From the NCBI RefSeq assembly GCF_019649055.1, contig NW_026570374.1:206546-270545 (forward strand): a stretch of DNA of 64,000 bases. The letters run 5' to 3'. Each line of letters opens with the position of its first letter. Positions within the stretch are counted from its first letter, which is position 1. A program made the translations under genes and the position numbers. Source of the stretch: Paramacrobiotus metropolitanus (Eukaryota; Tardigrada; Eutardigrada; Parachela; Macrobiotidae). The notes under the pieces are model-generated. The model was not told the DNA's origin, did no database searches, and saw nothing but the letters and a program-made list of their open reading frames with translations. Below, piece by piece: positions 1 to 64,000 of this stretch.

Positions 1-2933
1 CAGTTACTAACTGATTATTAAAAAATTTAAACTTGGTCCTGTTCAAAGAGGAAGGGGAAAATTCGCCAAAAAGACTTTCAGCGGTGTCTGGCAGCCTATC
101 TTCCGGGTTCCTCGCAAGATTGTAACATTTTTAGCATTTTCCCCGTTCGAACTTCAAGAAGCACAAAACGGTTTTATGTTCAGAAGTCTTCCCTTTTACA
201 GTGCAAATTAAGATCAAAAAGATTCGCCCCTTTCTGCTTTTAGAAGGAAATCGGAAGTGTTAGTGACCAGTTGTCAAAACATGAGGCTTGCCAGTTTCCA
301 GACGGCAAAAATATTAATAAACCCGGAAAACAATTTGTTGCAAACAGGTTAGCGATAAACTGAATCATAGCCAGTCTGTGCTGAGGTGGGTCAAGGATAC
401 AGTTTTTATTGTGGAAAAGAATTGGAAGTTTGGAATAGCAGGAAAGCGGAAAACCAAAAAAAACGGATGTCTGTAAAAACAATTTTATTATTTTAATTTG
501 TGAAAGTTTGGAAATGATTCATGATCATGAAAATAACAAGTACATAGTAAGCCTTGACTATTATAAATTTTATTCAAAACCATCGAGAAGGAGAGAAGTG
601 ACAACATTACAGCTGAAATTTTGGAAGGATAGTGGTTAGGCTGCCAGAAGTACCACCGGCTAAATGATTTTTAACCTGGGCAGTTCTTCATCGACAGTTA
701 AAAATTTTCTTTTCTTCGATAACTCAGAGAACATGTTACGTAATAAAAAATATATCGTTTGCATATCACTTGAAATGGCACGCAGGCAAAATAGGGAAAG
801 AAACTTTTGAAATGGCCTTTGTACAAAGAAAAACGATACGGTACGCGAAGCCACCTCCAGAGGTGGCTTTCCCTGGTATCTTTTTGTTGATGAGCAAGCA
901 TTTTTTAGTATTGCCATTGTGTGACGATTTCTTTTCGTGAGTTATTTAAATTTTATGAAATTTCTAATTATTTTAAAACCCAACTGAATGCACAAAAAAT
1001 TGAAACAGGAAATGTGACCAGCTCAAAACAATAAAAATAATACCATATAACTACAATTAAGTACTACAACATCATGCGGCTACAGAGAAGTGGAATGGTT
1101 TCGAAAAACAACGGTTTCGAAAAACCATTATTCAGACCGAGTGTGTTTTCGAATACGAAATTAGTTTCTATTCTTTACCACATTGAATACTGAATAGGAG
1201 CGCTCGGAAAATGAAGATCTAAATTTGCAAATTTTGATCCGTATGTACTACGTACTTATGTAGCTGCTCTAACGCTATTACTATACTGCAGCATGCTGGC
1301 CAAAATAAATAATTGCGCGGGTGGTGCGACTGATCTGACTCATCACCAGCTAAAAAGTAAGAACAATGATGCCAAAAACTTTCAATCCAGGGAACAACAT
1401 TTTGCAATTCAGACTAGGAACTAACTAGAATGAGGGCATAAAAGCAGCACAAGAATTCTTCCAACAACCCACGAGAGCACAAAAAAACTGGTAAACAAAG
1501 CGATATGTGATCGACGCGATGGGACGCAAATACAGCGATACGGAGCCAAAGCTGAAGGTTCGATACAGGAAACGGAGAGCGAGCCCAGTTTCGATATGCG
1601 TAGCCTGTGCTGCATCTTGGTGGTGCGCACCAAATAGTGTCCCATTTTTGTACTGTAGCGAAACTAGATACGGTGCTGTATTGCAACGAGATACGCTTTA
1701 GAAAAGGGACGAAGCCTTTAAATATCTAAAAGCCGGCCCGCGGCCCGTTTACCGTATTCAATCACATGGCGGCTCTGTGGTACTGGTGGTAGCTTGGGCA
1801 TTCACTAACCTCGAAATCTAATAAACATAGATTAATTTTATTTTAATAAATACTAGAGAGCTTGACTGATGGCTGACAAAATCTTACAATTAGTATCTAC
1901 AGATGCAGCCTGCAAGGACACCTTGGGCGACCGTTAACTGTTCCCCGCAAGTTTCCATTAATTCTGCGCTAAAAAAATGGTATTTTATGGGCATCGTGTG
2001 CAGATATATAACCCCACTCAATCCATTTTATCATCGTTAAAATATTTTCTGTGGTACCAAAAAGTTCAAGTCTTCAGTTCGTTAGATCGGTGATATAAAG
2101 TTACATTAAAAACGCGATAAAGAACCATGAAAAAAGAAAAACTTACGGGGGCTTTCACGGTTTTCAGAAAATGGTCGAATTTAACCGGAAAGCTTGAAAA
2201 AATTCCGCATTTTCAAATGTTTAAAATATTTTCGTAGCTGGCCTCGCTGGGTTTTATATTTGAAATATTTCTCAAAATCTTTTTTATTGCTTTACGAAGT
2301 ATATTTTGTATTTCTTTCATTCTTCCATACCTCAAACACAACTGGTCGCGCGCTAGCGCGACCGATACTTGTAAGTACTTATTTTTCCCGACTAGTTCCT
2401 AAATTCCTATTGATTTTCCTCGAGAATATTGTAGTAATCTCCCATGCGTGCACTAGCACCACGTAGGCGTTTTTTATTTTCCCTATACTAATTTTCATCC
2501 GGCAGTAGCCGCTCCCATAATAAACTTGCGCTGGTAAAATTTGCAAGTAATCTATTTTCTCTGCATGTTTAAAACAGCGTTCACAAAATAAATAATGCTA
2601 ATTTCCCAACATTTTATTCCCGTTCAAAAACAACGACCGTAAGGCGCACAGCCAAAATGGTGCTCAACTAAAACCGCGTAATTTGATCAAAAACGTGCTT
2701 ACTTTACCGGAACAGCGTGGGAAATGTGAAGAATATGGAAAAAATGGACGCCAGTAAAAAACTCAAAAAAACCATTTTGTCGACTAACACAATATCGCGC
2801 GGTAAAACTGAAGAATAACGCCGCTTGTGCAGCCAGTTGGGCGACACTGTAAACCAAAACGCCAACGCTGAAAGCGTGAAAATGGTGAAAAAATCATCGT
2901 TCTGCCGGCGACGAAGGGGGACGCCGGTCCCTT
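1..2933. other. AT-rich gene-free left flank
   Basis: No reading frame here shows a recognisable domain, GC-rich exon texture or a chain of compatible splice sites. The short open frames have no coding character. A small direct repeat built on GGTTTCGAAAAAC lies near 1095-1125. Part of this stretch could be 3' UTR or downstream sequence of the minus-strand BLCAP gene. Confidence 0.5.
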
Positions 2934-3230
2934 TCAGAGCTGCATGGCGAGGGGGAGGGTGTGGGGGTGGTTGGGGTGCGCGGGGCGGCAGGTGGTTTGG
3001 TCGTCCTGGTCGTCGGCGATCCAGAAGATGCAGTGGCCCAGGCCGCTCCAGCAGACGAGCAGGCAGGTGAGGAGAAAGACGGCGGTGCAGAGGATGCAGG
3101 GCTTGCGCTTGAGGATGAAGCCCAGGACGTACAGCGAGAAGAAGGCCGTGTACTGCACCTGCGCCAGCAGGTACGGCAGCGCCGGCTTGGGCACCAGCAG
3201 CAGCGGCAGCAGCCACTGCAGGCAGTACAT
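2934..3230 (-). CDS. BLCAP: BLCAP (bladder cancer-associated protein) homologue
   Basis: A 98-residue single-exon protein. It opens with MYCLQWLLP and has a KP at residues 15-16, a central RKPC segment, a VFL hydrophobic stretch, and Cys residues before an acidic, polar tail. These features match BLCAP along nearly its whole length; the vertebrate protein is 87 residues and also has an intronless coding region. Two hydrophobic segments (about residues 3-40 and 45-70) suggest a small membrane protein. BLCAP is linked to growth control and apoptosis, but its biochemical role is not settled. The start is fixed by the conserved N terminus. The C-terminal tail (about residues 73-98, rich in Asp, Pro and His) is longer than in vertebrates and not conserved. 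No neighbour suggests its role. Confidence 0.92.
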   Translation of the reverse strand: MYCLQWLLPLLLVPKPALPYLLAQVQYTAFFSLYVLGFILKRKPCILCTAVFLLTCLLVCWSGLGHCIFWIADDQDDQTTCRPAHPNHPHTLPLAMQL

Positions 3231-5597
3231 CGTGACGGCGGCGGGGGTTGTTACGTTGACGGGATCACCCGCTCACATTCCCACCACCACGACGAAACAG
3301 CAACCTCCGCGATCCACCACTTCCGGCACTCCCGATCCCGGTCAGGTCGCGTTCCGTGCAGTCCACGTCACGGGAAATGGTCCTAATAGTCACACTGGGC
3401 AATCTGCAAGAAGCGATGACATCGCTGATTAACCACAAGTACCATGTGCGAATGCAATGGAATGATTAATATATATTTTTATGTAGGTACATAATGAATC
3501 TGGAGTCAATTAACTGCCGCTCTGTACCCATATGCCGAGTGCATTATTAAAGACAGGTGTAGATAAGAGCCTGAGATAATAATATTATAATTATTACAAA
3601 CTCTGTACTGTAGCACTTTGCGCAAAATTTGACGAAAATACGTTCAAAAATTGCTTGTATTGTACGAGTTGTACGAAAACTTTACCGGAAGTATCCAATA
3701 CGCTTACAGTAATTAAAATTTTCCGCTTCACTAACTGGTAAGCCATCCAACCTAATTACGAACTAAATTACATAGTAAATACGTACTACAAAATAAATAC
3801 GGTATGTAGTTTGTTTGTTGCAACTTATAAAAGTACTGCACGTAACAAACCTCTACGAGTACTCGTAATGGTTGGCAATATTGGCATGTTTTTACTAATA
3901 TTTCTCCAAGTCTTCGCTCCTTCCTTACGATACGCTCTCGCCAAATTTGTTCGATGAGGATAAATGTTATGATCGTATTAATTAATTGCACGTACTCGTC
4001 TACAAAAAACTTGACCAGTTGTACATAAGTACAGTTGTAACTTGTCTGTAATCAGTGGCAAGTCTGCACTGTGCATCCTCAGGACCGCAGAATGTGCCAT
4101 CGCTACCTGCGCTTCTGTAGTTGTACCTTCACATTTGCCGTTTCCGCTACGGTCCTCATCTAATAATCCCTCATTCCCAAATCAACCAAGGGAGCAATAT
4201 CAATCTTAAATGGCAGCTTTCCAGCGGAGCAAATCATTAGCGATTAGAGCAGTACTTTCCGCCACTACTCCGTAATAATCTGCATCCACATACAGTACTT
4301 GTACTCTGTAGTACTGTACATACACAATACACTTACGGACGTTTTCAAAAATTGAATATCCAGAGCATTGCGCAGCAGGCACTACTTTTTGCTTTTGGAA
4401 AACCTCGTTGCGAGAAGCCTGGATGATACAGTACTGAGTATTGTACAGTTCTTAGTACAGTACGAGTATACGGTAGACTGTAGAGTAGCGTCTAGCGACC
4501 TGCAGGCTGGACCACGTAACGACTAAATGCACTAATCAACTATTCAGCGTGACAACACTGTCAAGACGTCAGGAAATCACGCACTCATACACAGGAAGAT
4601 CCCTGCGAGTCTGCGAAAAGCTGCCAGTTGCTGCTGGCGCTTGACTGCGTGTACGTTGTGAAGTGTACAGATAGCTCGCAGGTGAAATACAGTACTTACA
4701 GTACAGCATGCTGCTCTAGTCACCAAGTGACTACCAAATTACGCTATTATCGTTTTATGAAAATAACTGGCTACAGTACGATTCTCAGACTTCCTGTTCC
4801 TACCTTGTAATCGCGCACTCGTCAAAACGATAATAATAAAACAAAATAATATCAAGTTGCTGAATGATGACTGCAAATCACCGAGTACAGGAGTGCTGTT
4901 GATACGTACAGTACGCGTGCAGAGTCTGTAGTAACATCAACAGTCTACGAGTAGATCTGCAGGAACCTGGCAAATCTGCAGGGAGGACACAAATTAACAC
5001 GAATTATTACCAGCGAACACCAGTCAGCAGTCAACACTGACAATCATAACCAGATCAATCCAAGTCGAAACACAGAAGTACAGCCAAAGTCATTCACAGA
5101 CAAACAGCGGCAAGCCACAAACTAAACCCTCATACAGACGTGAGTGTCAAAAGCGGAAACTAAAAACTCAGTAAAAAGGCCAAAAATGATACTAAAATCT
5201 AAATTTGGAAAAAATGGAAAATCATCATTCGGGAAATATTCGTAAGGCAGCAGTAGTAAGGGGGTTGCTTTTCTAGCAGTGGGGCGCACAGAACGGGACA
5301 GGGCACTCGCAATCAAAGCACGCTCAAGCAGAGCAAGCGTGTTTTGATTGCAGAGCGTATCCTATACTACTCTGGCTCGACTAATGGGTGACGCAGTCCT
5401 GCTGTTGGATTTGCATTTGCAGCGCCTTTTACAAATTTCTTCGTGGGAATATTGCTGGAAAAGTGCCTGGCGGATTTGAATAGTTTATGTAACTGCATCG
5501 TCCACGGCACATCAATTTAGCCTGTGAATCGTGTCCCGGGTGTGTCAAGAAGTGCGTTCGTCCGTTGTTTAAGCGAGCGGAAGGAATCGCTGGGAGA
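3231..5597. other. Intergenic spacer rich in GTAC / AGTACTGTAC words
   Basis: About 2.4 kb between BLCAP (minus) and NDUFS5 (plus), so it should hold both promoters. I see no exon. GTAC-centred words recur strikingly at about 4250-4950, for example AGTACTGTAC near 4311 and several CAGTAC copies. The GC-rich sequence just beyond 3231 lies 5' of BLCAP and is probably its 5' UTR and promoter. Confidence 0.5.
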
Positions 5598-6608
5598 ATG
5601 TCGTTGATCAGGACTCCCTTCTCGGATCTCAGCGGGAACATGTTCACGTTCCAGAGTGACCGCCAGAACCCCCTGTGCCGCGCCATCGAGGTAAGCGAAA
5701 TTCTGGATAGACATGGCTGAATTAGGGTCGAATGAGTGAAGCATCAGTTGAATAGTTTATGGCTCAAGTCGCGTGTGACTGGAGAAATTTCTGCTGATCA
5801 GCTGGCACTAGTGACTAGTGACTACTCTGACTGCCTGCATGCCTGGGAGACGCAGAATTCCCAATGCGTACGGGCTTTCTCCTCCAGAGTAGCGGTCGGT
5901 ATTCGTGTGGAAATAATTTTTCTATCGAACATGATTTATGTCTGACGAAAAGCTCTATCCTCATCATACCAAACGCAGGAAATTTAGAGATTTCCGGTGC
6001 TTGACGCAATTGCAACCGCTCAGTGCGGCAGCGTGATGTACAATTTGAAAGAAAATTCCTTGTTGATTTGCGCCATAAAATGATAAAAAATCATTAATCA
6101 GCTAAGAATAAATTACTGCAGTAATACTATTATGAATTCTCAATGTTAAATGCGCTGCTTAAAGCCAGACTGATGCGAAACCAACCTTACTTGACGACGC
6201 GCAGATAAATGCGACGTATCTGTAAATCGAGTATGAATTAGTGCGAGTGTTGACTCTTTGCGATTTTATTGCCACCTTGTTTTCTTACACATCGGAATAT
6301 GGAACTAGATGGAGTGTGTTGTGCACTGCAGATCCAGCTGTACAAGTGCCTGGAAGCGGCGGGCGTGCCCAACTGGCGCAAGACCTGCAAGGACGAGTAC
6401 GAGGACTACGTGGAGTGCGTCACGCGCCGCAAAACGGTCAGTTGCACTGTCTGCTTGATTGGTCATTGACTAATGCGTCCTCTGCTTGCAGAAGGAGCGG
6501 CTGGTGTGCATGCACAACGAGCGCGCCCGCCAGTTCCTGGCCGGCAAGATCCCGGACGAGTACCTGCCGTTGCCGCCGCGCTTCGCCTGGCGCCCGCCCG
6601 TCGGCTAG
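5598..6608 (+). CDS. NDUFS5: NDUFS5, complex I 15 kDa-type subunit
   Basis: Three exons (5598-5690, 6332-6436, 6492-6608) join in phase 0 to give 104 residues; the human protein has 106. It is an accessory subunit of mitochondrial NADH:ubiquinone oxidoreductase, on the intermembrane-space side. The evidence is a twin CX9C (CHCH) arrangement, C27-x9-C37 and C50-x9-C60, with the second helix reading CKDEYEDYVEC followed by RRKT. This matches the CKxEYDDFVECLxRxKT region of NDUFS5. The C-terminal segment ends in a proline-rich stretch as in the family. Twin CX9C proteins are normally imported by the MIA40 route without a cleavable presequence, and none is seen here. The first ATG fits the family length. 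A possible ATTAAA polyadenylation signal lies at 6919. Confidence 0.9.
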
Positions 6609-7217
6609 CGGCTGCCACCGAACGGACCAGTGGGTCATTCTGGATGTGTATATTTTGCGTATTTTGCGGGATTGTCATTTTCCTTAGTGTTTTGAGAAAA
6701 TTAGCAATTTACTGAATTTAGCAGTCGCTGTGGAAATTGTGTGTCAAATGTTCTGCCAGATTTTTGAGTGACTTAATATCTCCTGTCGCCACCGGAAGTC
6801 GGTAGTATGCACTGCAGTCGCGTGTGTCGTTTAGTAAAAGGAAGAAGCGGTAAATGTGTAAATTTGTACTGACTAATTGTGCAATAATTATTGTGGCGCT
6901 TACTGTACGAGTACCTGAATTAAAAGCGAAACATTTTTAAAACTTTAAAAACAGTTTCAAGAAAATTCTCAAAAATTTTCGCTCTGATTGACATTAATTT
7001 AAAGTGGTTTATAAATTGAATCTGAATAAATTCCAAATTTAGGTTATACAAAAATTAAAAATTAATCAAAAATATAAGTAATAAAAAGTGTGAATTAATA
7101 AAAGAATTAAGGCAGTTAATTGTGCGTATTATTCAAAGCCGTCACTGATCACAGAAAGCACAGCAGCTTTTGGAGCGTCTGCAACAACCCGGCCGGCGTG
7201 TTGATCTTGCACAAGGA
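6609..7217. other. Convergent 3' spacer between NDUFS5 and tektin
   Basis: AT-rich sequence between two genes that end toward each other. It contains a candidate ATTAAA at 6919-6924 for NDUFS5. No exon-like segment is visible. Confidence 0.5.
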
Positions 7218-9807
7218 TCACACGACAACGGGCCGGAAGGGCACCGGGTAGGCCTCCCGCGGCGCCAGACAGCGGTCGCGGTCGCGGTGGATGGCCTCGG
7301 CGGTGGCGCGGATCTCCTGCTCCAGCGCCACCTTGGTGTAGTTGAGGTTGTTGAGGCTGATCTCCACGTCCTTCAGCTGCTTCTGCAGCCGCTCCACCGC
7401 GCCGTGGATGTCGCCCAGCTCGTCCCGCAGTCTGCAATGGAAAGGTCATCACCGGGGCGTTGAATCAGTCGACCGGCAGACGTACCCTTGGTGCGGCGGG
7501 TCGTAGCAGTTCTCCATGTAGGGCCGGTGCGAGCGCCACTGCAGCCGCGTCTGGGCCAGCTGCAGCGGCCGGCGTTTGTCCTCGATGTTGCGCTTCAGCA
7601 GGTCGGCGTCCCGCATCAGGTCGCACAGCTCCTGGTTGACCTGCGGTTGACAAAGGTCACACTAATATATTTTATATAAAATTTTTTTTGCATAAATAAA
7701 TTTGTTTTCATTTAATTAAGATTAAAGTGCAAGCCGAAGCGCACGATGGTGTAGCGGTGGTGGAGCTGGCGGCTGAACTCCTCCAGCTGGCGGATCTTGA
7801 CGCGCAGCGCCTCGTTGACGCGCGACCACTGCAGCCACAAGTCGTGGTCGGTCTTCTTGGACTGCTGCTCGGCGTCCTGCCGCAGCCGGTTCGACTCGGC
7901 GCGCGTGCTTTGCGCGCGCAGCACTAAATTGTTGGACATTTGCGCCCAGCTCTGCGGCGTGGAAATGCTGCAGCAAACGAAGTGTTAACTATGGTTAACT
8001 GGGACAACCTGAATTCGTTCGCTAAAATCCTTTTAAAAAAATAGAAAATAAATGTTAAAAAATTAAGACTGGCTACTCATAACGGCAGTAAATTGATTAA
8101 TTGAAATGGTTGTTGTTAGTAGCGCATTACGTGTTGTCGAAGGTCTCGATGCCGGGGTAGGCGCGGACTTCGGGCGAGGTGTGGTGCATGGAGTAGCAGC
8201 GGTGGTCGATGCTGAGCGCCGTGTGCTTGTTGGCGCTGTCGCGGTACAGCTCGTCCAGGGCCACGCGGTTGCGCCTGCCGTTCAGTAAGCATTTAATGAC
8301 GCCGCTGTTAACACAGCATATATAATCGGCACTGACCCGTTCTGCGCCTGCAGTGCGGCCGACACATGCCGCAGATTGTCGCGGGTGTTGCTAATCAGCT
8401 CTTGCTCCTGCACAAACACAAAATAAGAGCGCAATTTAATTCAATAAGCGGCATTTAATTCCATTTTAATTTATTAAATTGTACATGTCTGTATGCAGTA
8501 GTAAATAATAAAGATGTGCCAGGTATATATAGCCTTATATGAATTTAGCCGGGATGAAAGAGACATGCAAGCGACAAACCTTACTGAGTTCGTAATCCAC
8601 CGTGTCCAGGTAGATGATGGCGTTGCCGCTGAGCTTCAGTCGGCGCACACCCGTGCAGTCCAGCGACACCTTCAGCGGGCCCTCCAGCTCCTGGATCTCG
8701 CGGTCGATGCGCTGCTTCAGCCGGTCCACCGCGCGGATCTCAGTCTCCATCTTCTCCGCTTCCGCCACGATCTCCCGCCGCCAAAAATTCACATCCTGTG
8801 TTACAAATTAAGAGCATTAGCGTTAATATTTAATCTGGTCATAATTTAATCTTATCATGATAACTGCATTCAAGTTTTATATATAAAAATGTAGGCGAAT
8901 TCCGGTGTATTGACCTTACGTTAACTCGCTCGCCCAGTTTCTGCTTGACGTCGCTTTCTTTGTTGTTAATCAGCTGATCTGCAGATTAAGCCAGCGAATC
9001 AGAATCGCTCATTACTAGCAGGCAATATAAGCAGCCAATGATAGTTCATCATAATTGCAGAGGGAAGCACGTGATTGGTGGACAGCTTACGTACGCTCCT
9101 GCTGGCACATGCGCAGCGTGGTGGCCTTGAGGCGCGTGGGGTCCTCGTTGAGGGTGTCGAGGAGATTGACGCGGTACGGGTCGCGCAGCATCCACTGCGG
9201 CACGCTGGCGTCGCGCTTGGCCGTGATCAAGTTGTCCACGCTGGTCATGTTGCTGGCCATGGTGGGCGTGGCCGGGGGCAGGCGCTGCGGGAAGGGGTTG
9301 TCCAGGCTGAAGCGCAGCCGGTCCGGGACCGGTAGCTGGCTGAGCAGGTCGCTGTTGGCCAGGCTGGCCGTCGACCAGTGCGGTTTGTAGGTCCAGCTGC
9401 GCGGGTACACCGTCTGCAGCGGGGACAGCGGGCCGCGGTTGTATGCCAGCTGGTACTCGGTCGAGTGCGGATAGACGCCGCTCTGCGTCAACGGACCGAA
9501 CCGCCCGTAGTTCACGCCGTCGCCGTACGGGCTGCAGCCCGACTGGCCGTGCTGCAGGAGGGTGCAGTTTCTGCCACAACCAAAACCAAGCTTTTTAAAA
9601 ATTTGTAAACTTGAGATTTTCTTAAAAAAGATTTTATTTCTAGCAAAACAAAAAAGCACACGCTCGTTGGACATAAGTAAAATGACGATTTTAGCTTCTG
9701 GTAAAATTATCGATGGTTGCTCAGGCGGCTGCTTGTGGTATTGGCCAGTGATACCTGCTACCGCCCACGGGTGGTTTACGGTTTGATAGTTGAGCATGAT
9801 GATTCAT
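7218..9807 (-). CDS. Tektin (axonemal microtubule inner protein)
   Basis: Nine exons on the minus strand, in transcript order: 9807-9755, 9570-9095, 8978-8920, 8795-8580, 8407-8337, 8274-8131, 7967-7745, 7640-7486 and 7431-7218. All phases close to give 536 residues. Tektins are coiled-coil filament proteins inside axonemal doublet microtubules. Family marks include LGERVNDVNFW at the rod start, ISTPQSWAQ, long heptad helices, and a diverged nonapeptide RPYMENCYD at 453-461 where the classic signature is RPNVELCRD. The last 70 residues end in a proline-rich tail. The head (about residues 1-170) is long and unique. The closest type is tektin-3/5, but I do not assign a number. The first exon (ATG at 9807) is the least certain piece; it was chosen because its AG end completes the codon opened at 9570. 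The gene is divergent from NUBP1. Confidence 0.9.
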
Positions 9808-10187
9808 GAGCAAACATGAAGTGGCAATTTTCATTTTTGATTTTTCCGATTCCCAGAATCAGATCGTCTAATCTTCTGGTTTTTGATTTTATCTCGAAGA
9901 TATCACGTTGTAAACTTGTGTTGTAGTTTTTACAGAGTTGCTTTCATCTTCATTTGACGGTTTACGAGTTCTATCGGTCTGCGTGGACCGTGGACGTGCT
10001 GGCTGTTGTGAACGTGGACCGTGGACGTGCTGGATGTTGTGATCGTGTACGTGTACGAGATTTTCGACGGCTGAAACTTGTCTGTGTGCGACTCTGTGGG
10101 ACTTTGAGATTTCCTTTTAGCCTGACGAAGTCAATGTGCTTTGGACAGGGTAATTCGGGAGAGAGTGACAAGGTTGCCAAAACTACC
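9808..10187. promoter_or_regulatory. Shared divergent upstream region of tektin and NUBP1
   Basis: These 380 bp separate the two start codons, so the core promoters of both genes, or their 5' UTRs, must lie here unless there are further upstream non-coding exons. The NUBP1-proximal half is open back to 9954 with an alternative in-frame ATG at 10137. I prefer ATG 10188 because it gives the usual short leader before the first cluster cysteine. Confidence 0.45.
9982..10042 (+). repeat. 31-bp tandem duplication upstream of NUBP1
   Basis: Two adjacent copies start at 9982 and 10013 with only a few differences; each carries GTGGACCGTGGACGTGCTGG. They sit in the divergent promoter or 5' UTR. Confidence 0.85.
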
Positions 10188-13100
10188 ATGAGCGAGATTC
10201 CAGCGGACGCCCCTGAGCGTAAGTTATCTGTGCTGAGTATTCTGCTGTTGCACGTTGCTACTTTAGTCACGAGTACAAGTTATTGACGGATGGCGTCTAC
10301 TTCACAGACTGCCCCGGGACGTCGAGCGAGAGCGCGGGCAAGAGCTCGGCCTGCGCGGGCTGCCCCAACCAGAAGGTGTGCTCCTCGGGGGAGGCGCGCC
10401 AAGTCGACCCAGGTACTGTGTACTTATTTGTACCCTGATATTTCAGCGTGCTGCTGGCGGTTACAGCGTGTGTGTTGTGCTTAGCGGTGCAGGAGATCGG
10501 CGTCCGGCTGGCGCAGGTGCGCCACAAACTCGTCATCCTCTCGGGCAAGGGCGGCGTCGGCAAGAGCACCCTCTCCACCTGCCTGGCCCGCGCCCTCGCG
10601 CGCCCCCGCACCCCCGCCGCCGGCCTGGGGGACGCGCAGAAACAGGTTAGTCACTGACATTTTCCGCCGAATAATAGTTTTATGCATTTTCATCTACACT
10701 TCCGGCTGCGACTTACTGCCCCTCACTTTAATGGAAATTGTAGCCAGTTTTTATCATGCAAAATTACCAGTTTATTTGGAAATTTTTATTCGCGAGTCCA
10801 TATTTTAGCCAAAATTATGGCTAATATTTATTGCTGTAATTAGCATTTAGCAGTGTGTTTAAATTAAAAAAAATTCATGGATTTGTTTGAGAGTACAATT
10901 ATGGGAAATACTTGGATAATAGTAATACAATAATAGGGATAATGGACATTCATAGATTATTTAAAGGGAAACTTTGGTCGGTGTCTAATGTCATAAGTGA
11001 TGATTTTTGTCGGTCGAACATACAGAACGTGTGTAGTGGACATACCTGGGCGGCGGCCTGTACAGCGCCTCCGGGACTGCTTCGCCGACGCACTCGCCGT
11101 TGCGCAGCGTGCAGCCCAGGGTGTACTGGTGGTGGTCGCGCATGCTGAGGGAACCAGCAGCAACCGCGCGCTCGTCAGCTGGCTCGGGATCGGCACCGTC
11201 TGGTCACGGTGCTCCGGATGCGATCCGTGGGAGGCCGTGCCTTGCAGTCCGCTTTCTCCGCCGTCAGCCCGAAGCTAGATTCGTATAATCCGTTGTCTCC
11301 TTCCCTGGTAGAACAGAAATCCTTTTACGCTCTTCAAAGTCGCAGTTGTGTCGGGGTTAGGGGAAGATGATGCAATGAGAGATTGATGAAGAAACAGAAC
11401 GGCTTCCGGTCACTGGCTGTATTAATGGTCTATTACTTGGGACTGGCCTGTTTTTAACGTCTTCATTGTGATGGACGCGTTGAGACAGGACACAGGGAGG
11501 TTTCGTTAGTATCGCTCGCGGACTAGCTATGTCAGAAGTTGCCTTATGCAGTACGTACTTTGTGTTGCGCTGGCCGGGTGCTACTTGTCCCGTCCGTCTT
11601 CCCTTGGCAACTCACTGCTGCACTTGTACTGCACCAGTACTACTTGTAGATAGAACCAGTACACAGTACGTAATGATTACTTAACACGGTCGTGCTGCAC
11701 AGACATTAAAGTTTTTGAATAAGACCGAATAATTATGGCCATCGAAATGGGCGTTTTGTTCGCAGGTTGCGCTGCTGGACGTGGACGTCTGTGGACCGTC
11801 CGTACCGACGATGCTCGGATTGGCCGGCGAACAGGTGTACTTGATCGAACGAGCTGAACATAAAATAATATGTACTGTAATTAAATTAAATTGTATACAA
11901 AAATACGTATGCTAATTGCTCACAAAATCGAAATAGATACTTCTGTAAAGTAGAAATTAAATGAACTGTTGCATCAATGTCAAAAATCTGGTATCCACAA
12001 GGGCAAAATAAATATCGGATAAAAATTCAGTGAACTTTTGTATCGGTTTAAAAAATGAATTTATTACTGGCGAGCGGTTACAACTTTTTGTGGCCATTCG
12101 TAGGTTCACCAGAGCGGCTCGGGCTGGTCACCGGTGGTGCGTAGCTCATTGTCCCGTGCGAATCGGCAGACGAGATGAAAAATAAATTTTCCGTTGGTAG
12201 TACGCGGATGTGAATCTGGCGGTGATGTCGATCGGGTTCCTGCTGGGCGGCGGCGACGACGCCGTGATCTGGCGCGGCCCGAAGAAGAACACGATGATCA
12301 AGAACTTCCTGCGCGACGTGGACTGGGGCCAGCTGGACTTCCTGCTGGTGGACACGCCGCCCGGCACCTCCGACGAGCACCTCTCGCTGGTGGGCTACCT
12401 GGCCGCCGCCGGGCTGGACGGCGCCGTCCTGGTCAGCACGCCGCAGGAGGTGGCGCTGCAGGACGTCCGCAAGCAGGTCAGCTTCTGCCGCAAGGTCCAC
12501 CTGCCCATCCTCGGCGTCGTGGAGAACATGAGCCGCTTCGTCTGCCCCAAGTGCAAGGTCCGCGCCTCGTTGTTTTTAGTGCATTCAATTAATGTAATTA
12601 ATTAAGTAGCAGATTGAATGTTAATTAAGTAGCATTTCGGAATCAGTGACTGTGATTAAAAACATCTTTTAATTAAAAACCAAAATGGAAAATTAATAGT
12701 TAGTCGACAAGTTGGATAATTTAGGTTTTATTAGAAATTCAGTAATTGAAATTCAATGAATAATGTTGTAATAATCGGCAGATGGATTCGGTGATTTTTC
12801 CGGCCAGTAGCGGCGGTGTGGAGAAGCTGTGCGAGGAAGCCGGTTTGACATTCCTGGGAAGGGTGCCGCTCGATCCAGCCATCGGTCAGTGTGTTCTTTA
12901 GTAGGGTTTCTATTGCGCCTGCTGGCAATACATTATACATTGCTTGGGCAGGCCGTTGTTGCGATGAAGGACGGAATTTCATCGAGGATCTGCCGGACAG
13001 TCCCAGCACGCGCGCCCTCCTGCAAATCGCCACCAGTACGTTCCACGTTTCGACTCCAGCTGTACTGCTGCTTCATGTTGGCATTTCAATGCCTAATCAG

Positions 13101-13278
13101 TTCACAAATTAACTGACCAATAAATAAAACTTCCAAATTATTTCACCAAACTTACATTTAATCATTTAAACCGTACTAATTGAAAATTCAGTTACCGCTT
13201 GATACTGCTAGCAATTAAATCAAATTTCGTTTTTTTGTAGAAATCGAGAACATCTGCGAGGAGAAAGCCGGGGAGTAA
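10188..13278 (+). CDS. NUBP1: NUBP1, cytosolic Fe-S cluster assembly scaffold (Mrp/NBP35 ATPase)
   Basis: Nine exons: 10188-10218, 10308-10412, 10485-10645, 11766-11834, 12104-12136, 12201-12557, 12782-12884, 12952-13035 and 13241-13278. They give 326 residues; human NUBP1 has 320. With NUBP2/CFD1 it forms the scaffold on which [4Fe-4S] clusters are built for cytosolic and nuclear proteins. Seen: an N-terminal cysteine motif C12, C26, C29, C35 with the family spacing; a deviant Walker A GKGGVGKS at 66-73; [11 protein letters not shown]; and a CPKC pair at about 248-251 that bridges the dimer. Exon 5 is only 33 nt but encodes the conserved [11 protein letters not shown], which confirms it. The insert at residues 84-99 ([15 protein letters not shown] region) is longer than in human. 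Exon 6 uses a GTCCGC donor. An AATAAA lies at 13501. Confidence 0.94.
11046..11144 (-). other. Orphan exon-like GC island inside NUBP1 intron 3, opposite strand
   Basis: On the minus strand a TTCCCTCAG acceptor precedes ATGCGCGACCACCACCAG, and the open frame runs 32 codons to a CCCAG/GTATGT donor. The peptide contains GCTLRNGEC and ends in a PPP run. It has the GC-rich texture of the exons in this window and stands out from the AT-rich intron. I do not recognise the peptide and see no partner exon nearby. It could be part of a nested gene, a relic, or chance. Confidence 0.3.
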
Positions 13279-14207
13279 TTGGCGGATGGACCACCGACCA
13301 CAAGCGATCATTCCACTAGTATTATAGAACCGAAATATGTTTTATTTTGTCAAAAAAACTGGTGATACCTGGCCTTTCATCTAGCGTTTCCTTCCAGTGA
13401 TTTTTATCGCGAATGTTTGGCTTCCTGTTAGTTTATAAGGTGCTCATTGAATTTTCTTATTGGAATTGTTCTGTGCTTGTTTCTTACAAACTGTAAATGC
13501 AATAAAAATCTGCCAGATCCTTTGGCGGTTCTGCATATCTTGAATCAAAGACAAAACGCTGAAAAAATGGAAGAAAAATACGCAGTTTTATTGTAAATGG
13601 CTTATGCCGTTAATACGCGCATTGTGATAAGGAATAAATAAAATGATTCCTGGAAGTTTGCAGAAAAAAAGAACTGGCAAAATATTATAACTTTTAATAT
13701 GAAATTATCAATGAGTCTGTACGTAAGTCTGTACGTTTTTAATTGACGATGAAAGTCAACCCGAACCGGAAGATGTTGTGGCTGTCGCTGCATCAACCGC
13801 CAGAGTGACAGCTCCGTGGTGCTCGCGCTGGCAGCTTCCGTTCGCAGATCAACACTGATTCAACAGACCGCGCTCTGCTGAATTTCTGGGACATCTTTTT
13901 GCCTTTTAATTTGGAGTTTTTCAACTGTTTCTTATGATCTCATCCCAGTTTCCCCCAAGACCTGAAGTTTTTCGGGAACGGGCCGTATGGTAGGCTATCG
14001 GAGGGGTTTTGAGTAGAGGATTGATGAGCGAGAGCGTCGACTGTTTTGCGTGCAGCAGGAGACTGAGCCACAGTCTGACAGCACTTGTCTTTTAGCTGAT
14101 TTTGTGCTGAACTTGGAGGATTTGCAGCTGGGCTTGCTCGTCTTCCTCCGCCTCGTATCGTATTGCCGCTGGTCAGCCGCTATCAGGGGATCGAAGAAGG
14201 CAGCAGA
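13279..14207. other. NUBP1-TFIIS intergenic region
   Basis: It holds a likely NUBP1 polyadenylation signal (AATAAA at 13501-13506) and then presumably the TFIIS promoter and 5' leader. No other exon was found. Confidence 0.5.
13501..13506 (+). terminator. Candidate polyadenylation signal of NUBP1
   Basis: AATAAA, about 220 bp downstream of the NUBP1 stop codon. It is the first clear AATAAA in a plausible 3' UTR position; use is inferred. Confidence 0.45.
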
Positions 14208-16674
14208 ATGAGCGGCAGCGTGAACGGGAACGGCCGCGAGACGGCGGGGATTCAGCGCGAAGTGCAGGAGACCTGCAGCAAACTCGACAAGCTCGTCGCG
14301 GAGAAAAGCACGGTACGCTGCCTAGGCCAGTGCTGTTATATCTTTCTGCACACGATTACGATACACGTGGCTGTTTTATAATGAATCCGGTTGGTTGGTG
14401 GTGGTTGTGGTGCACTGTGCAGGAGTGAAGCCTTGAGACGGAGCTTCGTGTCTGCCTGGGTAACTGGGTTCTCCGCCGTCTTAACTCTTACACGCCAGAT
14501 TCACCATGCATCTGTCATCCGTCTGCACCCGATACTTGCGTGTTTATTACAATGGAATTACAGTTAATTAGAAAATGATGCACATAAAACAGAGCATGTG
14601 CACATTTTGACACACATGTGAATAAGTGAAAATGAGTTGATTGCATTTGCATTTGCCACTGCAGGGCAGCGAGGAAGTGGTGGAGCTGCTGAAAGCGCTG
14701 GAGAAGCTGCCCATCGATCTCGACATCCTGCAGGTACACTACGATGCCAATTCCAATGATTTTACCCCGTCTTTTGACATGATTTGAAATGCATTTAGAT
14801 TTGGCATTTTGAAAAATGAATTTTTACTATTTATTTTCCGAAAATATTTCTATTAAAAATGGTAAAAAAAACCAGAGATTAAAATAAAATATTAATAGTC
14901 ACTGATAGTAGTGATTTTTAACGGTTCCAATGCGCCACTCAGTATTTATTGTGGTCAAAATGTTTGTATGTATAATAATTTGAGAAAAATTAAAAGTTTT
15001 TATGGCAGACTTTTAGAAATGCTCGCTACTCCGTTTAATGTGGAAACGATTTTGTTTCAGCTGGAAATGTCGAAATTACGTTCTCAGTTTTCACCCTTCA
15101 GTGATACGTGCATGTTTGGGTGTGTTTGCAGAACACCAACGTCGGCAAGAGCGTGAACACGCTGCGCAAGGAGACACAGAGCGAGCAGGTGGCCTCGCTG
15201 TGCAAGAACCTCGTCAAGAGCTGGAAGAGTCTTCTCAAAGGTGCACACTGGGTTGCTTGGCGTTGTAACGAGTTTGAAGCGAACCAGGTGGTTGTTTGTG
15301 TCACACAGTGAACAGCGGGAGCAGTCCGCACGACGGCAGCGACTCTCCCGGGCAGAGCCAGTCCGCGCCCGCCAAGAAGGAGGCCCGTCCCGCCCCGGGC
15401 GGCGCCACCGCGCAGTCGGAGTCGCAGCGCAAACGCCTGAAGACGCAGCTGTCGGAGTCGGGGGCGCCGCGCTCGCCCCTGGCCGGCGCCTCGCCCGATC
15501 CGGCCGCGACGCCGGCCAGTCTCTCGCGCTCCTCCTCCACCGGCAGCGTCCCCGCCAACGACGCTAATGGACGGGCGACGGCGGCGACGGCGTCCAGCAA
15601 GAACGGCGAGGGCAGCGGATTGGACACCAGCGATCCCAACCGGCTCAAATCCCGCGAGTTGATCGTCAAGGCGCTCAGCAAGGAGGGTGAGTGTGTGGGT
15701 GACAGTGTAAGGAAGAGTGGTTGTGATTGTGGTGTGTGGTTGCAGCGTTGGTGGAGGGCGCGCAGGACCCCGGTCAGCTGGCCGGCGAGATCGAGACGGC
15801 CATCTACCAGGAGTTCCACGGCGTGGACACGCGCTACAAGAACCGCATCCGCAGCCGCGTCATGAACCTGCAGGACAGCCGCAATCCCAGTCTGCGCGAG
15901 AACGTCCTCCTCGGCATGATCAGCTGCCAGCGCTTCGCCACCATGTCTTCCGAGGTTGGCACCGGAAATATACAGATTTTTATCCGCGGAATTATTTACT
16001 ATTATTTTCTTACATTTTTGTTGATGATTTTCTGGATTTTATTCTGCTGTTGTTATTGCGTTGATGTATTTTAATGATCAGTTATATGTCTATTATTTGG
16101 CGGGGTTTGTTTATTATTTATTTGGTTGATCTTTGGAGTATCGTACGCGTACGTATGCACCACAAGCATTAATTTTGTTGTTTATTATTAATTTATAAAA
16201 TGTTGATAATATTGTTGATGCTGATGTTAGCGTTGTTTTGTGTGTAGGAGATGGCCAGTGAGGAGATGAAGACGCTGCGGCAGAAGTACACGACGGAGGC
16301 CATCAACGACCGCCAGATGGCCACGCAGCAGGGCGTCGAGTCGGATCTGCTGCAGTGCGGCAAGTGCAAGCAGCGCAAGTGCACCTACACGCAGGTCAGT
16401 CGCCCGCCTTGCGCGGTTTCCCTTTGACAACTTTCTGCATTGAGGAATTACGGCATTTGTTGGACGCCGTAATTGACTTTGTGTTGTTGCCTGTCTGACG
16501 TATGATAATGGGGGTCTTTTGCGTTAACCAGGCGCAGACGCGATCGGCCGACGAGCCCATGACGACCTTCGCGCTGTGTCTGACGTGCGGCAACCGCTGG
16601 AAGGTGGGTCGACGGCTGATCCTTTTATCCGGGCATTTTTCTCCCTGATTGTGGTCTGTTTGCAGTTCTGCTGA
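14208..16674 (+). CDS. TCEA: Transcription elongation factor TFIIS (TCEA/SII)
   Basis: Eight exons: 14208-14312, 14665-14733, 15132-15240, 15309-15686, 15746-15954, 16248-16394, 16532-16603 and 16666-16674. They give 365 residues. TFIIS rescues backtracked RNA polymerase II by stimulating transcript cleavage in the nucleus. Domain I (about 1-95) is the N-terminal helical LW-type domain. A Ser/Pro/Ala-rich linker follows (about 95-200). Domain II includes [14 protein letters not shown] and the following helices. Domain III is the zinc ribbon with cysteines at about 327, 330, 355 and 358. The catalytic acidic loop RSADEPMT (343-350) carries the Asp-Glu pair that completes the polymerase active site. 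The protein ends WKFC, as in animal TFIIS, with F-C-stop on a 9-nt final exon. The linker is longer than in human TCEA1 (301 residues). Confidence 0.95.
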
Positions 16675-18861
16675 AGACGGGATCTGCTGGTGTCCCCCCG
16701 ACGGGAGGTGGCTGTTAATGGCTTGGACGTGTACAGTGCCGCGGTTGTTTTCTCTGTAGTTGATCCGTTGACGTTGGGGAGCGGAAGGAAATCGGGGGTG
16801 TTTTTATGTTGGCTCGTTGAATGGTTCCCTTGGCTTGTGGGCACTGGGCAGCGCACGTGATCGTCTGGCTCGTAGTCTTCTGTTTGAGTTTTACCAAGTA
16901 TCACTGCAGTATTCAGCCTATATACAGAAATCTTTTACTTGTCAATGCTGCCGGCGCAATGTTGCTTATAGCGCGTGTGTATTTTAAATAAAAGTTAATA
17001 AAAACGTAATAGCAAGGTGTAGAACGTCGAGCGGTCGTTTTAGTGAAGTGGACAAAAATCCTCATTTTTTTGTTTAAATTCAGTACGAATCCCAGACATA
17101 GTAATTGACAGTTGTACTGTAGCCGGTAAATCGGTAATTTATTAATCGACACCCGTGCCGGTTATTGACACTGAATGTTTATTTATGATTAATTTTTATG
17201 TTGGTCGCCGGCTCGTAATAATTTGATATTTTGATGCTGTTTAAGTGTCCTTCCATTCAACCAGGGGCTATGTGGTTTCCGGTGGCGAGAAAACTGATAA
17301 TTCATTAATTTTTTATCCATGTGAGACACTGAGGCGAGTGAGTGCGCAGTGTTGCCATAAAAGAAGGTGGGCGGGGCCGGTGCGCGCTGCGGGTCAGGCT
17401 CCGCCTCTTCTTTCTCTGCCACTTGCTTGAATGGGCCTCATGCAGGCATGCTCCAACACGAATCGGCTGCTCGCGGCCTCACGTTGTTGTGATTGGCCGG
17501 TACTCGTTGCGTCAGCGCAGTGCGCACGTACGTACGCGTCCGTTCAGCCGTGAACACAGTGCACTGCACAGCTGTGAGTGCGACGGCGCCTGGCATGGAA
17601 CCGCGGCGTGAGCGTGAGGCCGTGAGCGCCAAATGCAACTGCCAGTGCCAGCCAGTGGAAACGGGTTTTCGGGGCTAGCGTGTCGGCGATGCGATTGGCT
17701 GGTTGGGCAGTGTTACGCCGTGCGGGGAGTGCACGAATGCGCACGGCCGTCGTGCTGATTGATTTTTCCCTGGTCTGCGCCTTCGCAGCACCCTCTGCGT
17801 CTGCGCTGCAGTACTGCTCAAGTGCTTTGCAACGTTTTTAAGTTTTAAACCTGGATTTGTCTGCCGCGCACCCTTCGTTTTTCCCCCCGCTGCACTTGTA
17901 CGCACCGTGTGGATGTGATTTATAACGGTCTGCTGCTGAGGAAAAAGGGGGCCTCGCGCTCTTTCTGCCTTTTGAGATTCTTGGACTGAATTGATTATTC
18001 TATTCTGCTATCATAAACATCCCTCATTTTTCCGATTTATCGAAGGGGCAATATTCAACTGCAGCACGTGTGAGGCAGTCGAGAAGGTACGTAATGAAAT
18101 GTGAGAGAAAAATGAGCGTACTGACAATTTCAGATTGTTTTCTTAGTTAATTATTGTGAAGTTTGCTTCCCCTGTTTACAATTGTACGATTGCCTGCGTA
18201 CTGGCAAGTGGAAACTGAAATGCAGAAAGGATATCAATATCATTAAAACTTTAAAAGTAAGAGATTTTGGTAAAAAACGGTACTGTAGGCAGCGTATCTT
18301 CTACTGTATATCGTTGAGGAGTTGGTGATTTATTGTGGGAATTTGGAGGTGTTCAGTTCTTTGAAGGTACATTAGCAGGACTTGTGGGCTTTGGCAGTAC
18401 ATGTATCTTTGCTGTTTGTGTAAGATAAGGGAAAAATCAGGTACAGTACTCAGGTACTGTAATCGTAATTCGTAAGTAACCAGTAACACGAAGGTTAATT
18501 AGCAATTGACAGAAAGGCACTGGTTTGAGTGTGAGCTGCAGTGGACGGTGTATGTCGTGAATATTGTAACTTGTTCCCCAGAATATCACTTGTGCTGCGT
18601 TTTCAGGGATCGCTATTCTTATCGCCAGGGGAGTGGGTGAGGTCTGGCAGTCGTGGGAGCCCTTGAGTCTTGGCCCGAATACTATGAAGGAGAGGATAGA
18701 GTGAGCGGTCCGGTCGGTTGACGGGAAGACGGGGGACGCGTGGCGAGGGGAAGAAGACGTGTTGGAGCTGTTGAGTGTGTGCGCGGAGGGAGCCTGCTGA
18801 GTGGCCGAGACTGAGCCGGACTGCTTGTCCTGTGGAGACTACCCAAACCGGGGAGGGTGGG
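16675..18861. other. TFIIS-PRDM intergenic region and probable PRDM 5' leader
   Basis: About 2.2 kb without a supported coding exon. The 17.3-17.9 kb part is GC-richer and rich in short CG-containing words, and 18.6-18.86 kb is again GC-rich directly before the PRDM start codon. Both look like promoter or 5' UTR rather than protein-coding sequence. An AATAAA near 16986 could serve TFIIS. Confidence 0.45.
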
Positions 18862-21800
18862 ATGGAGCCCAACTCGTGGGGCGGACGGGCGTCGCCGCCG
18901 CGGGAGGATGACGGGGACAGGACGGCCGCCCCCGGCCCCGCTGCCCCCCTGCCCGGGGCGGATGCGTCGCAGTGTGAGTGCTGAATTGCTGATTAATCGC
19001 GATTACTGATTACTGATTAGCGGCTGATGATCGGTGGTCGTCGGTTATGGCTGATAATTGGCTCGTCTATTTACTGTATTTATTTATTCATTGGTGATAT
19101 TGTTATTTCTCCCGCTTTTCCCTCATCTTGGGGAGGCTCCGCTCCATCCCAGCTGCTCAGCAGTTAACACGCAGTATCACGGGAAACTTGCTTGGGGATT
19201 GTTTATTCATTTTTTCTTAGGTTGGAGGCCGTGCTTTAGTTAACTACTTGATCTCCCCGTTTTCGTTTAATGTTTCTTAGTAAGTTAATTCGAATTTTTC
19301 TTAAACTGGTTTTTATCATAAATTTGGTAATCTGTTCCTGTGTATGAATCTTCGCGAGGAGATGGTGAGTATTGCCAGTTGTGCAGCTGTGAGGGAGTAG
19401 TGTCGAGCGCCGGCCATCGGTCCGGCGCTCGTGCTGCGATCGTTCAGTGTACAGTGTACGGCGCGTAGTGGACGAGTGGCCTCTTTTCGCTGTGGCTGCG
19501 TTGTTCCGTTTCCGCGGCGCCACTGTGAGCAGTGAGCGGTGTAGAGCACATTTTGCGGTTTGGTTTGTAACTTTGTTCTATTTTTTACCGCGTTTGCCCC
19601 CGCCCAGGCCTGTGCCGATGCCGTCAAGTGAGAATTCACCGCACAAGTGAGCACGTGGTGTGTGTGGTCTGTTCACTCTGCTGCATCGGTGATCGGGGGA
19701 TCGGCTAACATATGCCGGTTGCGTTTTCACTGCGGCGGCTTATGCCTGCTACTGCCCTGAAAACGCGCGTTTTCACTTCTTGTCGCAGTGTGCCGGCTTA
19801 CGTGCAGTGATCTGTACAGACTGTACTGCAGGGCACGGGTGAGTGACAGTTGGAATCGGGGTATGCTTGTCACTGCGAGGCAGTGCCTAGCGCGTTCGCT
19901 CGACGCTAGAGAATCACTGGAAATAGTGCCGATGACGAACGCTTCAGCGGCGGCCGGGGGAGGGAAATAGACCGTCCCCAAGGAGACTGAGCGTTGCCGG
20001 AATTTATTTATGGACCAGTGCTGTATAGCGTCAAATTGCACCGTTCAGGCTCCATTAAAAAATAAAAAAACTGAAATAAATAGTATTGAAATAAGAAATT
20101 TTTCTTGCTGTGTTGCAGGGTGCGCGGAGTGTTGGCGCGGAATTAGCGATCCACCCTGCACCGTCCACGGCCCGCTGCACCACATCCCCGACCGGCCCCT
20201 GCCGCCGCGCGCCGTCGCCACCGCCCCCACCCAGGTGACAGTGCGCCGGCTGTCGCCCGCCGCCGATGGACGAACGGGTACGATTCCTGTTTTTGATGGC
20301 TGCTGCTGTATATTTCCTTAATCAGGGGCGTATTTCTTACAGTGCGAGGTGTCTTCGCCAGCGCCGACATCGCCTCCCGGACGCTGTTCGGCCCCCTGGA
20401 GGCCCCCGCGCTGTCCGTGCCGTTGTGCCTGGGAGAGGACCAATTTTTGCTCAAAGTCAGTTACAACTTGCAGATCAAAATTGCGCTCAGTTAACGAATT
20501 ACTTGTAGTTTAGATAAAAATCAGTCGTTGATTTTTTCAAATTTATTTTTAATTGATCTTAAATGCGGTTCTGTTTTCTTTCGAATACCGGATTTTCTTG
20601 TACCCAATGCATTCAGTTTAAAAAAAAATGGCAAGCATATCTTATAGAATATCGGATGATTTGAGATTGAGTAAAGTTTTTGATAAATCAGATTATTGTA
20701 AATTGCAGTAAAATAAGTCGATTCGGCTTTCATTTTATTTTCAACATCAGTTAAAAATTGAACAAAAAATGAAAAAATAAATTAGAAAATTAACTTGGAA
20801 ATAAATCGGAAAAAAACGGCGCGCTTGCTTCCCGCTTGCAACCGGCCATACCATACCAGCTGTATACAGAAATCTGTCGTGTTGCAGAAATTCCGCGCCG
20901 GAGAATCGAGTGCCTACCTGGATGTGAGCAACGAAGCCGAGTGCAACTGGCTCATGTACGTCCGTCCGGCCCGCAGCTGGGCCGAGCAGAACCTCGTCGC
21001 CTACCAGCACGAAGACGACATCTATTTCGCTGCCTTCAGAGTGAGTCTGCTGGTTGGTCGGGCGACGCACGGAAGTGTAACGTGTGCGTGTATGATCGTA
21101 GTTTATCCCGGCGCAAACGGAGCTGCGCGTGTGGTACTCCGAGGAGTACGCCGGCCTGATGGGCGTGGACCTCCTCAACGAGGCCCCGAAGACCCGCGAC
21201 GCCGCCGACCCGGTCAGCAGTCGGCGCCGCAAAGCCGCCCGCCCGCAGCGCGTCCCGCAGACCCGGCCGCCGCACATCGCCGTCGTGGAGAGCCGCGCGC
21301 CGCACCGTCCGCCACCGCCGCCCGTGCCCGTCCCGGCGCCGCCGCCCACTCCGGCGGTCTCCCTAATACTCAAGGACGAGCCCGCGCCGGTCTGCCACGT
21401 CGTGACCAACATCGCGCCGGCCCCGCCCCCTCCGCCGCCGGCGCTGCCGCCTGGCGAGAACATCCTGCTCATCTGCGAGAACCCCTCCTCCAACGGGATG
21501 CCGCCCACCTCCTTGTTGCTGCTGACCTCGGGACCGGCGCCCGCCGGGGCGATCGGGCAGTCCCTGCTCAAGACCTCCTTCGACATCCCCGTCATCGGCG
21601 AGTCCTTTGTACAGAAACGGCCCCCCATCAGGATTCAGCCGTCGCCCGGTCTGGCCGTCTCCTGGCCCGGTACGACAGCTACATTATTTACTGAAGAATT
21701 TTATTTCTTGTGTAGAAGTAGGGTTTATTTAAATTGTTTACTTATTAATTTTATTTAGGCATTTTTCTGTAATTTTTACGGTTAAACTAATTTAATAAAC

Positions 21801-23345
21801 TGCATAATTGATAATTTATTAAATAATTTCATGTATTTCGCTGTTATAATTTTTTTTGCAACTATTATTGTTGGCTTGTTATTTTTGAAAATGCATTTAT
21901 TGAACAGGAACAACGAAAAGCTCAATCGTGATTAGCTCAAACGACGAATCCATGGCCGACAGCATCCGCTCGCCCGGCGACCGCTCGGGCGACAGCGACG
22001 AGGATTCCAGCAGGGTGAGTGTGCACATACCTTGTGTCCGTTGCAGTCTTCGCCGGGGAATAAATCGGGGATTATTGTTGAACAGGAACAGCGCCTGCTG
22101 CGCTCCTCGGGCGGCAGTCTGCGGCCCTACATTTGCTCATACCCGGCCTGCAGCAAGTACTTCAGCTCCAAGTACAAACTCCTGCGCCACGAGCTCATCC
22201 ACTCGCAGGAGAAGCGCCATCACTGCCAATTATGCCATAAAAAATTCCACCGCAAGGTACGAATCATAACGAATGTATCCAGAATATTTGTATTATTATT
22301 TAGAATATTTTCTGATATTTTTATAGAGTAATTTTTGTGTGATTTCGTATTTTATATCCATTATTTATTTAATGGTATTATTCGTTTATCAGTAATTATT
22401 TACTCATCCATCGCAAGGTACGAAAACTATCAAGAATATTACCATTATTTTTTAGAATATTTTCTGATAGTTCTAATATTTTTTTCTGTTAATATGATTA
22501 TTATATTTCGCATTTGATGGCCATGTTCTATCTAACTTTGTGGTTAAATTTTTCATCAGTTAATTGAATTTCTTTCATTTTCTGTCGTTAATTACTTTTT
22601 AATTAACCAGTAATGGAGTGGGCCGGTTATTGAGTATGTTAATCGGTTGCAGGATCACCTGAACAACCACCTGAAGGTGCACGAGCGCTCGAAAGTGCGG
22701 CTGGAGTGCGTGCTGTGCGGGTGCGTGTTCGCCAAGAAGTGGACGTACGAGAAGCACCTGTCGTTGCATGAGCGCGACGCCAACCGCGGCGACGGGCCCG
22801 TGCCCATCCGCAGTCTGGAGGAGATGGACGCCGAGGAGGACAACGAGGAGGAGGACGAGCAGGACGCGGAGGACGACAACGAGCGGGAGGAGGAGGAGGA
22901 GGAGGAGCCCGAGCCCGACTGGGTCACCGTGCACCAGCAGTCCCCCAACTCCGCCTTCCACCTCGAGGCGCCCGCGTCCCCGGAGGAAGAGGAGGAGGCG
23001 CCGCCGCCGCCGCCCGTCCGCCAGGTGGCGCCGCCGCCGCCCAGTCTGATCGTCCGCGTCCAGCCGCCCCCGCCACCGGGGAAGCGCGCCATCCCGCTGT
23101 CGCAGCGCCCCGCGCACCCCTGTTCGTCGTGCGGGAAGGTCTTCTCGGCCTCCAAGGACCTGCGGCGCCACCTGCAGACGCACCTGGGCATCAAGCCCAA
23201 CCTGTGTCCCTACTGCCCCAAGAAGTTCACGCGCAAGGACCACGTGCGCCGGCACATCCAGACGGTGCACGGGCGCGACAAGGAGCTGCGCGACAAGAGC
23301 ATGGCCGCCAACGGGATCAACGAGCTGCAGGTGCTGGCGCAGTAG
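18862..23345 (+). CDS. PRDM-family PR-domain zinc-finger regulator, PRDM10-like
   Basis: Eight exons: 18862-18973, 20119-20277, 20343-20455, 20888-21040, 21102-21669, 21908-22014, 22047-22256 and 22653-23345. They give 704 residues. A C2HC zinc knuckle (WCAECWRGISDPPCTVHGPL) begins at about residue 38, followed by an IPDRPLPPRA segment. A PR/SET domain (about 85-205) contains FGPLEAP, CNWLMYVRPA, EQNLVAYQ and ELRVWYSEEYA. A proline-rich linker follows. Five C2H2 fingers come next: two around the exon 7-8 junction, one soon after, and two near the C terminus beyond an acidic run and proline tracts. The knuckle plus PR layout is typical of the PRDM4/10/15 group; PRDM10 is my best match. It is probably a nuclear DNA-binding regulator. 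Whether it has methyltransferase activity cannot be told from sequence. Confidence 0.88.
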
Positions 23346-26300
23346 ATTATTCATTCTGCAATGGCCTTATGGAAGACAGTATCGGTGGAGGGTTTATTTT
23401 ATGGACGTGTCGTGGAGTGCGTGTCTGTGGTGTGCGGAGATACAGTATGATCGTCCGGTGAAGAGGGAGTTTCGGGGCGCCTTTTTCGCCTCTTTGGGAG
23501 CGTTGTGTTGATGAAGGGATGTTCCCGGTGAGGAGACGGGTGTTGGTCCGGGCTTGGGGTTAACGTTGTTGTGGGCCTTGTTGCTCTCTTCTCCGTCTGG
23601 TTAGTCTATTCTTGTTTCCGCGCCTGTCGACTGTTGTTGCGACGGGCGCTGGCTTTGTGTCGATGCTACGATACTCTGGTGTCTGCTTGAAACGGCGGCC
23701 TTCCCGCTCAAATTACAACAAACACCCATCAGCGTCTTCGTGCTCGTTGTACGGTTATTATTATCCTAAACATACGGTAGCCGATTTTGAAAAAGACGTC
23801 TTTTACCAGACTGTTTGAGACATTGTTTGTATAATTTTGTCGGCCAGAAAACGTTGCGTGGATTGTTAGAGAGGAAGTAAGGTCACTTTTGTGCGGAATT
23901 TCTACGGGGAAGGTGTTTATCAAGCAAAGAAGCTACAATTAACCAGCAGATCTTAAAAGCATCATATCTATCAAGGAAATAGATCTATATTATGATCGGC
24001 CGCCCCGTGGAACTTGGCTAGAAAAAACCGCCAAGCAAATTAAAAAACCGATTTCACCATCAAACTCAGCATGTTCCAAAAGGGTCCCACATGCATTTTG
24101 TTTTCAAAAATATCTGCCCTGGACCATCGCTCGGATGCCGGTACCGGTACAGGAATCAGTTCAAGGTGACCTTGAAAGACCTTTTACATAAAACACTGTT
24201 GCGTGGAGCAGCTAATATTCAAATGCAGAGTATGTAGTGTAATAAAAAAAGCTGTAATTTGTTTAAATAAACTTCGAAAAATTTTTCAAGTTTGTCGCGT
24301 TTCAACAAAATGCACTAAAGCGAAGAAATTTTCTTTTGGTTTTCGGAGCCGGAAAGCGCTTTCGCGCTGGAACTTTTTAGCTTTCTGCGTTCTTATACAT
24401 TGTTCTCTGTGCATTACAAAACACTTAGATCTACAATAAACATAAAATTTAAAATTAGCTTAAATACCAAAAAAGTTGTTTGGTTCGGTGAAAACGATCT
24501 CAGTACTCATACTACGGTATACTCACGCGTTAACATGAAAATTTGGGATAAGATAAGATATCGATTCACAATGAGGCTTTTGAATGCCACGTGAATGCAT
24601 TTAAACATTTTAAAATTTTATTCTCCTAATATCTCATAAACAATTTCCACACCGATGTATAAAGTACAAATCCTTTGGCTATAGGGTTATCATTATGGAA
24701 TTATTGGAAGGTATAAAACTAAAAAAGTGTTTGAGGATGCGAAAGCGAAAGTTTGCGAACGTATTCCTAATTACCTGCATAGTCCTTAACTTCCTTTACA
24801 TATTAGGTAGAAGGCGAAATCGCACTTCGTCGTGGTAGTGAGAAAACAGGCAAAATGTCTCAGCATAGTTTGCAAGCGAAAGTTTACTGACCGTGAATTT
24901 TCCTATGCATTGAAAAACTCACTGACCAGACCGGCATATGAGAACGGAACCCAACGGAACCCTTGCCCAGTACCCACTGTTCGATGCTAACAAAGTTCTT
25001 GAGCTGTCGAATGAACAGAACCGCACAAAGGTTACACTATCCACTAACCAGACCTACTGAGTTACAGGAAACATACTGACCGCCGACCAGGCCTGTAGAG
25101 TGAACGGAAGCTCTAGTTTCAGGGAAGGGATATTATCTTAGTGTTAGTGGCTTAGACCAGATAAGAGCAGAACCGTTATCATTGTCCAGCACAACGCTAA
25201 TCCGGTAATCCGGCTGTCAGCCGAACAGAACTGTGCAAAAGCTGGCATGTCTATCCACCGACCAATCTTACTAAATAAAGGGAACGGTGGCCATGCTCCG
25301 AGATCCTCAATTTACCACCGGCCTTACCATCCTTTACCACAAACAATGTAACCGCGAGGGCTAGTTTTTATTTTGTTAGTGGCTATTGCCAATAACAAAA
25401 AATGTTAACTAACGAGTACCGGGTAGAACGACATCCCGTGTAAATGCAAACGCCATTACATTCTTAAAATCTCTGTCAGAAACAATCGAAATTCAGAAAG
25501 ACAACCCACAGGTCATACCAGTGTTTAGGTATCACTAATCAGGGCTGCTGCGTAAACGGAAATTACAGGACCCGCTATTGCTGTTACTAATGTTCGGTGA
25601 CTAGGACAACGTGATCTCTGTTGCTCGTTATCACTACACACTCCTTGCTGCCGACTGAATGAATGGAATTATATAAAAAATTCACATTACTGTATCTACC
25701 GACCAAGCCTACTGATTACTGAACAAAGGATCAAAATTGGTTTCCACGTGTCCTCGATCAAAATTGGTTTCGACGTACCAGTTATTAAAAAGTAGCGAAG
25801 CAGAATTATTAGAAACTTAGCACCGCTGACCACTCTCCGACTATTAGTCGTGCTATTAACTATTTTGTTTCACATAGAATGAACCGATCAGCTATATAAT
25901 GCTATTTCCTGATTAGAGCAAGCTAACTGAAGCTACGAACAGCGCCTGATCATACACTGTAAAAACATATAACACGCAAACCAGGCTTCAAAAATAAATG
26001 AACAAGAATTAATTTTCAAGGAACTGACTGCAGACCACAAGAGCATCTGAGGCGAAGCCGAAGATGACTCTTGTAGTATATATTATGTGTATAGTATATA
26101 TTACACTATAGTATATAATACTAAACTACGAATTCTTTTATCGCATTAAATATGAATACTTCTATGTTATTCTCGTACAGAAGGATTATATGATCCAGCA
26201 AAGAGGATAATCATAAGAGCATGTTCGAAGGAGACAAGGAAGTGAGCATGAATATGCATGAACAGGGATGGTTGCGGCTTGTGGGTGTCTGTCCGTATCA

Positions 26301-27665
26301 GTGTTCCGGCTAGGTGCGGAGTGAGCCGCGGAAGAGACCAGGCAGGAGCAGTGATTTCCCTGGCTGCCGGTAATGTGGTGCAATGCACGGTAAGTGCCGG
26401 TGTAGCATCCGTGTGCGAGGAAGCCAACCGGATGCGAGGCAGCGGCACTTCCGGTGACTGGCCAGGGAGAGACGGCTGCCGTTTAGGATATATTTATATG
26501 CGCGTATATATGCGCAGTGGTGAGAGATGTACAGCAGGCAGGATTTACGGCGAAGAATCGGCTGCGCTCTTCACGCTATCGTACAGTACAGTACGTCCAC
26601 TGCGGTATGTACACGAAGTTTATATAGCGTATTCCGCGTTAATGCAAGCGTAGCGTGCGCGCCGGCGGCTGGAACATATCATCCTTGCGTCGATCAGCAG
26701 CCGGTGCCGATATAGATGCGCCTCTGCTTCCTTGCATATACGCGCACGTTCGGGCGCGGGTCGGGTCGATCGCTCCGCGCCTGCCTGTCTCCGTTATCCG
26801 TTCGCTTTTTCAGCATCGGTACACAACTATACTTCTATGTATAATATTATGTACTCGCGGATGGGAACGCGCAGCACGTTACAGCTTCTTCCTCGCTAAC
26901 CAGAATTCCTTATTACGCAGGAAGCTGGTGACTGACTTTCTTCTGGTGTTGATTTGCACCACTTCACCTGGACTTCCGGTGATCAGGCGTTGTTAGTGCT
27001 GCGCTTTCTGAGAAGAGTGTTTGTAGTGATTATGTAATATGACGCTGCTGGTGTCGAAGGAGCGGTTGTGGACGCCAGCACCTAATCTCCCTAATTACTT
27101 CCGTCGGTTGGGAAGAAGACGGGATTGATCCCGGGCTTCCTGCCGTGTCTTTAATCTTCTTGGCAGTTTTCATATAATGGAAGCTATATTCAGCCTGCCG
27201 GAGATCAGAGGTAAGCAGTAAGCACTAACTTGTAAGCAGTATATACAACGAACGAGGTTCGCGGGCGGCGGTTACGTGCGTTTGTCGGGAAAGCGGATTG
27301 CGGATTGTCATCCATTCATCACTTCTCCTGGAGCGGATGACGTCAGCGTTGTGGCCAAGCGCTGATCAGCTGGATATATGACAGCGGCACGCACGCAATT
27401 AACCACAATGAGAGGAAAAACAGCGACCGCGAATGGATTATTGCAACGTTGCATGTAGCATGTTAATTCGGGCGGTTGACGTTGGGTGCCGGTTATGATT
27501 GCAGCCGGTAACGGTAAGGGTCGGTTTTTGGCTGCAGGTTGACTTTGACCCTTGGCCGGACAGTGGATTGAGAGGAAACGGGGGTTTGCAGCGGCGTGGA
27601 TTGATTGCAAGTGGTGGGGTGAGGCCATTAACAGAAGTAGAGGGTGTGGACTCTGTGGAGGATCG
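23346..27665. other. Gene-poor spacer between PRDM and arrestin
   Basis: No supported exon in 4.3 kb. 23.3-23.8 kb is probably PRDM 3' UTR. 24.0-26.1 kb is AT-rich and carries degenerate internal repeats. 26.05-26.13 kb is a TATA/ATAT-rich stretch. 26.2-27.6 kb becomes GC-richer, with GCCGG words and TATA runs, and is probably the arrestin promoter or 5' region. Confidence 0.45.
24980..25720. repeat. Degenerate tandem repeat, period roughly 215 bp
   Basis: A word of the type CCGACCAAGCCTACTGA recurs at about 25043, 25257 and 25697 (offsets near 214 and 440). Companion words recur as well: GAACAGAACYG at about 25010 and 25221, and GTTAGTGGCT at 25143 and 25374. The copies are strongly diverged, so the unit boundaries are approximate. 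Confidence 0.4.
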
Positions 27666-30442
27666 ATGGGGCGCATCAAGAACCTGGAGATCATCCTGCT
27701 GGGCGACCGCAGCGTCTTCCAGCGCGGCGAGACGGTGCGCGGCAAGCTCATCATCGAGGTGGAGAAGCTCCTCAAGATCCGCTACATCCGCATCCTCATC
27801 CGCGGCGTGGCGCGCGTCCACTGGACAGGTACATTTGCACATTTGCACTACCGTACCGGCACATAACATATGTAGCATACAACATATTTATTGTACACTT
27901 ATACGTGTACAAGTGTGTTATATCTGTATACTATATATACAGAGTAGATAGATTGATATTTATATAAGAATGTAATGTATAAATATTAATAGTGCACAGA
28001 TGGACACTAATACATGTACAATACATGATTCGTATAATTGTATTGTATACTTATTCAAATACAGGTACATATAGTTCTATGGCATATGTATAGCTCTATT
28101 AATTGTTTCGTGTATATAGTTCTGATCGGGACTGCTGTTTTTTTTGGCAGCTTTGCTGTGATTTTGTTAACCCATGAGAACGGACAGTGAGTGTAGACTG
28201 CGTTCGAATGTAGAGCATATTTATGTATGTAGATACATTGTCTGTATACGTATGCTGTAATAAATGTGGCCATGGCATGTGCAGTGGGAAAAGACGTGCC
28301 GTGCCGTTAATTTGGTTAATGTGCAGAATCGCGGAACAACGGCGCGCGGCTGGGCGGCTACGGGATGCTGTACACGGAGCACTTCACGGCGGAAGTGGAG
28401 TACGTCAACAAGAAGCTCCTCCTGCTGGGCAGCGAGAACGGGGAGTCGCGCGAGACCCTGGCCGAGGGAAGGCACGAGTACCGCTTCACCTTCGCCCTCC
28501 CCAACAGGTGTCCTGCTCGCATAGACTAATTGGATCAATTTGTACTTCTATAATATCTCTTACAGTGTAGATATAAGATGACTAATACCGTAATATGCAC
28601 AAATACACTCGTACATATACTGAAGTATCATGTAGGGGCACATCCGGTCATGCGTGTGCTGTACGGTGTGTTAATTGCCATACTGATGTGCTCTCTTCGC
28701 AGCGCCATCGCCACGTCCTTCGAGGGCAAGTACGGCAGCATCCGCTACTGGCTGAAGGCCGAGCTGGGCAAGCCCTGGGCCTTCGCCTACAAGACCAAGA
28801 AGCCCTTCACCGTCATCAGGTACCGTACGCGTCACTATCTGTAGTCCCTACTGTACGCATAATCCGTCAATAATAATTCCAACTGACCCCTCCTCTTCCT
28901 TCACCAGCCCCATCGACATCAACCGCACCGAGTTCGGGACGCCCTCCGAGGCGGCGCTGGAGAAGATGATCTGCTGTCTGTGGTGCGTGTCCGCGCCCGT
29001 CCAGGCCGAGATCCGCACCGACCGCCGGTAAAATTCCATCATTCTTATATTATATAGATATACTATATATTGTGCTTATTTTATATATACACATTCTGTA
29101 TATAAAAATATTACATATGTTATTATATTTTTAAAGTGTATAAGATGTTGTACATATCCTTACTTATTGAGGCGGATGTTAAAATGCGCTTTGGCTGCAG
29201 CGGCTACTGCCCCGGGGAGTCCATCGCCATCAGCGCCCTCTTCACCAACGGCACGCGGCGCAACATCACGCCGCACGCCACCCTCTACCAGATCCAGTCC
29301 TTCACGGCCAACGGCAAGTCCCGCTCGCGCGCCATCAAGCTGACCACCGTCTCGGGCGTCAGCATCCCCGCCGGCGAGACCGGTTACTGGGACGCCCAGC
29401 TCCTCAAGGTCCCCGCCGTCTCGCCCTCCATCCTCAACTGCCAGCTCATCAAGGTCGACTACCAAGTCAAGGTGGGCGCGATAAAGGTCACGATGTGTAC
29501 CGTTGTTGCCGCGACTGACGGCTGTTCCATTGCAGATCACGCTGCAAGTGCCGGGCGCCTGCAACATCTACGCCGACCTCCCGGTGGTCATCGGCACCGT
29601 GCCCTGTCGGCGCCGCCGTCCGCCGCTGCCCAGTCTGTCGGTGGTGATGCCCGGCGCCACCTCCGACACGCTGCATCTGCGCCCGCCCGGGCCGCCGGCC
29701 TACCTGGAGATGGAGGAGGAGCTGCCTTACGAAGGTCAGTATCCGCCGCGACGATTCGCTTGTCATTCGATTCAACAGCGGTCTGTTGGTTGCAGCGCCG
29801 CCGACGTACGCCGAGTGCATCGGCGGCCCGGTCAACATCCTGGACGACGAGGACGACGAGGCGCAGATGTTCGGCTGCACCTCCTTCACGCCCATGTACA
29901 CCTACGTCTACGACCATCCCACCGGCTACGCCCCGCCGCCGCCCTACTCCACCTCGGCGGTGGACGCCACGGCCGTCGAGGTCGCCGTCCGCCCGGCGCC
30001 GGAGGACGGCGCCGCGAGCGGCGACTGCCAGGACGACCCCGGCGGAGAGGTGCACCGGCGCAGCGTGTTCAGCCAGTCGGCACGCGGCAGCCGCACCGGC
30101 AGCCGGCACTCGACGCGCTCGACCCGCTCGACGCCGGCCACGCGCCGCCATAAGACGGAGGAGGACGGGGAGACCCGGGCGCCGTTGCAGGACAACGAGG
30201 AGCTGGCGGAGATGATGATGATGGCCGCCGGGCGCAGTCAGCTGCTGGTCCACGGGCTGCCCTTCCCGGCCAGTGACAGCGAGGAAGAACAGGACGCGGA
30301 GAAGGACCGCGCCCCGGACGAGGAGGGAGAGGGAATCCCGGCACACACTTCCGCGGATGCCCCGGCGTCACCGCCGGCAACCGGGCCGCCGCTGACCCGC
30401 AGTATCCGTCTGCCCTCTGCGGGGCGGCGGCCACTTCCCTAG
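27666..30442 (+). CDS. Arrestin domain-containing protein (alpha-arrestin, ARRDC2/3/4-like)
   Basis: Seven exons: 27666-27828, 28327-28507, 28703-28819, 28908-29027, 29201-29471, 29536-29734 and 29796-30442. They give 565 residues. Alpha-arrestins recruit Nedd4-type ubiquitin ligases to membrane cargo. The arrestin N domain (about 1-150) includes HWTESRNN and ATSFEGKYGSIRYWLKAEL. The C domain (about 165-325) includes RGYCPGESI, VSPSILNC and DLPVVIGT. Two PPxY motifs follow, PPTY at 352-355 in an APPTYAE context and PPPY at 398-401; both have counterparts at equivalent places in vertebrate ARRDC3. The tail beyond residue 401 is long, acidic and Ser/Arg-rich and is not recognised. The start is chosen because MGRIKNLEI begins the first arrestin strand. 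An AATAAA follows at 30703. Confidence 0.93.
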
Positions 30443-30702
30443 TCGATTATTTTGGCGAGGAGCGTGAACGGCGCTTCTCCTGCCGTTTGTCTCAACATCC
30501 GCTTCGCTTTTAAAATGTGGCGCCGCTGGCCAGGAGCCGGCGGTCGCCTGCACCGATGAGCACAAACTGCCGTTTCTGCACCTATTTGCCGGTATTCTTG
30601 CCACTGCATGCTATGACTGTAATACTCGTTCTGAACTGCCAGCGGATCTCCTGTGCTTTTCTCTCTGGCTTGCTAATAGAATTTCTGATTATGGTGTTTC
30701 TT

Positions 30703-30708
30703 AATAAA
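30703..30708 (+). terminator. Candidate polyadenylation signal of the arrestin gene
   Basis: AATAAA about 260 bp after the stop codon, in an AT-rich 3' context. Confidence 0.5.
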
Positions 30709-30769
30709 ACAAAAAGGCTGACGTTGTGTTAACATTCGACAATCATTTTTTAAGAAACACTCGCCGGCA

Positions 30770-33700
30770 GTCGGTGGAGACTCCGCTTTCCCACGGTCAA
30801 CCTGCGTGTGACCTGGTCCACGCCAGCGCATCTTGCTCGCTCGGCTTACTTCGCAGCGCGCACCGCCTGTGTCACCGTTATCGAAAACACTTTTAGCGGC
30901 GATTGTTAATTTATTTTCTAAACACGCTTCTTCAGAACACGATCTGTCGTCGGACGGAATCGGCTGACATGAGGGAGCATAATGTACTTAATATGTGGAA
31001 AGTCGTGGCAGGATATGCAGGAAGGCAGTGAAGCGGCTGCAGCCAGCGTGCATTCATCGCGTTGCCGGCTGCATCCGCGTCAGTCAGGCAGCGTCTTCTG
31101 TCGGACAAGGGGAAAGGGAAGGGGAAGGGAACTTAAAAAAAACGGGAAGAGAAAGACAGCGTCCGGCGCAGTGGAGCGTGATGTTAATGGGACGGAAATA
31201 TCGCTCATCTCCACTTAACCAACAGCTGTCTCCGCTGCGCCAGCTGCTGCAGCCAGCGGCTCATCAGCAGGGCATGCAGCGTGCCGCTGGAAACGGGAAT
31301 CGTGCCGGCAAAGTTGCAGCGCGCCTTGTTGCTACTGCAGCAGTTGGCTGTCTTGTGCAGCGCACTATATATAACACGTTACTGCCGTGAAAATATTAAT
31401 AAATTAATAAAAAAAATTAAAGTCCTTGGTTGATGCCCTTTTCGGGCGCAGCTGCCGCGCTGTAGTCTACACAACTGCGTAATGTTGTAGTCGCTCACGT
31501 TTCGTAATTCGGATAGTATGGCGCGTTGTGTAAGACGTGGATAAGAGGGGATTGCTTTGACTGCCGGCAACGGCGACCTGCCGCGCTGACGGCGAGCGGT
31601 CAATGGGCCGTCGCCGCGCCGACCAGCGGGGCTCCGCTTTCCATTAGCCTTATTCATACAGTTCGCCGCGGGAGGGGCAGAAAGCGTCCGCCATGCAGCG
31701 CCTGTCGCGCACAAGGCACAACAAAGCACGTTGTATACGAGTACATGCATATATACGAGCGTTGTATATATCTATCTCTCAGAGCCGGCTGGCTGACTTC
31801 CGGCGGCATCCAGCTGCTCCTGCAGTGCCGCGCGTTTACATAATGCCGGCGCAAGTGCGGGAAGATTTATGCCCGCTCCGCGGCGGGGCCGGGCTGGGTC
31901 ATCTTAACGTTAACGGCCAGTTCCGCTCCAAGTGATCCCTTACGCTGCAATTACCATCCTGCCCCGCGCCTCGGCATTGCTTGCACAACGCCCTTTGCAG
32001 CGAAGGAAGACACTGACAGCGGCCGTATTTCTTCCTCCGCTCGCCACCTTGAGGAGGACGGGGCCGGGCCGGCCGGAAGAGGCGCAGAGCGGCGTGCATG
32101 AGAGGCGCTTTGTCTTCTTCCATGCAGCGACGAAGATGCCGGTCGGGCAGCGACACGCATCACTGCCGTATATACAATTGCGCGTATATGCCGCTGTGGC
32201 ACGATGGCACTGCCTGATAAGCCGCGATGCAGCCCGCTAACTGCCACCGCCAGCGCTGTCGATAGGAGCTGCCGTTGTTGCTGGAGCGCGGCCGGGCCGG
32301 AGCGGACGTCAGAGCTAATGAGGCATTTCCTAAGCGATAATGCTACACCCTCATCAGATTGATGGCCCATTGTCCCGGCCCATTCATGTCCGCCGCGCCT
32401 CGCCGGCATCGGATCGGATATATACGGCGACGGCGAAACATGTACATGCAGCCAGTATAATGCCGGCAATAATGCGATCGGCGGACACGATGTACACCAA
32501 TGTATATAATATATCGCTAAAGTTGACGTTATCGTTGACCGGCACGCTGCCGCAGCGATCGATACGTGTACAAGCAACGCGTCTTCCCTTGGCAGCGATA
32601 ATGCGGCCGTTGTGCAGCGCATTGCCGTATAATGCCTCGGCGTGCACAGGTGCTGCAGGCGCTGCTTTCACCGCGCCACGGCAATTCACTTTCCGCTGGC
32701 CGGCAGGCCCATCCATTCCCGCTCCCCTTCCATTCAGCGGGCCACAAATGCACTTAGGCAGATTGATCGGCGCTGTATATATATCGCCGGCACAATGCCC
32801 GCAGCCACGGGTCAGATTGATCCCATCCGATCCGCTTACAGCGCAGTCAAACATATATACACACATACAGTCATTCCTTCCGCTTACACGCTATCCGCCG
32901 CACGCCTTGCGTCATCACTGCCGGCTCCGCTTTCACTTTCCCCGGCCGTGTAATGCGGAGACGGAAGGCTGTTAGCCGGCACCTGGGCGGTAAGGCGTTT
33001 CTTTTGTGCCGGGTACAGAATAAAACGTCACACTGGGAATCGTGTCGGTGGCCTGTATACACAGTCCCACTTGATTTTAACGCGGTTTTTTTGCGGGATA
33101 ACGTGTAGACATTGATCCATCCGCTTTCACTCGGCATAACACTCTTTTTTGCGCTTCCGCTGCGGTTGTGGTGGACTGGGTTTTGTGATATAGATTCTTA
33201 GGTTGAGACGGCCCGTGCTCGCCCGCTTCCGCTGCGCCGTTGTACCTAATTTGCTCAATCGAGTAAACCAACATCAGGCACACTGCGGTCAACGGAAAAG
33301 CGTTTTTCCTGGCTGTTTTCGGGGATGACCTCGCTCTCTCGCGCCTGCGGTGTGGGCGCTAAAGCGGTCGTTGGACTGTTGTCTTTAATTAAAAAAAACG
33401 GCCCGGCCGTGTGGATGTATCGTTTCAACGCGCGGCAAATGGAAGTGCCATCGGCGAGTGAGGATACTTGGCGCGCTGCACTGGCTAATGCACGCCGGCC
33501 CGGTTATCTAACCGCTAGCGTCGTATTACGCTTTCTCGGCGGCGTTTACAGGGAGCGCACCGTGGCCGGCGTACAGAACATAAATAAGCCATTAGCGGCG
33601 TGAGGGGTCCTCAAAGGTTAATAGTGCCCATTAGCCGGCTTTCCTACTCATCACCTCATCAATTTCCACTCGGCTACTGTCACACACACGGGTCGTAATG

Positions 33701-36700
33701 CTGCACACTGCCGATTATGCACACACGCGTGTTGCAGTACAGCACACAGCCGGAGTGCGTCGGTACACAGCTTACGCCGCGCGATCAATGGGCGCACGGC
33801 AAGACGAGCGCTTGACACTTGCGCGACGTGTTGTAAGCTGCGCCTAATGATATCGATATCGACACCCGCATCACGCGCCGCTCAAACGACACAAGAGGGG
33901 ATCGACTGCCGATGTGTGTGGATACGGTTACAGTGTATACACGGCACCTGCCGGCTGCAGCTGCCCATACAGGTGCGTTTAACGGCGCCCGTTTCCGCTG
34001 CAGTTGCAGCTGCGCCCGGCGGAAGTGGCCGGGATGATGAGTCGGCGCAATTCCGCGGGGACACGCGCGGCCCCTTTAACGTCCCTGATGACGGGCTCTT
34101 GACCACAAGAAAATTCCGTGGTCGGAGCGGCGATGCTCAGCGGCGCAGTACCGGCACGTCGCCGGCGCATCCCATCTAATTGTTTTTGCCGGCAAATTCA
34201 ATAATCGCCTCTGCCATTTCCGGCTGCTCGTATCGACCGCCGATGTGACGCAACTCTACTGCTCGTCAGCGCGCTTGACGCCGGCAAAGCACGGAGTCGG
34301 TACATAAATTAAGCGGCAACACTAAATCCCGCTCACTTGCGGCTGGAAATATGGCGTTCATGATCGAGTACAAGTGGCTGTTTTATATCGGCGGTTAGAC
34401 GTGTAATGCTTTTATTTGCCAATGTCATTACGCCGCTTTATTGCCGCGGCTCAACATATATATGCAGCAGGGCCTGTGCCGCGGCTGATAGCCGGCGTTA
34501 GTCCCGTTCCGCCGCTGCCGAGGGAGATTACGCGCCGCGTCCCATTCCCTGGCCGGCGCTGTCAATTAGGCAGTTAAGAAAATGGAAACGCCGGGATCAG
34601 CGGCGCTGGTTGTGTGCTGGAGCAAGGGAAGGGAACGGGACATAAAGAAGCCAGCGTAATCGCAGCGGCACATTACACGCCTAGCTGCAGCTTGGTCAAC
34701 ATGGTGATTAATCGCCCATCGACGTACGACGCTGCTGCAGCCGGAGCAGTCGGCAACACTGTACGGCAGCAGGCAGCGCTGGGTGGAGTGAGTGGCAGAG
34801 GGGTCGTGGCGGGCAGGAGATTAGCCCGTCTAAACGGCCATCAAGCGGCGAGCAGGCAGCAGCAGCGCGCCAATTAGCCGTCCCAGCAGATTGGCCTGCC
34901 TGCGTCAGGCAACGGGCTGAAGCAAGAAAAGTATCAGTGCAGCGGCTGCACTTGCCGGATCCTTCCGCGCACTTATCCGCGCGGCAACGCCTCGTTCTCG
35001 ATCGGCCCGTGGGCAAGCCGGTGCGCATAAGCTTAGCCATACTTCCGCTGGAAAAATAAGCGTAAAAAACAGCAGCTGGATGCGATCTGTCGAAGGGTGT
35101 TGTTATTTAACGCTGACCTCTGCTTTTTATCGGCGTGCCGGGTGAGAAGCACGTGGCCGATCCACACCGGCTGGTCAGTGTCATTCCGTTGGCAGGTTTC
35201 TTCTTTGGCGTGCGTGTCCTTTTGCTGCACTTAGCGCGCCTTTCCGACCGACTTGCATCGGCCGTTACATCAGCGCTGTATCTGCATCGCTGCATGACAG
35301 GATATCTTGGGCGCGTTGCCCGCGGAATCAGCGTACATACGGCCGGAAAGTGGCCTCTCTCCGCCGTCTTCACTCTCGTCCGATCCTATCCCGACCGGGC
35401 ACAACTTGAGGGCTGTGCCATCCAGTCAGCGCGCCAACGGCACACTTGACTGCTCCGGCTGTACAGCATCCCGGCACTGCCACTTCACACCCCGCCCGTA
35501 CAGTGTACAGTGCTGCAGCGCCGGCAATTGGATTGCCGGCGCCCGCTATGATCGGCTCCTTCGCGCGCAAGTTCATTATGGCTAACGCTAACGCGATTAG
35601 CCCGCCTAACGCGCCACCAACGCCGCAACCGGTCACTTGACCTTTTCTCCGTCCCCTCTCCATCGCACGCCTTGATTGCATTTGCATTAAACCATCCACC
35701 ACGCAGCGCTCCCATCCGCTCGCTGTAAACGATCGGCCTTTTTTGCAAATCTCGTACGTACATACGCGCAGTACTACTGAACGCCGGTGTACGTGTAGTT
35801 GTACGAGCGTCGGCCCGGTTGTATGCCGCAGCCAGTGAGTGGCGCTAGTTCGGCGTGTGCCAGCTTCATTCGCTCGCTCTTCCCCGTCCGCAGATCTGTA
35901 CACTTACCATCCGGATATATCCGCCACGGGCCAAATCCATTTTCCCCATTTGTACCTGGATGCGTGGTTATTTGTATATATGCGCGCCAGTCAGATTGCG
36001 GCTGACGGAACTGGCAGTCGTGTAATCGTCGCCGGTGTGTTGTGTGCCTGTGTGTAACTGCATTAATAAGTCAGCTGCCCCGTAATTTATTCATCAGCGC
36101 CACGATTCACCGGCACATGTGACAGCCGGACGACAGCGTCCATTACGCCAAACGCGCCCCTTATCACGGCAGCGTGTCGGCGATAATTGGCCGGCGCGGT
36201 GTGCGGCGAGCGGGGCCAGCTGGTGGTTGTTATTACGGCGCAGGATCAGGGCGACGCGGGATAAGTGTGTTGTGTGTTGCCGGGGTCAGGATCGGATGCG
36301 GTGGCAGTTGTTAAGCTGCTGCATTAGCTGGCAGCGCCGCGTTTGTCTTGTGCAGCGGCGCAATGCGGATTACGGATTACACGCGCTGATATACGAGTAG
36401 ATTTGCCGTTTGCGGGAGCGCCGTCCGTACACGGCCGCATCGACATCTGCATATATACGGCACAACGGCGGATGTTTGCTTGGCGGCCCCTTGGGGATGC
36501 TACGGGATCCGTGGCGTGGATGGCGAGAGGGAGCGCTGTATAATAAGCATATATACGCCCTGCGTCATGCATATCATATGTCGCCGCTAAGGCGCCCACT
36601 CGCTGCGGCTGGCGCGGGCCGCACGGCCTGATTCTGTGCCGGCATTATTCCCTTAATTCTGATTGATATTGTTATTATATTTCCGGATCCGGCTGATTGA

Positions 36701-39700
36701 TACAGGGCAGCGCAGTGCCGCTGCGGATGGCCATGTGGATAGTGTTATCCGGCGGCGTTGCGTAACTGACCTCATTGACGGCGGGGAGCAGCGCCCGCGG
36801 TCTGTCCATTGCCGGCAGTGGTCAGGGCAGTCGAGATGCAAGCGCCAGTGGAGGATGCCGCGTTATGGCCGTTGCAGCCGGCCGAGATAGCCGGGCCGGT
36901 GTGCCGCCGCTGCCGGTTTAGATTGCGATACAGCCGTGCCATTCCTTTGCTCAAATTGCCAGTCTTTTCCCTATTGCTCAGGTAAGCTGTTTTTGCTAAC
37001 GCCGTAAGGGCCAATCAGCGTTAAACGTTCCAGCGTATTATATAAAGAATAACGTCAGAGATGGCGCACTTCCGCTCAACTGGGCCGGTGCTTTTTCTTA
37101 CTTATCGCCAGCTCGTGATTATCGTTATGAGAGGGTATCTTCGATGAGCAACAGAATATTATTATTATTATTATTATTCGCAGTATGGTTCAGCAGGAAA
37201 ACTTGACGTTCCGGCAAATCACAAAGTTGTATCGCGTTGAGGTCATCGTTCTTTGCTGCGCAGTATAGATAAACGGCTGAGCTGTTCCTGTGCCGCATCG
37301 ATTTCCTGTCGGCAGGAGTCGGTTGTTTGTCACACGGCGCCCCGCATCCAAACAACCGGCCTCGCCGGGCATGCCCGCCTGCTAATCTCCACAAAAGACT
37401 GCAGATTTATTTGCTATACTGCCATGTACAGATATATAATATATGTACTCGTATATACAGTACACCCGCTGCGATAGGTTTTCCTCGCAGATCGAACATA
37501 TATACGTGCACCCGCATAATGTGCTGTACATAAGTGCATATAGATATTATATATAATACATCTATGTATACATAGGCGTTATATTGAGCGCAGCGTGCAG
37601 TGTTTGAGGGAGATCAATGGATCATTATAATGATCCATCCGTCCATCATTCATTACACACATTCCACACAGATTCATTCCCCGCATCCAGGGATGTGCTG
37701 GGAGAATGCGCGGGATCCGTTGGCAGGCGGAAATAGCCGAGCAGGTGCCGATCGGTGCGTGGTGCACACGCGGCGGTCGGAGGCGGAAATCACTGGCGGC
37801 CTGGAGCGCTTGACCAGTGCTTCGTGCCGGCGTTGCTGTAATTAACTGACTAATTCCCTGCGTCTTTAGCAGGACATCTGCAACAGCAGCGAAATGTCCA
37901 AGTTGTATGAACAGCATACATTACTATAGCTATCGCAATCCCGTTAATCGCAAACCAAGAAGACCGGCATTGTGCTAGAAGAAGTTAATGGAAACGCGGA
38001 GGTAACTGTAGCCATCCCTGGCCAGCCTCGCAACTGACAGCTTGGGTGGTCCTCTTTGAGCACTTCCGGTTTCTGCGATTTTTTGCGCATGTAACGCATT
38101 CCCGGCAACATATGTATACTGGTACTGTACGCTGTACTCAGTCACCTTGACATGGAGAAATTTTGCCCGAGCAGCTGCTTCCGGTATGCGCAGCATTGTT
38201 CCCTTTCCGGTTGCCTCGTGATCCCGGCTCGCTTTCACGCGGGACCAGTTGGCAGAGCAGCTCCCAAAAAGGCTTAAATATTTGCTGGTTGAGAAGAATT
38301 TTCCTATCGGTCTTCCCGGCATTCGGCCGGAGCAGTGCTAGCAGTTTTAGGTGACATTTCGCTTCTTTGCCCGTTAAGCGACTACGTCAAGGCATTTGTT
38401 GCATTTCTCCTTTTTTATGGCTTTTTATGGCTATCTGCTTTGTGGGATGATGCTGTTTCTGTTCATAGTGCTCTCTTGCAACAGGCGAAAAACAGTGTGA
38501 ATTTAACATCCGACGCACACAAAAAATTAGCTTTTACGAGTACATTTGCGGTTTGGATAAAAAAAACGGTGAAGTGACCCTTTGTGAACCACTTGCAAAG
38601 ATGGTATAAGTAGAAATAAGTAGTCGGGTTAAAAATGCAGGCATGAAGCAGGAGCAGGGAAATGGCGGTTATTATGACGTCGGCACTTGGCCGTCAGCCG
38701 GACGAATGCTTTCTGCACTTGTGGCGGCTCGGCTGCGCGAAAATGCGCATGTATCGGAAATCTATTGCAAAATTGCCCAAAACATCCAACAGCTGAAGGT
38801 TTTCTTGGCGGTATGAAGCATTTAGCTAGGACCATCGAACAAGCAATGGAAGTGTAGATGTTAACGGTTGCGAATTAAGACTGAAGCGAGTCGTGGCCGG
38901 CGTTGGCCTTAATCGCGGGAGCGTACGTGCATGAAGAGGGCAGGGACGGCTGCCATGGAAGATGCCGGCAAGCGGGGAGCGCGGACAGGGCGCCGCGGGG
39001 GCCGGTTAGTTTAGAGCGGCGGCAGCAGCGTTGTGGCAGGGAATTAAATGGCTCACTTAGCCGCTGCCGGTTGCCGGTGGAACGATGGCAACTCGGCCGT
39101 CCCCGTCAGCGGCCAACCGACTTACTGGGGATCCGGAGAAATCCCCGTCGGGAATTCTGCCGCATCAGGGAGACGGTGCGACCTCTTCTATGCACACCGT
39201 TGTGCGCCGTTACAGTATATACCGACATGCGGTTGTACATTGTTGGAGAGGAAAGTGCAGTATGTGTCAAAAGCGGAACATGTGTCCTACGTTGTATATA
39301 ATATACATATATGTATATGGGCTCGTTGCTGCGAGAGCAGGCAAGGATGCAGGATGGCAGTGCTGCTTAATTGCCATCCGGCTCATCACCGCGCTCTCCG
39401 CGCGTCAACAGACGTCTTCGCGGAACTGTTGATCCAGCGGCGACGTAGACGGCGGTGTTTCTCCGCACTCACCCAGGCACACCTACGACTTCGCTCGCTG
39501 ATTAAATGGACAAGAAATCTAATCAGTTTAATCAAGCTCGCTGGGCATGCGCAGCGCGCACTCTGCTCAGCAGTCAGCCGTTCAGTCTGGTTATGTTTAT
39601 AAAGCAACGTATCATGAGCTAAACAACAACAAGGCAGTGGACGCTTCCTGGACGCTTTTCATGACAAGAAAGACGGCAGACCAGAAAGGTCAGCGCCACC

Positions 39701-39968
39701 CCGAACGGCGTGACGAGTACGGCGAGTAGGTCGGAGAATAATGCTGGCAGAGTAGCGTACAAGAGCGAGGGAGGGATTCCGGGGAAATTACAAGAGGAGC
39801 CGGCGAAGGAGCCGGTCCCTGTTTATACGTGGTCTAGCTGGAAGGGTTTCGGGGCGCTGCAGCAACTACTCTGTATACGTGCAGCGGTATATGTAGCCGT
39901 ATTTGTCCTAGCCTCCTGGGGCAGCATCGAGGCAGCAGAGAGTAGCTGAAGATACTGTTTTTTTGCAG
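30770..39968. other. Gene-free block rich in GCCGGC, TATATA and ATTAGC-type words
   Basis: Nine kilobases with no supported exon. Many open frames exist on both strands, but none has splice support, domains or consistent composition; they follow from a stop-poor base composition. GCCGGC recurs dozens of times between about 31.0 and 37.4 kb, mixed with TATATA runs and TAAT/ATTA words. A short TTA/ATT microsatellite lies at 37157-37181. The block is upstream of, or may be the first intron of, the Cys-loop receptor gene. It may hold a candidate receptor exon 1 at 38152-38183. Confidence 0.5.
38152..38183 (+). other. Candidate first coding exon of the Cys-loop receptor
   Basis: ATG plus ten codons (MEKFCPSSCF), then CG/GTATGC. 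The two leftover bases complete the codon opened at 39969, giving a basic residue directly before the hydrophobic ILILLL core. The result is a plausible signal peptide. The match of phase could be chance, since short ATG-to-GT segments are common. Confidence 0.22.
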
Positions 39969-42900
39969 CATCCTGATCCTGCTCCTGGCCGGCACGGGCG
40001 GCGTGGCGGCGGGCGTGGGCGACAAGAAGAACCTGCTGGACGAGCTCCTGGAGACCTACGACCTCGACAAGTGGCCCACCTTCCAAGAGGGCGAGATGGA
40101 AGCCGGTGCGTATGCCAGCTATATATAACTATTCACCGCTCTTCCACTGCATGTGGGCAAAAATATATATATTGTACAGTTAGCCAAATCAATGAAAATA
40201 AATGCATAAGCGAATACTGCTTGCAAATTGAGCGCCAACCTTGGCGATTCAACCGGGCGACGGGCATCGTGGCCTATAATCTCTATATATTAATAAAACA
40301 AGCCTTAGCAAATTCCAGACAAAGATCCCTTTTCTGAGCGACACCCTAAAGCAAACTTAGGTGTCCATATGTCATTCAATAGCGCCAGTCTTGCAGATGG
40401 CGCGACAAGAATCAATTTTTGAAAAAAGTCTGAAGTTTAAAAGAAGAGTTTAAGAAAACCTAACATAGAAAGTTAATGGGAAAAGTGAAGAACCCACCAC
40501 TGCAAAACCGACCACCCCATCACTGTCTTGAGTCGACAGCCAAAACGCTGTCCTTCCAGCTCCGCTTTTCTGGGTGGAACTCTTATGATTGTGTAATGAC
40601 ATGTATCATCCTAAAGCCGTAGTTTATACATTTTTTACCAGAATTTTTTTGGAAAGACGGTAAGAGCTGAATAAGTTATGACCAGGCAAAGAAGCTTGAA
40701 TCCGCGAGTATGGGACAACTCAAAACCCCAGTTTTTCAAGTAGCTGTCCTCCGCAGTGGTTTGATCAATTTTAAAGTAGCGCTTCCAAGGGCGGGTGCAG
40801 TTGCCTTTTTAAAACTGCACGTTTGGTGTTTTGACAGTAACCTTTTTCAGAATAATTGTGGAACCGCTTATGCAGTAGCGGATTAGCGGTCAAATTTTAT
40901 GGCTGTATTAGGATGTGGTGCGAATCATGGTAGAATGCTTCGTTATCTACCACGCCATTTTTGTTGAACGCGAGCAGTGTTTCAGTTGTGACAGAAGGCG
41001 GAGCCGCAGGCGACGCCAAGCTGCGGCGCGAGCGGAGCTCGCGGGGCAGCAATACAGACAAGTACTGTATAAGCGAGACATTGCGATCTCCCTAACACGA
41101 AAACAGTTTCCGCCTTTCCCGTGTGAAATGAGAAAACGTGAATTGAGGCAAATGAAAATAATGAGCTGGATTTTAAAGTGATTCTGCTATTTCAGCAAGT
41201 TCATTGTCGTGTATAAAGGATAATACATTAAAAACAAAATAAACATTGGAGAATATAATATTCTGATTTCTAAGCGGAGATAAGGGCAGTAGCGGTAGGC
41301 AAATCAGTACTGTTGTGATCGAAATCATCGGATAGATTAAAAAAGCGCATAATGATGGAATGAATTACTTGATAAGTGCGGTTACTGCGGTAGACCAGAA
41401 TTCTAATAACAATGGGTAATTTTTAGCAGTTGAACGGAATTTGTTTGATGCCTGCTGAGGGAAAAAATTCGAGGGAAGTTTTATGAAACAGTAGATGTAT
41501 AAACGGCAAGTTTTGAGGTTTATTACGGGTATGTGTGCAGCGCACCCGGTGCATTGCACCGAACGTGAAAATGTTAACACAAAATGATCAAGATAAAATG
41601 ATCGGTAAAACAGTGAATCCAGCTATACGACTACGAGTGCTGCAGCACCTCATTTTAAATTGCATGTGCACTTTTATTTTGTTAATTTATAAGTATGAAT
41701 GAATTCAGTGAAACGTAGGATGTATTTGAATTTTACAACGTATTTAAAGTATGTTTTTTTAAACTCATGAATAACGGTCAGCTTCTATATATATTTCTTG
41801 CATTTTATCAATCGCTGATTTATTCCGCGCAGTTTGCGCGGGGTCTACTAGTCATTATAAATTATTAAAAACAATCATCTGTGTAATATATATATACTGT
41901 AGCAATCATTTTGCATGTTTTTTCCATGTTCAACAAGTAATCTTTGTGTTGTATTCTGTAAATCAGCGCAGGCACATTTGTCGTGTTGCCGAAGTAAGAG
42001 AAATTATTTTACTTATGACTGTATAACGCTAAGCAGATTTCCTTTCGACGTGTCGAGTTTTTGTTAGAAATCGTTCCGGTGAGGACTGTCAGAGTTGTAT
42101 GGTATTTGGTTTGCAGAGCGACCGGAACCGACCAAAGTGACCATTTCCATCGACATCATGTTCATCAGCTCCATCGACGTCCAGGCCATGGTAAGGGAGC
42201 ACGTTAACGAGCCGGTTCCAACGCTGCTTTTTACGAGTACTGCTGCAATGTTCGTACGTATCTCTATATACTACCGTAGATTGGTGCAACTGAAAAAAGG
42301 TTGTGTTGACTCGGACAGATCGTAGACTGTTCTGATACAATCGGCCTCTAACTGGTAAGTTAAGAGCAGCGCTGTTTGCCGAAATCGGCAGTTGGACACT
42401 GGGATAGTGTGCCGGGCCAACACAATCCAAATAGACAAATAATAATTTGACAAAAAATCTGCCAGCACATAGTGAGAAGGACAAACAAGAGGCTCGTGAG
42501 TTGTGCAAGGACTGTCGGCTAAGCGGGACAGCGTCAAGGGTTGGAGGGGAGGGAGATTGCGGAAATGGGCAGATAGGCAGCTGGCCGCAGTGCAGATGAC
42601 ACAGGGATCGATTGGCGTGTTTGTCTTTGACTGTGGCGTTGGGGAGGGGAACCGGCAAGCGGAGAGCGTGGTGGTGTGTTTTTTGTCTTGTGGTGGAAAT
42701 TTAATTAAGACCCTTACTGGCGTGATTGCGGCGCAAGTGGGTACTGTGTGTTCTGCTCTTAATCTATTAATTCCCCGTTTTTTCCTTCGCGCACGCGCCA
42801 CACAGGACTTGACCATCGATTTCTACCTCAACCAGCGCTGGCGCGACGCCCGGCTGGCCTACTCCGAGTCGCGCTCCAAACGCAAGATCGTCCTGCGCAC

Positions 42901-45900
42901 CGTCGAGCAAATCAAGCGTGAGTACCGGCGACACAATCAATGCAGTCAATATTAATGTGCTCAACGAGTGTTGTTCTTTGCTGCGCAGGAGTGTGGACAC
43001 CCGGTAAGAGCTGACTGCTAGCTGACCTGAGGGATCCGCGTCTCGGTGCGGTCGGCACGGCGGCGTTGTGTAGGCTGCCGACAGTTCAGTTCGTCGTCTG
43101 TTCGCAGTGGTTGAATATTTATCTAGTCTACGCCGACACATATATAAACATGGATGTTTGTCTTTAATTTATGCGCATGCGAGCCGGATGTGACCGTGAC
43201 CTTTGCTCTTGCAGACACCTACATGGTCAACGCCAAATCAGGTGGGCAGCGCACGTGCAGCATCGATTAACGATTTAACACCGCTTCTCTGACGCATGTC
43301 GAAAAGGTCTTGCTTGTGCTTTGCAGCCAACTTCCATGACGTCACAACTCCCAATAGGTGAGACATGACCTTTAGTACATCCAGTTACTAAAAGACCACT
43401 ATTACAAAATATTTGCATTTACAGTATTATTAGGCTTTATTTATATGTATAATGTGTCATTCTTGACGGCGCAAAATATTTTTTTATTTGCGTATTTCTT
43501 TTCATTCTAGGTTGTGTGTATATTGTTTTTTACAAAATTGTTAAAATTATAGTTACAGGCGTGAATAATATGGTAACAGCTAGTACCGCCCAGTTGCGTG
43601 CGCTTTTGCACGTTTACGTACAGTTGCGTGAATTTTAATTGCATCAAGATTTATTCTGTCGAACGTTGCAGGTTGGTGTACATAGGTAAGGGAAAGTGCT
43701 GCCTGCCAACGGGAAGAAGAATAATGCACAACGCAGATGCATGAGTGTTAATTTGCAGACCATAACGGGGACGTCATGTACAGTGCCAGGTAACTGCCAG
43801 CTCACAGCTATCGACGGAAATCTCTTTTCCGGTGTAGAAATTGCATCGCACGGGAAAGACGTAACGCAACTTGTTGTCGCTGGTTCGTACAGGATAACGG
43901 CCAAGCTGGCGTGCGAAATGCACTTCGCCATGTACCCGGTGGATACGCAAGTGTGCACGCTGCACCTGGCTTCCTGTAAGGCTGCATGTACTCGTATATG
44001 TAAACCGGCATCTACTCGAGTAGCAATTTCCGGGTAATATAACACGAGAGGCCCGTCATTGTGCCTGTGCAGATGCCTATCCCATGATCTACCTGGAGTA
44101 TCACTGGCGCGAGAACGGCTCCGTGGAGTACACCGGCACCACGGATCTCAACCAGTTCACGCTGGCCAACAAGTACACCGACAACAAGCCCGACAAGTAT
44201 CCCGACGGTCAGTGGTGCAGCCAGCCGCCCCCGGGCGCCAGTAGGCAGAGTAATCAGTGTGCCCTCGACAGGTCTCTACCCGGCGCTGCAAGTCAAGTTC
44301 CGCTTCCAGCGCAACTTCGGCCACCACCTCATCCAGACCTACCTGCCCACCGTCCTCATCGTCACCATCTCCTGGGTCAGCTTCTTCCTGGAGGCCGGCG
44401 CCGTGCCCGCCCGCGTCTCCCTCGGCATCACCACCTTCCTCACCATGATCACGCTCAACAGCGGCGCCAAAGTCGGCCTCCCGCCCGTCTCCTACGTCAA
44501 GGTAGCCTTCCATACAAGTAGTATATGTATAATTATGCAGTATGTATAATATGTATGCATAAGCGTATGTATTTATGTGTATATAATTATGTATATTTAT
44601 ATATCATATTATATATACAGATATGTGTGTGTATGCATAGTTATATGTACAAGTACTGACGATTATGTACATACATTATTCAACGTTAAAATGTGAATCA
44701 TTTTTCGTAGTATTCTGCGTATGCACTTTTTATTGTATTGATCGCTTTTGCCCAATAAAGGGAATTCAACATATATTATGTATATGTATATATAAATATG
44801 TATACTATATGTATATATAAGAGTATGTATGTACATGTACATGTATATATTCTATATATGCATATGTGTATGCATACAGTATATGCAGCCGTTTGTCTTT
44901 ACAACAGGCCATCGACATCTGGATGCTGGCCTGCACCTTCTTCGTCTTCTCCACGCTGTGGCACTTTGTCCTCGTGTGCGTCATGTCGCGCCGGCCCATG
45001 CCGCACTCCCGCGAGCGCACCGTCGGCCTCACTTCCGGCTCGGCGTCGGCCTCCTTCTGCGCCGGCCACACGGCCGTCGGGCAGTCGCTGCAGCTCTCCA
45101 GTCCTCACGCCCACCTCCCCAACGCCCGCTCGGCCTCTACCGTGGGCAGCAGTCTGCCGGCGGCCCACGCCAACCTCCTGCAGCGCCGCAACAAGTCGGC
45201 ACTCTACCAGAACATGTCGCCGCTGTCCTTCGGCCAGAAGTCGGTGACACAGTACAGTTGCAGCAACAATAAGGCAGCTGTTACCTCACCGGAAACCACG
45301 GCTACCGGCACGTACACGCAGACCGAGCTCGACCAGGGCCGCAACACCTACTCCAGCGCTCCCGAGATGGGCGAGCTGGATTATATAAAGGAGCGCTCGG
45401 ACTCCAACTTCTCCAACGAACCCATATGGGTCCTGGTAACGTTTCTTTTTCGATTCGCTGTATTCATTTTATTGATAAATAAGGTTATCAAATTTATATA
45501 TACTCGTAGTTATATATAGCTATATGACATACATATATAGCTATATAAAAGTTCTAGGTTTAAGACTATGTGTGCACACTGGCTGATTGCAGAGGGCGGA
45601 GCTGATGGCCGCGAAGGCCGCCGCCGCCGCGGAACGCTCCGCCGCCGAGCGCGGCGGCCACTTCCAGCGCGAGTCGGCGGCGGACGTGGGCGTGTCGGAC
45701 GAGCAGCTGTCGCCGCTGGAGCACTCGCCGGTGGTCAGCGGCGTGCTGCCGCGGCGCAAGAAGTTCTGCAGTCCCTGCAGCTGCCGGTGCGCCTGCTTCG
45801 TGGCGCCCAGCAATGCCAAGGACCGCGCCAAGCGCATCGACGTGTACGCGCGCTGGCTGTACCCGCTGGTCTTCCTGCTCTTCAACATCATCTACTGGGG

Positions 45901-45982
45901 CTACTACCTCAACCTCAATCCCGTGCCGGAGGCGGCCGACGGCGATGCCGGCGGCGGTGCGCCGACCGAGCCGGAGCAGTAG
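39969..45982 (+). CDS. Cys-loop ligand-gated ion channel subunit, anion-selective type (5' end incomplete)
   Basis: Thirteen exons: 39969-40105, 42117-42190, 42806-42917, 42989-43003, 43215-43241, 43327-43357, 43672-43685, 43759-43789, 43893-43975, 44073-44207, 44272-44501, 44908-45435 and 45593-45982. All phases close to give about 602 residues plus a missing first exon. The first visible codons (ILILLLAGTGG) look like a signal-peptide core. Seen: the WRDARLAY loop, RLVYIDHNGDVMYSARITA, the Cys-loop CEMHFAMYPVDTQVC (13 residues between cysteines), four membrane helices, and M2 with AVPARVSLGITTFLTM. PARV is the signature of GABA/glycine/histamine/pH-gated chloride-type channels. M4 is preceded by RAKRIDVYARWLYP. 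The M3-M4 loop is long and serine-rich. There is no second cysteine pair in loop C, which argues against a classical glycine-receptor relative. The ligand cannot be called. Confidence 0.9.
44510..44890. repeat. TATG/TATA-rich microsatellite-like intron
   Basis: The intron between the M1-M2 exon and the M3 exon of the receptor consists mostly of TATG, TATA and ATGTATA words with no single pure unit. Confidence 0.6.
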
Positions 45983-46133
45983 CCTCCAAAGGTCACGCTG
46001 TAGCACGCACTACTGGTTTTTTGTATTACGACAAACGCATGTGATTGACGGAGGCGTCTGGGCGGTTAGTAGTATTACTGTACTAACTACCGGTGCAGAA
46101 TTTATTACATTCAAGAATTTCTGTCTGCAAGAT

Positions 46134-46139
46134 AATAAA
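46134..46139 (+). terminator. Candidate polyadenylation signal of the receptor gene
   Basis: AATAAA about 150 bp after the receptor stop codon. Confidence 0.5.
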
Positions 46140-46703
46140 ACTTTATACGTGTGTATTACTAACACTGGAAAACAGGGCCACACAAAAAACATCCGCTAAA
46201 CTTCACTATCTTACTTGCACAATAACGTAATAAATAAAAATTAAAGAATTGCGACATGATCATGAATCGTAACCGTTCGCGAAGAGTGCAATTGTGCACC
46301 GTCGTACTAGTAATGCTGGCCTACCGTAGATGTAGAAAGTTACGTAATTGTTAGTATAATAATAATAATTAATATTAATTGCTTTAATTATTAAAGCGAT
46401 TGTAACCGTTGTAATAACAGCAACAGGGAGAGTAAACAAGAATTAACAGCAGACATGATGAGAGTAAGCACATGTTTCGTAGAAAATGCGATAGATTTTA
46501 AGCAAATAAATCAGCACTCATAATTTTGCAACCCTGTTGCTTCTCGTTATCGGCCATTACTCGCATCGGACAACACTTGCTTTCTGTCTGCATTTCGTTA
46601 CAATAACGGTTGGCAATAAATACCAGCAAACGAACAACCAGTAGCACAATACTGTACACAAATTTCCCTTTGATGAAATCAATAAATCCCATTATCAAGT
46701 CAG

Positions 46704-47480
46704 TCATTTTCTCATTATTAAATCAGTAAAATGACTAGCAAGCTGAAGCCGGGATGAGGTGGCTCTGCTGATGGCCTTGTGGCGTTTCTTCGCCTGCTTG
46801 GCCTCCTTGCGCTGGTCCAGATTCTTCTGGAGCTTGTCCTGCCGCTCCTCTCCTGCAGTCCTGCTCCTTGTGCACGTGCCCCGTCCGCTTCATCCATTTG
46901 CGCTCCAAGCGTTTCATGCCCTTCTTCTGCTCCTCCAGCTCTCGTCGCAGCTTGTCCGGGTCCTTCTTCAGCTCGACCTGCGCCTTCAGCGGCGCCTCCA
47001 GCCAGGCCTTCTTCTGCCGCCGCCCTTTAACCTTTTTCCTCGTCTTCTTCGTGCATATTACAACAAAAACATAATAAATCCAGTGAAAATAAGTCAATAA
47101 ATAATGCAGGCGCGGACCTCCGCTAGCGGCAGTTTGCGTTTGTCGGCCTCGGCCTTGTTGAGGAGGAGGTGCGTCAGCGTCTTGCGCTAGGCCTGCTTGC
47201 GATGGACGGCGTCGGCGTCCGTCGGGAAGGAGTCAAAGCGGCTGCAGATCGTGCGGCCCTCCTCGCTGACCATGCTGGAGGAGCGCTGCGAGATGGGCGT
47301 GGCCGTGACCGGCTGCGAATGCCAGGAACAGGATCCCTCGCCGACCGCTGTCTCCTTCTGGTTCTGGCGCTTCTTTTCGCGCGTCTTCTTCGTCAGTTTG
47401 CGCAGTTTCCCGCGCACCACGTGGCGCCTCGTGCGATTCCTCGGGACTCAGCAGGGCCTTGCGCTTCGCTGAAACCACTC
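46704..47480 (-). pseudogene. SURF6: Decayed SURF6/Rrp14 ribosome-biogenesis gene
   Basis: The minus strand encodes, in broken frames, the C-terminal half of a SURF6-type nucleolar protein. In order: SAKRKALLSPEESHEAP, then VVRGKLRKLTKKTREKK and SEEGRTICSRFDSFP, then RKTLTHLLLNKAEADKRK, then LRRELEEQKKGMKRLERKW and ERQDKLQKNLDQRKEAK. The family equivalents are the EGKMVFSKFDF motif, the LLxKAEG block, and the basic RQxKRQENLxKRK helix. Three lesions are visible: a one-base frame shift after HEAP (about 47419-47427), a TAG after HRKQA (47188-47190), and another shift just before ERQDKL (about 46850-46865). An AT-rich intron-like gap is kept, so this is not a processed copy. A basic-acidic frame at 48060-48210 (KKAKKNVSNIKKKEVADM) may be its N-terminal remnant. 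Sequencing or assembly error is the alternative. Confidence 0.68.
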
Positions 47481-48050
47481 GCCAATCAATTTATTAATAA
47501 ATAATTTAATGAAAATTCGGTTGTATTTTTTGACGTTAACTGGTTGACAGGCGTTGTTGCGGGCTACCTGGAAATCGACGACTGGAAACGATTTCAAGAG
47601 TTTGTCACAAAATTGCCAACATTTAATTCAGTCAAAAGACCTAAATTCATTCCAAGCGTAATCATAATCGCAAGACGAATTAATCTGAACATAAAAATAA
47701 ATATGAAAGAGTCGAAGATAATAATTTAAATTTAATTTAAATTTAAAAATAAATGTGAAAACAAACAATATGGTAAATTCAACAATAAATACGACGGCAA
47801 TTCTTCAAATGAAAAAACCGATTATTTAGTAAAGAAATTAACTGTAAAAATTAACTAGAAAACAGGAAAGTGGCGAACAGTTAAGATTAGAGTCGCGTGT
47901 TGCATCGAACTCACCGCAGTAATTCTGGAAAAGCGGATTGGCTAGGGCGGGGGAAAGACTTTCGTCGGCCATGACGCGTCAGCGCGGCAAACGGTTGACC
48001 AACGGCATGCAGGCGGAGAAGGCGCTCTCGCTGCGCTCCATCAGCTGCTG

Positions 48051-48410
48051 TTAACGCTGGAACTGGAAGGGTTCTTGACGCGGGGACTCGCGCCTTTCCT
48101 CAGAGACCCCGCCGGCTCCGCTTCGTTCTCCATCTCCACCACCACCGGCGGCATGTCGGCAACTTCCTTTTTCTTGATATTTGACACATTTTTCTTGGCT
48201 TTCTTGTGGTTCTACGCCGACACGGGCGTTGTTCTGCTCAGCGCTGTCGCGGCTCTTTCCGATTTGGCCATATTTTTGCGATTTTCCGTTAACTCTCAAA
48301 CCACTGCAGCTGTTTTCACCAAGGCCATAACCAGAATTCTCTTCTACGGGATTAGCGGATATTTCGGTAATGTTGGTGAAATTTTCGATACAACAATTTT
48401 TACTAATCAT
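48051..48410 (-). other. Possible 5' remnant of the SURF6-like gene
   Basis: A minus-strand open frame of 119 codons overlaps, in the next frame, a Lys-rich stretch with KKAKKNVSNIKKKEVADM that ends at about 48045. The Lys/Glu-rich style fits the low-complexity N-terminal half of SURF6 proteins, but no specific motif supports the link. No other function is suggested. Confidence 0.25.
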
Positions 48411-49363
48411 TCAACTTTAGTTGAACTTTTTAAATAGAATAAAACCAAAATAAAATTAAAAATCGGATGAAATGGAAAAAATGCATCCGGGAAGAAGCCA
48501 AGATACGGTGTTGGACGGTAGGGGCGGTGTAGCGAGGCGAACCTTCTTATGCGTTACGAAACGATATTTCCACTTTCCAGTATGAGAAGCGTGAATTTAT
48601 TAGCATCCCGCTTGATATTTCTCTATTAAAGCGTGAAATTCACATTAAATACCAATTGCTTAGCTTGAGGATTTCTGCCATGCATGAAACGTTTAATAGC
48701 ACAACGCTCTCTCGCAACAAGTAAGAAAACGATGTGGATCCGCATTCCGCACCAGCAGCGCCAGGCGTGCATCGTTGTCGGTGACCACTGACCAAAATTT
48801 GCGATGTGACTGCGCCAGTCAAACAGACAGCTGACTCGCTTGCAGATTGCAGTTATCGTTGGCAGAGCACGCTGCACTTGTGTTGATTCTGATTTAGGAC
48901 TCGTTATCAGGAATGTTTGTGCGCCGAGCGATTTAATTAGGATTATTTGCGTTCTACATTTATCGGGGAGCGTGTTGCGTTGTTGGTGGATCGAAAGACG
49001 AAGCAGCGCGGAATCCAGGCTGTTGAAATTGCGTTCAGTGCTGGCTGTGGATAGAAAAGGTTCGAAAATTCAGCAGTTATTGCGTTCTCCTTATCGTGCA
49101 CTGTTTCTTGATTGTGTGTTTGCAGTTGCAGTTTTACCATTTTAAGAACTTGTTCGTCCTTGCAGTGTTGCAGCGTTGCTGTCCCTTTTCTAACGATCCT
49201 AATGATCAGTGTTATCACACTGCAGTCGAAACAGCCAAGCAGGTAGGGCGAAAACTACCCGTGCTGTATGCGGAATGATTGTGTTGTAGATTTGTGAAGT
49301 ACCTAATACCTTCTACGGCTTTATTGCGCTTTGGCAGGTTTCCTTGCAACTCCGTCCCGAGCC
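48411..49363. other. Upstream region of the first F-box gene
   Basis: I see no supported coding exon. A splice acceptor (TTGGCAG at 49331-49337) lies just before the start codon, so a non-coding 5' exon may be present in this interval. Confidence 0.4.
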
Positions 49364-51799
49364 ATGTTCGTGCAACGGCCCTGTGACGTCAACGTTGTGT
49401 ACGGCAGCGTCCTGCTGCACGGCCGTGTGGTGGACGTGGCGAACAACGGGATGTACATCGACCTGATGTGCCACGGCCGTCGACGCGAACTCATCCCGTT
49501 CCCCCGCCTTTTCCTATCCAAGTCCGAAGAATTCAGCGACTGGGCTTACAAATACTTGAAAAAACAGCGCCCTAACGAGACGGTTCCAGTGGAAATACTG
49601 CGGCGTGAATGTCCGGGTGGTGCGTGGCGCTGGTGGCCGGGGAAGATGCTCACCCTGACGCAGGAAGGGGATCCCACCATTCCCACGCTGAGCGATAACT
49701 ACGCCACTGTGGTCGTCGTCCAGGGCCAGGATGACGAGGGTGCCAGCTGGACGGACGTGGTGCCAAAGCAGCGTCTTCGCTACCCCGTGTCGGATTCTTT
49801 TTGGACGGGTAAACCGCAAGCACCATCGCCCAAGTGGTGGCCAGTGACGCGTCTGCTGCCAGTTGCCCCGGCACGCTTCATCCAGCGCCGTCTGCCACTG
49901 CCGGCCGAGTGTCGTGGGGCATCAGTGGCACAGGTTGTTGAGGTGATCCGGGAGTGTCAGAGCCAGCAGGCTGAGCAGCCGCTGGCCTCCAGGGGACGGG
50001 TGGTCTGGGTCGATGTCGCTGATGAGCATTTGCTTTTGAAAGTGAAGCTACACGGCGGCGATGGGTGTGCGCAGCGGCAAGCCGAACACATGGCACAGGT
50101 AATGCGAGGTTTTGCAGTTCCTGGCCATTTTAAAACGTTGGTTTAAGTTGTAGCCCACTGCAAGAGTACGTACTGTAATAATGTCAGTTTTTCTTTCTTG
50201 AACTTTGTCTCACTCTGTTCGGATGGAGCAAGGATTCGTGATTATCAGAGGATTATTCTCACGGAATGGTATACGCTGATGTGTTGTAGAAAATTGTTGG
50301 GACTTTGCTCGAGCCGTTGTTTGGTCGCCTTCCCGGCATCCTGCGTGCAGTGCAAGCGCCGGTTGAAGCTATGGATCTCGGCGCGACGTCGGATGAATCG
50401 CTGGCACTGGGAGCGGACGAGTGGCAGGAAGTGTTCGCCCATCTGGTTACGCTGACACGGCAGAAGCTGCGCGTCGTGTGCCCAGCATGGGACGCTATTC
50501 TGGACTTACCTACTTTGACGGCCAGCATCATCGTGGAGACGGAGGCTCGCAGCAAAGACTTGCCTGATCTTTCCTACGCCCTCACCGCGCCGCTCTTCAA
50601 ATGCCTGCGCTCCTCCACCCAGTACGTTGTGCTGCACGATCGCGCTGCCTGCATCAACCGTGCCCAGTTCTACACTGTCTTGAAAATGATCCGCCACGTG
50701 TCGCGTAATTGCCAGCCCGCGATCCGTCTGACAGCGCTGTATGTGGTCGGCTTCTCTGACTTGCCGTCGAAAGTTTATCAGCGTCTCCGTGACCCAATTG
50801 AATCCTGCGATGTGCACGAGCATCCCCGAGACCACAACCGGTCCACTTTTTTCAAGGGCTTTCTACAAGAATTCATCGCGGTCTCCCGCAGTGTGACGTG
50901 TGAGACCATCAGTCTGGTGCGCTGCCCGGTGAAGTTGGAATACAATCTGGATTTCCGGCAGCAGAGCTCGATGTCCCTGGCGCTGAATGTCGACATGGCC
51001 AAGGTGCGTCTGTCGTTGAGCGGGGATTTCGCGGCCACGGTGTGGAATGCAGTGGAGGCGCTGCTGCCGGCGCCCAGCGACGGTGAGGTGCGAGCGTTAT
51101 CGGCGTGGTTGGCGTCCATCTCTACGTCGGCAGACGAGCGCCACCAGGGGCACCGAATGGCAGTCTGTAACGTAAGTGCCGGCGTTGAATCTTTCCCAAA
51201 TGAAAATAACAAGAATACGTTAGGAATATAAGTGTGCTTGGACGTTTTCGCATTCCGGACACTTTCGCAGTACGAACTCGCGTTCGCCTGCGTTATTGCT
51301 CATTGCAACCAATTTAATGGGCAATAGCCACCACGATGACAATGACTGCAAGCGCCGGTACACTACTTAATAGTTAAAATTTAAACATTAAAAAAACAAC
51401 CAAAAAATCTTTGAACTAGATAATGGTGTAGAAGCTTGCATGGTGTACAAGCTTGTACAAGACCGCACTGATTATCACGTGATACTGAATTTTGCAAAGT
51501 TTTTGCCACGTGAAACGAGGCGCATGCGCAGATTGCCGGGTTTCTGGCATGCGGCAAGCGAATTCTTAATATGGATACTTCTATGGCCGGAATGCGAAAA
51601 ACGTGCAAGTTCTCCATTTTCAGTGCAGCGCATTGTGTGTTTTCAGCTCCTGTGTGCGACGCAGACCGCTGATCCGCGTTCCTCCTTGCACTACCGCGGG
51701 AAGAAGTGGTGCTCGGACGGACTGTACAACCTGTGCGTGCCGAATCTCTCGCGTACTGCCTTGTGCTTCCTTCTCGTCCTGTGCAAGAGATGCCAGTAA
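49364..51799 (+). CDS. F-box protein with beta-rich N-terminal module (family copy 1)
   Basis: Three exons (49364-50098, 50290-51171, 51647-51799) join in phase 0 to give 589 residues. The N-terminal module (about 1-140) contains GRVVDVANNGMYIDLMC and RRRELIPFPRLF, then WRWWPGKML. A second related unit (about 150-245) starts FIQRRLPLPAEC. An F-box-like helical segment lies at about 283-320 (WQEVFAHL, RQKLRVVCPAWDAIL). An unrecognised alpha/beta region follows, and a short cysteine-rich end (WCSDG, LCVP, LCKRCQ). F-box proteins act as substrate receptors of SCF (Skp1-Cul1) ubiquitin ligases. That role is inferred from the F-box-like segment, which lacks the usual leading LP. Two paralogues lie within 15 kb. 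The last exon is less certain than the first two. Confidence 0.7.
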
Positions 51800-52276
51800 C
51801 ACCTCGGTTCTTTCCTTATGGAAGCATTTTTCTTCTTTATGTTGTTTTCGGTTTTTTCCAACGGAGTTTTGCGTTGGTAATTTGATGTTTTGTTTTGCGG
51901 GCGTTTCCGGCTGACAGCCCGATGGGGTGTTGCTGTTAGTACAGATTCCTAATTTTCTAGTGTTTTTTCGAAACGAATGCAAAATTAACCAGTGTGATAA
52001 CAAATAGTTTTACGATTGAAAGCTTAGATGAGATGGTCATTGAATGAGATTGTTTATTCGGTGCTTACAGCAAGACGAATGTGGTTTCTTTCTGGTACAG
52101 CCGTAAAGATAATATTGTCGCTTGAGGTGCATTTAATATTGATTGGGAGTCAAATTGAATACTGGGTGTCAATCTCAGCAAGTGACATTCGTGCTCCAAA
52201 TACCACAAGCCCGTTTATGTGCATGGTCACCACGGCTTATCCTACATCCCATTCGCGAATACAATGTAGTAATGTA

Positions 52277-52450
52277 CATACGACGCCGCCTATATCTGCG
52301 ATAGCGTAGCCCGGCGCTGCCGATGATCCCACTCCCAGTGTAATAGGCGGGCCACAAGGGCGCGGTCGAAACCGGTCGTCTTTACATCCAATCGGCGTCT
52401 ATACATACGACGCCGCTTGTATATACGGGAGCGTGGCCCAGCGGCGTCCT
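52277..52450 (+). repeat. 124-bp repeat unit, about 1.4 copies (locus A)
   Basis: The word TACATACGACGCCGC occurs at 52277 and again at 52401, exactly 124 bp apart, each followed by related sequence containing GCGTAGCCCGGCG or GCGTGGCCCAGCGGCG. The unit includes CGAAACCGGTCGT at 52367-52379 and a perfect 7-bp hairpin, CGGCGTC (52393-52399) with GACGCCG (52409-52415). The same unit recurs at 61.74-61.92 kb. Confidence 0.75.
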
Positions 52451-53198
52451 AGCGATAGAAGTTGTACAACCATAACACCACCCAGTTATGATTCATCATT
52501 GCGTTATGAATTTCTGTCCATTTTACCGGCTAGCTGTTCTTCTTCACGATTTCTAGAATTCGGTCTTGGATTCGCTTGTTACAGCTTGCATCAGCGTGAT
52601 TAGCTTGTTCCGCTTGTTAAACTCTTGTCTAAACCTTGGTCCCTGTCTTGCATTGTTCTTGTCATTAAACATGCCGTGGACTTCCGTTGTTACGTCGTTG
52701 AGTTACAGAGTTAGTAAGAGCGCCCACGACCGCACCGTTGCCGGTCGTGCCAACCTTTCATCCCAACAGTCCACACAACATCGTGGTACGGTCAACACGC
52801 CAACCCACTAGAACAGCAGCCAGATCGGCTACTGTTACAGTATACGCTGATCGGATGTGGAGGCGACCAGGATCGCGCGCAGAACTGTGGCGTGCGTACT
52901 CTTGTAAGGGCTCAGAGTGGTCAGGGGAAGTGCTGTACTGTATGTCTAAACTACTGCACGTAAACGAAGCGTCTGCGTCTGACTGGATACCGGTATCTTT
53001 ACTCATCTTGGTCTTCTGATACATAGATCTAAACTCATGCAACTCCCAAGGTCTAACAGCAGCCTTGAACTGCTTATATACTTTCTTACTGCACATCAGA
53101 ATGTTCTAGAACAGCGTGCATGCGTCAGCATGCACCGGAAATAGACAATGCCAAATATGTAGATCGCAGAGCGCGACTCTACACTCTTACGGGACCGT

Positions 53199-53247
53199 AG
53201 GCGGCGCCGGGCCACGCTCCCGTATATATAGGCGGCGCCGTATATAT
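53199..53247 (-). repeat. Inverted copy of the locus A repeat core
   Basis: Read on the minus strand, this segment gives GGCGCCGCC, TATATATACGGGAGCGTGGCC and CGGCGCC, closely matching 52401-52447 on the plus strand. TACGGGAGCGTGGCCC is identical in both. The pair is about 0.8 kb apart in inverted orientation. Confidence 0.75.
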
Positions 53248-54629
53248 ATTTACTCATATATATGCCGGATGGGAGGTAGTGGCAACTAGTGCGCGCGGTA
53301 CTCTGTCCTGCGAATTCCTGCGAGACCTGCGGCAGCCATCCGGGCTCCGCTTCCTGGGCGGCGGTGTTTGCGCTCCTTTATTAAGACCAACGGGTACATC
53401 AGCAGGAGGCGACGAGAAGGTAGCGGATCCGAGACTGGCGCATTGTATTAAAATGGATTTGGAGCGTTTAGTTATAGTACTTGACGGAACATTGTAATAA
53501 TTGTCAACGGAATGACTTGTCACTTGTGCTTCGTGGTGCAGACTGATATGAACGAAATACTGTTACAGACGCGGTCGCACAAACTTTGTGCCACAAAGCA
53601 CAAGAACTTTCACAAGAAGCCAAAATGATCAGTACGAGACCTACTGCGTGCACCTACTAGGGAAACTACGGCATGATAAAATGGATTACAAAGAGGAACT
53701 CGATTGCGAGTTTTACTTTACGCACTCCTGCGTTGTACGAGCACTATCAATGCGCATCCCATTGGATTGCAATAACACTATACAGTTCAGCAATTAATGG
53801 TATCGCTGAACTACGTGTAATGTGCACTGCACTGCAGCGGCAACGCGATTGACTTAAAAAGTCATGTCCTACATTCCTCCAAACTCAGCAGAGTCCACAT
53901 TGATAGTGTCTGTGAAATCTAGTAGGTGCCCCCGCACCCCGTATGTACGTGACCGTTACCGTTACACTATGCAACTGAAGATGCCGCCAAGGAACTTTAC
54001 CGTAAAACTAATAACACTCCTAGTTAATCTCGTATTGCATAGCTAACCACATTGTCCTCGTCTTCATGGATGTGCTGCGCCGGTTGTGGCGATGCTGTCC
54101 GTACTGCTGGTCACCTGGTGTCTCCAGCGCGTGCGCCGCACTAAGCGCGCAGAAGCGCGCCGCAACCAGCATCGATAGCCGTATAACGCCTCTGCGCGCC
54201 ATGTAGCGGTGAATGTGGGAGTTAGCTTCGGTGTCGGTCGGCTCTGTCGTTGAAGAGTTGCAGCATGCGTGTTGCATCATACCGTCACGCGCCGTACCAG
54301 GATGAGAGAAACTGCTTACAAGTGACGAATGCACTGGCCAAAAGAATGGCAACCCGACGAGAACGTAACTTCCGATAAACAGACGCGGCGTGCGTCGAAA
54401 TGGAATCCATTATTTTGCCGAAGCATACAAAAATTCATATTTTGCATTTACCGCCAGCAAAATGAAACGGTCCCATACGAGATTAAACCCATTCGCACAA
54501 GTACAAGGTATACTCCATCCTGCCGACCATGCAGTTTTTACACGAGTAGGAATTAGAGAAAAGGGGAATTTAAGAAATTTAAACCTGCGCAGTCACTATA
54601 AGGTGTAATTACTGATAATACTGTGACAG

Positions 54630-56093
54630 TTAAAGGACAACCTCGCCAAGGTCAAAGACGACCTCCGGGAGACCGCCGCCCACCTCCAGGACCGCGAGAC
54701 CGAAGCGGCGACCCTCCGCGCTGACCTGCAACGGGAGCGCACCGCGCTGCTCAACCGCAAGCAGCGCCACAACACCCTGCACAAACAGGCCCGTAAGTTG
54801 ATGGAGGAGCGCAACGCGCTGACGGGGCTCCTGCGGCAGAGCCTCCTGACCCCGGCGGACTTGGAGGCCCGTCTGCGGACCGCCGGGATCCCGACCAGCG
54901 TCCCGGCGGTGGCCACGGAAAAATCTTACCTCCAGGCATTGTTTGAGAAGACCGGGACACCGCTGGTATCCCCGGAGGAGGTCCCCGAGGTCCCTGAGAC
55001 CCAGGAGCCGTTGCGGCTGGTGCAGAGCCAGCGGGAGGTGGGCGGGGCGGTGGATAACGGGGATATGCCGCGGTTCACGCTGAACGAACTGCGCCGGATG
55101 CTGAACGAGCGCAACCACCTCAAGGCAAAGGTCATGGAGCTCCAGGATGAGCTGGCCGCCGGGAAGACGCCGCGCGCCGCCTTGGACGCCCATCTGCAGC
55201 CGTGGCGTAACGAGTACGCGTTTTTTTTCATGAAACATTCAACTACTCTAAACATTCTAAACATTAAAATACTTAAATGAAATAATAAAATTGAAAAGGA
55301 TTAGGGCGTAAAAACAGATTGTAACAGTGAAAATATTAAATAAAAGTTTTAAAAATTACAAATCGATATGTATGTACAATTAAATAAAAAATAAAAAAAT
55401 AAGGTTAAAAAATTATTACGAATTAAAGGTATAAATTAGAAATAATGTATGTACAGTACTACAATATTAATTCAAAAAGGCAATAAAAATATAATGGAAG
55501 ACTTGATGGTTAGATAATGCAACGCAAAATGGAAATTGCAGAAATCCGGCGTCGGGCAGCACGGCGCCGATGCAGCGTTGCCGACGAGGCGGAGTCAAGC
55601 GCGCTGGCGTCGACGGAGGCGGACAGTGTGGCCAGCCAGACGGACGACGAGGAGCGTGCAGGGCCGCGAGCCCGACGACAAACTCGCCGGCGCCGCAGTC
55701 GCAGCAAGCCCCGCCCCTCCATCATCCGCAACCTGTAAGACCAGCCCACCTCTTTTTCTCATTGGCTGGCTGGATTCAACGCTTTCTACGCATTATTTGT
55801 AGATACTTCTGTGGTAAACAAAAATGAAAAACAAAAAAATAGATTTAATTAGTAAATAATCTAACGAAACTGATCTACAAAATGCAACAACCAAAAAAAT
55901 TAAATCAGTAATATAATAATGACCTAAGAAACCTAAGAAACGCAGTAACCTTTAGGAAGAAATCGAAAAAGATGATAACTGAAGTGTGTTATTAAATAGG
56001 TACAAAGGCCTGTTCGGCGAGAAGCTGACGGCCATCGTGAAAGACGGCATCTTCTACAAACTGGCCGAGAGCAGCGCCCATTTGACGGACTAA
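54630..56093 (+). CDS. RILP-like protein (RILPL1/2 family), 5' end missing
   Basis: Three visible exons: 54630-55206, 55542-55734 and 56000-56093. They have matching phases and encode about 287 residues. RILP-like proteins bind Rab GTPases and link organelles to motors; RILPL1/2 act near cilia and lysosomes. The first visible exon is a long Glu/Arg/Leu coiled coil. It is followed by MPRFTLNELRRMLNERNHLK AKVMELQDELA (split here for length), the RH2 motif that binds phosphorylated Rabs in this family. The next exon is Arg-rich. The last reads SIIRNLYKGLFGEKL across the junction, like the basic hydrophobic tail of RILPL1 (IIKKLFFF type), then stops. The RH1 domain expected upstream is not found, so the start is unknown. 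A GTAAGT at 54793 lies inside the first exon but the frame continues coherently past it. Confidence 0.8.
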
Positions 56094-56867
56094 ACCGATG
56101 GCCAACCGCCCGCGGACGCCAGTCCCCGCTCTTCCCGGATCTCAGCCCCTTTCGATTCCGCGCTTCTTCAGCAGTCTTGTTGATCAGCTTTATTTTGAAA
56201 ATGTTTTGAAAATTTTGTGAATTCCCCGATTATTGTTTATTTCTACTCCCGCTGTGAATTAATCGCACGCAACGAATTCCCTGTCGCTACACTCTGGCTT
56301 TCTTTGGCGATTTTCTAAATTCTTATCCACATTTTTCTATTTATTATGTAATTAATCAGTAACGAACATTGGCAGAAGAAAGGCGTTAAACTATTTTTCA
56401 GCTAATCGAACCAACTGGAATCCCAGTTTTCGATTAGAGCCAAAAATCGCCAAATTAATTATGTCATATGTGTAAGAGTATGGCAACTGGTACTGCTGCC
56501 GGCGACACAGCCCACCGCTACCAGGTGACAGCTCGATTAATTAGCGATTCAAAGAGCATCGAATCAGCGATAAAATATATTGCGGAAGTGTTACGACAAT
56601 CGGCTCACCATTTTCGGCCAAGCCAGCTTTCCACAAGCTCATCGACACTACAAACTGTCCATTTGAATTTTGCGCTGGAAATTGTCCATCAGTTTTTTCT
56701 CGCTTGCTCACTTGTCAGGCTCACCATTTTCCTTCCGCTTTCGAGTTTTTCGGGTGTAGCTTTGTGTGCTCTTCTTTATCTCGTCACGATATTCCTCCAG
56801 ACTACCTGCGCTTAACCTCGACGTGATTAAGTTACTGGATTTGTGATCGTTTCTCGCTCACTGCACA
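56094..56867. other. Spacer between the RILP-like gene and F-box family copy 2
   Basis: No clear AATAAA and no recognisable exon. It contains a 115-codon open frame starting at 56468 that has no domain or coding texture I would trust. Confidence 0.45.
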
Positions 56868-57920
56868 ATGGATTGTGGAAAGGTACGTGAGCGCAGTGCT
56901 GCGCAGTCCGCAGACTTCGCACTGACTTCGCACAGCGCCTTTTCGCTGGCAGCGTTTTCTTCCTTTTCTTCCGTGTTTGTTCGGTTGTCCCTTCTGTAAA
57001 TGCTAAGAAAGACTATGCATAAGTAACAGAGTAGGCTGTTAAGAGAGTAGCACACCCTGACAGCAGGGAAGTTCTGCACAACCTCGCAAGGAGCTACGTG
57101 AAGGCAGTGTCTCGCACACTCTGCACAGCTGCTTTTTGCTTGCAACGATCGATTGCCTGTTTTCACCATGAAGACGAAGCGTGAAGTGCTCATCTCGTTG
57201 TAGTTGCAGCGCCGTCGCATCAGCCTGGCATCGCTGCAGGAAATGTCGCGGGAGCATGCGATTAGGCTGAACGAGCGCTATGACTGCGTGGACGTGTGGA
57301 GCGACGAGGGACCGCTGCAGTTCGGGCGGGTGGTGGACGCGGGCTCCGGCGGCCTGTTTGTCGATTTGCTCTGCCCGGGGTGGCGCCGCCACTTCGTCCC
57401 CTTCGGGCGCGTCTTCTGGATGCGGGGGAATGGCATCGTGCCAGACTGGAAGCGCGTCTACGGGAGGACGTTGTGGCCGGTGGAGGTGCTTTGGCGCTGC
57501 CATCCCCACGAACCTTGGACCTGGCGGGGGGCGCAGCTGGTGGTGACGGCCAGGGACGACGACTATCCACGAACGAGCGCCGGATTAGTACGGCTGTGCG
57601 ACGCGGCCGGCCGGGCGAGAGGGCCTTTGCAGGTCGTCCCCTGTCCCCGCATCCGCGACGCTGGCTGGGATGCGGTCCGCCGCAGCGGCAGCGGCAGCAG
57701 CGTTCTAGCGGCTGCTGCGAACGGACGACCCCCCGGGGAAGAGGAGTTGCGGCGCTATTACGGGAGTGGTTACAGGGATGGTTACGCCGATCTCTTGGTC
57801 GGTCCGGAGTCGTTCGTCTTCGGCCGGCTGCAGTTGCCGGCGGCGTGTACCGCTGTATCGGAGGAGACACAGCGCTGTTTGATGGAGGCCTGGCTGAGCC
57901 GTTCCCAGCTGTGCTTATAA
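56868..57920 (+). CDS. F-box-family N-terminal module gene, stops before the F-box (copy 2)
   Basis: A 15-nt exon (56868-56882, MDCGK) and a long exon (57204-57920) join in phase 0 to give 243 residues. The product is paralogous to copy 1: GRVVDAGSGGLFVDLLCPG and RRHFVPFGRVF against GRVVDVANNGMYIDLMC and RRRELIPFPRLF, then WTWRGAQLV, then a second unit with FVFGRLQLPAACTAV. Unlike copies 1 and 3, the frame ends (QLCL, stop) where copy 1 continues into the F-box exon. It may be a truncated gene, or a donor I cannot see may splice out the stop. Alternatively translation starts at ATG 57243 (MSREHAIRL). The start exon is a moderate guess; the paralogy is strong. Confidence 0.62.
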
Positions 57921-57965
57921 CGTGACATTGTGTGCAGCAGAAGTTGGTTTCTCGCTGAATCAGGT

Positions 57966-58209
57966 TCAACAGTCTGGGTCCCGGTGACGATCCGCGGCGC
58001 TGGGAGACGCTGGACCTGCGCCAGCTGGATGTGGCCACGCTGAACAAGCTGACCTTCGCCGCGCTGAACGGATGCTACCAGGTCGCCGGCGGAAGAGGAA
58101 GAGGAGGACGACGACGACAACGATGAGAAAACAACGGCAGCGCAGAGCGAGATCAAGGCGGATAGTGTCAGTCAGTGTGTTGGTGTTGTCCGTGGCTGGT
58201 TTTATCTGA
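57966..58209 (+). other. Exon-like segment downstream of copy 2, frame inconsistent
   Basis: Preceded by CTGAATCAG, one frame reads FNSLGPGDDPRRWETLDLRQ and LDVATLNKLTFAAL, then runs to a stop at about 58127. The next frame turns into an acidic run (EEEEEDDDDNDEKTT). The leucine/aspartate wording could be the remains of the C-terminal part of copy 2, but no F-box consensus is visible. Confidence 0.3.
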
Positions 58210-59872
58210 CAGTTGGTGCACGAGTTTGTCCTCACCCGCCCTAATCATGCACTGCGCCGGTCTTCGCTGAGTTTGATGTTGATTTTGGACCGCAGTTTCG
58301 TTTCATTTGCACCTCGTGTACTGCACTGGTCAGTTGCTAGTATGGTATAAGTTTTCTTTGACTTGGAGTTTTTATTAAAGTGGGGGACCATTGACTTAAC
58401 GGCTGCAAATGCTCGCTTACTAGTTGCTGCACATTTCATGAGAAAGGTCATTGTAAACCACCGTAACTGATCCAACCGCCGACGGCCAACCATGAGAGTA
58501 TTCCGTAATAAATGACACAGTTAAGCAAATAAATTACCAACATTTAATCTGCAAAATACTGGCAATAAGTTTGCAAAGTTATCCGCTCAATAGGCCCAAT
58601 AGCTGCGACTTGTCTTGTGGAACTGCCTGACGACTTGTCGGTCGTTTAGCCGATAAGCGAAGGCCGACGTCGCAGTCGCAGCAGACACCGCAGCTGCGGC
58701 GAATGTCCCGTCTGCACAGTTTAGCCCTCCCGTGCGACCGGCTTTCCCCGGCATTAATTATCTAATTTTAATATGGCATTAATTAATTATTCTGGCCGCT
58801 ACTCAGGAATCAAAAATTTAACACACAGCCGCTGTGGCATCAGTACTAGCGCGTATTATGCCGGCGCATTTAAGCATATTTAACGCTTCCTCGATCCTCG
58901 ACCAGCATCAGTCTTATGCGCTCCACTCCATCTTACACGCGGCCATCCTCAGCAATCACTCCATCTAGCGACATCAGTTATATTCAATGTTTGATCCTGC
59001 ATATCCTTATGCGCATCCTGTACGTGCCATCGGAGTTATATATATGTTCCCAGCGATAATGCGGACTGCACGCCCTGGCCAACTGGCATATTGAAGATTA
59101 TTTGTCAGGCTCAACCGGAAGTACCGAAGTCCATCTATATCCCACCAGAAGTGCTGAGATACTTCACCGCAGCGCACCGCAGCGTTATCATGCTTCACCT
59201 GTAATTCCCTTCCGTGGAATTCTGGATCCGCTGATCCCGTTCGATTATTATTGTACAACTTTACTGCATTGTTTACGCCTGCCCCCAATCCACATTCTCA
59301 TTCCCTCCATCAACCGGCATTTCCCCCGCTCCGGCGCAACACAACAACGTCCACGCAGACTGACCTGACCGGCAATTCGCAGTGAACGCACTGCCACCAC
59401 GGACGGCATCCCGCGTTTCCTGCGCCTATCATCGTAGCGGCGTTATATGTACCTTCTGCTCATGGAAACAGATACAGCATTGCGACAGTACGTATCGTAT
59501 AATGTGTGATAAAATACGCAATACATTTATGTACATAACTCGTATAATACTATATTATTATTGAGCAGCGTGTATAGAATAGAATACTATAGAATCCTCT
59601 ATGTTTACATGTATAAATTGATGTTTTATACATGTAAAAAATTAATAAAACATGGGGATGTATAATTATGTTAATTGATGTACGAGTACATAAATTGCAT
59701 AATATGAACGAATAGATGTACATGACTGCATGCATTAAATATAACAAAGATATATAAATCTATTGATACACTTATATATATAGTAATGGGCGTACCTATA
59801 AATGGCATATGCACTATATTTATTGTATTACAGCACGTACAGTGGTATAATTAAGCGAACGTGGCATTGCAG
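58210..59872. other. Spacer with GCCGG-rich and AT-rich parts
   Basis: 58.6-59.45 kb repeats the mixed GCCGG and TATATA style of the 31-39 kb block. 59.5-59.85 kb is strongly AT-rich with TATA and ATGTA words. No exon is seen. Confidence 0.4.
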
Positions 59873-60069
59873 GTGGTGAAACGGCAGGTGCTGGCGGGCG
59901 CCTACCCCGGCCAGTCGTACCACCTACAGCTACATCCCGCAGACCTCCTTCAGCTGCACGCAGGTCAGACAGTTCGGCTACTACGCCGATCCCGAGACGC
60001 GCTGCCAGGTCTTCCGCCGCTGCGAGGCCAACAACTTCATGTTCTCCTACATCTGCCCCAACGGCACCG
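59873..60069 (+). pseudogene. Chitin-binding type 2 (CBM14/peritrophin) exon with a frame break
   Basis: After a CATTGCAG acceptor the frame reads KRQVLAGAYPGQSYH. One base out of frame from about 59922 it continues YIPQTSFSC, FGYYADPETRCQVFRRC and SYICPNGT up to a G/GTTAGC donor at 60070. The cysteine spacing C-x15-C-x5-C-x10-C and the Y-Y-A-D, CQVF and CPNGT words are those of the first four of the six cysteines of a CBM14 domain, an extracellular chitin-binding module of ecdysozoan cuticle and peritrophic proteins. The exon with the last two cysteines is not found to the right. The break may be a true lesion, a base-calling error, or a misplaced acceptor (CAG at 59885-59887). Confidence 0.62.
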
Positions 60070-60373
60070 GTTAGCGCATCTACATGTATTCTCATCCATC
60101 TTCAACGCCATTTATTACTTATTAATATTACCATAATTTCTTTTTAACGGAATGTTCTGATAATTGTTTCTGATTTATGGCCGTCATTTATTCTAACGGA
60201 TTCCGGAGCGTAGTTTAGTATTTTACTCAGTTAGTTTATTACTTTTCTGTACGGTGGGAATTTTAATGTTTTGTATGATCAATTTAGGCACGGTCATTTA
60301 ACGGATTTTTTATTAAATACGCACACAGGTGTTTTCATCGTATCTTCATCGGTGTATTTTTGCCATATTCACA

Positions 60374-60413
60374 CATATAACGCGGGGCCGTATGGGCGCC
60401 CCGCGTATCCTCG
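60374..60413 (+). repeat. 40-bp direct repeat, left copy
   Basis: It contains ATATAACGCGGGGCCGTATG and differs at one base from the copy at 60980-61019. The 606-bp offset brackets a GC-rich interval. Confidence 0.9.
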
Positions 60414-60750
60414 CACTGTCGCGCCAGATCCAGGGTCCAACCCGGAAACGGGTAAATTCCGTGGTTTCTTCAGCAGGGGAAAGGTCACGTTCTGGGGAAA
60501 TTTGGGCAGGGGTTTGGGGTCTATGTGGCCCGTGACCCCTGCAAAAAAAATAAAACACGCAAATCCGCGGTGAAATCCACTGCTCCGTCCGGGGGGAGGT
60601 CGCCGTCCCAGGAAGTTCGGGCAGTGTTTTGGTGGGGGAATTCTTCGGCGTGGTGCTGGTGGTCGATCCGTGCCGTTGGGATCGGAGTTGGTGCTGCTGT
60701 TGGCGGTGTATCCGTTCTGGTTTCCCGCTGGTCCGGGTCGCGTTCGCCGT

Positions 60751-60808
60751 CGGCATCGCAGGAGGCAATTCTCGCTCCACGGCATCGCAGGAGGCGTTTC
60801 TCGCTCCG
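60751..60808 (+). repeat. 29-bp tandem repeat, two copies
   Basis: CGGCATCGCAGGAGGC starts at 60751 and again at 60780, each followed by a near-identical tail ending TCTCGCTCC. A third partial start (CGGCATC) follows at 60809. Confidence 0.85.
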
Positions 60809-60927
60809 CGGCATCTCCGTCCAGTTTGGGAAGCATCCGTCGCGGGGAGGCGTCCGTCCCGCGGGAATGGGGGGGGGCATTTGTAGCTCCACACGTGGGG
60901 GTTAAATTGGCTCAAATAATCAGAGGA

Positions 60928-60954
60928 GCCGTGCGCGCGGGCAGCGCGCACGGC
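60928..60954. repeat. Perfect 11-bp GC hairpin
   Basis: GCCGTGCGCGC (60928-60938) pairs with GCGCGCACGGC (60944-60954) around a 5-base loop. Confidence 0.9.
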
Positions 60955-60979
60955 CTGGCTCGCAACCATGATCTGCGAC

Positions 60980-61019
60980 CATATAACGCGGGGCCGTATG
61001 GGCGCCACGCGTATCCTCG
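60980..61019 (+). repeat. 40-bp direct repeat, right copy
   Basis: Partner of 60374-60413, with a single difference (GGCGCCACGC here, GGCGCCCCGC there). Confidence 0.9.
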
Positions 61020-61743
61020 ACAGCGGACAGCGGTGAACCCGGATGAGGCTTTATTGCCGAATCTAATGCGCACCGTGGCGCAGCAACACCAGACTAACAA
61101 GGAAGGATTCTGCAGCCAGTGCAACTGTGCTGCAGATCCGTCAAAACAGCGCAGCAATGTGCGGGGTGGAAATCCCCAGAAACAGCGAATAGCTACTCAG
61201 GAGGGCGGGGCGTCCCGCCCTTACACACACTATGACTAGATTATAAGTCATTTATAACCAACTATTTTTCGCTGCAGTCTTCAGTCGGGTACAAGTACCG
61301 TACTTGTACAGTACACTGGGCTTCAAAATGACTCTGTCAACGCATACCCATTAACCACCGGTGCGTATAGCGCTATCGCTGTGGGCATTACCACTTTTAT
61401 GGCGTCCAACGTACAGTGTACGTCAAAAATTCTGTTTATTTTGAACACCTGCATTCCTTACAAAGGTAAAGGGTAAAGGTGAGGTGTTGTAATTCTGCGA
61501 TCCAGTGCAGCCAGCAATCTGAAACAAGATATCTCCATCAGTCTGGAGCTGTTTCTGTTTCTAGTTTTATTAGTCTTTGCAGTTTGCACGTTGTTTTTCC
61601 ACAGCTCGATCCAGCGACCTCCTTTGGCCTTGATTTTTTCTTGTATCCCGCGAAATGCAGCTTCTCAGTGACATTAGAAGGGGATACTGGGGAAACGGGA
61701 ATATTGGGCACGAGTGGAACAGCGTGGACGTGCTGATCGACGG

Positions 61744-61917
61744 GCGCGCGAAACCGGTCGTCTCTATAGCGCATCCGGTATAAATGCGGTGCACCCTGTA
61801 TATATGCACATGGAAGCGTAGCTCGGCGCTGTCGACGGTCCCGCTGTAACCCGCGGGCAACAATGCGGCGCGCGAAACCGGTCGTATATACATTGCATCC
61901 GGTTTATATGCAACGCG
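61744..61917 (+). repeat. 124-bp repeat unit, about 1.4 copies (locus B)
   Basis: GCGCGCGAAACCGGTCGT starts at 61744 and again at 61868, a period of 124 bp, each followed by a GCATCCGGT..TATATGC-type hairpin. Between them lies GAAGCGTAGCTCGGCGCTG, matching GATAGCGTAGCCCGGCGCTG at locus A. The same unit length and order at two loci 9.5 kb apart show a dispersed family. Confidence 0.75.
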
Positions 61918-62168
61918 CATTATATATACATTTCTGTATTTCTATATTTCTGTATTTCTTTTCTATATTTCTAGTTTTCTGTATTTCGGCATTCAATACT
62001 ACTTTCTTCTTGATATACTGATCTGTTAATAATTTCTATTCGAAAAACCAAAAAAGCTCCACACAACGATAGGTCCATGCGGCAAAATGTCCCAGTTCGG
62101 CAACGAATAGTTCTGCTAGTTATCACTTCAACGAAACATCACATCGCTAGTTGTCACCAGTAGTTACA

Positions 62169-64000
62169 TCACAGAAACATCCAAAAACAAAATGTCCATA
62201 CAACGAACCGTCCTGATACCATTAAATTTTGTCTTCCGACCAAAAGTCCTCTAAACGAAACGTGTCGCGACGACTTGTCACAGAGCCAAACGCGCCACTC
62301 GTTGGACCAGCGGGGCAAGCCGACACTGCCTGGCCGCACTAGTGACTTCTCACAGACATCCCGCAACTGCGTCAGCCGGTCTGCAGCGGCATCTCGCAGG
62401 TGGAATTTAACATTGACTAGGACGCTGGTCCGGGCCACTGACACCGACACCACCACATTGCACGTCGCTCCCAGGTTGGACAGCTCCTCATGGAGATAGT
62501 CCAAGTTATCAATCCGGTTGTCGCGCTGACTGAATTCACAACGCGAGAAAACCAGCGTCTTCAAGCGAAGCTGCCGCAATTGATTCACAAACACTCCATA
62601 CACGCCGCCCCATTTCCACTCCGGTAACGCTGACGGGTTGTCCAGTACGACGGTGTGCGTGGCGCAAGTGGCGTACTTGAGCATACCAGCCGCCACCAGG
62701 AACCGCTTTGTCAGTGTATCGTACTTCCCCAGGAAGGGCTGTCGGGAGATCCACAGATGCTTCCCGATGGCCCCCGCATCCAGCATGGCCTCCCACAGGC
62801 GGCAGACGCGCCGCACCCGCACCCGCTCGTTGCTGTCCAGCGACTGGAAGACTTCCGCCAGGATTTCCCGTGCCAAAGGAATGCCGCGTCCCGCTTGCAG
62901 TCTTTCGGTGGACGTCGATGGACCTTCGAGCCTTGTTAAAGGGGGAACGCAACGCTTGGCAGTCCATTCCCCTTCTTCTCGGCGTTCTTCACTTAGGACG
63001 TCAGTGGGTTTGGCCCGGTACTTTACGAGGAAGGCCAAAATCTCTTCCTTCAAAATTCCATATAAAAATTATTGTTAGTAATTGAACGACTGTACGATTC
63101 TGTGAAGTGCATAGACTATTAATTATCCCATAACAATTTTTCACAGATATTGTATATCGGCATACTTCAAAGTACAGATAAACACATTGCAGTTTTTTCA
63201 GTTCACTGCAACTATTTGCTGGAGAGTCGCAGAAGTCGAAGAAAAACATTCTGCCACATTCCGTAGTGCCACACTGGCAAAACATTCTGTTACGAAAAAC
63301 ATTCTGTAGTGCCCGACTTACCAAGCGCTCGAGAGAAACAGCCCGTCGTTCATCGTGGCGCTGGAAGAACGTGACGGTGTCAGAACGAACGGCGATGCAG
63401 CGGGCATCGAACCTCCGACCGAGCTCGTACCACAGCCCTTCCACAGACTCTGGGTGCACAGACCAGTATCCGCCGGGCAGACGGCACTCACGGCGGACAA
63501 AACACTCCGGGGTCACGCGGCGCCCCTGCAGCTCATGAAGGGACGGCACAGCGCGGATCTGCCACCGAGGGACCAGCTCCTTCACGCGCGCACCCTCCCA
63601 CTCCGCCTCCACCAGCAAACAACGGGTATCTTCGAAAAGCGCCTGGCGCACCTGCGAAGGGAGTGACAGCTTCACATGCGTACGCTAAATGCCCGCAAAA
63701 TAATTTAATCCGCATTTCAACAACGCTTCCTCGCTTGGTTAACGATTTCGCAACTGTGAACAATATCTCAAACTGAGTCAAAGTTGGCTGATTCGATTGT
63801 GGATTGCGGACTGAGTTGACAGATGTGCATTTCGAAATCATCATGCAACGTCGAACAATGAGCATGGCAGTGCCAACACTACCGACCTGGGCATCCTCGG
63901 ACAGGGCTAGCTGGACCGGACACCACGTCCACGCGCGATCACGTCCGAAGCGCAGCCGAGCTTGCAGAGGACGACTCTCCGCCCACGCCATCACCTCTCT
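62169..64000 (-). CDS. F-box protein with beta-rich N-terminal module (copy 3, enters from the right edge)
   Basis: Minus strand, exons in transcript order: from beyond 64000 to 63887, then 63651-63322, then 63047 down to a stop at 62169. All junctions are in phase 0. The first visible exon carries RDRAWTWCPVQLALSEDAQ, matching the WRWWPGKML region of copy 1. The second has AEWEGARVKELVPRWQIR and FVRRECRLPGGYW, matching the second unit. The third has the clearest F-box of the three: IPLAREILAEVFQSL then ERVRVRRVCRLWEAML. After it comes an unrecognised region with VVLDNPSALPEW and VFSRCEFSQ. The acceptor at 63048 has a weak pyrimidine tract. The real C terminus may splice away before 62169 (a GTATCA donor lies near 62223). 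Confidence 0.7.

Follow-up and report, generated by a model that had tools for sequence, protein, structure and literature searches.

The question raised by this locus was what kind of proteins are encoded by a group of related genes at the end of a tardigrade contig, and whether the two parts of these proteins correspond to anything known. The window (the whole stretch of DNA analysed, 64 kb) is the final 64 kb of its contig, and the genome searched comprised 169.8 Mb in 533 contigs. A preliminary description, made from the letters of the window, had reported three paralogues within 15 kb on both strands, and matches to family module and F-box profiles bore this out, with the three genes at 49364–51231 (+), 57243–57920 (+) and 64000–62169 (−), referred to here as copies 1, 2 and 3, respectively. 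Their features are as follows.

49364..50098, + strand: copy 1 exon 1, FMRP-type tandem Tudor and KH0-like domains, 245 aa (Tudor 1, residues ~8–53; Tudor 2, ~74–141; KH0-like, ~161–232); open frame with GT donor at 50099
50290..51231, + strand: copy 1 exon 2, F-box and alpha/beta C-terminal domain, LRR-like at best; AG acceptor
50401..50517, + strand: copy 1 F-box; matches the family F-box profile, which has it as one of its rows, at E 1.2e-24
57243..57920, + strand: copy 2, tandem Tudor and the first part of a KH0-like domain; single open frame ending inside the KH0-like part
63887..64000, − strand: copy 3, first exon visible in the window, containing the start of Tudor 2; GT/AG boundaries, phase 0
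63322..63651, − strand: copy 3 next exon, end of Tudor 2 and KH0-like domain; tblastn with the module of locus L083, 36% identity, E 9e-10; GT–AG, phase 0
62169..63047, − strand: copy 3 last exon, encoding the F-box and the C-terminal domain; above the curated Pfam cut-off for PF12937 (E 1.6e-5) and for PF00646 (E 3.1e-4); GT–AG, phase 0
62766..62882, − strand: copy 3 F-box; Pfam, and family F-box profile E 1.5e-10

The intron between the two exons of copy 1 is GT–AG and in phase 0, joining the frame. Copy 3 appears without Tudor 1 because the window stops at the contig end, and the 5′ part of the gene lies beyond it. The unit GRVVD...RRxxxPFxRxF that the preliminary description had noticed in copies 1 and 2 was confirmed as common to both, which matched the family module profile at E 3e-78 and 1.5e-62, respectively; the second unit, corresponding to the end of Tudor 2 and the KH0-like part and followed by an F-box, was common to copies 1 and 3, again as described. 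The profile E-values of the three copies thus indicate relatedness far beyond chance, with the caveat that both alignments, module and F-box, include copy 1, and that the module alignment also includes copy 2. The proposed joining of the module to an F-box held for copy 1 and, with the second half of the module, for copy 3, but not for copy 2, near which tblastn with the F-box exons of its nearest relatives revealed neither an F-box nor an F-box remnant.

The module had been thought to contain no known domain, with a strong match to one named as the result that would speak against this; such a match was found, since both fold and profile comparisons pointed strongly to the N-terminal region of FMRP/FXR proteins. 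The structure model, the profile and the hhalign comparison were all based on an alignment of 39 paralogue modules (A1). The model had a mean pLDDT of 83, and the top 10 Foldseek matches in the PDB, at E 1.1e-8 to 3.7e-4 and probability 1.00, were without exception N-terminal structures of FMRP, FXR1 or FXR2. VIA-align placed residues 4–231 of the model on residues 1–176 of FMRP (4ova_C) with Z 11.2 over 172 residues and an rmsd of 6.2 Å; Foldseek TM-scores against FMRP were just 0.4–0.5, with an rmsd of 6–8 Å, which we read as a different domain placement. Alignment of A1 with three FMRP-family sequences by hhalign gave 96.7% and E 3.8e-10, spanning, in order, both Tudors and the beginning of KH0, in comparison with E 0.07–0.85, none better than 0.07, for 20 column shuffles of A1. 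In the whole genome, PF18336 (the Pfam FMRP Tudor) matched the FMR1 orthologue (7.9e-11) and then members of the superfamily, lying above the cut-off in two bridging genes (3.6e-7 and 3.6e-6) and under it in one gene with module and F-box (1.1e-3). These bridging genes were also matched by the A1 profile, at E 6e-6 to 5e-8, as was FMR1 itself, weakly but in register. Copy 1 alone produced no useful match against Pfam or, with phmmer, against the PDB, and a search of PDB sequences with the module profile (hmmsearch) produced no match; thus the similarity to FMRP is visible solely by profile–profile and fold comparison. By sequence profiles and the model, the module has a tandem Tudor (Agenet) pair of FMRP/FXR type.

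The structure alignment extends through the KH0-like part to FMRP residue 176. PF17904 (the Pfam KH0) matched only the true FMR1 gene and no module locus in the genome, so the KH0 assignment is mainly structural and is the least certain part of the module. As for the KH1, KH2 and RGG region, Pfam revealed no KH match in copies 1–3 or in the F-box half, and copies 1 and 3 carry an F-box instead; therefore these are not FMRP proteins but bearers of the N-terminal module of FMRP. The comparison with the FMRP, FXR1 and FXR2 N-terminal regions (PDB 4ova, 4qvz, 3h8z and 3kuf; PF18336 and PF17904) accordingly shows the same order of two Tudors and a KH0-like domain together with profile similarity, whereas the module genes have an F-box and a C-terminal domain in the place of KH1/KH2/RGG, a KH0 that Pfam does not recognise, and hundreds of copies against the one FMR1 orthologue found. 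To our knowledge, FMRP-type tandem Tudor–KH0 modules are known solely from the small, conserved FMR1/FXR family.

Several related loci were observed alongside the family. The FMR1 orthologue (locus L070, contig C5:3433812-3433952, −) is a normal one: a single long open frame encodes its tandem Tudor, its KH0 and KH domains and its glycine/arginine-rich regions. Loci L071, L072, L073 and L075 (contigs C106, C209 and C54) are short first exons that encode a Tudor 1 of FMRP type and have Pfam Tudor_FRX1 matches, two of them above the cut-off; no F-box was found within 1.5 kb of these loci, which may represent a further FMR-derived subfamily. Loci L074, L077, L078 and L079 contain open frames of ~280–340 aa with FMRP/Agenet-like Tudor pairs, the F-box being absent from the stretch read, and are possibly another divergent branch.

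Tudor pairs of FXR proteins bind trimethylated lysine weakly via Tudor 2 (PMC2970552). In Tudor 2 of the present family, one Trp was invariant across the alignment, and a second cage position, judged from the alignment only, was Trp in several subfamilies and absent from copy 1. This variation of the second cage aromatic suggests that the ligand may differ among subfamilies.

Modelling of the second half of the proteins was based on an alignment of 35 exon-2 sequences (A3), and yielded a mean pLDDT of 78, with ~88–94 across the F-box. The preliminary description had proposed that a predicted structure be inspected for a Skp1-type F-box fold, and this fold was found: the top matches included the SKP1-bound proteins FBXL5–SKP1, SKP2, FBXL2–SKP1 and KDM2A–SKP1 (E at best 0.011; probability 0.98 for FBXL5), and FBXO31 matched over 41 columns at 1.7 Å. 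PF00646 matched 22 of the 35 family members. Sequence motif and fold together assign an F-box of the SKP1-bound type to copies 1 and 3, and not to copy 2. The C-terminal domain resembled the LRR chains of FBXL and NLR proteins only weakly (VIA Z 4–6, at most 6.0), and among the 35 members there was no match to Pfam LRR, nor to the FTH or FBA2 Pfam domains at E 0.01. The family is like F-box/LRR proteins (FBXL5, FBXL2 and SKP2) in that SKP1-bound FBXL structures are the best folds for the F-box half, and differs from them in its short C-terminal domain with VIA Z 6.0 or less.

The family had been regarded as local and as the product of fast local duplication, but its distribution is not local, and such duplication does not account for the three copies in the window. 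At least 534 distinct module loci were located on at least 119 contigs, pooled from five genome searches with the best 150 candidates each; some of these loci contain stop codons and may be pseudogenes. Dense module clusters were present on other contigs. Copies 1 and 2 share only 28% identity, whereas copy 1 has closer kin in a cluster on contig C8 (53% identity) and copy 2 at a locus on contig C48 (84% identity); the nearest group to copy 3, among the loci read, lies on contigs C168/C137. The three copies are thus neighbours from three different subfamilies and do not represent a fresh local burst.

Linkage of the two halves was widespread. The genome contained 1083 F-box candidates, the best 150 of which were all above the cut-off; in half of these best 150 (75), one of the listed modules lay upstream in the same orientation and no more than 3 kb away, compared with 4 in which it lay downstream and 10 in which it was on the other strand. 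Conversely, an F-box exon was present in the flanks of 52 of the 60 module loci read, and among the 8 best F-box loci, picked without use of the module, 4 carried one. Pairwise distances calculated from the module correlated strongly with those from the F-box half (Mantel r 0.90; 0 of 2000 permutations), indicating that the fusion is old and was duplicated as a single gene. The closest pairs exhibited dN/dS of 0.24–0.62 across both halves; both are under purifying selection, constrained yet fast.

The explanation that we favour, at a probability of roughly three in four, is that these genes form a family of SCF substrate receptors, expanded in this lineage and equipped with FMRP-type readers, in which two Tudors and a KH0-like domain precede the F-box. 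An SCF substrate-receptor role had been suggested from the outset, and it gained support from the F-box matches in the majority of members, the SKP1-bound fold matches, the size of the family and the purifying selection. We infer that the F-box would dock on Skp1–Cul1, Skp1 genes being present at 4 loci, that the FMRP-type half and the C-terminal domain would hold the target, and that the target so held would be ubiquitinated; the choice of target would lie with the reader half, possibly directed at methylated proteins or FMRP partners. By this account a single old fusion gene gave rise to several hundred copies, which diverge under constraint. A wider scenario is rather improbable as a whole: a single lineage of tardigrades would have recruited the reader of FMRP for target recognition in over 500 SCF receptors, whose diversity would serve protein degradation, perhaps directed at shifting threats inside the cell (viruses, transposons or selfish proteins) or at marked chromatin or RNP proteins.

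Alternatively, the proteins might be decoys or competitors rather than ligase receptors, the FMRP-type half binding FMRP partners or RNPs and the F-box acting simply as two helices that bind protein, with no ubiquitination to follow. The F-box of copy 1 is degenerate, with no Pfam match on its own and recognition by the family profile alone, copy 2 is devoid of any F-box, and the genome contains Skp1 genes at 4 loci against ~1000 F-box candidates, all of which would fit such decoys. Nevertheless, Pfam recognises the F-box in most members, and mean identity revealed it to be the second most conserved segment (46%) after Tudor 1 (55%), in contrast to 29% in the C-terminal domain, which together with Tudor 2 and KH0 makes up the more variable parts; we therefore consider decoys unlikely.

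Less probable still is that the module is a general Agenet/Tudor chromatin or methyl-lysine reader whose likeness to FMRP arose by convergence. The plant tandem Agenet readers (ADCP1/AGDP1) have a similar tandem Tudor/Agenet fold and were the next family after FMRP in VIA-align (Z 8.2), and weak PF05641 matches occur in the family (best E 4.1e-4). However, FMRP/FXR ranked clearly higher both in VIA-align and in Foldseek (1e-8 versus 0.19 for the next match), PF18336 matches family members, and the Tudor pair is followed by a KH0-like domain in the same order as in FMRP, whereas the plant structures have neither KH0 nor F-box. A toxin–antidote role or another selfish role has been proposed for some nematode F-box genes, and multiplication of the present genes through drive, not through service as receptors of the host, would agree with the very high copy number, dense clusters and rapid divergence; we regard it as very improbable here, the shared history of the halves and the purifying selection being expected equally of host genes.

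The genes resemble the F-box-FBA2 and F-box-FTH families of Caenorhabditis (PMC8665587) in their very large lineage-specific F-box expansion and in having a partner domain that is divergent and comparable in size, and differ in the additional, FMRP-like module N-terminal to the F-box. Our search of the open literature, itself incomplete, found no paper joining FMRP/Agenet modules with an F-box expansion or describing an F-box expansion in tardigrades, and a survey of F-box genes and TEs (PMC12062965) makes no mention of Tudor, Agenet, FMR or tardigrades. Each part is known, and the combination and the numbers appear to be new, known here from one tardigrade genome: a domain combination in which an FMRP-type module occurs at several hundred loci of one animal, mostly with an F-box. 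The many natural variants in the family sample the surface of the FMRP reader deeply in sequence, and they offer a specific case in which to test which targets are recognised by large F-box expansions in animals.

Other features of the window were noted in passing. A coiled-coil protein with a match to RILP (Rab-interacting lysosomal protein; E 5.6e-9) is encoded at 54627–55280 (+). A PRDM-like gene at 20786–23345 (+) combines a PRDM2-type PR domain (E 3.2e-17) with C2H2 zinc fingers downstream, and an exon at 29106–30215 (+) contains an Arrestin C-terminal domain (E 2.3e-15). At 61743–61928, a 62-base element starting with GGCGCGCGAAACCGGTCGT occurs twice, 124 bases apart, and is perhaps part of an interspersed repeat.
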